From Alphaproteobacteria bacterium (GTDB taxonomy: Bacteria; Pseudomonadota; Alphaproteobacteria; UBA9219), in contig JABDAH010000011.1 in the NCBI GenBank assembly GCA_013289265.1, positions 1 to 44,715 of the forward strand: 44,715 nucleotides of DNA. The letters are read 5' to 3'. This document shows positions 1 to 44,715 of the stretch, piece after piece (position 1 is the stretch's first letter; the number at the start of each line of letters is the position of its first letter). The translations under genes were made by a program, and so were the position numbers. The notes below the pieces were generated by a model. The model worked only from the letters and a program-made list of their open reading frames with translations. It made no database searches and had not been told where the DNA came from.

Positions 1-751
1 CATCATCCAGCACGACAAGTTTCTTGGAGATGCGCGCTTTGTCGGCATGTTCAATAAGCACTTCGCGACGCTTGGGTTGTTTAATTTCGGCGGCCCTGCT
101 CAGCAAAGTTTCCAGATCGCCGTAGTGATTGATAAGCTCGGCTGCGGTTTTCACGCCGATCCCCGGAACGCCGGGAATATTATCGGTGCTGTCGCCTGCG
201 AGAGCCTGCACATCCACGACTTTATCCGGCGTCACGCCGAATTTTTTCATCACTTCGTCAGCGCCAATGACAATAGATTTCAGCGGGTCGAACATTTCAA
301 CGCCGGGCCGGATTAGCTGCATCAAGTCTTTGTCGCTTGAGACGATGCGCACATTCTGGCCTTTGGCCAATGCCGCTTTGGCATAGGCGGCGATAAGATC
401 ATCGGCTTCGTAGTTCGGCGCTTCAATCGAGGGCACGCCGAATGCAATCGTTGCTTCGCGGATCAGCGGGAATTGCGGAATAAGTTCCGGTGGTGCTGGT
501 GGGCGATGCGCTTTGTAATCCGGATAAATTTCATTGCGAAAGGTTTTGCGACCAGCATCGAAAATAACCGCGATATGTTCGGCGCGCAGTTCCGTCAAAA
601 GCTTATGCAGCATATTGCAAAAACCGGCGACTGCCCCGATGGGCGTGCCGTCGGGCCGCGTCAGCGGTGGCAGAGCATGAAAGGCACGGAAAATAAAGCC
701 GGAACCATCGACCAGATAGAGCGTGCCGTCAATTTTGCTGGCTGCGTTCAT
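1..751 (-). CDS. polA: DNA polymerase I, N-terminal part (truncated by window edge)
   Basis: The first 250 residues of DNA polymerase I, which removes RNA primers and fills gaps in repair and lagging-strand synthesis. The visible part is the 5'-3' exonuclease (FEN-like) domain. It shows the opening YLVDGSGFIFRAFHAL, the GRKTFRNEIYPDYKAHR arch segment, the metal-binding EADDLIAAYA and SSDKDLMQL segments, and the helix-hairpin-helix region DSTDNIPGVPGIGVKTA. The expected acidic residues are present, so the nuclease looks active. The polymerase domain lies beyond the left edge. The ATG at 751 overlaps the stop of the upstream SDR gene as ATGA, which implies translational coupling. It is the last gene of a three-gene minus-strand operon. 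Family identity is very secure. Confidence 0.97.
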   Translation of the reverse strand, partial: MNAASKIDGTLYLVDGSGFIFRAFHALPPLTRPDGTPIGAVAGFCNMLHKLLTELRAEHIAVIFDAGRKTFRNEIYPDYKAHRPPAPPELIPQFPLIREATIAFGVPSIEAPNYEADDLIAAYAKAALAKGQNVRIVSSDKDLMQLIRPGVEMFDPLKSIVIGADEVMKKFGVTPDKVVDVQALAGDSTDNIPGVPGIGVKTAAELINHYGDLETLLSRAAEIKQPKRREVLIEHADKARISKKLVVLDD

Positions 752-1512
752 GTGCGGTGGACCGCCAGCGGGCCGGGGCCTTGCGTTGTCGGCATGACTT
801 CAAGCCGGTTGATATTGACGCGGGGCGGCAGGGTTGCGGCCCAGAAAACGCTTTCGGCAATATCGTCCGCAGTCAACGCATCGGTGCCCGCATAAATTTT
901 GGATGCCCGTTCAGCATCACCCTTAAAGCGGTTGAGGGAGAAATCCGTTGCCACCATACCGGGTTCGATATTGGTGACGCGTACTTTGGTAGCCAGCAGA
1001 TCAGCACGCAGGCTAAGGCTGAATTGCTTGGTGAAGGCTTTGACCGCGCAATAAACATGGCCGCCGGGATAGGGATAGCTGCCGGAGATGGAACCGATAT
1101 TAATGATATGACCGTGGTTGCGTTCCACCATGCCGGAGAGCGCAAGCCTCGTACAGACAACGAGGCCGAGATTATTGGTCTCGATCATATTCTGCCAGTC
1201 ATCGAGATTGGCTTGCTGTGCCGGTTCCATACCAAAAGCGCCGCCTGCATTGTTGATCAGCAGATCAATAGCGCGAAATTCTTCGGGTAGTGCTGCGAAG
1301 GCAGCTTCAATTGCTTTACGGTCGCGAATATCCAGAATGATTTTATAAATCGGCACCTCAAGGGCGGCGGCGAGTTTATTCAGTTTTTCAGGACTACGGC
1401 TGGTCAAAATCAGTTTGCACCCGGCGGCCGCAAATCTTTTAGCAAAGGCCTGGCCGAAACCGCCTGTAGCGCCGGTAATCATCACGATTTTGGGAAGATA
1501 GGGCGCGTTCAT
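748..1512 (-). CDS. SDR family NADP-dependent oxidoreductase (YdfG-like)
   Basis: A 254-residue classical short-chain dehydrogenase/reductase, normal length for the family, predicted cytoplasmic. It has the N-terminal cofactor motif TGATGGFG (Rossmann fold), the NNAGG motif after strand 4, the catalytic Ser in the SISGS segment and the YCAVK catalytic Tyr/Lys pair. An Arg after the second strand (TSRSPEKL) favours NADP(H). Overall it most resembles the YdfG group, which reduces 3-hydroxy acids or malonic semialdehyde, but the substrate cannot be read from sequence. It starts 6 bp after the zinc-finger gene stop, and its own stop overlaps the polA start by 4 bp, so all three are probably co-transcribed. 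A functional link to polA is not obvious. Confidence 0.9.
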   Translation of the reverse strand: MNAPYLPKIVMITGATGGFGQAFAKRFAAAGCKLILTSRSPEKLNKLAAALEVPIYKIILDIRDRKAIEAAFAALPEEFRAIDLLINNAGGAFGMEPAQQANLDDWQNMIETNNLGLVVCTRLALSGMVERNHGHIINIGSISGSYPYPGGHVYCAVKAFTKQFSLSLRADLLATKVRVTNIEPGMVATDFSLNRFKGDAERASKIYAGTDALTADDIAESVFWAATLPPRVNINRLEVMPTTQGPGPLAVHRT

Positions 1513-1518
1513 GTAAGT

Positions 1519-1695
1519 TTAATGCGCGTCAACGCTATGGGCGTTTTTATCCAGAACAAAATGTCGCCCGCAATAAGGGCAATCGACGGTACCGCTCGAT
1601 GTCATCGTCAAAAACACGCGCGGATGGCCGGACTCCGCATCGCCGTCGCAGGCTAGTTTAGAGGTGGTGACGTTGAGCGTTTCGGCTGGTTTCAT
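1519..1695 (-). CDS. Zinc-finger domain protein (zf-CHCC, NDUFS6-like), 58 aa
   Basis: A short gene encoding 58 residues that start MKPAETLNVTTSKLACDG. The pattern is Cys, then His (GHPRVF), then CPYCGRHFVL near the end: the C-H-C-C arrangement of the zf-CHCC family. This family includes alphaproteobacterial homologues of the mitochondrial complex I subunit NDUFS6. It is normally a free-standing protein of 55-80 residues, so the gene looks complete. It is the first gene of the minus-strand operon leading to the SDR gene and polA and is divergent from the ABC ATPase at 1820. The likely role is structural zinc binding, possibly in complex I assembly; that last point is inferred from the family only. 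Confidence 0.85.
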   Translation of the reverse strand: MKPAETLNVTTSKLACDGDAESGHPRVFLTMTSSGTVDCPYCGRHFVLDKNAHSVDAH

Positions 1696-1729
1696 GGCTA
1701 AACTCTTGATGATCTAAGGCAAAGTTAGA

Positions 1730-1758
1730 TTGGCTAATAGAATGCCGTAAGCTATACT
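1730..1758 (+). promoter_or_regulatory. Candidate sigma70 promoter for the ABC/MBOAT operon
   Basis: TTGGCT at 1730-1735 and TATACT at 1753-1758 are separated by 17 bp. The -10 box matches the consensus at 5 of 6 positions. It points to the ABC ATPase gene starting at 1820 and would give a leader of roughly 55 nt. No other promoter-like pair this good is seen between the divergent genes. Confidence 0.5.
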
Positions 1759-1819
1759 CACCGCGCAATCCTCGCAACTCTGTAGTTGTAATCCTAAACC
1801 CCCTAATCCCGGCCCTTTC

Positions 1820-2803
1820 ATGACGCCTGCACCCAAAGCTCCTATAGCCCTTCCCACCTACGCTGTTGAAATTCAGGGCCTGACAAAAACCTATAAAGGT
1901 TCGAAAAAGTCGGCGCCAAAACAGGCCCTGAAGGGCATCGACCTGAATATTCCGCGCGGCCAGATTTTTGGTCTGCTGGGGCCAAACGGCGCCGGGAAAT
2001 CGACGCTGATTAATATTTTGGCCGGGCTGGTGCTGAAAACCTCTGGCGAGGCGCGCATCTGGGGCTATGAAGTGGCGGATCAGCCGATGCAGTCGCGCTC
2101 TGCCATTGGTGTTGTGCCGCAGGAATTGAACCTCGACGCGTTTTTCACGCCGCGTGAATTGCTGGAATTACAAGCCGGGCTTTACGGCGTGCCAAAACGT
2201 GAACGTATTACCGACCAATTGCTGGCCGCCGTCGGCCTTACCGATAAAGCCAATGCCTATGCCCGTACTTTGTCAGGCGGTATGCGCCGCCGTTTGATGG
2301 TCGCCAAGGCAATGGTGCATACGCCGCCGGTGCTGGTGCTGGATGAACCAACTGCGGGTGTTGATGTCGAACTGCGCCGCGCCTTGTGGGATTATGTGCG
2401 GCAGCTGAATAAAAACGGCACGACGGTTTTGCTGACCACGCATTACCTGGAAGAAGCCGAGGAACTTTGCGACAGCATCGCGATTATTAATCACGGTGAA
2501 TTGGTAGCGCATGACACCACGCAAAATCTGTTGCGTCGGATCGATAACAAGAAAGTCGTGCTGACGATCGACCGCGACCTGACCGAGGTGCCCGCCAATC
2601 TGCGCCCGCATGGGTGGGAACTGACAAATCCGCGCCAATTGACGCTTGCCTATCAGCCCAGCAAGATTGTGATCGGCCAGATGGTTATGGCGGTGCAGGT
2701 CAACGGCTTTGCTATCACCGATATCTCTACCGAAGAAACCGATTTAGAAGATATCTTCCTGCAACTGACGCGTCGCAACCCTGCGGTTTCCTCTGTCGCA
2801 TAA
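1820..2803 (+). CDS. ABC transporter ATP-binding protein (drug/polysaccharide-export type), orphan ATPase
   Basis: A 327-residue ABC ATPase of the CcmA/NodI/YadG type. Walker A GPNGAGKST is at about residues 54-62, followed by a VVPQE Q-loop, the signature LSGGMRRRL, Walker B VLVLDEPTAGVD and the switch His in TTHYLEEAE. The C-terminal 90 residues form the extra domain usual in this subgroup. Such ATPases energise an ABC-2 permease normally encoded next door. Here the next gene, 21 bp downstream, is an MBOAT acyltransferase, and no ABC-2 permease is visible anywhere in the window. The partner is either elsewhere or the ATPase serves the polysaccharide pathway suggested by its neighbours. The ATP-binding role is secure; the substrate is unknown. 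Confidence 0.93.
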   Translation: MTPAPKAPIALPTYAVEIQGLTKTYKGSKKSAPKQALKGIDLNIPRGQIFGLLGPNGAGKSTLINILAGLVLKTSGEARIWGYEVADQPMQSRSAIGVVPQELNLDAFFTPRELLELQAGLYGVPKRERITDQLLAAVGLTDKANAYARTLSGGMRRRLMVAKAMVHTPPVLVLDEPTAGVDVELRRALWDYVRQLNKNGTTVLLTTHYLEEAEELCDSIAIINHGELVAHDTTQNLLRRIDNKKVVLTIDRDLTEVPANLRPHGWELTNPRQLTLAYQPSKIVIGQMVMAVQVNGFAITDISTEETDLEDIFLQLTRRNPAVSSVA

Positions 2804-2824
2804 AAATTCTGGAATTTAGGTCTC

Positions 2825-4243
2825 ATGACTTTTGCGTCGCCTGCTTTCCTGTTTATTTTTCTGCCACTGTTTTTACTTCTCTATTTTGCCGTTACGCCCA
2901 AACTTAAAAATGTGACGCTGCTGTTTGGCAGCCTCGCTTTTTACTCCATCGATAGCGGTTATGCTTTCTGGGTTCTGGTGCTTTCGATCCCCGTTAATCA
3001 CTTCATCGGTCATGCCATTGCAGGGCAGAGCCGCAGTAAAAAATCGGCGTGGCTTCTGACGTTGGGTGTCGTTTTAAATCTGTTACCGCTGTTGATCTAT
3101 AAATATTGGGGATTTTTTACAGACGTGCTGAACGATATATTCGCGCTCGGTCTTATGCCGCTCCATGTGTCCGTGATTAAATTTATGCTGCCGGCGGGCA
3201 TTTCCTTTTTTACTTTTCAGGGGCTTTCCTATCTCGTCGATATTTATGAAGGCGAAATTGTGCCGGCGCGCAGCATGGTCGATTTCGGCATGTACCATAC
3301 CAGTTTTCCGCAGTTAATTGCGGGGCCCATTGTCCGTTACCGCGAGATTGAAAATGAAATTGCTCGCCGCTCGCCGTCACTGGCTGATGTGCAAAGCGGC
3401 CTGATGCAGTTCTGCTTTGGCCTATCCAAGAAAATTATCATCGCCGATAATATGGGCAGCATCGCCGACCGCATCTGGAAATTGCCGGATCAGCAATTGG
3501 ACGGGCAGCTCGCCTGGCTTGCCGCGCTCACTTATATGCTGCAAATCTTTTTCGATTTCGCTGGCTATTCGGATATGGCGATCGGGCTTGCAAAGGTTAT
3601 GGGCTTTCATTTTCCCCAGAATTTCGACCAGCCCTACCGATCGCAAAATATCACCGAATTCTGGCGGCGCTGGCATATGACTTTATCGCGCTGGTTCAGG
3701 GATTATGTTTATATCCCGCTGGGCGGTAATCGCCGCGGCGTGCGCCGCACCTACATTAACTTGCTGATTGTTTTTGTTTTGTGCGGGCTGTGGCATGGCG
3801 CCGCCTACACTTTTATTTTGTGGGGGCTCTATCACGGCGTCTGCTTGATGGCGGAGCGTATTTTAAAACATCGTTTCGGGTTTGAGCTTTCGGGCATTGC
3901 TGGCTGGCTGCTCACCTTCCTGCTGGTCCTCATAGGGTGGGTTCTGTTCAGGGCCGACACTCTATCCAACGCGTTGTTCCATTACGCCCTGATGTTCGGT
4001 TTTAAAGCGGGGAGCGAGATTTTCTACGGCGTCGCTTTCTATATGACGCCGGACAAAATATGTTTCATGGCGGCAGGACTTTTTCTGGCTTTGGCCCCCT
4101 CCGGTTTCATGGAAAAAATTGGCAAGCAAACCGGCCAATTAATGCAAGCAAGTAAGCCTGTTTTTGCGCTGGCCTGTTTCTTTTATGCTGTCGCCTTGAT
4201 GGCGGCGAATGGCTTTAATCCCTTTATTTATTCCAAATTTTAG
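2825..4243 (+). CDS. MBOAT family O-acyltransferase (AlgI-like)
   Basis: A 472-residue polytopic inner-membrane protein of the membrane-bound O-acyltransferase family, the usual length for AlgI/PatA. The N-terminus reads as a membrane segment and further hydrophobic segments follow. Diagnostic motifs are FWRRWHMTLSRWFRDYVYIPLGG near residue 280 and LCGLWHGAAYTF with the invariant catalytic-site His near residue 324. AlgI-type proteins pass an acyl group, usually acetyl, across the inner membrane for O-acylation of an exported polysaccharide. The next gene encodes an AlgJ/AlgX-like periplasmic partner, which is exactly the arrangement in alginate and cellulose acetylation clusters. The polymer modified cannot be told from this window. 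Confidence 0.94.
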   Translation: MTFASPAFLFIFLPLFLLLYFAVTPKLKNVTLLFGSLAFYSIDSGYAFWVLVLSIPVNHFIGHAIAGQSRSKKSAWLLTLGVVLNLLPLLIYKYWGFFTDVLNDIFALGLMPLHVSVIKFMLPAGISFFTFQGLSYLVDIYEGEIVPARSMVDFGMYHTSFPQLIAGPIVRYREIENEIARRSPSLADVQSGLMQFCFGLSKKIIIADNMGSIADRIWKLPDQQLDGQLAWLAALTYMLQIFFDFAGYSDMAIGLAKVMGFHFPQNFDQPYRSQNITEFWRRWHMTLSRWFRDYVYIPLGGNRRGVRRTYINLLIVFVLCGLWHGAAYTFILWGLYHGVCLMAERILKHRFGFELSGIAGWLLTFLLVLIGWVLFRADTLSNALFHYALMFGFKAGSEIFYGVAFYMTPDKICFMAAGLFLALAPSGFMEKIGKQTGQLMQASKPVFALACFFYAVALMAANGFNPFIYSKF

Positions 4244-4247
4244 GCAG

Positions 4248-5399
4248 ATGATGAAACGCGGCTTTATCATCCTGTTCTTTCTAATCTGCCTGCTGCCATG
4301 TGTGCAGATGCTGATGGACTTGCCCGATGCGCCGGCTGTTGCGGAGCATTTGTCGCCGTTACCGGATGCAGAGTTCGCCGACACGCCGTTCGTCTGGCTA
4401 AAACAATCCAATATCTGGTTTCAGGATCATTTTGGCTATCGCTCTTTTTTCATCCGGCTGAAGGAACAAATCGACTACGATCTTTTTCATACATCTTCGC
4501 GCGTTTATGTCGGTAAAGACGGACAGCTGTTTTACCGATCGGTTGTCGATATCGAACAGCCGGAAATTCAGGAAGCGCTGCGTCTGCACGAAGACCAGAT
4601 CCTGCGGAATGTAGGGCGATTGGCAGATGCTCTGGCCAAGCGTGGTGTCACGCTGATTGTCACATTCAATTTGATGAGCAACCGCTTTATTCCGGAAAAA
4701 CTTCCCGGTTCTGTGCCTCATCCGTTAGGGGAGCCGCGCATCCATCATTTCCTGCAACGGCTACGCCAGATTCAGAATGTCGATTATTTTGACACGACGG
4801 CGATTTTGCAAGACATGCCTAAAGACCAGTCGCTATTTCCGAAAACGGATTTCCACTGGACTGATTTTGCGGCGGCCACAGCAGGGCGCGAGTTAATCCG
4901 CGTACTTGCCGAAAAAGAAAACCGTGCGCCGCCGCAATGGCAACCGCTCCAAAAAGCCGTTACGCCGAATTACAGTGGCGGCATTGCCGATGCCATGCCG
5001 CTATTGCTTGGCAATCTTAGGGAAGAAAAAATCGGCATCCTTCCTGATATTCCTGCACCAGACGGCGCCAGTGAAACACGTGACGACGACACTATTAATT
5101 ACGTATTTCATACAAAAACCTATAATCCGACCTTGCTGAAACCAATGTTTTTGCTGGGTGACAGTTTTTCTTTCGGGTTGCTGTCGGAAGGCATCGCGCA
5201 TCTTTTCAACGGCTTTTACATCATGCGCCTGGGCCCGAATACGCTCATCAACCAGGCCATGGTCGTATTCCCGCCGGATGCCAAATATTTCATGATCCAG
5301 GCTATCGAAGTGCAAAAAGGATTTTTCAACTCCTTCACCAATGACGATGAAGTGACGCGGGCGATAGAAACCTTTAACCAAAGACCCCTAACACGGTGA
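4248..5399 (+). CDS. AlgJ/AlgX-like SGNH-type O-acetyltransferase partner
   Basis: A 383-residue protein with an N-terminal hydrophobic segment (residues 4-22, starting [11 protein letters not shown]), giving a membrane-anchored or exported periplasmic protein. It carries the TDFHW motif (Asp201, His203) and a later LLGDSFSF with the presumed nucleophilic Ser306. These are the Asp-His and Ser elements of AlgJ/AlgX-type SGNH acetyltransferases. They transfer acetyl from the MBOAT partner to a polysaccharide. An in-frame ATG at 4209 lies inside the MBOAT gene. The ATG at 4248 is preferred because it is followed directly by the signal-anchor and avoids a long overlap; the MBOAT stop ends 4 bp before it. 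No alginate genes are nearby, so the substrate is open. Confidence 0.87.
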
Positions 5400-5417
5400 A
5401 AGCCGGATATTGGCTTT
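5399..5417 (+). terminator. Weak hairpin after the AlgJ-like gene
   Basis: AAAGCC (5399-5404) and GGCTTT (5412-5417) form a 6-bp stem with a 7-nt loop, starting at the stop codon of the AlgJ-like gene. The T-run is only the TTT of the stem and is followed by GGG, so it is at best a weak terminator or an end-protecting hairpin. Confidence 0.3.
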
Positions 5418-5456
5418 GGGCCTGATCTCTGATAGCTGTATTCCGTCCTTAATAGT

Positions 5457-5533
5457 GGACCCGTAGCTCAACTGGATAGAGCGTCGCCCTCCGAAGGCGA
5501 AGGCTGGTGGTTCGAATCCACTCGGGTCCGCCA
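5457..5533 (+). tRNA. tRNA-Arg (anticodon CCG)
   Basis: A 77-nt cloverleaf with encoded CCA. The acceptor stem GGACCCG (5457-5463) pairs with CGGGTCC (5523-5529), followed by discriminator G and CCA at 5531-5533. The anticodon arm TCGCC-CTCCGAA-GGCGA presents anticodon CCG, which reads the Arg codon CGG. The T arm contains GGTTCGAATCC. No integrase gene or duplicated tRNA 3' end was noticed nearby. Confidence 0.97.
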
Positions 5534-5567
5534 ATTTTGACAAATGTCCGGCCAACTACCTGATAAA

Positions 5568-5595
5568 TTGTTAATATTGTGTCCCAATAAATAAT
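5568..5595 (+). promoter_or_regulatory. Candidate promoter upstream of the beta-helix protein
   Basis: TTGTTA (5568-5573) and AATAAT (5590-5595) are spaced by 16 bp, in the AT-rich stretch after tRNA-Arg. It points to the exported protein gene at 5672. A perfect 6-bp inverted repeat, TTTACC (5602-5607) and GGTAAA (5615-5620), lies just downstream. It could be an operator or a leader hairpin. Confidence 0.35.
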
Positions 5596-5671
5596 CTCTT
5601 CTTTACCAATGCAAGGTAAAATGAGGAAATTTTAAAGGCGCTATAAACAGATGACATAAGGGTTGCGTCGT

Positions 5672-7915
5672 ATGGCGACACGGGCTGGACATGGGGCGCT
5701 ATTTTTGTCGCTAATGCTCGTATTGATTTGCGGGAGTACGGTACTTGCGTGCGCTGATAATTTTATCGTTAATGCCGTTGTCTCCGGCACTCCGCATGAC
5801 GGCGATCCACAAATCGGAGTGATCTTTGATGGTCAAGTTGTCGGCAGTGGCCCAGTAACTGCACGTCATGCGCAAGATGAATGGCAGGAACTGGCTTTCA
5901 ATCTTTCTGCGCCGACCAAACCGCAGGCTATTGGCATCGGCTTTATGAATGGGGGCGACGGCGTCAAAAATGGTCGCGAGCTGTATGTACAATACGCCAC
6001 AATTAACGGTGTTACTGTCGATCCCGAAAAAGGTTTCTTTTTTGGAACGACAGATAAGCAGGCGACGGTCGGCGCTAACACCATAGACCGGCGCGGCGTT
6101 TTATTCTGGAGTGTGGCTGATCTAGCTCCGGCCGTAGCACAACCGGCAAAAGCCACAGAGCAGGCGTCATTACAAGATGCTAATACATCTGACAGTACCA
6201 ATGCCGGAAATGTGGCCAACCCTGTAGCAAGCTCCGGCAGCGGAACAAGCGGCGGAGGTGGTGGGGGAGGCGGAGGCAGTAGCGGTGGTGGTATGCAAAT
6301 GGCTGCCAATATGTCGTTACCCGGCGGCTCATCTTCAGGTGGCGGTTCTGGTGGCGGAGGTGCTGTATCCGCATCGCCTGCTTCAAGCTCTACTTCTAGT
6401 CCGACAACTGCTCCTGCGACATCACCCGCTGCTCCGGTCGCACCATCTTTAGCGCCAGTACCACCGGGGCCTACGCAAATTCGTCATATCAAGGAATGGG
6501 TCCATTGCGATGGCAAGGCGGATGATTGGGCTGGTGTCGTTCAGGCTTTTGATGCGGCCAAGAATAATGCGTTCTCATTACAGGTTGATTGCCCCGTCTT
6601 CATCCATGTTGGGATGGATATCGCGCGTCCGATTTTTGTCGATAACGGCACCTATGTTATTTTTACGGATGGTGGCCAGTTCATTGTTGATAACGCCCTA
6701 GTTCCTTCATTTGTTATTACCGATAGTACCAACATCGTTTTCGCCAATTGGAAGGTAAAATATGTCGGCACCGTGCCCATGAATTACCACACCGATGGAT
6801 ATTATAATAATGGTGTATGGATTCCCGGCGACGCGTCGCCGGCGGGTTTTTTCAATGACCGGACGCGCACCACATGGCTGAAAGAACATCGCGGTATCAA
6901 GTTTCTCCATACGGGGGCAGTGTGGGTCGGGCCGACAAATTTATCGGCACTCGTTTTTATCGAGGGTGACTCGCAAAATGTCACAGTCGTTAATATGACA
7001 GTGACAGTTCCACCGGATGCCCCGCCGAATAAATTCATGCCCATGGTTTTTTCATTTACACCCGGCTACAAGAGCAACGTAACGGCTGTCCCGCCACCAC
7101 CGCCACCGGCCAACGATTCGAACATAACCGACTATGCCCCGCTCGAAACCATTATCGCCACGCCCAGCAACCTGACTTTTTCCAACATCACGCTCGATGG
7201 TTATTATATGGGTTTTCAGGGCACCCTGCAAAATGGGACATTTAATAATATCACCGCGCTTCGTTACAGCGATCTGCAAGATAGTAACGGTGGCACTGTT
7301 GGTGGGGTGAATGCGTGGCTGGCTCCCCCGCATCTGTTTTATTTCAACGGAAGGCAGACAAGCGCCTATGATCCTTACAATGATCATTACGACCCAGTCC
7401 TGAATTTGCACAACATCACCATCACGCATGTGCACGATAATGGCCCTCATGTCGGGACCGGCGTGCGTACCGTCGGTGGTTTTGACAACTCCCTCAAAAT
7501 CAGCGGCGTCAATGTTTTGGTCGATGATTATTTTTCCAACAGGCCGGACGGGCTGCTGCAAATCTATCAATGCAACGGCATGAAGCTTAGCAACATTACG
7601 GCTGTCTATGACTCGAGTTTTCTTAAAGGCCTTTATCCCGGCGGTATGATATTCCCCAATGCTGGTTACTATCAGAATTTGACACTTGAAAATGTGACGA
7701 TGATCGATACGGCGGCTATTCCTCAATCGGTGCCGGTTGGCGGTAACAATAATCCGCACTGGTCGCTTGGGAACGAGCACATCAAATTCAAGAATGTCAC
7801 CGCAAATTTAAAGCAGTTACCTCAAGATTCTTCGAGGCAGCCTATCACAAATCTGCAACCGATCATTACCGGAACGGACATCGATGCATCTGTTACTGTT
7901 AATATTGGCAAGTAA
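5672..7915 (+). CDS. Exported CBM60-like module plus beta-helix-like domain protein
   Basis: A 747-residue secreted protein. The signal peptide covers about residues 1-27 (hydrophobic core GALFLSLMLVLI, cleavage after VLA or ACA). Residues about 30-125 look like a xylan-binding CBM60 module, with the motifs GTPHDGDPQIGV and GIGFMNGGDGVKNGRELYVQ followed by ATINGVTV. A low-complexity linker of about 120 residues follows, with long Gly runs and then Ser/Thr/Pro. The last 470 residues carry recurring short strands ending in NIT/NVT (SNITL, HNITI, SNITAV, ENVTM, KNVTA), typical of a right-handed parallel beta-helix as in GH28 or pectate lyase-like proteins. No catalytic triad is recognised, so it may bind rather than cleave polysaccharide. 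ATG 5672 is preferred over TTG 5663 because AAGGG lies 9 nt upstream of it. It follows tRNA-Arg as a single gene. Confidence 0.8.
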   Translation: MATRAGHGALFLSLMLVLICGSTVLACADNFIVNAVVSGTPHDGDPQIGVIFDGQVVGSGPVTARHAQDEWQELAFNLSAPTKPQAIGIGFMNGGDGVKNGRELYVQYATINGVTVDPEKGFFFGTTDKQATVGANTIDRRGVLFWSVADLAPAVAQPAKATEQASLQDANTSDSTNAGNVANPVASSGSGTSGGGGGGGGGSSGGGMQMAANMSLPGGSSSGGGSGGGGAVSASPASSSTSSPTTAPATSPAAPVAPSLAPVPPGPTQIRHIKEWVHCDGKADDWAGVVQAFDAAKNNAFSLQVDCPVFIHVGMDIARPIFVDNGTYVIFTDGGQFIVDNALVPSFVITDSTNIVFANWKVKYVGTVPMNYHTDGYYNNGVWIPGDASPAGFFNDRTRTTWLKEHRGIKFLHTGAVWVGPTNLSALVFIEGDSQNVTVVNMTVTVPPDAPPNKFMPMVFSFTPGYKSNVTAVPPPPPPANDSNITDYAPLETIIATPSNLTFSNITLDGYYMGFQGTLQNGTFNNITALRYSDLQDSNGGTVGGVNAWLAPPHLFYFNGRQTSAYDPYNDHYDPVLNLHNITITHVHDNGPHVGTGVRTVGGFDNSLKISGVNVLVDDYFSNRPDGLLQIYQCNGMKLSNITAVYDSSFLKGLYPGGMIFPNAGYYQNLTLENVTMIDTAAIPQSVPVGGNNNPHWSLGNEHIKFKNVTANLKQLPQDSSRQPITNLQPIITGTDIDASVTVNIGK

Positions 7916-8010
7916 CGGTAAGTAAGCTTGGTAGCGGCCCTCTATCTTGTTAGCCTGACGATCTCACGCTATAACCTAGATATCTTGAAACATTAGGCCT
8001 GAGGTATCAG

Positions 8011-8538
8011 ATGCTGATGAATGTGCTCTACGTTCTTGCCGTCGCTCTCTGCGTCTTTCTAGTCTTGGCTACTATGCAGCCCAGCCAGTTTCGTGTGACG
8101 CGTTCAAAAAGCATGAAGACTTCGCCTGAAGCTGTTTTTGCGCAGGTGAATAATTTGCATAACTGGGAAGCCTGGTCACCTTGGGCACGACTTGATCCAA
8201 ACGCTAAATCAGAATTTGCAGGTCCTGCTGAGGGTGTCGGTGCCGTCATGAGTTGGGACGGTAATCAAAAGGTCGGTACTGGCAGTATGACGATTGTAGA
8301 GAGCAAGCCTGCTTCGCAGATTAAGTTCAGGATGGATTTTAAGAAGCCTATCAAGGGCACCAGCGAGGTTGAGTTTACATTTGCCCCGCAGGGTGACCAG
8401 ACAATGGTCAGCTGGAGCATGTCCGGTCAAAATAAATTCATAAACAAGGCGATGAGTTTAATTTTTAATTGCGAGAAAATGGTCGGCGGCCAGTTTGAAA
8501 AGGGTCTTGCTAACCTGCAGGGCGTCGTAGAGGGCTAA
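8011..8538 (+). CDS. SRPBCC family protein (polyketide cyclase/START-like fold), membrane-anchored
   Basis: A 175-residue protein. Residues 3-22 form a hydrophobic N-terminal segment (VLYVLAVALCVFLVLA), followed by a SRPBCC/Polyketide_cyc2 domain. That domain begins with SKSMKTSPEAVFAQVNNLHNWEAWSPW, the usual opening of this family, and continues with alternating strands (FRMDFKKPIKGTSEVEFTF) and a C-terminal helix. The fold binds hydrophobic ligands in a deep cavity; no catalytic residues can be assigned. GAGG about 6 nt upstream supports ATG 8011. It stands alone between the beta-helix gene and guaB, in the same direction, 95 bp after the former. Ligand and pathway are unknown. Confidence 0.8.
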   Translation: MLMNVLYVLAVALCVFLVLATMQPSQFRVTRSKSMKTSPEAVFAQVNNLHNWEAWSPWARLDPNAKSEFAGPAEGVGAVMSWDGNQKVGTGSMTIVESKPASQIKFRMDFKKPIKGTSEVEFTFAPQGDQTMVSWSMSGQNKFINKAMSLIFNCEKMVGGQFEKGLANLQGVVEG

Positions 8539-10113
<1,575 letters not shown>

Positions 10114-11043
10114 TTATTGCGCTTTTCTAAAACGGTCCAGGTAAGTTGGCAAAATCACTTCCAGCGCGGTTGGATTAATTCCTAAATCGGTCGATGCTTT
10201 CGCACCGGATGCAACGACATTATCCGTTTTCAGCATCTCGACCTGATCGCAGGTGAGCGGTGGCTTCGGCGCCAGTTCCAGAAACGCCGCTTGCAGTTTG
10301 GCCAGGCCCCAGGGCAGGTTGATAAGGCAGCGCTTGCGTCCTGTTTGCTCCAGCATCAATTCCAGTAATTCACGGAACGTATAAATCTGCGGTCCGCCAA
10401 GTTCGAAAGTTTTTCCGGCGGCATTGGTGTGCGTCAAGGCGCGCGCCGTCGCTTCCGCCACATCACCGACATAGACAGGCTGGAATTTTGTTGTGCCGCC
10501 GCCGATTAAAGGCAGCGCAGGGGCAAAACGCGCGAGTGATGCAAACCTGTTAAAGAAATGATCTTCCGGCCCAAAGACAATGCTGGGGCGAAAAATTGTG
10601 GCATCCGGGAAGAAAGTGCGAACGGCTTTTTCGCCAGCATATTTGCTGCGCGCGTATTTCGCCGATGCGTTTTCGCTGGCACCCAGCGCCGACATATGGA
10701 TCAGTTTTTTGGCGCCCGCCTCCTTGGCAAGCCGCGCGATACGCGCCGCAGTTTCGACATGCAGCGCTTCGAAAGTGTTGCCGCCTTTTTCAAAAAGAAT
10801 CCCGATCAGGTTAATAACGATATCGGCATTGCCAATGGCCTTTGCAACAGAAGCATCGCTTCTCACCGAACAGGCGACGGGCACGATCTGCCCGACATCA
10901 CCCATGGGTTTAAGCAGCAAGGCTTTTTCTGCATCGCGCGTGGCAATGCGAATAGTGGCGCCGGTTTTGGCCAACCGTCGCACCAAATGCCGCCCGATAA
11001 AGCCCGTGCCGCCAAAGATTGTTATAGTTTCAGGATTAACCAT
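10114..11043 (-). CDS. Complex I NDUFA9-like NAD(P)-binding protein
   Basis: A 309-residue member of the atypical SDR / NmrA-like group, close to the NDUFA9 subunit family of complex I common in alphaproteobacteria. The N-terminal Rossmann motif is ITIFGGTGFIGRHLV. It continues with an NLIGILFEKGGNTFEALHV segment typical of this family, HMSALGASENASAKYARSK, and the FRPSIVFGPEDHFFNRFA motif. In this subgroup the canonical YxxxK catalysis is often degenerate and the protein may act as an assembly or structural factor. The frame stays open to 11187, but the ATG at 11043 places the Rossmann strand near the N-terminus as in homologues. No clear ribosome binding site precedes it, so the start is moderately sure. 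Confidence 0.88.
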   Translation of the reverse strand: MVNPETITIFGGTGFIGRHLVRRLAKTGATIRIATRDAEKALLLKPMGDVGQIVPVACSVRSDASVAKAIGNADIVINLIGILFEKGGNTFEALHVETAARIARLAKEAGAKKLIHMSALGASENASAKYARSKYAGEKAVRTFFPDATIFRPSIVFGPEDHFFNRFASLARFAPALPLIGGGTTKFQPVYVGDVAEATARALTHTNAAGKTFELGGPQIYTFRELLELMLEQTGRKRCLINLPWGLAKLQAAFLELAPKPPLTCDQVEMLKTDNVVASGAKASTDLGINPTALEVILPTYLDRFRKAQ

Positions 11044-11305
11044 AGGAATGAGCCGTGAAGAGGATAAAGATGAATTATAGCAGTGAAATCGCAGCTTACA
11101 GGCCCAGCCGTTAATTTCCAACAGCGAAGCCAATAAATGCTTATTAATTGCATATTCTTTGCAAGCGCATGTCCGGCAAGGCCTCAAAGAAGTTTGAGAA
11201 TGTTTTGTGGCTGAAAGCAGACTTTCTTGACTTTACATGCCGGTCGGCTTACCAAAGCCACCTTGCATTTGGCGGGTTGAAACCTGATACCGCCAATCAT
11301 ACGGG

Positions 11306-11392
11306 GCCCAGGTGGCGGAATTGGTAGACGCACTAGCTTCAGGTGCTAGCGGTCGCAAGATCGTGGAAGTTCGAGTCTTCTCCTGGGCACCA
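11306..11392 (+). tRNA. tRNA-Leu (anticodon CAG)
   Basis: An 87-nt class II tRNA with encoded CCA. The acceptor GCCCAGG (11306-11312) pairs with CCTGGGC (11382-11388), with discriminator A and CCA at 11390-11392. The anticodon arm CTAGC-TTCAGGT-GCTAG gives anticodon CAG, reading CTG. A long variable arm (GGTCGCAAGATC) is as expected for Leu. The T loop has the TTCGAGTC pattern. Confidence 0.97.
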
Positions 11393-11438
11393 TTTTAGTT
11401 TTTGAAACTGATTTTCCTTCTATCGTCGGGTCCGCTTT

Positions 11439-12035
11439 ATGAAATTCAGGCTTTACCTCGCCGTTTTTATTTTAGCTTTTTGGCCCTTTCATGCGCGGGC
11501 CGCAGCCGGTCAGCAGTCATCTTCCCTTGTCGGCAGCGGCAAAAGCTTCACCATCGACAGCAATCCGGATATGAGAAACAGCCCGCATGTCGATCTCGGC
11601 ACCATCAAACAAATTGGTGGCGAGTTTGAGGCTGTTATCAGTTGGTCATTTGTGACGCCAAAACAAAAGCAAGCTCATCCTGACTTGCCAGACGATGCGC
11701 AGATTTTTGAGCGCGACCGCATTGAATGTCAGCCCAACCGTGTTTTTTATTATACGATAGAAGAGGGCATTCAGACGCCGGATGGGAAAATTCTGGACAG
11801 CCAGAAATTGGACCCGGCCAAAAAACGTCAAGAAGCAACGGGTGACCCCTTGCTTGTCGACGACAGTTACCATCCCAACCCCAGCAGTCTGGTCTGCTGG
11901 GCTGCGGCGCGTAAATGTGAAGGAAAACCTTTATCATGGCCACCGCCGCCGATGGCATATTCCGATAATGGCAAACTTATGACTCAGATACTCAATGACT
12001 GGAACAAATTATTTGTGCCCAGTTGCCGGTTATGA
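11439..12035 (+). CDS. Hypothetical secreted protein, 198 aa
   Basis: A 198-residue protein with a clear signal peptide (MKFRLYLAVFILAFWPFHARA, cleavage likely after ARA). The mature part is polar, with no recognisable domain. It has four cysteines: one in RIECQPNRVF, two in the VCWAAARKCEG stretch and one close to the C-terminus (PSCRL). These could form disulfides in the periplasm or outside the cell. A proline run (WPPPPMAY) lies near the end. It sits 47 bp after tRNA-Leu and 367 bp before the type I secretion substrate. Same strand and secreted character are suggestive, but the long gap argues against one operon. I do not recognise the family. Confidence 0.65.
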   Translation: MKFRLYLAVFILAFWPFHARAAAGQQSSSLVGSGKSFTIDSNPDMRNSPHVDLGTIKQIGGEFEAVISWSFVTPKQKQAHPDLPDDAQIFERDRIECQPNRVFYYTIEEGIQTPDGKILDSQKLDPAKKRQEATGDPLLVDDSYHPNPSSLVCWAAARKCEGKPLSWPPPPMAYSDNGKLMTQILNDWNKLFVPSCRL

Positions 12036-12225
12036 ATTTTCTTGCCCGATATTCCGTGCGTTCAAATAATTGCCAACTCAATCCTTCTCCGTTCTGCTTT
12101 CCCAACATAGACATCTTGGCTTATGGCTTTGCATTAACCATAAATAGTCAATTGCTGCAGGCGTAGAAATTTTCCCTTCAAATACTGTGCGACAAAACTC
12201 TCCCCAATGTTGGTATCGACCAGTA

Positions 12226-12253
12226 TTGATTGTAATAAACTGTAATAAATAAT
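12226..12253 (+). promoter_or_regulatory. Candidate promoter of the type I secretion operon
   Basis: TTGATT (12226-12231) and AATAAT (12248-12253) with 16-bp spacing. The -10 box matches 5 of 6 positions. It would start a leader of about 140 nt ahead of the substrate gene. The tandem TGTAATAAA repeats and the GTAATAA/TTATTAC inverted repeat overlap it and could be a regulator site. Confidence 0.35.
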
Positions 12254-12315
12254 GGGAACTTATTACCTTACTACGGCTAGACAACTTAGCGAGTCAGTCC
12301 TAGACACGGGTCACC

Positions 12316-12342
12316 AAGGCGTCGAACCGTGGGTGCCTTTTT
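12316..12342 (+). terminator. Leader hairpin with T-run (possible attenuator)
   Basis: AAGGCGTC (12316-12323) pairs with GGTGCCTT (12332-12339), two of the eight pairs being G-T, around an 8-nt loop. It runs into TTTTT at 12338-12342. It lies 60 bp before the 1406-residue substrate gene, downstream of the candidate promoter. It could end upstream transcription or attenuate this operon. Confidence 0.4.
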
Positions 12343-12402
12343 AGAAATCGCCCTAAGTCTGACATAGCCTTTTCATTTTAATTCATCCGGAGGAATTGCC
12401 TC

Positions 12403-15400
12403 ATGACCTCGACCACCACTCAGTACAAAGACATCAACGGCAAAGTTGAAGCAACTTCAGTCGTGAATAGCGATGGTTCTGGTTATGTGCAAACAGTTAA
12501 GGCTTCCGAGGTCATTCGTTTTGGAACAAGCGCAACTTTGCAAGGCGTGCAAGTTACGACGGCGGGCGATGTTGCCGTTGGCATCAAAACATCGGGCGGT
12601 GAGGTTGATACGGTTTCCCTGACGGGTACTGCCACTGTTCCCGTTGTGGTCATGGCTGTAAACGGTCACAGCTTTACCGACAGCGACCAAATTACAGATA
12701 TCAATACAAATGCAGATGGCTCGGTAATTGTTAAATCTAACGTACCGGGTTTTGCGCAAAGCACGTTGACGGTCAGCAATGCTGGCGCTGCCACTTATGC
12801 GCTTGGCACCGATAGTCTAAATTTTGCAGCTGGTACTCTCACGGCTCTTGCCGGTAATGCTGCAGAAGCAGCTGCCCTGAAACTAGCTGACACCAATAGT
12901 GGAATGGCTTTCGGGCTTGCGTCTGCGGCGACAGGATTTGCCGAAGATATCAGTTGGAATGCAACAACCGGTAAGTTGGTACTGAATCTAACCAATACAT
13001 CAACCGGAAAAACTTTCTCGACTTCTCTGGGTTCAATCAATCCGGGCGACGCACTGAAGGTAACGAGCAATTCAACTATGGGTCTGTATGATGCCTCTGG
13101 CCATCAGCTCAACGGCACCAAAATCAATGCTGATGGTAGCCAGGTTGACACCAACTATAACGTCGACGGTTCCGTCGCCAGCGTTTATAATTATAATGCC
13201 GCAGGTAATCTGACATCCATCATTACCAGCGGCGTCGGCACTCTTACCAATTATTATGACAGTAAGGGCGTCCTGCAAGCCGTGCAACAGGTCAATGTAG
13301 ATGGTTCCGGTTATGTCTATGACCAAACAGCAGGCGGCACGATCCGTTTTGCAGCCGGCAGCAAGGAAACGGTGTCGATGGGAGCGGGAAGCGCCGGTGA
13401 TGTGCATGTTGACCTCACCGCCGCTAATGGTGTGAAGGATTCGATAGACATGGCCCCTTATGGCGGCAGCACCATATATGCCAATATGAACATCAATGGT
13501 CATACTTTTATAGATTCGTCTTCGATCAAAGATGCGACCATGAATAAGGATGGTTCGTTCGATATCACGGCTGCGATTCCAGGCGCTGGTTTGGGCGACC
13601 TTCATTTCAACACTGACGGATCAGCAAGCTATAAAATCGGTAATGATGTGATCAACTTTAAGAAGTTGCTTCAAGTGGGTGGCGACTACACGGGGAACAT
13701 GTCCGATACCTATGGTTCTTCCACCAACCCTAAAACGGACGTGGCATTCGGGGTTACGGGATATTTGCAGAACGACGGTGACGTGCTCGGCTTTGACCCA
13801 ATCTCAGGGCAGGTGGTCTTGCATGTGCCCAAACAGTCCGGCACACAACGCGGCGGGTATGCCATCAATATCGGCCAGCTAAATCCGGGCGGTCATCTTG
13901 ATGTGGATGCTAATGGCGGGGTTGCGCTTTTCGACAGTTCAAACCATGAATTAGTATCGGCAACAGATAGCGGCAATGCGGTTGTCAAAACGTATAATAC
14001 CAATGGTTCAGTCGCTAATACCGTGACTTACTATCTTGGCAATCCAGGGGCAGCAACCAGTCAAATTGCCGCTGATGGTTCCGGCTTTATTACGGCAGAG
14101 GGACGAAATGAAACGATCCATTTTGCTGCGGGGGCTGTTGTAAACAATGTGACATTGCCTGGTAACATTGTTGCGCTTACAACCAACATTAAATCATCTT
14201 CCGGCGTAACGGATACGATTACTCTTACTCAGGCATATTTTACGAATTCCCTTTCGGTCCCGAATGTAAGCGTAACTGTTAATGGCCATACCCTTGTTGA
14301 TGCGGACAAGATCACGGACATCTATCAGGATAAGAATGGCACGATTGATATTAAAGCCAACGTCAACGGTTTTGGGCAGAGCGATCTGCGCATCTCCACC
14401 GACGGCATCGTAAATTATACCCTTGGCAAGGATACGCTTACTTTTGCGCCCGACATTCTCACCTCTTTTGGCGGCGGCGGTAATTTCTCCAAGGCACTCT
14501 CCTTGGTGGATGCGAATGGCGGTGTGGATTTCGGTTTGAAATCTGCAGCCGTGGGATTTGCCGAAGACATCAGTTGGAATCCGACAACGGGTAAAGCGCT
14601 GTTGAACCTGACCAATACGACGACCGGAAAAACCTTCTCTTCCTCGTTGGGCCAGGTCAACCCGGGTGAAGCGATCAAGGCGGATAGTAATACATCCATC
14701 GGCCTTTATGATGCTTCCGGTCACAGACTAAGCGCCACCAAGATCGGCACCGATGGCAGCCAGTCGGACATCAATTATAATGCCGATGGTTCAGTCGCCA
14801 GCATTTATAATTATGACAACAAGGGAAATCTCACCAGTTCAACCGATAACACGGGTACTGCGACCAAATATAATGACGCCAGCGGCAAGTTAATAGCTTT
14901 TGGCGAGAACCATACCGATGGTTCGGGCTATTTGTATTCCGAAGAAGGCGACACGCTACGTTGGGTTGCAGGCACCAAGGCGGCAAGCATCACGCCGACG
15001 GCAACCGGAACATCGCTTAATGTGGCGCTCACCGCCGCCAATGGCATAAAGGATGCTGTCAGTTTCTTTGGAGCTTCAGGTCTTTCCGATACCCACTATC
15101 TCGATCTCACTATCAATGGTCATTCAATTACAGATGATGATGTGATCAGAGATGCCGTTATGAACAAGGATGGTTCATTCACCAACACGGCGGTGACCCA
15201 GCATTTTGGCCTCAGCCAAACGACCATAAATACGGATGGCACTGGAAGCTACAAAGTAGGCAATGATACCATCAGCTTCGTAGCACCATTGGCCGGAATT
15301 TATGACTATGCTGCTATCAAGAATATAGCAGAAAGTAGCCTGCCTGCAGTTGTGGGAGACATATATTTTCAGACTTACGGCGAATCTATTCTCTTTAATG

Positions 15401-16623
15401 CAGATACCGGACAGGCAAGACTGATTGGCAGCAGTGGCGGCGGTAGCCATCCCAATGATTTCGCAATCAATATTGGTCGCGTGGATCCCGGTGAGACGCT
15501 CAAGCTTCTCAGCAACGGCACGCAACTTGTCGATGGGGCGGGCCATGTATTGGAAGCAGCGACATATAGCAGTAGTGGCGCGACGGTAACCACTTATAAC
15601 GCCGATGGTTCAGTCGCCAGCTTCTATAATTATGATAGTGCGGGCAAGCTCACGAACTCAGGGCACGGTACTGCCGGCGATGTGGTCAACTACTCTAATT
15701 CGAAAGGTGTTGTTGAGGCTTTCGGTCAGACCAATGCCGATGGTTCGGGTTATGTGTATTTCGAGCAGGGTGCTACTTTACGTTTTGCTGCAGGCGCGAC
15801 CAAGCAGCCTGTTGATGTTAAGACGTTTGATTCTGATGTTGTCGTGGCCACAGTCATTGCGGCTAATGGTGTGAAAGACGAGATTGTCGGCAGCGGAGGA
15901 GCAACGAAAGATATTCGCGACCTTCAACTTTCGATCACCGCGGCGGGCAGCACTTCTGGCCATATTCATTTTATTCAGGCGCCCGTTCACGATGTTGTTG
16001 TAGATAAAAATGGTAACTACACTCTGACGGCCGGAACCAATGGCTTTGGTCTCAGCACCACGGTGATTAATGCAGCTGATAACAGTGGCAGTTATACGAT
16101 CGGCAACGATAAAATCACCTTTGCTGACTTCGGCGACCAGATTGACTCTAGCGTGGCTCAGAACTTTTTGCAGGAAACGAATATTGCGTTTGATCCAAAC
16201 AGTGTCGTTTTCTCCACGGGTTCGGGCATTTTGGATTTTAACTCCAACAACGGGCAGGTAAATCTGATTGCTTCAAGCTTCTCGCAGCACGCCATCAATA
16301 TCGGCCAGATCAATCCTGGCGATACTTTAAAAGTTGGCGCGCCGACAGGCAACGTAGCGAAGATTGATCTGGTAGATGGTTCGGGTCATTTGTTGGAAGA
16401 GACGACATTGAATGCAGACTTCACCACCAAAGTGCAAAAATTCAATAACAATGGCTCCGTGGCCAGCACATTGAATTACGATAAGGCCGGCAATCTGCAG
16501 AGCAACAGTCAGGTTGCACAACTGGTGTCAGCTATGGCAAGCTTCGGTGCATCGAGTGGTGGAACCACTGCAACTGCATCGCTGGCTGAAGTAACGCAAC
16601 CGGTATTGGCTGCGGCACATTAA
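12403..16623 (+). CDS. Type I secretion substrate with five ~270-residue YD-like repeats
   Basis: A 1406-residue acidic, Gly/Asn/Asp/Ser/Thr-rich protein with almost no Cys and no N-terminal signal peptide. Five diverged units begin near residues 24, 300, 558, 839 and 1113, each marked by DGSGYV/DGSGFI. Within units recur [FW]xAG, VNGHSFTDxDxI, NKDGS, SYKIGNDxIxF, FAEDISWNxTTGK, INIGQxNPG and YNADGSVASxYNYDxxGNLT. The last resembles YD/RHS repeats. No GGxGxDxxx RTX nonapeptide was found. The C-terminus (QLVSAMASFG to PVLAAAH) is small and hydrophobic, as in uncleaved type I signals. TolC, HlyB and HlyD homologues follow directly, so export by that system is a strong inference. A GGAGGA ribosome binding site precedes ATG 12403. 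A surface adhesin or biofilm-matrix role is plausible but unproven. Confidence 0.82.
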   Translation: MTSTTTQYKDINGKVEATSVVNSDGSGYVQTVKASEVIRFGTSATLQGVQVTTAGDVAVGIKTSGGEVDTVSLTGTATVPVVVMAVNGHSFTDSDQITDINTNADGSVIVKSNVPGFAQSTLTVSNAGAATYALGTDSLNFAAGTLTALAGNAAEAAALKLADTNSGMAFGLASAATGFAEDISWNATTGKLVLNLTNTSTGKTFSTSLGSINPGDALKVTSNSTMGLYDASGHQLNGTKINADGSQVDTNYNVDGSVASVYNYNAAGNLTSIITSGVGTLTNYYDSKGVLQAVQQVNVDGSGYVYDQTAGGTIRFAAGSKETVSMGAGSAGDVHVDLTAANGVKDSIDMAPYGGSTIYANMNINGHTFIDSSSIKDATMNKDGSFDITAAIPGAGLGDLHFNTDGSASYKIGNDVINFKKLLQVGGDYTGNMSDTYGSSTNPKTDVAFGVTGYLQNDGDVLGFDPISGQVVLHVPKQSGTQRGGYAINIGQLNPGGHLDVDANGGVALFDSSNHELVSATDSGNAVVKTYNTNGSVANTVTYYLGNPGAATSQIAADGSGFITAEGRNETIHFAAGAVVNNVTLPGNIVALTTNIKSSSGVTDTITLTQAYFTNSLSVPNVSVTVNGHTLVDADKITDIYQDKNGTIDIKANVNGFGQSDLRISTDGIVNYTLGKDTLTFAPDILTSFGGGGNFSKALSLVDANGGVDFGLKSAAVGFAEDISWNPTTGKALLNLTNTTTGKTFSSSLGQVNPGEAIKADSNTSIGLYDASGHRLSATKIGTDGSQSDINYNADGSVASIYNYDNKGNLTSSTDNTGTATKYNDASGKLIAFGENHTDGSGYLYSEEGDTLRWVAGTKAASITPTATGTSLNVALTAANGIKDAVSFFGASGLSDTHYLDLTINGHSITDDDVIRDAVMNKDGSFTNTAVTQHFGLSQTTINTDGTGSYKVGNDTISFVAPLAGIYDYAAIKNIAESSLPAVVGDIYFQTYGESILFNADTGQARLIGSSGGGSHPNDFAINIGRVDPGETLKLLSNGTQLVDGAGHVLEAATYSSSGATVTTYNADGSVASFYNYDSAGKLTNSGHGTAGDVVNYSNSKGVVEAFGQTNADGSGYVYFEQGATLRFAAGATKQPVDVKTFDSDVVVATVIAANGVKDEIVGSGGATKDIRDLQLSITAAGSTSGHIHFIQAPVHDVVVDKNGNYTLTAGTNGFGLSTTVINAADNSGSYTIGNDKITFADFGDQIDSSVAQNFLQETNIAFDPNSVVFSTGSGILDFNSNNGQVNLIASSFSQHAINIGQINPGDTLKVGAPTGNVAKIDLVDGSGHLLEETTLNADFTTKVQKFNNNGSVASTLNYDKAGNLQSNSQVAQLVSAMASFGASSGGTTATASLAEVTQPVLAAAH
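12472..16500 (+). repeat. Five diverged tandem repeats inside the secretion substrate
   Basis: Anchor codons for DGSG fall at 12472, 13300, 14074, 14917 and 15739, giving periods of 828, 774, 843 and 822 bp. Units 1 and 3 share an almost identical FAEDISWN segment (about 12940 and 14560). Units 2 and 4 share an AANG[VI]KD segment, and units 2 and 5 share INIGQ. This suggests an ancestral two-unit block that was duplicated, then diverged. DNA identity is patchy, so the copies are old. Confidence 0.75.
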
Positions 16624-16652
16624 ACGGCGCATTTATTAATGGGATAGTCCCG

Positions 16653-18071
16653 ATGAAGCCCTTGTTGGGATTATTAATGGTAGCAGCATCCGGCATGATA
16701 GTGCCGGATGCATTTGCCGCTGAACCGCAAACGCTGCAAGACGCCTGGGTACAGGCTTATCAGAACAACCCCTCGCTGGAGTCAGAGCGCGCCAAATTGC
16801 GGGCTACCGATGAGCAGGTTAATCAGGCACTCAGCCATTGGCGGCCCAGCGTTGATATCACTGCCAATGCAGGTAAGGTTTATCAATATCTCCCGGCGAA
16901 CAAACCATCCGGCACTGCTGATTTCGCCGACACATCCCGCAGCTACGGCGCGCAGGTAACGCAGCCGATTTTCCGCGGGTTCCGCACTTTATCGGAAACG
17001 GAAGCGGCCGAAAAGCAGGTCAAGGCCGGTCGCGCCCAGCTGCAGCAGGCCGAGCAGCAATTGTTACTCGATACGGCGACGGCTTTTCTGGATACGATGC
17101 GTGACGAGACAATTCTGGGGCTCGACCATAATTACGAAGATGTTTTGCAAAAGCAGCTGCATGAAACGCATGTTCGCGCCGAAATCGGCGAGCTAACGCA
17201 AACCGATGTGCAGCAGGCCGAATCCCGTCTTGCGCGCGCCGAAATCAGCCGTCTGCAAACTGAAAATGCCCTGACAGCCGACCGCACAGCTTTCGCGCGG
17301 CTGGTGGGCGATAGTCCCGGCACCCTGCAAAAACCGGAGTTTAGTGGTGATCAGCAGCAAGGGCTGGATGACACATTGCAACGCGCCATGGCGCAAAACC
17401 CCAATATTCTGGCGACCCAATATGCGGTTGAAGAATCAAAGGCGGAAGTGGATTTGAACAAGGGGAGTTTGCTGCCGGAAGTTAATCTGGTCGGCAGTAC
17501 TAACCGCACACAGGGTACGAGTTTTTCAACGCCCGGTCGTTTTGATTCCAGCCAGATCATGGCTCAATTGACGATACCTCTTTACCGTTCCGGCGCGGAT
17601 TATTCCAAAGTCAGGGCCGCGCAGCAGACAACCACTCAGCGTCGCATGGAACTGGAAGATACGCGCCGCCGCACGCATGAGTTGGCGCAAAATGCGTGGC
17701 AGTCGCTTCGGATTGCCGAAATTGCTATCAAAGCGGATCAGGTACAGGTCGATGCCGCGATGCACGCGCTGGAAGGCGTCAGGGAACAATCCAAAATCGG
17801 CACCCGCACGATATTGGACGTTTTGAATGCCGAGCAGGAATTGCTGGATGCCAAAATAGATACGGCCCGCGCCGAACATGACCAGATACTTGCGCTTTTA
17901 CAAATCAAGTCGGCGGTTGGCGACCTCACAGCCGATGCGCTTAAACTGCCAGTTGATCTTTACGATCCGAAGCGCCATTACAATGATGTGCGCAGCTCCT
18001 GGCTTGGCTTTGGCGAGAAAGACGACGCCTATGCCGTTCATGCGCCCGCCGCAGAGCATGCGAAGGATTGA
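16653..18071 (+). CDS. TolC family outer membrane channel of the type I secretion system
   Basis: A 472-residue outer membrane efflux protein with a signal peptide (residues 1-22, MKPLLGLLMVAASG to DAFA). Two homologous OEP halves follow. The first has LQDAWVQAYQNNPSLESERA and RSYGAQVTQPIFRGFRTLSE; the second has LDDTLQRAMAQNPNILATQY and AQLTIPLYRSGADYSKVRAA. The segment SKIGTRTILDVLNAEQELLDA is the characteristic second-half helix of TolC and related type I secretion channels. Trimers form the beta-barrel and periplasmic tunnel through which the substrate leaves the cell. It starts 29 bp after the substrate gene and is followed 11 bp later by the HlyB-like gene, so this is a dedicated rather than shared TolC. 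Length is normal. Confidence 0.93.
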   Translation: MKPLLGLLMVAASGMIVPDAFAAEPQTLQDAWVQAYQNNPSLESERAKLRATDEQVNQALSHWRPSVDITANAGKVYQYLPANKPSGTADFADTSRSYGAQVTQPIFRGFRTLSETEAAEKQVKAGRAQLQQAEQQLLLDTATAFLDTMRDETILGLDHNYEDVLQKQLHETHVRAEIGELTQTDVQQAESRLARAEISRLQTENALTADRTAFARLVGDSPGTLQKPEFSGDQQQGLDDTLQRAMAQNPNILATQYAVEESKAEVDLNKGSLLPEVNLVGSTNRTQGTSFSTPGRFDSSQIMAQLTIPLYRSGADYSKVRAAQQTTTQRRMELEDTRRRTHELAQNAWQSLRIAEIAIKADQVQVDAAMHALEGVREQSKIGTRTILDVLNAEQELLDAKIDTARAEHDQILALLQIKSAVGDLTADALKLPVDLYDPKRHYNDVRSSWLGFGEKDDAYAVHAPAAEHAKD

Positions 18072-18082
18072 GGATATTTGAG

Positions 18083-20212
18083 ATGTCGGATGCAGGCCAA
18101 ACATCAACTGGATCAGGCGTAGCGGCCCTTGTGATGCTGCTGCGTTTTCAGGGTATTGCCGTAGATCCACAGCAGATCAGTCACCAATACGGCCAAAATA
18201 TCGGTATCACCGAGATGCTGCGCTGCGCCAAGGAATTGCAGCTCAAGGCCCGTGTTGTTACCAGCACATGGGCGCGTCTGGCGCGGACAGCATTGCCCGC
18301 AATTGCCGAGTGCCGCGATGGTAGCTTTATCCTGCTGGGCAAAGTTTCCGAAGACAACATTCTCATTCAAGACCCTGCTGCCAACCGGCCGCAGGCTTTG
18401 AGCCGCGTCGAGTTCGAAGCGCTGTGGAGCGGGCAAATTGTGCTCATGACCCGCCGAGCGGGCCTTGGGGAGCTTGTGCGCAGGTTTGACCTTAGCTGGT
18501 TCCTGCAGGCGATGCATAAATATAAGAAGTTGCTGGTCGATGTGCTGGTGGCTTCGTTCTTCCTGCAACTCTTCGCTTTAGTCTCACCGCTGTTTTTCCA
18601 GGTGGTAATTGACAAGGTTCTGGTGCATCGCGGGTTAACGACGCTGGATGTACTGGTGTTCGGCCTTATCACCGTTTCGATATTCGAAAGCATCCTGACG
18701 GCGCTGCGCACCTATATTTTCTCCCACACAACTAACCGTATCGATGTCGAGCTGGGTGCGCGGCTGTTCCGGCATCTGGTAGCTCTGCCTATCGCCTATT
18801 TCGAGGCGCGTCGCGCGGGGGACAGCGTGGCCCGTGTGCGCGAGCTGGAAAATATCCGCAATTTCATCACCAGTTCAGCGCTTACTTTGGTGATCGATCT
18901 GTTTTTCACCTTCGTGTTTCTGGCGGTGATGGCATGGTACTCGGTTTTCCTGACTGTCATTGTTCTGATTTCTTTCCCGTTTTATATCACCGTCTCAATG
19001 CTGGTAACGCCGATTTTTCAGCGCCGGCTCGATGAAAAATTCAATCGCAGCGCAGAAAACCAGTCTTTCCTGGTGGAAAGCATCACCGGCATCGAAACGC
19101 TGAAGGCGATGGCGGTAGAACCGCAAATGCAGCGCCATTGGGAAGAACAGCTGGCAGGTTATGTGAAGGCCAGCTTCCGTGTTCTCAATCTCGGTAATTG
19201 GTCGAGCCAAACTGTTCAGCTCATCAATAAAATCGTCACGGCGTTGCTGCTATTTTTCGGGGCGCATCTGGTTATTGACGGCGGCCTGACTGTCGGCGAA
19301 CTCGTCGCTTTCAATATGCTGGCGGGGCGTGTGGCACAACCTGTGCTGCGCCTTGCGCAGATCTGGCAGGACTTCCATCAAACGCGGTTATCGATCGCGC
19401 GGCTCGGCGATATTCTCAACACGCAGCCGGAGCCGATGTTTACGCCGGGCCGTGCGGCATTGCCTGCTATCCGCGGCGCAATCGCGCTGGAGCATGTTTC
19501 CTTCCGCTACCGCGTCGATGGCCCACAGATTTTGCATGATATCAACCTTCATATCCCTGAAGGACAGGTGGTGGGTATCGTAGGGGCTTCTGGTTCCGGT
19601 AAATCAACTTTGGCGAAGTTGGTCCAGCGGCTTTATGTGCCGGAAACAGGGCGCGTACTGGTTGACGGCGTCGATCTGGCGATGGTCGATGTTTCGTGGC
19701 TGCGGCGACAAGTCGGCGTGGTGTTGCAGGAAAATGTTCTGTTTAACCGTTCGATCCGCGATAATATCGCGCTGGCGGAACCCGGCATGCCGATCGAGCG
19801 CGTGATGGAAGCAGCGCAGCAGGCGGGCGCGCATGAATTTATTCTGGAACTGCCGAAGGGCTATGACACCAATGTGGGTGAACGCGGCGCCAACCTTTCC
19901 GGCGGCCAGCGCCAGCGCATCGCCATTGCCCGCGCTCTGGTGATGAACCCGCGCATTCTGGTGTTTGACGAGGCGACCAGCGCTCTGGATTACGAGAGCG
20001 AACATATCATCCAGAAAAATATGCAGCAGATCGTACAGGGCCGTACGGTTCTGATCATCGCGCATCGTTTGTCGGCTGTGCGTCAGTGCCACCGTATTCT
20101 TGCCATCGAGAAAGGCCGCGTTGTCGAGGACGGCACGCATCAGGAACTGCTAAAAGCGAATGGCCGCTACGCCTCGCTCTGGCGCATTCAGGGGGACCCG
20201 AATGCTGGGTAA
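18083..20212 (+). CDS. HlyB-like type I secretion ABC transporter with degenerate C39 domain
   Basis: A 709-residue inner-membrane ABC exporter, very close in layout to E. coli HlyB (707 residues). Residues 1-130 form a C39-like domain in which the peptidase motif DCGxA reads GSGVA (Ser11) and the catalytic His position (GSFILL) is also lost. It should therefore bind rather than cleave its substrate, as in HlyB. The membrane domain follows (about 145-430; motif LFALVSPLFFQVVIDKVLVH). The ATPase has Walker A GASGSGKST, signature LSGGQRQRIAIARA, Walker B ILVFDEATSALD and IIAHRLS. The frame opens at TTG 18068; ATG 18083 is chosen because a GAGG lies 9 nt upstream. It overlaps the HlyD-like gene by 11 bp. 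Confidence 0.96.
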   Translation: MSDAGQTSTGSGVAALVMLLRFQGIAVDPQQISHQYGQNIGITEMLRCAKELQLKARVVTSTWARLARTALPAIAECRDGSFILLGKVSEDNILIQDPAANRPQALSRVEFEALWSGQIVLMTRRAGLGELVRRFDLSWFLQAMHKYKKLLVDVLVASFFLQLFALVSPLFFQVVIDKVLVHRGLTTLDVLVFGLITVSIFESILTALRTYIFSHTTNRIDVELGARLFRHLVALPIAYFEARRAGDSVARVRELENIRNFITSSALTLVIDLFFTFVFLAVMAWYSVFLTVIVLISFPFYITVSMLVTPIFQRRLDEKFNRSAENQSFLVESITGIETLKAMAVEPQMQRHWEEQLAGYVKASFRVLNLGNWSSQTVQLINKIVTALLLFFGAHLVIDGGLTVGELVAFNMLAGRVAQPVLRLAQIWQDFHQTRLSIARLGDILNTQPEPMFTPGRAALPAIRGAIALEHVSFRYRVDGPQILHDINLHIPEGQVVGIVGASGSGKSTLAKLVQRLYVPETGRVLVDGVDLAMVDVSWLRRQVGVVLQENVLFNRSIRDNIALAEPGMPIERVMEAAQQAGAHEFILELPKGYDTNVGERGANLSGGQRQRIAIARALVMNPRILVFDEATSALDYESEHIIQKNMQQIVQGRTVLIIAHRLSAVRQCHRILAIEKGRVVEDGTHQELLKANGRYASLWRIQGDPNAG

Positions 20213-21824
20213 AATCAAACTACATGCCGTCAATTTGTGGCGTTTGCTGGAAATAAAATACCTGCAGAGCTGCAATTTTATCCGAACGCATCTGCCGTTT
20301 GTTAAAACGCATTCTGCGGATATTTATCGTTTACTGAAGGCGCGCGATTTTGACGGGTTGCAGGATAAATATGAAAATTTGAGGAGCGATCCCAAATTCC
20401 GCGCCTTTGTCGACAAGCTTGATTTGCCGCCACTATTCGAGGGCCCGGATAACGAGACGGAATTTTTGCCGGCGGCGCTGGAAATTGTCGAAACACCGCC
20501 TTCGCCGTTAGGCCGCGCCATCGCCAAAACAATTATTCTGTTTTTTGTGATCGCTTTCCTGTGGGCCTGTTTTGGTTCGCTGGATATCATCACCACGGCG
20601 CCCGGTAAGATTGTTTCCGCAGGCCATACTAAAGTCATTCAGCCGCTGGAAAGCGGCGTGGTACGCAGTATCCATGTGCAGGACGGACAAAGCGTTAAAA
20701 CCGGTGATGTGCTGATCGAAATCGATTCCACGATCAATGAGGCCGAGCGTGACCGGCTGCAAAAAGAATATATCGAAGCGCAGCTGAATGTGTCGCGTCT
20801 TCAAGCGGCGCTTAATATCGACAGCAGTCCCGATGAATTTGTCGCGCCGGAAGGCGCCACCGATCTGCAAATAGAAACGCAACGCACGTTGCTGACCAAT
20901 CAGGTTCAGGAAATTCACGCCAAGCTGGACGGCCTCGATCAGCAGATCGCCCAGCAACAGGGTAATTTAAGCGCTGTACAAGCCAATATCGGTAAAATTA
21001 CCGAAAGCCTGCCTTACCTCAAGAAACGCGCCGATGCGCGGAAATATCTGGTGGACAAAGGCTATGGTTCCAAACTGGATTATCTGACAACGCAGCAGGA
21101 TCTGGTCGAGCATGAGCAGGAACTGCAGGTGCAGCAGGGGCGGTTGGCCGAAGCGACAGCGACAGTTGCCTCGCTGCAGCAACAGCGCAAACAGGCAGAA
21201 GCTGAATATCGCCACAAAAATCTCGATGACCTAACGCAAACCGGACAGAAGGCCGCCAGCCTGCATGAACAGTTGCTGCAGGCTGCGGAAAAATTCCGCC
21301 TGCAGACGTTAAGAGCGCCTGTCAATGGCACCGTGCAGCAGCTTGCCGTCCATACCGAAGGCGGCGTTGTAACGCCTGCGCAGATGCTGATGTCGATTGT
21401 TCCGGCAGACAGCCATATCGAAATCGAAGCGATGATTTCCAATCGCGATATCGGCTTTATTCACGTCGGTCAGGAAGCTGCCATTAAAATCGACACCTTT
21501 AACTTTACGCAATATGGCCTGCTACGGGGGCGCGTGCTGACAGTGTCGCAGGACGCTATCGCGCGTGAAAAACCGGCGGATAGAAGTGGCGACAAACAAC
21601 AAACCGGCGCCGAAAGCGATACCAGCGAACCCAAGGGGCAGGAACTGGTCTATGCAACCCGCATTACCCTCGATCAGACGCAAATGCAGGTTGACGACCG
21701 GTTGGTGAATTTAAGCCCCGGCATGGCGGTCACGGCGGAAATCAAAACCGGTTCACGCCATATTATCAGCTATCTGCTCTCGCCTATTAAGAAACACGTG
21801 CATCAGGCGCTGCGGGAGCGGTGA
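20202..21824 (+). CDS. HlyD family membrane fusion adaptor of the type I secretion system
   Basis: A 540-residue periplasmic adaptor linking the ABC exporter to TolC. It has a cytosolic N-terminal tail of about 105 residues and a single transmembrane segment (about 108-126). A lipoyl/barrel-sandwich half motif (VIQPLESGVVRSIHVQDGQSVKTGDVLIEID) is followed by long coiled-coil helices (about 185-385). The second lipoyl half (LRAPVNGTVQQLAVHTEGGVV) and a beta-barrel domain ending TAEIKTGSRHIISYLLSP, a typical HlyD ending, complete it. It is longer than E. coli HlyD (478), mainly through the N-terminal tail and a polar insertion near residues 455-480. ATG 20202 lies in the last codons of the HlyB-like gene with an AGGGGGA ribosome binding site upstream; longer frames into that gene are unlikely. 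Confidence 0.95.
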   Translation: MLGKIKLHAVNLWRLLEIKYLQSCNFIRTHLPFVKTHSADIYRLLKARDFDGLQDKYENLRSDPKFRAFVDKLDLPPLFEGPDNETEFLPAALEIVETPPSPLGRAIAKTIILFFVIAFLWACFGSLDIITTAPGKIVSAGHTKVIQPLESGVVRSIHVQDGQSVKTGDVLIEIDSTINEAERDRLQKEYIEAQLNVSRLQAALNIDSSPDEFVAPEGATDLQIETQRTLLTNQVQEIHAKLDGLDQQIAQQQGNLSAVQANIGKITESLPYLKKRADARKYLVDKGYGSKLDYLTTQQDLVEHEQELQVQQGRLAEATATVASLQQQRKQAEAEYRHKNLDDLTQTGQKAASLHEQLLQAAEKFRLQTLRAPVNGTVQQLAVHTEGGVVTPAQMLMSIVPADSHIEIEAMISNRDIGFIHVGQEAAIKIDTFNFTQYGLLRGRVLTVSQDAIAREKPADRSGDKQQTGAESDTSEPKGQELVYATRITLDQTQMQVDDRLVNLSPGMAVTAEIKTGSRHIISYLLSPIKKHVHQALRER

Positions 21825-21827
21825 GAT

Positions 21828-22313
21828 CTAGCCGCGAATATTCGTCAGTGCATCCAGCGCGCCCTGCAGGATGTAGGCGGCAGCGGCTTTATCAATAACG
21901 GCATCGCGGCGTTTGCGGGTCATGTCGTTCTCGATCATGAAGCGTTCGACGGCGGCTGTGGACAGGCGCTCGTCCCAGAAAACCACAGGGATGGCAGGGT
22001 CAGGCAAATTGCCGCGCTCCAGCAGGTTGCGGACAAAGGCGCGTGCTGATTGCGCCGATGCGCCCTCAGAGCCGTCCATATTTTTTGGCAATCCTACGAT
22101 AATGCCGCCGATTTTACGCTCCCGGATGATGGTGGCCATAGCTGCGGCGTCATCGGTGAATTTTTTGCGTGTAATGGTGGTAAGTGGTGAGGCCACGATA
22201 AAGCCCGGGTCCGATACTGCTACGCCAATGGCGACGCTGCCGGGGTCGAGGCCGAGCAAACACTCGCCTTTTTTCAATAGTTTGGGCAGTTCGATCAAGT
22301 TGCAGACAGGCAT
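21828..22313 (-). CDS. ruvX: RuvX/YqgF family Holliday junction resolvase-like protein
   Basis: A 161-residue RNase H-fold protein. The first strand carries LLGLDPGSVAIGVAVSD with the metal-binding Asp23. IIVGLPKNMDGSEGASAQSARAF is the family hallmark, and WDERLST holds a further acidic residue. Members act on RNA or DNA structures; in E. coli YqgF is essential and implicated in pre-16S rRNA 5' processing. The length is slightly above the usual 140-150 because of a short N-terminal extension (MPVCNLIELPKLLKKGE). It converges with the HlyD-like gene (3 bp between stops) and is divergent from the solute-binding protein at 22367. In many alphaproteobacteria ruvX neighbours gatCAB, as here. Confidence 0.93.
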   Translation of the reverse strand: MPVCNLIELPKLLKKGECLLGLDPGSVAIGVAVSDPGFIVASPLTTITRKKFTDDAAAMATIIRERKIGGIIVGLPKNMDGSEGASAQSARAFVRNLLERGNLPDPAIPVVFWDERLSTAAVERFMIENDMTRKRRDAVIDKAAAAYILQGALDALTNIRG

Positions 22314-22366
22314 GGCGGATGATAGCCTGTCTGTGATTTTTTACCAATGAGAAGCTGTGGGGTTTT

Positions 22367-23245
22367 ATGAAGAAAAATGCCGTTCTTGTGGCCGCCGTTT
22401 GCGGCGTTATTTTTGGCGTTCTGGGCGGCTGGCTTTTCTCACTACAAGCGCTGCATGCGGTGTCATCGCCTGCCAAAGAAACTGCTTATGAACGCGTCAT
22501 GCGCACACAGACCTTGCGTTGCGGCTATGTCGTCTGGACGCCGTTCCTGCTGAAAGATCCAAATAATGGGCAGTTGTCCGGACTGTTTTATGATTATACC
22601 GAAGCCTTGGCGAAAGCGCTGAGCCTGAAGGTGGAGTGGACGGAAGAAATGGGCTGGGCTGATTTTCCGGCAGCGCTGAATTCCGGCCGCATTGATGCGA
22701 TGTGCGGCGGGTCGTGGCCGAATTCGACCCGCGCGCGGGAAATCGATTTTGTCCGACCTATTCTTTATCAGCCGACTTTTGCCTGGGTGCGCGAAGGTGA
22801 CAAGCGTTTTGACAATAATCTGGATGCGATCAACGATCCTGCCATCAGCGTGATTTTTGTCGAAGGCAGCACACAGGCTGTGATAGCTGCAAATGACTTC
22901 CCGAAAGCCAAGCATGTAGCGCTCTCGGAAATGACCAGCCTTTCCGATACACTTGTCAGCCTTGCGGACGGCAAGGCTGATGTTGGGCTTGTCAGCGCCG
23001 AAGCGGGCTACCAATATACACTCAATAATCCTGGTAAAGTGCGTCGCATCGAGGCTGCAATGCCTTTGCGGGTGTTCGGCAATGGGCTCGCCATAGCCGG
23101 CGGCGAAGAGCGGTTGCGGCGCATGTTGAACATCGCTACTGACGAGTTGCTCTCCAGCGGCCAGATCGCAAAAATGATTGGCAAATACGGCGCCGTTACT
23201 GATACATGGCTGCGTGTCGCAGCGCCTTATGAAAAGAAGGAATAA
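22367..23245 (+). CDS. Membrane-anchored amino-acid-type solute-binding protein (SBP_bac_3)
   Basis: A 292-residue family 3 extracellular solute-binding protein. Residues 5-28 form a hydrophobic segment without a clear cleavage site ([19 protein letters not shown]), so it is probably anchored in the inner membrane and faces the periplasm. The binding domain starts [24 protein letters not shown] and contains [20 protein letters not shown] plus the late [15 protein letters not shown] segment, standard for the family. No ABC permease or ATPase accompanies it. It ends 2 bp before gatC, and GTGGGG precedes its ATG, so it is the first gene of the gatCAB operon. The ligand is unknown; a sensory or scavenging role is possible. 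Confidence 0.85.
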
Positions 23246-23247
23246 GA

Positions 23248-23535
23248 ATGTCCATTGACCAGAAAACCGTTGCTCGTATCGCAAGCCTTGCGCGGCTTAA
23301 AATCCCCGCTGATGAACAGGCGCAGGTAGCAGGCGAGCTCAGCAAAATCCTCGACTGGATGGAACAGTTAAACGAGGTGGATGTCACCGGTATCGAGCCT
23401 TTGACGGGCGGTAATGACCTGCCGCTGCGCTGGCGCGACGATGTCGTGACTGACGGTGGCAAGGTGCGGGATATTCTTGCCAATGCGCCCGCCAAGACGG
23501 CCGACTTTTTCACCGTTCCCAAAGTTATTGAGTGA
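23248..23535 (+). CDS. gatC: Asp-tRNA(Asn)/Glu-tRNA(Gln) amidotransferase subunit C
   Basis: A 95-residue GatC, the small subunit that wraps around GatA and stabilises the GatCAB complex. It has the family opening [50 protein letters not shown] and the C-terminal FFTVPKVIE that contacts the partner subunits. Length is exactly typical. It begins 2 bp after the solute-binding protein gene, and its TGA overlaps a GTG that could start gatA, so translation is tightly coupled. A GatCAB complex implies that Gln-tRNA, Asn-tRNA or both are made by transamidation here. Confidence 0.96.
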
Positions 23536-23543
23536 GTTCCGAG

Positions 23544-25025
23544 ATGACCAATCTGACCGATCTGTCCCTGACCGATGCCTTGAAGGGGCTGGAAGCCAAG
23601 CAGTTTTCCGCCGTCGATATGACGAAAGCGCATATCGCCGCTGTCGAGAAAACGCGCTGCCTGAATGCCTTTATCACCGAAACGCCGGAACTAGCGCTAC
23701 AGCAGGCAACGGCATCAGATGCGCGCCGTGCTTCCGGCAAGGCCAGCGTTATGGACGGTATCCCTATCGCGCTGAAGGATCTTTATTGCACCAAAGGTGT
23801 GCGCACGACGGCGGCAAGCAAGATTTTGGAAAACTTCGTGCCGACTTATGAATCTACCGTGTCGCAAAAACTGCTGGATGCCGGATGCATCACGCTCGGC
23901 AAAGTCAGTCATGACGAATTCGGCATGGGCGCGGCTAACGTCAATACGCCTTTTGGTGCTGTCATTAATCCGTGGACAGGCGCGGACCCAGAAAAATCTA
24001 ACCGTAAACTGGTGCCTGGCGGCTCAAGCGGCGGCTCGGCAGCAGTAGTGGCAGCGCGCGCGGCGCTGGCGGCGACCGGTACGGATACAGGCGGATCATC
24101 CCGCCAGCCCGCGGCCCTCACCGGCATTGTCGGCATGAAACCCACATACGGGCGCTGCTCGCGCTTTGGTGTTATCGCTTTCGCATCATCGCTGGACCAG
24201 CCGGGCGCGATGACACGCTCCGTCGCCGATATGGCGTTGATGATGCGCACGATGTCAGGATTCGATGAGAAGGATTCGACTTCCGTCGATGTAGCAGTGC
24301 CGGATTACACATCGGCGATTGGTAATTCCATCAAGGGCATGAAGATCGGCTTGCCGAAAGAATATCGCATCGACGGGTTGAATGCCGAAGTCGATGCCGC
24401 TTGGCAGAAGGGTGCCTCGATGCTGCGCGATGCCGGTGCGGAAGTGATTGAAGTCAGCCTGCCGCATACTAAATACGCCTTGCCGGTTTATTATATCATT
24501 GCGCCTGCGGAGGCTTCATCCAACCTCGCGCGTTATGACGGTGTGCGTTTTGGCGTGCGCGTGCCGGGCGAGAATCTGAACAGCATGTATGAAAATACGC
24601 GCGGTGCCGGGTTCAGCAAGGAAGTGCGCCGCCGTATTCTCATCGGCACATATGTTTTGTCTGCCGGTTACTACGATGCATATTACCTGAAGGCACAGAA
24701 AGTGCGCCGCTGCATCCGCAACGATTTCGACGCGGCCTTAAAAAAATGCGATGCGATTTTGGCGCCAACCGCGCCGAGCACTGCCTTCGGCATAGGCGAA
24801 AAACAGGATGATCCAATCCAGATGTATCTGGAAGACGTGTTCACCGTATCGCTTAATCTGGCCGGCCTGCCGGGAATTTCAGTTCCCATTGGTTTGGCCG
24901 AAAACGGCCTGCCGCTGGGTTTGCAGCTGATCGGCCGCGCCTTTGACGAAATGACCTTGTTCAAGGCGGCTTCGGCTTTGGAAAAAGAAGCCAAATTCAC
25001 CCATAAACCACCATTTACGGCATAA
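23544..25025 (+). CDS. gatA: Asp-tRNA(Asn)/Glu-tRNA(Gln) amidotransferase subunit A
   Basis: A 493-residue amidase-signature enzyme. It releases ammonia from glutamine for the transamidation of misacylated Glu-tRNA(Gln) or Asp-tRNA(Asn). The Ser-cisSer-Lys triad is visible: Lys78 (PIALKDLYC), Ser161 in [10 protein letters not shown] and nucleophile Ser185 in [11 protein letters not shown]. The residue after the nucleophile is Ser where most GatA proteins have Ile, a mild variation. A GTG at 23532 overlapping the gatC stop is an alternative start adding four residues. ATG 23544 matches the family N-terminus, although the ribosome binding site does not decide between them. It lies between gatC and gatB in one operon. 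Confidence 0.96.
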
Positions 25026-25029
25026 GATC

Positions 25030-26484
25030 ATGAGTATAGTCAAAGGCAGGACGGGCGATTGGGAAATGGTCATAGGGCTTGAAGTCCATGCTCAGGTGAT
25101 TTCCAACTCCAAATTATTTTCCGGCGCGGATACCACATTCGGCGCGGAGCCGAATAGTCAGGTAAGCCTGGTGGATGCTGCATTTCCCGGCATGCTGCCC
25201 GTCATCAATGGTAAATGCGTGGAACAGGCCGTACGCACGGGGCTTGGTCTGAAGGCGCAGATCAACATGGTATCGGTCTTTGACCGCAAGAATTATTTCT
25301 ACGCCGATCTGCCTGCAGGTTATCAGATCAGTCAGTTTACGCAGCCGATTGTTGGCAAGGGTGAAATTCTGCTGGATCTGGCGGATGGCAGCGGCTGCAC
25401 CGTTGGTATCACGCGTCTGCATCTGGAGCAGGATGCGGGCAAGAGCATGCATGACCAGAGCCCGACAGAAACTTATGTCGATCTCAACCGCGCCGGCGTC
25501 GCTTTGATGGAAATCGTGTCGGAGCCTGATATGCGTTCCGGCGAAGAAGCTGGCGCTTACCTTAAAAAGCTGCGCGCGATTTTGCGTTATCTTGGTACCT
25601 GCGACGGCAATATGGAAGAGGGCTCCATGCGTTGCGATGTGAATTTATCGATGCGTCGCGTCGGCGATACCAAGCTTGGCACGCGCTGCGAAATCAAGAA
25701 TGTGAATTCGATCCGTTTCGTGCAGCAGGCGATTGATTATGAATCGGTGCGTCAGGTCGAAATTCTGGAAGACGGCGGCGTTATCAAGCAGGAAACGCGG
25801 CTGTGGGATACGACCAAAGGCGAAACCCGCAGCATGCGCTCGAAGGAAGAAGCGCATGACTACCGCTATTTCCCTGATCCGGATTTGCTGCCGCTGAAGC
25901 TGGAAGCGGCTTTCGTTGAAGCCATCAAGAAAACGCTGCCGGAATTGCCGGATGACAAAAAAGCCCGTTTTATCAAGGATTATGGCCTTACGCCTTATGA
26001 CGCATCCGTGCTGGTGGCGGAACGCGCCTCTGCAGATTTCTTTGAGAAAGTGGCCAAGGGCAGGGATGGCAAGCTGGCGGCGAACTGGGTAACCGGTGAA
26101 TTTTTCGGCGCGCTGAACAAGCAGGGCAAGACAATTGAAACCAGCCCGGTTTCGGCGGATGCCTTGGGCGGCCTTGTTGATCTTATTGCAGATCAAACCC
26201 TATCGAACCGCCTCGCCAAGGAAGTGTTCGAGGCGATGCTGGAAAGCGGCAAACCGGCGGCGCAGATCGTCGAGGAAAAAGGCCTGCGTCAGGTAACAGA
26301 TACTGGCGCGATCGAAAAAGCCATTGATGCTATTCTTGCCGCCAATGCCGACAAGGTCGCGGAATATAGAGGCGGCAAAGATAAATTGTTTGCCTTCTTC
26401 ATAGGCCAGGTCATGAAATCGACCGGCGGCAAAGCTAATCCTGCGATGCTGAACGAGCTGCTGAAGAAGAAGCTGAATGGGTAG
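25030..26484 (+). CDS. gatB: Asp-tRNA(Asn)/Glu-tRNA(Gln) amidotransferase subunit B
   Basis: A 484-residue GatB, the subunit that binds the misacylated tRNA, activates it with ATP and receives ammonia from GatA. It shows the opening [19 protein letters not shown], the [19 protein letters not shown] catalytic-domain motif, [26 protein letters not shown] and [15 protein letters not shown]. The C-terminal YqeY-like helical tail ends [20 protein letters not shown], as expected. Length is standard. It starts 4 bp after gatA and closes the operon. The convergent mutT gene begins 12 bp beyond its stop, and no terminator is obvious in that gap. Confidence 0.97.
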
Positions 26485-26496
26485 TTTGTAAAATTT

Positions 26497-26937
26497 TTAC
26501 AACAACTGCCACAGCGTCTGCACCAGATTAACATCCGCTGGCGGCATCGGGTAATCGCGTAGTTTGTCTTTCGGAACCCAGGCCAGTTGCTGGTTCTCGC
26601 GCGAGATTGGTGCGCCTTGCCAGACGCGGCATCCGAACACCGGCATCAGCAGCTGAAATTTCTCATAGCCATGCGAAGCGAATGCCAGCGGCCATAGACA
26701 GCCAACGGATGTGTCGATGCCTAGTTCCTCATGCAGTTCACGGACTAACGCCTGTTCCGGTGTTTCGCCGGGATCGACCTTGCCGCCTGGGAATTCCCAC
26801 AGTCCCGCCATGGATTTGCCTTCCGGGCGCTGGGCCAGAAGCACGCGGCCTTCACGGTCGATCAGCGCGGCCGCCACCACCAATAATAAGGGGCGGTTGG
26901 GTGCTAAAGGTGGAACGGTTACATCGATGCAGGACAT
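26497..26937 (-). CDS. mutT: 8-oxo-dGTP diphosphatase MutT
   Basis: A 146-residue Nudix hydrolase of the MutT type, cleansing the nucleotide pool of oxidised dGTP. The Nudix box matches G-x5-E-x7-RE-L-x-EE-x-G perfectly (Gly52, Glu58, Arg66-Glu67, Glu70-Glu71, Gly73), preceded by the MutT-typical AQRPEGKSMAGLWEFPGG. The end, LAWVPKDKLRDYPMPPADVNLVQ, is also characteristic of MutT rather than other Nudix families. Size is normal. The start region overlaps the end of the GNAT gene by 19 bp on the same strand, suggesting co-transcription from further upstream. Confidence 0.93.
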   Translation of the reverse strand: MSCIDVTVPPLAPNRPLLLVVAAALIDREGRVLLAQRPEGKSMAGLWEFPGGKVDPGETPEQALVRELHEELGIDTSVGCLWPLAFASHGYEKFQLLMPVFGCRVWQGAPISRENQQLAWVPKDKLRDYPMPPADVNLVQTLWQLL

Positions 26938-27500
26938 GTGACTAAACCCTTTTCATGTTTTGTGCGATGTAGCTCCCAGCGCGTAACGGTATCAGAGCCG
27001 CGCAGCACAATATCTGTTGTTGGACGTGGAAAAAGGCCCAGGTAATCAAAGCCGTTTTTGCGCAAAATATTTTGTGATGCTTGGTTTGCGGGATCAGTTG
27101 TAGATGTCATACGTTGAATAAGAGGGCGTTGGAAGGCAATGCTCACGACGGCTTTGACGGCTTCAGTCATGAATCCTTTACCCCAAAATTTTTTGCCGAG
27201 CCAATAGCCAACTTCAATTTCATCTGTTTTTGGCTTGGAGCCATAAGCAGGATGTAATCCCACGGCCCCCATTAACAAATTGTCAGTTTTGCTTGCCATA
27301 ACAAAATAGCCCGGCACGTTGTGGGTATAGTCCACAGCAACTTTCTCATAAAACTCTTCCGCATCCTTTAGGGAATAAGGATACGGCACATGCGTTAGCC
27401 ATTGGACAATAACCCAATCACCAATAAGTTCGGTTACGCGTGGTAAATCTCTTTTTTCCAAGCGGCGCAAATAAAGACGCTCTGTTTCATGAAAAATCAT
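26919..27500 (-). CDS. GNAT family N-acetyltransferase (RimJ/RimL type)
   Basis: A 193-residue acetyltransferase_3 domain protein. It starts MIFHETERLYLRRLEKRDL, the usual opening of this subgroup, and has the acetyl-CoA loop in WLGKKFWGKGFMTEAV and the late TDPANQASQNILRKNGFDYLG segment that closes the fold. Such proteins acetylate ribosomal protein N-termini, or other amines in many diverged paralogues; the target here is not predictable. Base composition appears more AT-rich than the neighbouring mutT and gat genes, a possible hint of later acquisition. It overlaps mutT by 19 bp and is separated from the upstream isomerase gene by a strong terminator, so its own promoter probably lies within 27501-27584. 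Confidence 0.9.
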   Translation of the reverse strand: MIFHETERLYLRRLEKRDLPRVTELIGDWVIVQWLTHVPYPYSLKDAEEFYEKVAVDYTHNVPGYFVMASKTDNLLMGAVGLHPAYGSKPKTDEIEVGYWLGKKFWGKGFMTEAVKAVVSIAFQRPLIQRMTSTTDPANQASQNILRKNGFDYLGLFPRPTTDIVLRGSDTVTRWELHRTKHEKGLVTCPASM

Positions 27501-27530
27501 GGCAGCAGCTTAGCGAGGTTTTTGCCAAAC

Positions 27531-27559
27531 AAAAAGGCCCGGGTTAAGCCGGGCCTTTT
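27531..27559. terminator. Strong Rho-independent terminator
   Basis: GGCCCGG (27536-27542) pairs with CCGGGCC (27549-27555) around a short TTAAG-containing loop. It has an A-run before and a T-run after, so it works on either strand. It lies 25 bp past the stop of the minus-strand isomerase gene at 27585, which it most likely terminates, insulating the GNAT-mutT pair. Confidence 0.9.
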
Positions 27560-27584
27560 CAAACAATCGCGTGGAAAGCGATTA

Positions 27585-28457
27585 TTATTTGGTAGTAGCT
27601 GCTGTCTTCAGCGGTGAGCCATCGGGATTGAAACGTTCAATCTTGGCTTTGGCTTCCAGCTTCTTGATGAGTTCTTCGGTCATCTTCTGGCCGACTTTGT
27701 TGGACAGCTGAGCCTTGATTTCAGCCATTGGAGGCGGTGCGGACTTGCGTTTGTCTTCAACCTTGATGACGTGATAGCCGAATTCGGTTTTCACAGGTTT
27801 GTCGCTAACTTCGCCTGGCTTCATGCTAAAAGCGGCTTCGGCGAAAGGCTTAACCATGGAGCCTTTGGTGAAGTAACCAAGATCGCCGCCATTCTTGGCT
27901 GAGCCTGTATCCTTGGATTTTTCTTCCGCGACCTTGGCGAAATCGGCGCCGTCTTTCAGCTGCTTGATAACGGCATTGGCTTCGTCTTCGGTCGGTACCA
28001 GAATGTGGCGCGCGCGAACTTCGTCTTCAGGCTTGAACTTCGCGACCACTTCGCTGTCGTAAACTTCTTTCAGCTTCGCATCGGTGATTTGCGGCTCAAT
28101 TGTGTGGCGAACGTAAACGGACGCGACAACTTCGGCTTCCAGCTCCTTCAGACGCTGCTTGACTTCCTTGTCATTCTGCAAGCCTTGGGCATAGCCTTGG
28201 GCCGATACCAGCTTGGTATCGATCAAGCTATTCAGCAATTGCGGGTAGATCATCTGTGGCGGCATGGACTGCGCTTGCGGACCCAAAGCCTGCATGGCGC
28301 GCATGACTTCCACACGGTGAATTTCATCGCCGTTTACGCGGGCGACAACGGGGTCAGATGCAGGTGCAGGCGCAGCAGCAGGGGTAGTAGCTGCAAAGGC
28401 AGGTGCAGCAAAGGTAATCAGTAAAGCGGCGGTCGTCAGAAGAATTTTTTTCGACAT
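27585..28457 (-). CDS. Periplasmic parvulin-type peptidyl-prolyl isomerase
   Basis: A 290-residue PpiC/SurA-like foldase. The signal peptide covers residues 1-22 ([22 protein letters not shown]), followed by an Ala/Pro-rich stretch and a SurA-N-like helical region (about 35-125). One parvulin domain follows (about 140-240) with the hallmarks [34 protein letters not shown] and [12 protein letters not shown]. It should accelerate prolyl isomerisation and chaperone outer membrane or secreted proteins in the periplasm. It is divergent from secA 256 bp away, fitting a shared export theme. Its ribosome binding site (AAGGA, 6 nt before ATG) is good, and a strong terminator follows it. Confidence 0.92.
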
Positions 28458-28501
28458 AGGTGTTCCTTATGGTTGAGGGCCGTAGCACTTCATGGGGCCG
28501 G

Positions 28502-28529
28502 ATCTTACCCGGTCTTTTGACCTGTTCAA
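28502..28529 (-). promoter_or_regulatory. Candidate promoter of the parvulin isomerase gene
   Basis: On the minus strand TTGAAC (28529-28524) and TAAGAT (28507-28502) are spaced by 16 bp, about 45 bp before the start codon at 28457. The match is moderate (4 of 6 in each box). In the rest of 28458-28713, between this gene and secA, only an isolated TATAAA (near 28676) was noted for the secA direction. Confidence 0.35.
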
Positions 28530-28713
28530 ATCAGACATTCGAACCTGATTTGCTCTAAGGCTTATTGCGGTAAACATCAAGCCCTACAGATGCCGGGGAA
28601 ATACGGCAAGATTTAGTCTAAAACCGGAAAAACGGCTGATTTTTTGAATTGCAGCAAACACTTGCATTTCGGAGTATAAATCGCCATCTAGAAGTCTGGC
28701 AAATCCAAGGAAA

Positions 28714-31497
28714 ATGATGATTACCTCACTCGCCCGCAAGTTTTTTGGCTCTCACAATGACCGTCTGCTGCGCCAGCAGGACCGGATTGTCGCGCAAATC
28801 AATGGGTTAGAGCCTGACTTCCAGAAGCTCTCGGACGCCGAACTGCGTGCCAAGACCGACGAATTCAAGGCCAGGATTGCCAAGGGTGAAAAGCTGGACC
28901 AGCTATTGCCGGAAGCCTTTGCAACCGTGCGTGAAGCCGCCAAGCGCGTGCTTGGCCAGCGTCCATTCGATGTGCAGCTGCGCGGCGGTATTGTTTTACA
29001 TGATGGCCGTATTGCCGAAATGAAAACCGGCGAAGGTAAAACCCTCGTTGCTACCTTGCCCGTCTACTTGAATGCCCTCAGCGGCAAAGGCGTGCATGTC
29101 GTTACCGTGAACGATTACCTTGCCCAGCGCGACAGCGGCTGGATGGGCAAGATTTATAATTTCCTCGGCCTGTCGGTCGGCTGCATTGTCCACGGCCTTG
29201 ATGACAGTGAGCGCCAACAGGCTTACGGCGCCGATATCACCTACGGCACGAATAACGAATTTGGCTTTGATTACCTGCGCGATAATATGAAATTCGCTTA
29301 CGGCGATCTGGTGCAGCGCCCTTTTAACTTCGCTATCGTCGATGAAGTCGACAGTATCCTGATCGACGAAGCGCGCACGCCGCTGATTATCTCTGGCCCT
29401 GCCGAAGATTCGTCAGACCTATATATGAAGATTGATGCGCTGATCCCGAAGCTGACAGATGCCGATTTTGAAAAAGACGAAAAGAACCGCACCGTTTCAC
29501 TGACCGAAGCGGGCAATGTGAAGATCGAGGAATTGCTGGCGGATTCGGGACTTTTGGCGCCGGGTGGCGGTTTGTACGATGCGCAGAATGTGCAGGTCGT
29601 GCATCACGTTAATCAGGCCCTGCGCGCGCATACGCTTTTTGCCCGCGATGTCGATTACATCGTCAAGGATGACAAACTGGTTATCATCGACGAATTCACG
29701 GGCCGCATGATGGAAGGCCGCCGTTATTCTGAAGGCCTGCATCAGGCGCTGGAAGCCAAGGAACGTGTAAAGATTCAGCGCGAAAACCAGACGCTGGCCA
29801 GCATTACGTTCCAGAATTATTTCCGCCTCTATCCGAAGCTCGCCGGTATGACGGGTACGGCGCTGACCGAAGCCGCTGAATTCGCCGAGATTTATGGCCT
29901 CGAAGTTATCGAAGTGCCAACCAATGTAGCCGTCAGTCGCGACGATATGCATGACGAAGTCTACGGCACGATGGATGAGAAGTATGATGCCATCGTCAAA
30001 CGCATCGAAGATTGCCGCAAACGTGGCCAGCCGGTGCTGGTCGGCACGGTGTCGATTGAAAAATCCGAAGCTTTGTCGGAGCTGCTGAAGAAACACAAAA
30101 TCCCGCACAATGTTTTGAATGCGCGTTTCCATGATCAGGAAGCCAGCATCATCGCGCAGGCTGGTCGCATGGGCGCGGTCACTATCGCCACCAACATGGC
30201 GGGGCGCGGTACCGATATTAAGCTTGGCGGCAATCTGGAATTGCGCCTTGCGGAAGAGTTAAAAGATATCACCGATGAAGCGGCGCGGATTGAGCGCACC
30301 ACCGCCATTACAAAGGAAATTGACGAAGCCAGCGCCAAGGTGCGCGAAGCAGGTGGCCTGTTTGTGATCGGCACCGAACGCCATGAATCCCGGCGTATCG
30401 ATAACCAGCTGCGCGGCCGTTCCGGTCGGCAAGGTGACCCCGGCGCTTCGATTTTCTTCCTGTCCTTGCAGGACGATCTGATGCGCATTTTCGGTGCGCA
30501 GAATAATACGCAGGCGATTTTGGCCAAGCTCGGCCTTCGCGACGGTGAGAAAATCGCCCATCCGTGGATCAGCACGGCCCTTGCCAAGGCGCAGCAAAAA
30601 GTGGAATCGCGCAACTTCGATATGCGCAAAAATCTGCTGAAATTCGACAATGTGATGAATGACCAGCGCAAAGTCATTTACGAACAGCGCCGCGATATTA
30701 TGGCCGCAGCCGATGTCGCCGAAACCATTCAGGATCTGCGCGAGGAAGTTATTCATAACCTCGTCACTGCCGCCATTCCGCCGCATTCCTATATCGAACA
30801 ATGGGATTTGGCGGGGTTGACCGCGCGGGCGAAAGAATTGCTCGCGCTTGATTTGCCGATCAATGAATGGGCGCAGGAAAACGGCGTCAGTGAGGCTGAG
30901 ATCGAACAGCGCATCAAGAAAGCGGCCGAAGAAAATGTCGCCGCGAAAATGAAGCTCGTGACCGAAGATTCGATGCGCCGCGCTGAAAAAGCCGCGCTGC
31001 TCGGTGTGCTCGATCAGGCATGGAAGGATCATCTGCTCGCGCTCGACCAGTTGCGGCAGGGCATTCATCTGCGCGGCTACGGTCAGCGCGATCCGCTGAA
31101 TGAATATAGCCGCGAAGCGTTTGGCTTATTCCAGCTGATGCTGAACAGCATCCGCGAGGAAGTGACGAAGGCGCTGATGCATACGGAAATCCGCCTGCCG
31201 TCGATGGAAGAAGTGATGGCGCGCAGCCAGATCGCCATGCAGGAACTGCATGGCCAGCTGCCGGAAGATATGATGGGTGCACCCTTCGGTGACGCACCGT
31301 TACCGGAAGGTATGGTCTTGCGCCATCCAGCGAACCCGCGCGGCGCTTCGGCGCCGGTGCAGCAGTCTGCGCAACGTCCGACACAGAATGTGTTTGATGT
31401 GCAAAACCCGGAGACATGGGCCTCAACCCCGCGCAATTCGCCGTGCCCTTGCGGCTCCGGCAAAAAGTACAAACATTGTCACGGCGCTGCTGGGTAA
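28714..31497 (+). CDS. secA: Preprotein translocase ATPase subunit SecA
   Basis: A 927-residue SecA motor that drives unfolded preproteins through SecYEG. Walker A MKTGEGKT is at residues 103-110, preceded by [19 protein letters not shown]. Other marks are the helicase motif [19 protein letters not shown], the preprotein cross-linking region, the second nucleotide-binding fold ([34 protein letters not shown]) and the helical scaffold ([26 protein letters not shown]). A C-terminal SEC-C zinc motif ([14 protein letters not shown]) binds SecB and phospholipid. All domains are present and length is normal. Two ATGs stand in tandem (28714, 28717); the AAGGA is better spaced for the second. It is transcribed alone, divergent from the parvulin gene. 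Confidence 0.98.
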
Positions 31498-31591
31498 GGG
31501 ACTGATTTATAAGGTTTAAGTTAGCGAATTACTTTCAATTTTTCATGTTATAAAAATCCATAATTCATTTATTTGTTAGGGAGAATTTTTT

Positions 31592-32136
31592 ATGTTTCGT
31601 ATTTTGTGCGCCGATATAACCGCCGAAGAACATGTTGAAGGCATTGCCTCAGGCCGATCGTATCCAATGATAAAATGCACATTGATGCGCGGGCAAGCGA
31701 GCATTCATCCGCCGTTACGATTCATCGACTCCTGTCTGCTGACGAAGACTTTATTCGGGTTGCTGAAACGGAATTTCCTAAAGCTTTTGGCTTTTATCTA
31801 GTCGAGTCCGAAACTTTCGGAAAGCCTACGGATGAAGGTAAAATTATTGATGGCAGCGCACGTTTAATTGGTATGGTGAAGTATGATGCAAAAAATGATT
31901 GTTTTGTTTGTGAGATAGATGGTGGCTCGCAGAAGATAGAACTCACGCCTGACGATATCATCCTTAACCCAGAAACGCGGGTACCGTATTTTGAGTGCCC
32001 TCAAACCACATACCATGGTGGTACGAAAAGAGGTGATGAGATGTTGACCGCGAGACAGTTGGCTGAGTTGGAAACCGGGCGTTCAACCACGCTTCGAGAA
32101 GGCCAAGCTGGTAAGCCAGCAGCCCGACCTTCATAA
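31592..32136 (+). pseudogene. Hypothetical gene with apparent one-base frameshift
   Basis: A strong ribosome binding site (GGGAG, 8 nt before ATG) starts a frame at 31592 (MFRILCADITAEEHVEG). It runs out of character after about residue 30 and stops at 31801. The adjacent frame, open from 31639 to 32136, continues with a normal-looking polar sequence (HIDARASEHSSAVTIHRLL, then EFPKAFGFYLVESETFG). The join falls at the AAAA run at 31672-31675. Adding one A would give a continuous 181-codon frame reading SYPMIKMHIDARAS. The second frame alone has an ATG at 31675 but no ribosome binding site. It could be a recent pseudogene, a sequencing error or slippage at the A-run. I do not recognise the family. 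The region is AT-rich compared with secA and xerD. Its end overlaps the convergent xerD stop by 6 bp. Confidence 0.6.
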
Positions 32137-33081
32137 CTTTCGTTTCTTCCCGCTCATCGGATGATGCTCGGTGATTGTCTTGGTCAGTCGGTCGCTGGCG
32201 ACATGTGTATATATCTGTGTGGTGGCGATATCAGCGTGGCCCAGCATGGTTTGTACGCTGCGCAGATCGGCGCCGTGTTCGATCAGATGCGTCGCAAAAG
32301 CATGGCGTAGAACGTGCGGGCTGAGGCGCTTGGGGTCAAGCTTGGCGGCAATCGCTACTTCTTTCAGTAACTGAAAAAAACGCTGCCGCGACAGGAAAGT
32401 GTCTTTACCGCGTAGGGCTGACGGAAACAGGTAAACGGATTTCCTTTTGTCGCCGAGCGCTTCTTTACGGTAAGGCAGCCATGCCTTGAAAGCTTTGATA
32501 GCGGGCTCACCCAGCGGCACCATGCGTTCCTTGCCGCCTTTGCCGCGCACCTGCACAAAGCCGCGTTCATGCTGCACGGCGTTCAAGGGCAGCCCGACTA
32601 ATTCCGTAACGCGCAGGCCAGATGCATAAAGCAGTTCCAGCAGAGCGCCCAGCCGCGCGCCGTCCGCGCCCTTCATCCGGTTTACGACGGCGAGCAAGCT
32701 ATTCACTTCCGCTTCAGACAGATATTTTGGCAGGCTGCGGCCCAGTTTCGGCGCATCGATTGCGCGGCTGGGGTCGTCCTTGCGGTGATGCTCGGAACAG
32801 AGGAAACGGAAAAACTGCCGCAAGGCCGACAACCGCCGCGCTTGCGTTTTGGCTGCTGTCTCATTCATGGATTGCAGATAGGCGCGGATATCATCCTCGC
32901 CCGCATCCGCCAGCTCAATTTTCTTTTTGGCCAGAAACTGCGCGGCGTCAGTCAGATCGCGCCGGTAAGCCAGCCTGGTGTTAAGGGCTGCGTTGCGTTC
33001 GGCCAGCAGCATATCAAGAAAACTATCGATCAGCCCCGTCGTGCGCCAGCCGATTCCGTCCTTTGGCAGTTTCAGATTCAC
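32131..33081 (-). CDS. xerD: Tyrosine recombinase XerD
   Basis: A 316-residue tyrosine recombinase that, with XerC and FtsK, resolves chromosome dimers at dif. The N-terminal SAM-like core-binding domain (about 15-100) includes FLDMLLAERNAALNTRLAYRRDL. The catalytic domain carries the full set: Arg157 (ASGLRVTEL), Lys181 (VRGKGGKERMVPLG), His256-x2-Arg259 (SPHVLRHAFATHL), His282 (MLGHADIATTQIYTHV) and nucleophile Tyr291. Length and the LSPHVLRHAFATHLIEHGADLRSVQ signature fit XerD rather than a phage integrase. Its start overlaps the stop of the 649-residue exported protein gene by 4 bp (ATGA), so it is translated from that operon. Confidence 0.93.
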   Translation of the reverse strand: MNLKLPKDGIGWRTTGLIDSFLDMLLAERNAALNTRLAYRRDLTDAAQFLAKKKIELADAGEDDIRAYLQSMNETAAKTQARRLSALRQFFRFLCSEHHRKDDPSRAIDAPKLGRSLPKYLSEAEVNSLLAVVNRMKGADGARLGALLELLYASGLRVTELVGLPLNAVQHERGFVQVRGKGGKERMVPLGEPAIKAFKAWLPYRKEALGDKRKSVYLFPSALRGKDTFLSRQRFFQLLKEVAIAAKLDPKRLSPHVLRHAFATHLIEHGADLRSVQTMLGHADIATTQIYTHVASDRLTKTITEHHPMSGKKRKL

Positions 33082-35027
33082 GGCTTGGGTGAGGCAAGAA
33101 TATTGGTCGCATCTTCACGCGCCAGCATGGCTGCATCCGCTGTGAAGCCCGACAGGCGAAGGGCGCGGATCGATTGCATGTAGGTGAGGATGGGAATATC
33201 GGCAGCGTTTCCAGCCAGTGCAAGGCACAGCATAACGGTTTCGCCGTGGCGCGGTGTTGTGCTGGCCGACCGTAACCGTTCCAAAAAGACTGCCGATGGC
33301 ATGATACGTTTTTCGTTACCGGGCGGATCAATCACTTTAATCCATGCTTCTTCTGGCACATTAAAACCGTCGGATTCCAGCAGCAGCAAAATAGAGGCGG
33401 CCTGATCGCGTCTCGTTCGCGCATCCAGCTTTGGATCCGCATTCTTCAGGAAGCCGTCCAGCCATTTGCTGAGGTCAGCCATGTAATCCGTATCGGATTC
33501 CAATCCTGCAAAAACCGTCACCGGCCAGAAATTATAAAGCTCCGCCGTCACTGAAGGTATACCAATGCCTGCGCGTTTGGCGAGTTTTAGCCAGTCGATA
33601 GCGGCTTCGTGCTTGTCCGCCAGCACATAAATATGCGCGATAAAGCCTGATGTCGAATTGAATTCCGATGTTTGCGGAATATCGCCCAGCATATCATCCA
33701 TGATCGAACCGCCGACGCTGTTCAGCAAAGCAGGGCTTATGCTTTGCATGAATTTGGCAGCATCGATAATGCGGTTCTGCGGTGATTTATCCTGCAGTGC
33801 AGCCTGATACAGCATAGCATGCAGGCGTGGGCCGCTTTCGGGGGAATTGGCGGCATTGGCCAAAGCGTCAGGCGTGAAAGTAACACCGCGATAAAGCGTG
33901 ACAAGATCGGCGGCATTGATCATGCCGCGTTCCGCTGCGCGTTCGGCTAACCCTAAACGCGCGACATCTTCCCGCGCTTTGGCCTGCAGCAGTTCCGGTA
34001 TCAGGGTTGCATCGGGATGCATATAAATTTCGCCCGGCAAGGGCAGGTCGGTCAGTCGCAGCAATGCCAGTGTCAGCGGCTTCAGGGGCGTGAGCTGCCG
34101 CGGCAATTGTTTATTGCCGCCGATGATATTCTTCTCGGCAACCGCAAAATAAATATCATCCTTCACGCCCTGCGCATGCAACAGGTCCAGCGTCAGCTGC
34201 GCGGCTTTGGTATCCGTTGCACGTAATTGGCAGACCAGCAGTAATTTCTGCCATTCAGCGCCGCTATGTACCTTTACGATATCGGGCAGTTTGGCGCAGA
34301 CATCGTCACGCGCGGGGCTGATCAGGGCGGCTTCTGCCATCAGCCGCAACGTGATTTCGTCGATCTGGTCGGACTTGGCCAGCATCGCCAGTTTCCACGC
34401 ATCCTGCGCATCGCCGAGGGTCAGCAGCTTTTCAATCCGCATGGAAGTCAGGCTTTGATTGCTGTCGGATACGCCTTCTGGCACCGAAGCGGTGGTCAGC
34501 AACAGCCGCTGCGCCAGATTGTTCAAGGTTTTAGAGGCCGTCGGCAAATTCAGCGTCGGGAATAATTTGGCGACCAGCGCAAGGCTAGTGCCCTTCCAGA
34601 TATCCGCGCCCAAACCGCCTTCAGCCTTGGCCAGCAGGCCGATCGATTGCGGATCAATCGTGCCGATGGAAGCGGCCTCAACCGGTTTTGCAATCAGGGC
34701 CGGCGTCGTGGCCGGTGTGGCCACAGCGGGCATGACGGTGGGTGTCGCAGGTGCAGCGCTAGGCAAGGCAATAGCAGCAGGCGGCGCCACAATAGCGGGC
34801 GGAGTGGCAGTTAGTACAGGGGCTGGTGTGGGGGCTGTAATGACAACAGGTGCTGCTGTCGCAGGGGTATAGGAGTCAGGTGGTACAAAACTGGCATCAC
34901 GGCCGGTATCAGGCGCAGGGACTGCAGGTGTCGCCGCCGATGGCATAACCACCTGCGCTGTCGCCGGTCCACCGAGAACCGCCAGTAAACCAAGAAGGAG
35001 GCAAGCTTTAGCGCGGGATACGGTCAT
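33078..35027 (-). CDS. Exported protein with Pro/Ala-rich N-terminus, 649 aa, unknown function
   Basis: A 649-residue protein. The signal peptide covers residues 1-24 (MTVSRAKACLLLGLLAVLGGPATA). The next 90 residues or so are rich in Ala, Pro, Thr and Val, with recurring PAxxxP patterns, probably a flexible periplasmic or wall-spanning segment. The remaining 520 residues are mostly amphipathic helices without Cys clusters or catalytic motifs. Alternating Ala/Leu-rich helix pairs such as DAQDAWKLAMLAKSDQIDEI and IAHIYVLADKHEAAIDWLKLAKRAG suggest a TPR/SEL1-like superhelix. It lies between a 48-residue membrane peptide (20-bp overlap) and xerD (4-bp overlap). I do not recognise the family; a scaffolding role at the envelope is only an inference. 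Confidence 0.75.
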   Translation of the reverse strand: MTVSRAKACLLLGLLAVLGGPATAQVVMPSAATPAVPAPDTGRDASFVPPDSYTPATAAPVVITAPTPAPVLTATPPAIVAPPAAIALPSAAPATPTVMPAVATPATTPALIAKPVEAASIGTIDPQSIGLLAKAEGGLGADIWKGTSLALVAKLFPTLNLPTASKTLNNLAQRLLLTTASVPEGVSDSNQSLTSMRIEKLLTLGDAQDAWKLAMLAKSDQIDEITLRLMAEAALISPARDDVCAKLPDIVKVHSGAEWQKLLLVCQLRATDTKAAQLTLDLLHAQGVKDDIYFAVAEKNIIGGNKQLPRQLTPLKPLTLALLRLTDLPLPGEIYMHPDATLIPELLQAKAREDVARLGLAERAAERGMINAADLVTLYRGVTFTPDALANAANSPESGPRLHAMLYQAALQDKSPQNRIIDAAKFMQSISPALLNSVGGSIMDDMLGDIPQTSEFNSTSGFIAHIYVLADKHEAAIDWLKLAKRAGIGIPSVTAELYNFWPVTVFAGLESDTDYMADLSKWLDGFLKNADPKLDARTRRDQAASILLLLESDGFNVPEEAWIKVIDPPGNEKRIMPSAVFLERLRSASTTPRHGETVMLCLALAGNAADIPILTYMQSIRALRLSGFTADAAMLAREDATNILASPKP

Positions 35028-35154
35028 CGGGGATCGTTTGCTCTATTTTTTGCGTTGGCGGCATCATAGAGCTATGCGACAGCCAGACCAAGCCCCCTAT
35101 CGCAATTACCAAAAACAGTGCCAAAATCAGCACAACAACGCGTTCGGTTTTCAT
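35008..35154 (-). CDS. Small single-span membrane protein, 48 aa
   Basis: A 48-codon gene encoding MKTERVVVLILALFLVIAIG, then GLVWLSHSSMMPPTQKIEQTIPDDRIPR. It has one transmembrane helix (about residues 6-26), a short basic N-terminus and a polar tail of about 22 residues. A GGAAAGG ribosome binding site lies 8 nt before the ATG. It overlaps the start of the 649-residue exported protein gene by 20 bp, so it is the first gene of the operon ending in xerD. It lies opposite aroK across an 85-bp promoter region. The strong ribosome binding site, coherent hydrophobic helix and operon position support a real gene; the function is unknown. Confidence 0.6.
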   Translation of the reverse strand: MKTERVVVLILALFLVIAIGGLVWLSHSSMMPPTQKIEQTIPDDRIPR

Positions 35155-35239
35155 TCTTTAGGCCTTTCCTTGCACTAGCGCTGGCTAGCTATTAGTTTCT
35201 TGGGCTAGCAGCTTTAAACCTCTGACAACCCATTATGGC

Positions 35240-35788
35240 ATGACTACGGCTTCCTCTTCCAGCTTTTCGCCGACGCGCACCATTGTTTTGGTCGGCATGA
35301 TGGGCGCCGGTAAAACCAGCGTCGGACGGCGGCTGGCGGCAAAACTGGCTTTGCCCTTTGCCGATGCCGATGCGGAAATTGAAACCGCGGCGGGGATGAG
35401 CATCAGCCGCCTGATGCAGGATTACGGCGAACCAGAATTTCGGCGGCTGGAACGGCGTATCATGGCGCGGCTGCTGGATGCGCCGATGCATGTTTTGTCA
35501 ACCGGCGGCGGCGCTTTCATGGATGAGGATACAAGGCAGCTGATCCGTGACAAAGGCGTTTCCATCTGGCTGAAGGCTGACCCGGAAGTGCTGCTGGAAC
35601 GCGCCATGCGCCACGACAACAGGCCCTTATTGCGCGGTGGCGATCCGCGCGAGATTATGACAAAATTACTGGCCGAGCGCGAACCTGTTTATGCGCAGGC
35701 GGATATTACCGTTGAAAGCGATGACCGCCCGGTCGATGAAACGATTGAGCGGCTGTTGAGAGTTTTAAAAGAACATTCCGAGAAATAG
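35240..35788 (+). CDS. aroK: Shikimate kinase
   Basis: A 182-residue shikimate kinase, phosphorylating shikimate at the 3-hydroxyl with ATP in the common aromatic pathway. It shows Walker A GMMGAGKTSVG (from Gly19), FADADAEIE with the magnesium/substrate Asp residues, the substrate-binding segment GEPEFRRLERRI, the STGGGAFMDE loop and the lid segment HDNRPLLRGGDP. An ATG at 35235 in another frame meets a stop at once. ATG 35240 yields the family N-terminus, although its ribosome binding site is weak. It is followed 5 bp later by aroB, the classical aroKB pair. Confidence 0.95.
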   Translation: MTTASSSSFSPTRTIVLVGMMGAGKTSVGRRLAAKLALPFADADAEIETAAGMSISRLMQDYGEPEFRRLERRIMARLLDAPMHVLSTGGGAFMDEDTRQLIRDKGVSIWLKADPEVLLERAMRHDNRPLLRGGDPREIMTKLLAEREPVYAQADITVESDDRPVDETIERLLRVLKEHSEK

Positions 35789-35793
35789 AAATC

Positions 35794-36951
35794 ATGACTG
35801 TAAAAGCCTCTTCTCAATCCAGACCTTATACCCAAGGCGCGTTGGTGCCGATTGACCTGTCGTCAACTAAGGGACCTGCGTCCTATGATATTGTTATCGG
35901 CGACAGCATTCTGTCTGAAGCCGGGAATCTGATTGCCGTTAGGCTTGGCAAACGTCGCTGCCTTATCATTACCGACAGCAATGTCGGGCCTTTATACCGG
36001 GTGCAGCTGGAAGCAGTTCTAGGTGTCGCAGGACACAGTGTTTTACCTGCCATAACTATTCCCGCAGGCGAAGCCAGCAAGGATTTCGCCACTTTGCAAA
36101 AAGTGCTGGATCATATGCTGGCTAGCGGCGTTGATCGCAAGACACTCATCATTGCTCTCGGTGGCGGCGTGGTAGGTGACTTGGCTGGCTTGGCGGCGTC
36201 GCTCGTAATGCGCGGTGTTGATATTGTGCAGATACCGACCAGCCTGCTGGCGCAGGTCGACAGCTCCGTGGGCGGTAAGACCGGCATCGATACCAAGCAT
36301 GGCAAAAATACTGTCGGCACTTTTTATCAGCCAAGGTTGGTGATTGCTGATGTCGCCTTGCTGGATTCGCTGCATGAGCGCGAAATACGTTCGGGCTATG
36401 CCGAGGTTATTAAATACGGCCTGATCAAAGACGCGGCTTTTTATGAATGGTGCCGCTCAAACGGTGGCAAGCTCCTCGGCGGCGACCGTGAAGCGCAAAT
36501 TTATGCTGTCAGCACCAGCTGCACCCACAAGGCCAAAATTGTTGCGGCGGATGAACGCGAAGCGGGCGAACGTGCCTTGCTTAATCTCGGTCACACCTTC
36601 GGCCATGCGCTGGAAACCATAACTGGCTACGGCAACTTGCTTTTGCACGGCGAAGCGGTGGCTATCGGTATGGTTATGGCAATGAAGCTATCAGCGCAGC
36701 TTGGTTTTTGTTCCCATAATGATGCTTATGGCTTGCGCGATCATCTGGTGAAGGTCGGCTTGCCCGTCACGCCGCCGGCTTTCGATTATGATATCGACAG
36801 GCTGATGGAATTGATGGCGCAGGACAAAAAAGCCGAAGCTGGAAAAATGGTGCTGATCCTGACCAAAGGCATCGGCCAGGCTTTTATCAGCCGCGATGTG
36901 AAAGACGGCGACGTGCGCGAATTGTGGGCGGAGTTTCTGCCTAAAACCTGA
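35794..36951 (+). CDS. aroB: 3-dehydroquinate synthase
   Basis: A 385-residue 3-dehydroquinate synthase converting DAHP to dehydroquinate with NAD+ and a divalent metal. It shows the YDIVIGDSIL opening, the TDSNVGPLY nucleotide segment, PAGEASKDF, the GGGVVGDLAGLAASLVMRGV loop and PTSLLAQVDSSVGGKTGIDTKHGKN with catalytic Lys residues. GYAEVIKYGLIKD and the metal-binding GHTFGHALE and LLHGEAVAIGM motifs complete it. The first 30 residues or so are an extra tail beyond the usual N-terminus. It forms an operon with aroK, and its last 11 bp overlap the end of the convergent yhhQ gene. Confidence 0.96.
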   Translation: MTVKASSQSRPYTQGALVPIDLSSTKGPASYDIVIGDSILSEAGNLIAVRLGKRRCLIITDSNVGPLYRVQLEAVLGVAGHSVLPAITIPAGEASKDFATLQKVLDHMLASGVDRKTLIIALGGGVVGDLAGLAASLVMRGVDIVQIPTSLLAQVDSSVGGKTGIDTKHGKNTVGTFYQPRLVIADVALLDSLHEREIRSGYAEVIKYGLIKDAAFYEWCRSNGGKLLGGDREAQIYAVSTSCTHKAKIVAADEREAGERALLNLGHTFGHALETITGYGNLLLHGEAVAIGMVMAMKLSAQLGFCSHNDAYGLRDHLVKVGLPVTPPAFDYDIDRLMELMAQDKKAEAGKMVLILTKGIGQAFISRDVKDGDVRELWAEFLPKT

Positions 36952-37648
36952 ACATTTGCAGCTTGTGGCGGTCGAAATGCTCGATTCCTTCGAGTTTTTT
37001 TAGCTTGTTCACGGCAAGGGTTGTGACCGGCAGCATCACGAATTCATAGACGGATTTAAAGATCCAGCCGCTGAAAATCAGCGACAGTAAAACATCGAAC
37101 GGAACCAGCCCGGCAAAGGCGACAGTGAAGAACAGAACGCTGTCGACAAATTGCGCGCCTATCGTTGAGACGGCGGCACGTAGGGGAAAATTATGCGCGT
37201 TCGACCAGACTTTCATCTTCGCCATAATGGCAGAGTTGGTGAATTCGCAAACGACATAGGCAATGTAAGAAGCGATGACGATGCGTACCTGACTGCCGTT
37301 AACGGCAGCGAAGGCGTCTTGTAGCTTGTAGCTGGGTGCCGGAGGCAGGGCGATAGCCAGCTGCGTGAAGAACAAATACAGCAAGCCGCAGGCAAAGCCG
37401 GTCCAGATCAAACGGCGCGTGCGATTGAAGCCGTAAATCTCGGTGAGGATATCGCCAAAGACGCAAGTGAGGGGGTAAACAAAATTGGCGGCCGATGCCG
37501 TCACGAAACCGACTGAGAATAATTTGCTGCCTGTGACCCAGGTCGAGATCAAGGCACAGATGTAAAGCCCGGCAATGACGTCAATATATTTAGGGTGCCA
37601 CGTATTATCGGCACTGGTTTCCTGCAAACTTAAATCGCGTTCGAACAT
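36941..37648 (-). CDS. yhhQ: Queuosine precursor transporter YhhQ (VUT family)
   Basis: A 235-residue inner-membrane protein of the vitamin-uptake-like (VUT) family, which imports preQ0/preQ1 for queuosine modification of tRNA. Six hydrophobic spans can be drawn. Hallmarks are VYPLTCVFGDILTEIYGFNRTRRLIWTGF, IVIASYIAYVVCEFTNSAIM, and STIGAQFVDSVLFFTVAFAG with VYEFVMLPVTT at the end. Length is typical. A long hairpin (37652-37694) sits directly before the start codon and covers the G-rich stretch that would be its ribosome binding site. Two small-protein genes lie upstream on the same strand and may be co-transcribed. Other queuosine genes are not in the window. Confidence 0.92.
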   Translation of the reverse strand: MFERDLSLQETSADNTWHPKYIDVIAGLYICALISTWVTGSKLFSVGFVTASAANFVYPLTCVFGDILTEIYGFNRTRRLIWTGFACGLLYLFFTQLAIALPPAPSYKLQDAFAAVNGSQVRIVIASYIAYVVCEFTNSAIMAKMKVWSNAHNFPLRAAVSTIGAQFVDSVLFFTVAFAGLVPFDVLLSLIFSGWIFKSVYEFVMLPVTTLAVNKLKKLEGIEHFDRHKLQMFRF

Positions 37649-37651
37649 AGC

Positions 37652-37694
37652 CCCACCCTGATCCGGAAATACAAGCTTTCAGGATAAGGGTGGG
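37652..37694 (-). promoter_or_regulatory. Long hairpin covering the yhhQ ribosome binding site
   Basis: CCCACCCT (52-59 of this stretch, 37652-37659 on the plus strand) pairs with AGGGTGGG (37687-37694). After one mismatch ATCC (37661-37664) pairs with GGAT (37682-37685). After another, GAAA (37666-37669) pairs with TTTC (37677-37680) around a 7-nt loop. In the yhhQ transcript the 3' arm AGGGTGGG ends 3 nt before ATG and is the only Shine-Dalgarno-like sequence. No T-run follows, so a terminator is less likely than translational control. Confidence 0.5.
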
Positions 37695-37715
37695 ATGCTT
37701 AACCGATCAAGTGGT

Positions 37716-37874
37716 TTATCCCCACATAATCCAGCCGAGCAGTAACCCCATAAAAAGCCCAGAGAGGGAGACAAGGCCGTAGGCTAGGGCGATGCCGGAT
37801 TGGTCCCTTGTCCGGCTATGGCTTGGCAGCCGGACATAGGCAGTGCCGCAAGGCACGGCGGATGGTAGTGACAT
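37716..37874 (-). CDS. Small membrane protein, 52 aa
   Basis: A 52-codon gene. A polar N-terminal half (MSLPSAVPCGTAYVRLPSHS then RTRDQSG) is followed by one transmembrane helix reading IALAYGLVSLSGLFMGLLLG, ending WIMWG. AAGGGG lies 8 nt before the ATG, a strong ribosome binding site. It starts 9 bp after the stop of the ribbon-helix-helix gene and ends 67 bp before yhhQ on the same strand. The arrangement suggests co-expression with the regulator. The function is unknown, and I know of no recognised family. Confidence 0.6.
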   Translation of the reverse strand: MSLPSAVPCGTAYVRLPSHSRTRDQSGIALAYGLVSLSGLFMGLLLGWIMWG

Positions 37875-37883
37875 AACGACCCC

Positions 37884-38390
37884 TTACCGTATGGAGCCGT
37901 TACTATTCAAGCGGCCCATGCCGATCATGAAAGGTGCGGACGGTTTGATTTGCGCAGGCGCTACCTGAACGGCGGGCGTGCTCATGGTTGTCGAGGTTGG
38001 CGCGGCTGTGGCGGCAGGCATTGTCCGGGCAGGCTGCTGCATGGGGGATTGGGCAGAATTTTGCATCGGCGCGCGCGGAATGGCGTTATAACCATGCCCT
38101 GCTTTCAGATGACCGTCTTCGGTGGCGGCGAGGCGATAGTAATTCATGATATAAACGCGGATGGCGGCTGTGAGGGATGTATCCGTATCCTTCGCCTGCG
38201 CCACCTGGGTGCAGATATCATGCAGGGTTGTGCGCTGGCGACGGCAAAGCTCTGTCAGGCCGTTCCACATATCCGGCTCCAGACGTACGCTTGTACGGTG
38301 TCCGGCAACGGTCACGTTACGGCTGACCAAAGTGCTGCGGATGGTTTTTTTGGATATTTCAGGTAGCGTTTGCGCAGTGTTCGAATACAT
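37884..38390 (-). CDS. Ribbon-helix-helix domain protein (RHH_4 type) with disordered tail
   Basis: A 168-residue protein. Residues about 25-90 form an RHH_4-type ribbon-helix-helix domain: the strand VTVAGHRTSVRLEPDMW, then helices NGLTELCRRQRTTLHDICTQVA and SLTAAIRVYIMNYYR. The remaining 75 residues or so are Pro/Ala/Gln/Met-rich and probably disordered. RHH proteins bind DNA as dimers through the paired strand and often repress their own promoter. A striking inverted repeat (38402-38460) starts about 12 bp upstream of the start codon, touching the ribosome binding site, and is a candidate operator. AGGAG 7 nt upstream supports this start. A small membrane protein gene follows directly. Confidence 0.85.
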   Translation of the reverse strand: MYSNTAQTLPEISKKTIRSTLVSRNVTVAGHRTSVRLEPDMWNGLTELCRRQRTTLHDICTQVAQAKDTDTSLTAAIRVYIMNYYRLAATEDGHLKAGHGYNAIPRAPMQNSAQSPMQQPARTMPAATAAPTSTTMSTPAVQVAPAQIKPSAPFMIGMGRLNSNGSIR

Positions 38391-38401
38391 GGCTCATCTC
38401 C

Positions 38402-38460
38402 TATTAGTGTGTATGTTATTGCATATGCACTTATAGGTTGCAATGTAATACACACGTATA
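38402..38460. promoter_or_regulatory. Long imperfect inverted repeat, candidate operator of the RHH gene
   Basis: Two 22-bp arms, 38402-38423 and 38439-38460, share TGCAAT and ATACACAC in inverted orientation at the same spacing, with a 15-bp centre. A perfect palindrome TGCATATGCA (38420-38429) overlaps the left arm, and TATAGGTT is repeated at 38432 and 38457. On the minus strand the centre includes TATAAG as a possible -10 box. It lies just upstream of the RHH gene. Confidence 0.6.
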
Positions 38461-38505
38461 GGTTTGGCGAAAAGGTTTTTTACTTTCATTTTATTTAATT
38501 AAATC

Positions 38506-38526
38506 AGTTACTTATACGAAGTAACT
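38506..38526. repeat. Perfect short inverted repeat
   Basis: AGTTACTT (38506-38513) and AAGTAACT (38519-38526) form a perfect 8-bp inverted repeat with a 5-bp centre, in AT-rich DNA between the RHH gene and bolA. The stop of bolA is at 38559. No T-run follows on either strand, so a protein-binding site is as likely as a hairpin. Confidence 0.5.
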
Positions 38527-38558
38527 TATTGCCAAAAAGCGGTATTTACAAATATTAA

Positions 38559-38849
38559 CTACCTACAGTTGTATTCTTTCGTAGTAAAAGTTTTCAGGCT
38601 GAGGGCGTGAACCCGCTCTTTCAGTTCTTCTGCCAATAGATTGTAAATCAGCCTGTGTCTGGCAACGGCGCTCATATTTTCAAAACTGTCGCTGACCATC
38701 AGCATTGTAAAATGTGTTTCGCCCTTGGGGTCATGTCCGGCATGCCCGGCATGTTTTTTGGAATCGTCCTGTATTTCCAAATGGATAGGGTTCAGCGCTT
38801 TGGTCAGTTTGCTGCGCATGCGCTCGGCGTAAATATTTTTTTCAACCAT
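38559..38849 (-). CDS. BolA family protein
   Basis: A 96-residue BolA-like protein. The BolA domain includes AERMRSKLTKALNPIHLEIQDDS, then HFTMLMVSDSFENMSAVARHRLIYNLLAEELKERVHALSLKTF, with the conserved RHR-type segment (ARHRLIY) and the closing VHALSLKT typical of the family. An insert HAGHAGHDPKG is His-rich, plausibly near the metal or [2Fe-2S] ligand site used with monothiol glutaredoxins. The frame is open back to 39134, but ATG 38849 has an AGGGA ribosome binding site and gives the normal length. It is divergent from the J-domain gene at 38916, a pairing frequent in alphaproteobacteria. Confidence 0.93.
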   Translation of the reverse strand: MVEKNIYAERMRSKLTKALNPIHLEIQDDSKKHAGHAGHDPKGETHFTMLMVSDSFENMSAVARHRLIYNLLAEELKERVHALSLKTFTTKEYNCR

Positions 38850-38915
38850 ATTTTCCCTGCATAAAGCGGTTTCATGATAGAATAAGCGGCTATGCCTGAT
38901 GCTGGAGTTTAGAAC

Positions 38916-39479
38916 GTGCCGCCATTTGAGGACAGTTATTTCGAGTTTTCCGATCGCCCCGTGAAGTTGCGTGGTTGCGACTGTCCCGGTTGCAGCCAGC
39001 CGGGTGATTACCGTGCGCCCAAAAACCGCGACCAGCTTGACCAATATTTTTGGTTTTGCCTCGACCATGTGCGCGACTACAACCGGCAATGGGATTATTT
39101 CGCAGGCATGTCGGTAAATGACATCGAAACCCACGTGCGCAAAGCCGCTGTCTGGGAGCGCCCCAGCTGGCCGATTGGCGGCGGCTGGCGCGCGCGCGAA
39201 CAGAATATTCGCGATGAAGTGATGCGCGAATTTTTCAGCGAGGCAGCCGATGCTCCTCCGCCGACCCAGCCGATGCCGAAGGTCGAGCGCGATGCGTTGC
39301 TGCTGCTGGAACTAACGCCGCCGGTTAGTTTTGCTGCGATCAAGGCGCAGTACCGTATTCTGGTGAAACGCCATCATCCGGATGCTAATGGCGGCAGCCC
39401 AGAGTCCGAAGAGAGATTTAAAAACATCAATCAGGCTTTCACGGTCCTAAAACATATTTACGGAACGGACGAGGCGTGA
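38916..39479 (+). CDS. J-domain protein with N-terminal Cys cluster
   Basis: A 187-residue protein with its J domain at the C-terminus (about 125-187): ALLLLELTPPVSFAAIKAQY, then VKRHHPDANGG with the HPD motif at 154-156 that stimulates DnaK ATPase. The N-terminal 60 residues hold CDCPGC (Cys21, 23, 26) and FWFCLDH (Cys48), a possible zinc site typical of this alphaproteobacterial DnaJ-like group. There is no Gly/Phe or client-binding domain, so it is a specialised co-chaperone. It starts at GTG 38916 with GGAG 8 nt upstream; an upstream ATG (38892) stops after six codons. Its stop overlaps the GTG of the next gene (GTGA). Confidence 0.9.
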   Translation: MPPFEDSYFEFSDRPVKLRGCDCPGCSQPGDYRAPKNRDQLDQYFWFCLDHVRDYNRQWDYFAGMSVNDIETHVRKAAVWERPSWPIGGGWRAREQNIRDEVMREFFSEAADAPPPTQPMPKVERDALLLLELTPPVSFAAIKAQYRILVKRHHPDANGGSPESEERFKNINQAFTVLKHIYGTDEA

Positions 39480-40237
39480 GAGTAGCTTTGGTTCTCATGG
39501 CGCTAGCCATGCTTGGCTGCTGGCCTGTGCAGGCCGAGGAAGCGCAGGCGCTAACAGTTGCCAAAATAATTTCCGGCGATGAATTTTGGTTAAGCGATGG
39601 GCGGGATGTGCATTTGCAGGGAATCAAAGCGCCCGCTGCCGATACGCCGGAGCTTGAAAAACAGGCGCGGGATAAACTGCAGGAGCTGACTAAAGATCGC
39701 CCCCTTTTACTCAGCAACAGTGTGATCGATCGTTATGGCCGCAGCAATGCGCAGGTTTATGTAGTCTCAGAGTCGCATCTGAAAACCGGTTTACAAATTG
39801 AAATGCTGAAGGCGGGCCTGGCTTTTGTCTACCCGCCAGTTGGTAATGAGCCGGATCTGGCCGACATGCAGATCACCGAAAAACAGGCGCGTTTAGCCAA
39901 GCGCGGCATCTGGGGAAATGACGCTTATGCCGATCTGCCCGCCGTTGAGAACGAAGATATCCGTTATGGTGAGTTCGCCTTTGTTAGTGGCAAAGTCACG
40001 AAGGCCGAGCGGGTGAAGAATAAATTCTATCTGAATTTTGGTGATGACTGGCGCAAGGATTTTACTGTTGCGATCGCTGCGCATGACCTGAAATTTTTTC
40101 GCAAACAGGATATCGATCCTGCCGATTACGAGGGTAAAACCATTCGTGTGCGTGGCTGGGTGATGCGGGATTTCGGTCCCATGATCGAAGTCACCAGCCC
40201 GGCGCAGATTGAGATTGTGGCTGCTGGTGCCAAATAG
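39476..40237 (+). CDS. Thermonuclease-fold protein lacking key catalytic residues
   Basis: A 253-residue exported protein. The signal peptide covers residues 1-21 (MRVALVLMALAMLGCWPVQA); a Cys at position 15 is not in a convincing lipobox. A staphylococcal-nuclease (OB) domain follows, about residues 25-145: VAKIISGDEFWLSDGRDVHLQGIKAP, then VIDRYGRSNAQVYV and KRGIWGND. Comparison with the S. aureus enzyme puts His at Arg35, Lys at Asp40 and Ala at Glu43, while the later Arg87 (YGR) and one Asp remain. Catalysis is therefore doubtful. The C-terminal 100 residues look like a second OB-like domain (RVKNKFYLNFGDDWRKDFTVAI). The GTG start overlaps the J-domain gene stop. Confidence 0.85.
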   Translation: MRVALVLMALAMLGCWPVQAEEAQALTVAKIISGDEFWLSDGRDVHLQGIKAPAADTPELEKQARDKLQELTKDRPLLLSNSVIDRYGRSNAQVYVVSESHLKTGLQIEMLKAGLAFVYPPVGNEPDLADMQITEKQARLAKRGIWGNDAYADLPAVENEDIRYGEFAFVSGKVTKAERVKNKFYLNFGDDWRKDFTVAIAAHDLKFFRKQDIDPADYEGKTIRVRGWVMRDFGPMIEVTSPAQIEIVAAGAK

Positions 40238-40247
40238 TAGGGCTCGA

Positions 40248-40967
40248 TTAATACTGCCGGATCAACCCAACCAGCTTGCCCTGAACCTTGACCTGATCGG
40301 GTCCGAAGGTGCGGGTCTGGTAATTTTTATTGGCGGGAACGAGGGAAACCTGCCCGTTACGTTTTTCCAGATATTTCAGCGTAGCTTCTGAATCTTCTAC
40401 AAGGGCTACGACAATCGCGCCGTTCTCGGCAGTATCGCATTTGCGGATAATCACCTGATCGCCGTCCATAATCCCGGCTTCGATCATGGAATCACCGGAA
40501 ATTTCCAGCGCGTAATGCTCACTGCTATTAAAGCCGCCGCGGCTGGAAGCGAGCAAGCCTGCAGGAACATCAATACTGGTATTAAATTCGCGCAACGCCT
40601 CAATCGGCGTGCCCGCTGCGATACGGCCATAGAGCGGCAGGCTGACGCTTGCTGTGTTGGCGGCGGCCATCGCAGCCATCGATGGCATCGGCGCGGGCGG
40701 TTCCTGCATGCGTGATTTACGGCTAGGTGTCTTGTTTTGCTTGGTTTCAAAACCTTCCGGCATGCGCAGAATTTCCAACGCGCGGGCGCGGTGCGGCATG
40801 CGTTTGATAAAGCCGCGTTCCTCCAGCCCCATAATCAGGCGATGAATGCCGGATTTGGATTTCAGGCCAATGGCGTCTTTCATTTCGTCGAAAGAAGGGG
40901 GTACGCCGTCGCTATTCAGCCGGTCACGGATCAATACCAGAAGGTCTTTTTGTTTGCGGGTTAGCAT
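40248..40967 (-). CDS. lexA: LexA repressor, SOS regulator
   Basis: A 239-residue LexA. The winged helix DNA-binding domain covers residues 1-65 (LTRKQKDLLVLIRDRL, then KSKSGIHRLIMGLEERGFI). A long Pro/Ala/Met-rich linker of about 40 residues follows, as in alphaproteobacteria. The self-cleavage site is Ala118-Gly119 (RIAAGTPIEA), and the Ser/Lys dyad is Ser160 (ISGDSMIEAG) and Lys198 (ATLKYLEK). RecA-stimulated autocleavage would relieve repression of DNA repair genes. Two GTTC-N7-GTTC boxes lie just upstream, so it is autoregulated. It follows panC on the same strand and converges with the nuclease-fold gene, 10 bp away. Confidence 0.97.
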   Translation of the reverse strand: MLTRKQKDLLVLIRDRLNSDGVPPSFDEMKDAIGLKSKSGIHRLIMGLEERGFIKRMPHRARALEILRMPEGFETKQNKTPSRKSRMQEPPAPMPSMAAMAAANTASVSLPLYGRIAAGTPIEALREFNTSIDVPAGLLASSRGGFNSSEHYALEISGDSMIEAGIMDGDQVIIRKCDTAENGAIVVALVEDSEATLKYLEKRNGQVSLVPANKNYQTRTFGPDQVKVQGKLVGLIRQY

Positions 40968-41005
40968 GGAACACCTGAAGGCAGGAGAACAAAAGTTGCC
41001 TATAT

Positions 41006-41020
41006 GTTCTAGTTTAGTTC
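41006..41020. promoter_or_regulatory. SOS box 1 (GTTC-N7-GTTC)
   Basis: GTTC at 41006-41009 and again at 41017-41020 with exactly 7 bp between: the direct-repeat operator used by alphaproteobacterial LexA. It lies 39 bp upstream of the lexA start. Confidence 0.85.
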
Positions 41021-41024
41021 TTGT

Positions 41025-41039
41025 GTTCTGTCAATGTTC
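41025..41039. promoter_or_regulatory. SOS box 2 (GTTC-N7-GTTC)
   Basis: A second perfect GTTC-N7-GTTC (41025-41028 and 41036-41039), 19 bp from the first, ending 5 bp before the panC stop. Tandem boxes suggest cooperative LexA binding. Confidence 0.85.
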
Positions 41040-41043
41040 TCTT

Positions 41044-41889
41044 TTACAGTCGACTAACCGCGACATTATCCAGCAACCGCGTTGTACCCATGCGGGCTGC
41101 TGCTATCAGGCGGCCGATTTTGGATGATGCCGCAAGCGGCGTCAGATTGTACGCATCGACCAGTTCCAGATAATCCAAAACGAAACCGGCGCCGGTTATT
41201 TTTTCACGCGCTATTTTTAGAACTGCATCCGGTTGTTGTCCGGTGGATAGTTGCTCTGCAGCCTCATTCAGGGCTTGGGGCAGGGCGACAGCGCGCTTGC
41301 GCTCATCCGCGCTCAAATAAACATTGCGGCTGGAGAAAGCGAGGCCGTCATCGTCGCGCACAATTGGCGCGCCCACGATATGCACCGGCAGGTCAAGATC
41401 ACGTCCAATACGGCGCAGGACCAGCAATTGCTGGTAATCTTTTTCGCCAAAGAAAGCGATGTCCGGCATGGCTTGCAGTAAAAGTTTGGTCACCACTGTG
41501 GCGACGCCTGCAAAATGGCCGGGGCGAATGGCGCCTTCGAATAAGGTGGCTATCGGACCCGGATCAAGTGAGGTCGAAAAACCCTGTGGGTAAATTTCAT
41601 CAACGGAAGGCGCATAGAGAAGGTCAACACTCACATCCGTCAGAAGCTGTTTATCTTGCTCCAGCTGGCGCGGATATTTGGATAGATCTTCTTTCGGCCC
41701 GAACTGCGTCGGGTTGACAAAAATGGAAACCACCGTGCGTTTGGCAACACGTTTGGCGGCCTCGATCAGGGCCATATGGCCCTTATGCAATGCGCCCATT
41801 GTCGGCACGAGGGCGACAGTGTCACTGGCTTCGCGCCAGGTGAGAAGAGTAGTGCGCAAATCGCGCACGGTAGAGACAGTAGGGAGCAT
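41044..41889 (-). CDS. panC: Pantothenate synthetase
   Basis: A 281-residue pantoate-beta-alanine ligase making pantothenate from pantoate, beta-alanine and ATP, for CoA synthesis. Motifs are PTMGALHKGHMALI (residues 29-42, the HIGH-like ATP site), SIFVNPTQFGPKEDLSKYPR, RPGHFAGVATVVTKLL, AFFGEKDYQQLLVLRRI and the KMSKS-equivalent region DGLAFSSRNVYLSADER. Length is standard. panB is not adjacent; the upstream gene, 24 bp away on the same strand, is an aldo/keto reductase. lexA follows 76 bp later with its own SOS-controlled promoter. Confidence 0.96.
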   Translation of the reverse strand: MLPTVSTVRDLRTTLLTWREASDTVALVPTMGALHKGHMALIEAAKRVAKRTVVSIFVNPTQFGPKEDLSKYPRQLEQDKQLLTDVSVDLLYAPSVDEIYPQGFSTSLDPGPIATLFEGAIRPGHFAGVATVVTKLLLQAMPDIAFFGEKDYQQLLVLRRIGRDLDLPVHIVGAPIVRDDDGLAFSSRNVYLSADERKRAVALPQALNEAAEQLSTGQQPDAVLKIAREKITGAGFVLDYLELVDAYNLTPLAASSKIGRLIAAARMGTTRLLDNVAVSRL

Positions 41890-41913
41890 AAGACCTTAAG
41901 CGGCTAGAGAGTT

Positions 41914-42840
41914 TCAGGTTTGCATTTGCCGTTGCGCCGTTCGAATGGCGCTGCGCATCGCATCGTCCAATGTGTAGCCTGAAGCTGCCACATTTGTCAC
42001 TATGTGCGAAACGCGGGTTGTGCCCAGAACGGCGCTGCTGATATGCGAATTATCCAATACCCAGGCGAGTGCAATTTTTCCGGCAGTATCTGCATCCATT
42101 TTCTTAAGAAAGCGAAAGGAAGCAGCGCGGGCTATATCGCCGCGATGATTTTTGTAGGCGCGCAGCAAATACCAAATATCGCGTAGTGCGCGTGGCTGAT
42201 GCAAATTGCGACGATAAAGCCCGCCTGCCAGCGCCATGCCCGCCAGAATACCGAAATTGCGTGTCGCCAGTTTTTCAATCAGTGGCTGCCGTTCGGGGCG
42301 CAAAATATTGTAGTCGATCATCGCTACGCTGAAGACCGGCAGTTGTGATAGATATTCGATGATGGGTGGATCAAAACTGTTGGCGCCAAAATGCCGGACT
42401 TTGCCTTGTTGGCGCAACTGTTCCAGCGTCACGAGCAATTCATCAGTGAGATTTTCAATCTGCGGGCCGTGGAGCAAAAGCAAAGGCAAAGCGTCCAGCT
42501 TCAGGTTACGCAGGCTGGCCTCAACGCTTGATTTGATCCATGCCGGTGAAAAATCTTTACTGAGACGGCCAAAGGAGCCAAGTTTGGTTCCTGCTTTGGT
42601 CGAGATAACAAGCTTGTCTTTGCCAGAGTGCGTTGCCAAAGCGCGGCCCAGACGCGGCTCGGCATTGCTTTTGGAATAGCTGGAGCCTGTATCGAAATAA
42701 GTAACGCCGTGATCAAGCGCGGCATGCACAACGCGAATGGCTTCAGCTTCATCAAAACTGGCTTTGCCCCAATAACTGGCGCAACCAAGGCCGATTTCGG
42801 ATACGGAAAATCCTGTTTTACCGAGAGGGCGGTAGCGCAT
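41914..42840 (-). CDS. Aldo/keto reductase
   Basis: A 308-residue NADPH-dependent TIM-barrel oxidoreductase. The catalytic tetrad is complete: Asp50 (TYFDTGSSY), Tyr55, Lys82 (ISTKAG) and His124 (LLLHGPQ). It starts with MRYRPLGKTGFSVSEIGLG, common to the AKR groups related to L-galactose dehydrogenase or D-threo-aldose dehydrogenase. The later ALAWVLDN segment and AVLGTTRVSHIVTNVAA give the C-terminal cofactor-binding part. The natural substrate is unknown. It lies between infC (21 bp) and panC (24 bp) on the same strand, so it is likely part of one transcription unit, without clear metabolic logic. Confidence 0.92.
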   Translation of the reverse strand: MRYRPLGKTGFSVSEIGLGCASYWGKASFDEAEAIRVVHAALDHGVTYFDTGSSYSKSNAEPRLGRALATHSGKDKLVISTKAGTKLGSFGRLSKDFSPAWIKSSVEASLRNLKLDALPLLLLHGPQIENLTDELLVTLEQLRQQGKVRHFGANSFDPPIIEYLSQLPVFSVAMIDYNILRPERQPLIEKLATRNFGILAGMALAGGLYRRNLHQPRALRDIWYLLRAYKNHRGDIARAASFRFLKKMDADTAGKIALAWVLDNSHISSAVLGTTRVSHIVTNVAASGYTLDDAMRSAIRTAQRQMQT

Positions 42841-42861
42841 GAACGTGACGTTAAACGAAAA

Positions 42862-43422
42862 TTACTTCGCCGCCAATATCATGATCATCTGACGTCCTTC
42901 GAAGCTAGGCTCAGACTCGACCTTGCTGTAGGCGTCCAGTTCGGCCTTGACCTTGGCGATTACTTGCCATGCCACTTCCTGATGCGCCATTTCGCGGCCG
43001 CGGAAGCGCAAGGTGATTTTGACCTTGTCGCCTTCTTCAAGGAAACCCTTGGCGGCCTTCATTTTAATGCCGAAGTCATGGTCGTCGATCGTTGGGCGCA
43101 GCTTGATTTCTTTCAGCTCGATCACTTTTTGCTTCTTGCGCGCCTCTGCGGCCTTCTTCTGCATTTCATATTTGTATTTACCGTAATCCAGAACCTTACA
43201 TACGGGCGGTTCGGCATTCGGGGAAATCTCGACCAGGTCTAACCCGGATTCTTCCGCCAGAGCGATACCTTCGCGGACTGTCATAACGCCGCGCATTTCG
43301 CCGTCGGCATCGACGACACGGATTTGCTTGGCAGTGATGGAACCGTTAACACGGGGACCATCATCTTTTTCACGGCGGGGGGCTTCAGTGCGGTCCCGGC
43401 TCATAGGCGGACGAACGACGAT
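42862..43422 (-). CDS. infC: Translation initiation factor IF-3, apparent ATC start
   Basis: IF-3 keeps ribosomal subunits apart and checks initiator tRNA and start codon. The N-domain has [61 protein letters not shown]; the C-domain has [42 protein letters not shown]. From the first ATG (43404) it would be 180 residues, but that ATG is 24 nt from the only ribosome binding site (AGGAG, 43429-43433). Six nt after the AGGAG an in-frame ATC (43422-43420) begins [10 protein letters not shown]. infC in E. coli and others starts at a rare codon (AUU, or AUC in Myxococcus) for autoregulation, so ATC is proposed. It lies downstream of thrS, the usual order. Confidence 0.93.
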
Positions 43423-43475
43423 GTTAAACTCCTGTAGTTGTTAAAAGGCGCAGGCCCCAGGCCCGCGAGCCGCAC

Positions 43476-43504
43476 ACAATCAATGAAAATGGGGCTTTCG
43501 TCAA
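43476..43504 (-). promoter_or_regulatory. Candidate infC promoter
   Basis: On the minus strand TTGACG (43504-43499) is followed after 17 bp by GATTGT (43481-43476). The -35 box is good and the -10 box poor. It lies between thrS and infC and would allow infC expression apart from thrS. Confidence 0.3.
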
Positions 43505-43517
43505 CTGCTGGATAAGG

Positions 43518-44715
43518 TTAACGCAAATCCGGCGGCAAAGCCTCAGCTGCCAGTTTTTGCACGGCATCGGCGAGCGTGAGCATTTCCTGCGCTTCTCCGC
43601 CTAAACGGCGCAGGGCTACGGTTTTCTGCTCGGCTTCTTTTTTGCCGACAACCAGAATAAGCGGCGCTTTCTGCAGGCTATGATCACGGATTTTGGCATT
43701 GATTTTTTCCGGACGCACGTCTGTTTGCACGCGAAGCCCGGCAGCCGTCAGGGTTTTGTATACTTCCATCGCATAAGGTTCGGCGTCATTGGTGATGGTG
43801 CAGATAACGGCCTGAACTGGCGACAGCCACAGCGGAAATTTCCCGACATAATGTTCGATCAGGATACCGATGAAACGGTGCAGCGATCCTAAAATCGCGC
43901 GGTGCAGCATCACGGGGCGATGCTTCTGTCCGTCCTCGCCGATATAAACCGCATCCAGCCGTTCCGGCATGTTGGGGTCGACCTGCAAGGTGCCGCATTG
44001 CCATTCGCGGCCGATGGCATCGCGCAGATAGAATTCCAGTTTCGGCCCGTAGAACGCGCCGTCGCCGGGATTGATATCGAATTCCAGATTGGCGGCCTTG
44101 AGGGCGTTGGCCAAAGCGGCTTCTGATTTGTCCCAGGATTCTTCCGTGCCGATACGTTCCTTCGGACGGTCAGCCAAACGTACGCGTGCGACCTCGAAAC
44201 CGAGATCGGCATAGACGGAACGCAGCAGTTCGCAGAAGGCAAGGCTCTCGCTCTGGATCTGGTTTTCGGTGCAGAAAATATGCGCATCGTCCTGCACCAT
44301 CTGCCGCACGCGCATCAAGCCATGCAAAGCGCCGTGCGCCTCGTTGCGATGGCAATTGCCGAATTCGGCCATCCGCAGCGGTAAGTCGCGATAGCTGGTG
44401 ATGCCTTGTTTGAATACCTGCACATGGCCGGGGCAGTTCATTGGCTTGATGCCCAGCATCTGTACGTCTTTTTCTTCCTCGCCGCGCTTCACTGCGACCT
44501 TGAACATATTGTCGCCGTACATGTCCCAATGGCCGGAGGCCTTGAACATCGAACTGTCATAAAGCTGCGGCGTATGCACTTCCTGATAGCCTGCGGCAGT
44601 GATGCGGCGGCGAATGTAATTTTCCAGCGCGCGGTAAAGCGTCCAGCCTTTGGTGTGCCAGAAAACGCTGCCAGCGGCTTCATCCTGGAAATGGAACAGG
44701 TCCAGTTCCTTGCCG
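43518..44715 (-). CDS. thrS: Threonine-tRNA ligase, C-terminal part (truncated by window edge)
   Basis: The last 398 codons or so of threonyl-tRNA synthetase; the N-terminal TGS and editing domains lie beyond the right edge. The class II catalytic core is visible. The region beginning [20 protein letters not shown] leads into motif 1, the zinc-site Cys is in [10 protein letters not shown], and motif 2 is in [13 protein letters not shown] with the following [11 protein letters not shown]. Motif 3 is in [24 protein letters not shown]. The anticodon-binding domain ends the protein, with [14 protein letters not shown] and [11 protein letters not shown]. The frame is intact to its stop at 43518. 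infC follows on the same strand, the conserved thrS-infC order. Confidence 0.97.

Follow-up and report, generated by a model that had tools for sequence, protein, structure and literature searches.

A candidate autoregulatory operator array upstream of an RHH_4 ribbon-helix-helix gene in an alphaproteobacterium

CopG, Arc, and MetJ are autoregulated ribbon-helix-helix (RHH) repressors with two-fold symmetric operator(s) over their own promoters. AmrZ, which belongs to a different RHH family from the protein treated here, shows a multi-site arrangement with complex formation at algD. AmrZ of Pseudomonas aeruginosa is described as binding the 18-bp amrZ1 site, consisting of two half-sites, as a dimer of dimers, and this site was used in amrZ repression assays (PMC3325190); further targets of AmrZ are pili, exopolysaccharide, and flagellar genes (PMC3946381). 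A literature search combining ribbon-helix-helix with RHH_4, PF13467, or Micavibrio found no paper. Among solved structures, the sole sequence relative of the present protein at E <0.001 is the uncharacterized BP1543 of Bordetella pertussis (PDB 3kk4, E 6.8e-6), which is also the best structural match with a Foldseek E of only 6.2e-3; its entry title names neither a DNA site nor a function.

Here we analyzed a 44,715-nt stretch of alphaproteobacterial DNA (the window), in which an RHH_4 gene is located behind bolA on the same strand, separated by a 168-nt intergenic region. An inverted repeat in this region is probably part of an autoregulatory operator array, with which the RHH_4 protein would repress its own promoter via several operators, perhaps with formation of a loop. 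From the sequence comparisons below, we give this reading a probability of about 0.75.

Anatomy of the repeat and the putative promoter

The first-pass annotation had named the downstream gene as an RHH gene, and its product indeed matched RHH_4 (PF13467) with 73.4 bits against a cut-off of 25 (E 1.6e-20). The AlphaFold2 model has two strands (residues 22-28 and 31-37) and four helices (39-52, 56-66, 73-88, and 91-96), so that the strand followed by two helices expected of RHH_4 is present in the predicted fold; confidence was high in blocks 21-80 (pLDDT 92-94) and low in the tail. Across 29 rows, R32, S34, and R36 of the strand never vary, which fits the constant half-site described below, and these three residues presumably face the DNA. 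A 52-aa ORF with a hydrophobic stretch (37716-37874, minus strand) starts 9 nt after the RHH stop codon, and the same-genus genome has a similar ORF of 50 aa behind its RHH gene. The genome also harbors a second, short RHH_4 protein (L001, G000:C12:31671-31853) in a 74-aa open frame.

The long inverted repeat that had been noted upstream of this gene is real. Its arms (38400-38423 and 38439-38462) are 24 nt each with a 15-nt gap and are 79% complementary (19/24 bases pair). When the 168-nt intergenic region was dinucleotide-shuffled 2000 times, 6 of the shuffles contained an equally good inverted repeat, and the score of the repeat was reached by 6 of 531 overlapping 168-nt segments of the whole 44.7 kb. 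Since these segments represent three places, this one included, the inverted repeat by itself is not extraordinary. The palindrome TGCATATGCA (38420-38429) and the repeated TATAGGTT were both found as annotated, the latter occurring twice as part of a 17-nt direct repeat (38423-38439 and 38448-38464, 82% identical). On the gene strand the copies read AACCTATACGTGTGTAT and, 25 nt further, AACCTATAAGTGCATAT, and the downstream arm reads CTCCTATTAGTGTGTAT on the other strand.

The array is therefore better read as three ~17-bp copies of one element, designated O1 to O3, than as the single 59-bp dyad of the first-pass annotation: O1 and O2 appear as direct repeats on the gene strand and O3 as an inverted copy. 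We rejected the giant dyad because its arms are copies of an element that is also found as a direct repeat and because other loci have single or direct copies without an outer dyad. A fourth copy, O4, lies farther upstream and doubles as bolA coding sequence. The distance between O1 and O2 is 25 bp in the window and 26-28 bp in relatives, that between O2 and O3 is ~30 bp, and that between O1 and O4 is 107-112 bp, or ~10.2-10.7 turns of 10.5 bp. These spacings do not fall cleanly on whole helical turns, which may weigh against a simple same-face or loop model.

Table 1. Positions of the RHH_4 gene, the candidate operators, and the putative promoter elements in the window.
Feature	Position	Strand	Basis
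RHH_4 gene, 168 aa	37884..38390	-	PF13467 match, AlphaFold2 model
O3, CCTATTAGTGTGTAT, inverted copy over Shine-Dalgarno, candidate half-operator	38400..38414	+	exact motif match; weak under palindromic PWM
O2, TGCAACCTATAAGTGCAT, central candidate operator over expected transcription start	38425..38442	-	11.7 bits with held-out PWM; seen in relatives
O1, CCAAACCTATACGTGTGTAT, upstream candidate operator in putative promoter spacer	38448..38467	-	8.6 bits with held-out PWM; exact motif 38448-38462
O4, ATACAACTGTAGGTAGTT, distal candidate operator, 107 bp upstream of O1 (centre to centre), over bolA stop	38557..38574	-	9.7 bits with held-out PWM; kept distance in relatives
Putative -35, TCGCCA (relatives often TTGATA or TTGCTA)	38465..38470	-	TTG position in anchored loci
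Putative -10, TACATT, 17-nt spacer, weak match	38442..38447	-	sequence inspection
bolA, upstream neighbour gene; last codons and stop overlap O4	38559..38855	-	PF01722, E 5.8e-31

A promoter scan listed no promoter at this place. We anchored 14 of the 23 loci of the window's family on a CGTGT of O1 near the promoter, leaving out L090 (CGTGT at -175) and the second CGTGTs at -228 in L065 and L068. In 9 of these 14 loci, TTG lies exactly 14 nt before the CGTGT, where the window has TCG. Given a 17-nt spacer from such a -35, the -10 would be TACATT and transcription would start within O2. The annotated TATAAG box is present; as a -10 it is not well spaced, and with this promoter placement it is probably the core of the operator at the centre of O2. 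A match to the SAH riboswitch at 38595-38680 (E 0.19, below the gathering cut-off) was taken as chance.

Recurrence of the site in relatives

Each of the 33 genomes of the order that were searched has a match to the RHH_4 gene, with only weak or partial matches in G009. Of 246 loci found, the best 80 make up the named loci, which come nearly all from alphaproteobacterial metagenome bins; among these best 80, 16 record titles name Micavibrio and 2 name Skermanella. The window and 79 of the 80 named loci formed a set of 80 upstream regions; L104, the remaining one of these 81 loci, was dropped because of too little upstream DNA. Start codons were set by rule, which is wrong in a few loci (e.g., L073), and family membership of the named loci was assigned by eye, with contigs matched to the genomes.

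Lack of the arms in close relatives had been named as refuting evidence, and the arms are in fact conserved there. When the 91-nt promoter stretch was compared with 59 relatives, E <0.001 was obtained in only two besides the own genome, namely the same-genus genome (77% identity over 84 bases) and G007 (89% over 34). In three further genera, loci could be aligned across both arms, with rows chosen by eye. In alignment A1, whose five whole-array loci from four genera were also picked by eye, CGTGT, GCAACC, GTGCA, and ACAC are invariant; alignment A2 was made without L019. Few loci retain O3, the downstream arm.

Palindrome-constrained expectation maximization (EM) on the 80 upstream regions gave an 18-bp palindrome with half-sites ACAACC/ACACC. 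Its likelihood was 346 (40 rounds) compared with 33-79 in 20 shuffled sets (25 rounds). After retraining, it was 288 for coding DNA from these loci and 185 for far-upstream DNA, so the EM likelihood alone cannot tell a transcription factor site from other conserved DNA. Unlike the likelihood, site counts do separate the upstream regions from the controls. With one fixed position weight matrix (PWM), which had been trained on the same upstream regions, sites of at least 9 bits occurred in 61 of the 80 upstream regions and in 1 of 80 coding regions; the other control regions gave 1/79 (-600 to -400), 11/79 (-400 to -200), and 1/80 (+300 to +500). One such site was found in 47 upstream regions, two in 11, and three in 3 (14 with two or three), and none in the remaining 19 of 80. 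A held-out PWM, trained on 57 loci with the window's family excluded, still found a site in 18 of the 23 family loci at a threshold of 9.0 bits (rounded), and the score of O2 was reached in 21 of 2000 shuffles. These counts (61/80 upstream regions and 18/23 held-out family loci) indicate that the reading of the gene product as an autoregulated RHH repressor with conserved sites at its own promoter is well supported by comparison.

Symmetry of the PWM was imposed; near-perfect single palindromes do occur, such as AGCAACCTATGGTTGCTT in L121, and the copies in the window are imperfect. O3 scored only ~1 bit under the palindromic PWM, and a half-site 15-19 nt from the ATG was significant in three of 14 loci (p 0.014, 0.002, and 0.003), with p 0.15 in the window; the half-site of L121 (p 0.027) was not counted for O3, being located 55 nt from the ATG. 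In L102, from another family of the order, four palindromic copies are present in ~120 bp above the RHH gene, centered at -186, -134, -104, and -82, the second with only 7.5 bits.

The motif search proposed in the first-pass annotation, both genome-wide and upstream of RHH_4 homologues, found that the sites recur at this gene with no excess elsewhere. Exact CCTATNNGTGYRTAT has three matches in the 1,493,070 available bases of the genome (63.55% complete), all within 38400-38462; the motif was derived from these three copies, and therefore only its absence elsewhere is informative. With up to two mismatches there were 43 matches compared with 46 for the reversed control in the same 1.49 Mb, and another pattern gave 263 compared with 254 in its control. 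The O2 core CAACCTATRRGTGYA has five exact matches in the 33 order genomes, all five upstream of the RHH_4 gene. Its one-mismatch matches numbered 17 (4 above the RHH_4 gene and 13 elsewhere), compared with 10 for the reversed control; as it was built from sites of the window's family, it says little on other families. A stricter palindrome pattern had one match in the 33 genomes and was uninformative, having been badly chosen. We rejected a wider regulon: searched with two patterns, the own genome gave no excess of sites beyond the RHH_4 gene, and neither did a search of 33 genomes with the O2 core. This is what autoregulation predicts.

The distal site O4

In the 14 anchored loci, a distal site of at least 8 bits (held-out PWM) was present in the band from -116 to -101 in 8, whereas no shuffle out of 500 gave more than 1 of 14; this band was chosen post hoc, after the sites had been seen, and the other 6 loci have no such site in it. 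When 15-nt bands were scanned upstream of O1, at most 1 of 14 loci had a site away from the distal place and up to 8 of 14 in bands overlapping it. With the PWM from all loci, the distal centers were located at -109 (two loci), -112 (two), -113 (five), -114 (one, weak), and -96 (one, off-place), and L068, L072, and L073 had no distal site at that place. The anchor itself has no palindromic-site score in L075 and L121. Thus, a distal operator candidate at a kept distance, as in loop-forming repressors, is found in 8 of 14 anchored family loci, spanning several genera.

The spacer DNA is mostly unalignable: only 2 of the 45 pairs among ten spacers were alignable at z >3. The distal site lies over the end of bolA in the window, G001, and G007, and for the remaining seven of ten listed loci with a distal site, inspection of 420 translated nt by eye gave no bolA reading. 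In other loci, a second apparent distal class located ~157 bp upstream of the proximal site was rejected as conserved bolA codons (reading HFKL..).

Possible mechanism, alternatives, and comparison with known repressors

We propose that RHH_4 dimers pair on the 18-bp two-fold symmetric site, giving a dimer of dimers per site as described for AmrZ at amrZ1 (PMC3325190). Binding would occur at O1 in the promoter spacer, at O2 in the -10 and start region, and more weakly at O3 over the Shine-Dalgarno sequence. Coverage of the spacer and start would repress the gene's own transcription and limit the level of its product. Tetramers bound at O4 may bridge to the promoter and form a loop, and cooperative binding to the array is possible. 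The self-repression suggested in the first-pass annotation is thus supported by comparison, in that the sites recur in relatives with no excess elsewhere, and the anatomy differs from the one it gave. A bolder version, that the protein is devoted to its own promoter throughout the order and loops to a distal operator that stays at its distance even though spacer and neighbour gene change, is tentative and rather unlikely as a whole.

The sites might instead belong to another regulator, e.g., the short RHH_4 paralog, with the RHH_4 gene merely its target. A second RHH_4 protein is available for this role here, two or more matches occur in 30 of the 33 order genomes, and either protein could bind as far as sequence comparison shows. 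However, if another regulator bound the sites, further targets should be visible, and no excess of sites was seen; the upstream region of the paralog itself has no site in this genome (best 4.7 bits). We consider this explanation improbable. Less probable still is an RNA hairpin, in which pairing of O1 with O3 in transcripts reading through from bolA would hide the RHH Shine-Dalgarno sequence. The RNA fold scores -19.6 kcal/mol (z -3.3), which 1 of 200 shuffles equalled. In the five-locus alignment, 89% of cells pair, a share reached in 8 of 500 shuffles; three pairs are changed on both sides (33/500), and the covariation score is 0.147 (13/500), all scored on a structure predicted from this same alignment, whose rows were picked by eye. 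This hairpin leaves the direct repeat O2 and the distal site O4 unexplained and needs the read-through, since the gene's own transcript would be without O1 if the putative -35 above O1 puts the start inside O2; moreover, only three of 14 loci have a significant O3 half-site close to the ATG.

RHH antitoxins are often autoregulated, and the gene could accordingly be the antitoxin of a toxin-antitoxin operon with the adjacent 52-aa hydrophobic ORF as toxin. The close placement of this ORF and its counterpart in the same-genus genome are in line with such an operon, but the ORF has no Pfam family match, and its single NCBIfam match scores 13.5 bits where the cut-off is 90. Inspection by eye revealed no similar ORF in 16 other loci checked; a similar ORF in 1 of 17 other loci in total falls short of the adjacent conserved toxin gene of a type II antitoxin. 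The match to the RHH_4 gene in every order genome searched also speaks against such an operon. We regard this explanation as very improbable.

Autoregulation by the RHH_4 protein through an operator array thus remains our preferred reading, and the analysis, with its controls, defines an 18-bp candidate operator for a protein matched in all 33 order genomes searched. Because the distal site keeps its distance, looping by an RHH protein can be tested directly. Like CopG, Arc, and MetJ, the present gene has candidate operator(s), modelled as two-fold symmetric, at its own promoter, where binding as a dimer of dimers is expected. It differs from them in its array, in which a distal copy keeps its distance, in its half-site sequence, and in being a chromosomal gene present throughout the order. 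The likeness to AmrZ lies in an RHH protein with an 18-bp site, here a candidate one; the half-sites are GGC five bp apart in AmrZ and ACAACC/ACACC here, and AmrZ has other target genes, whereas the sites analyzed here point to the RHH_4 gene's own promoter, with no further targets visible.
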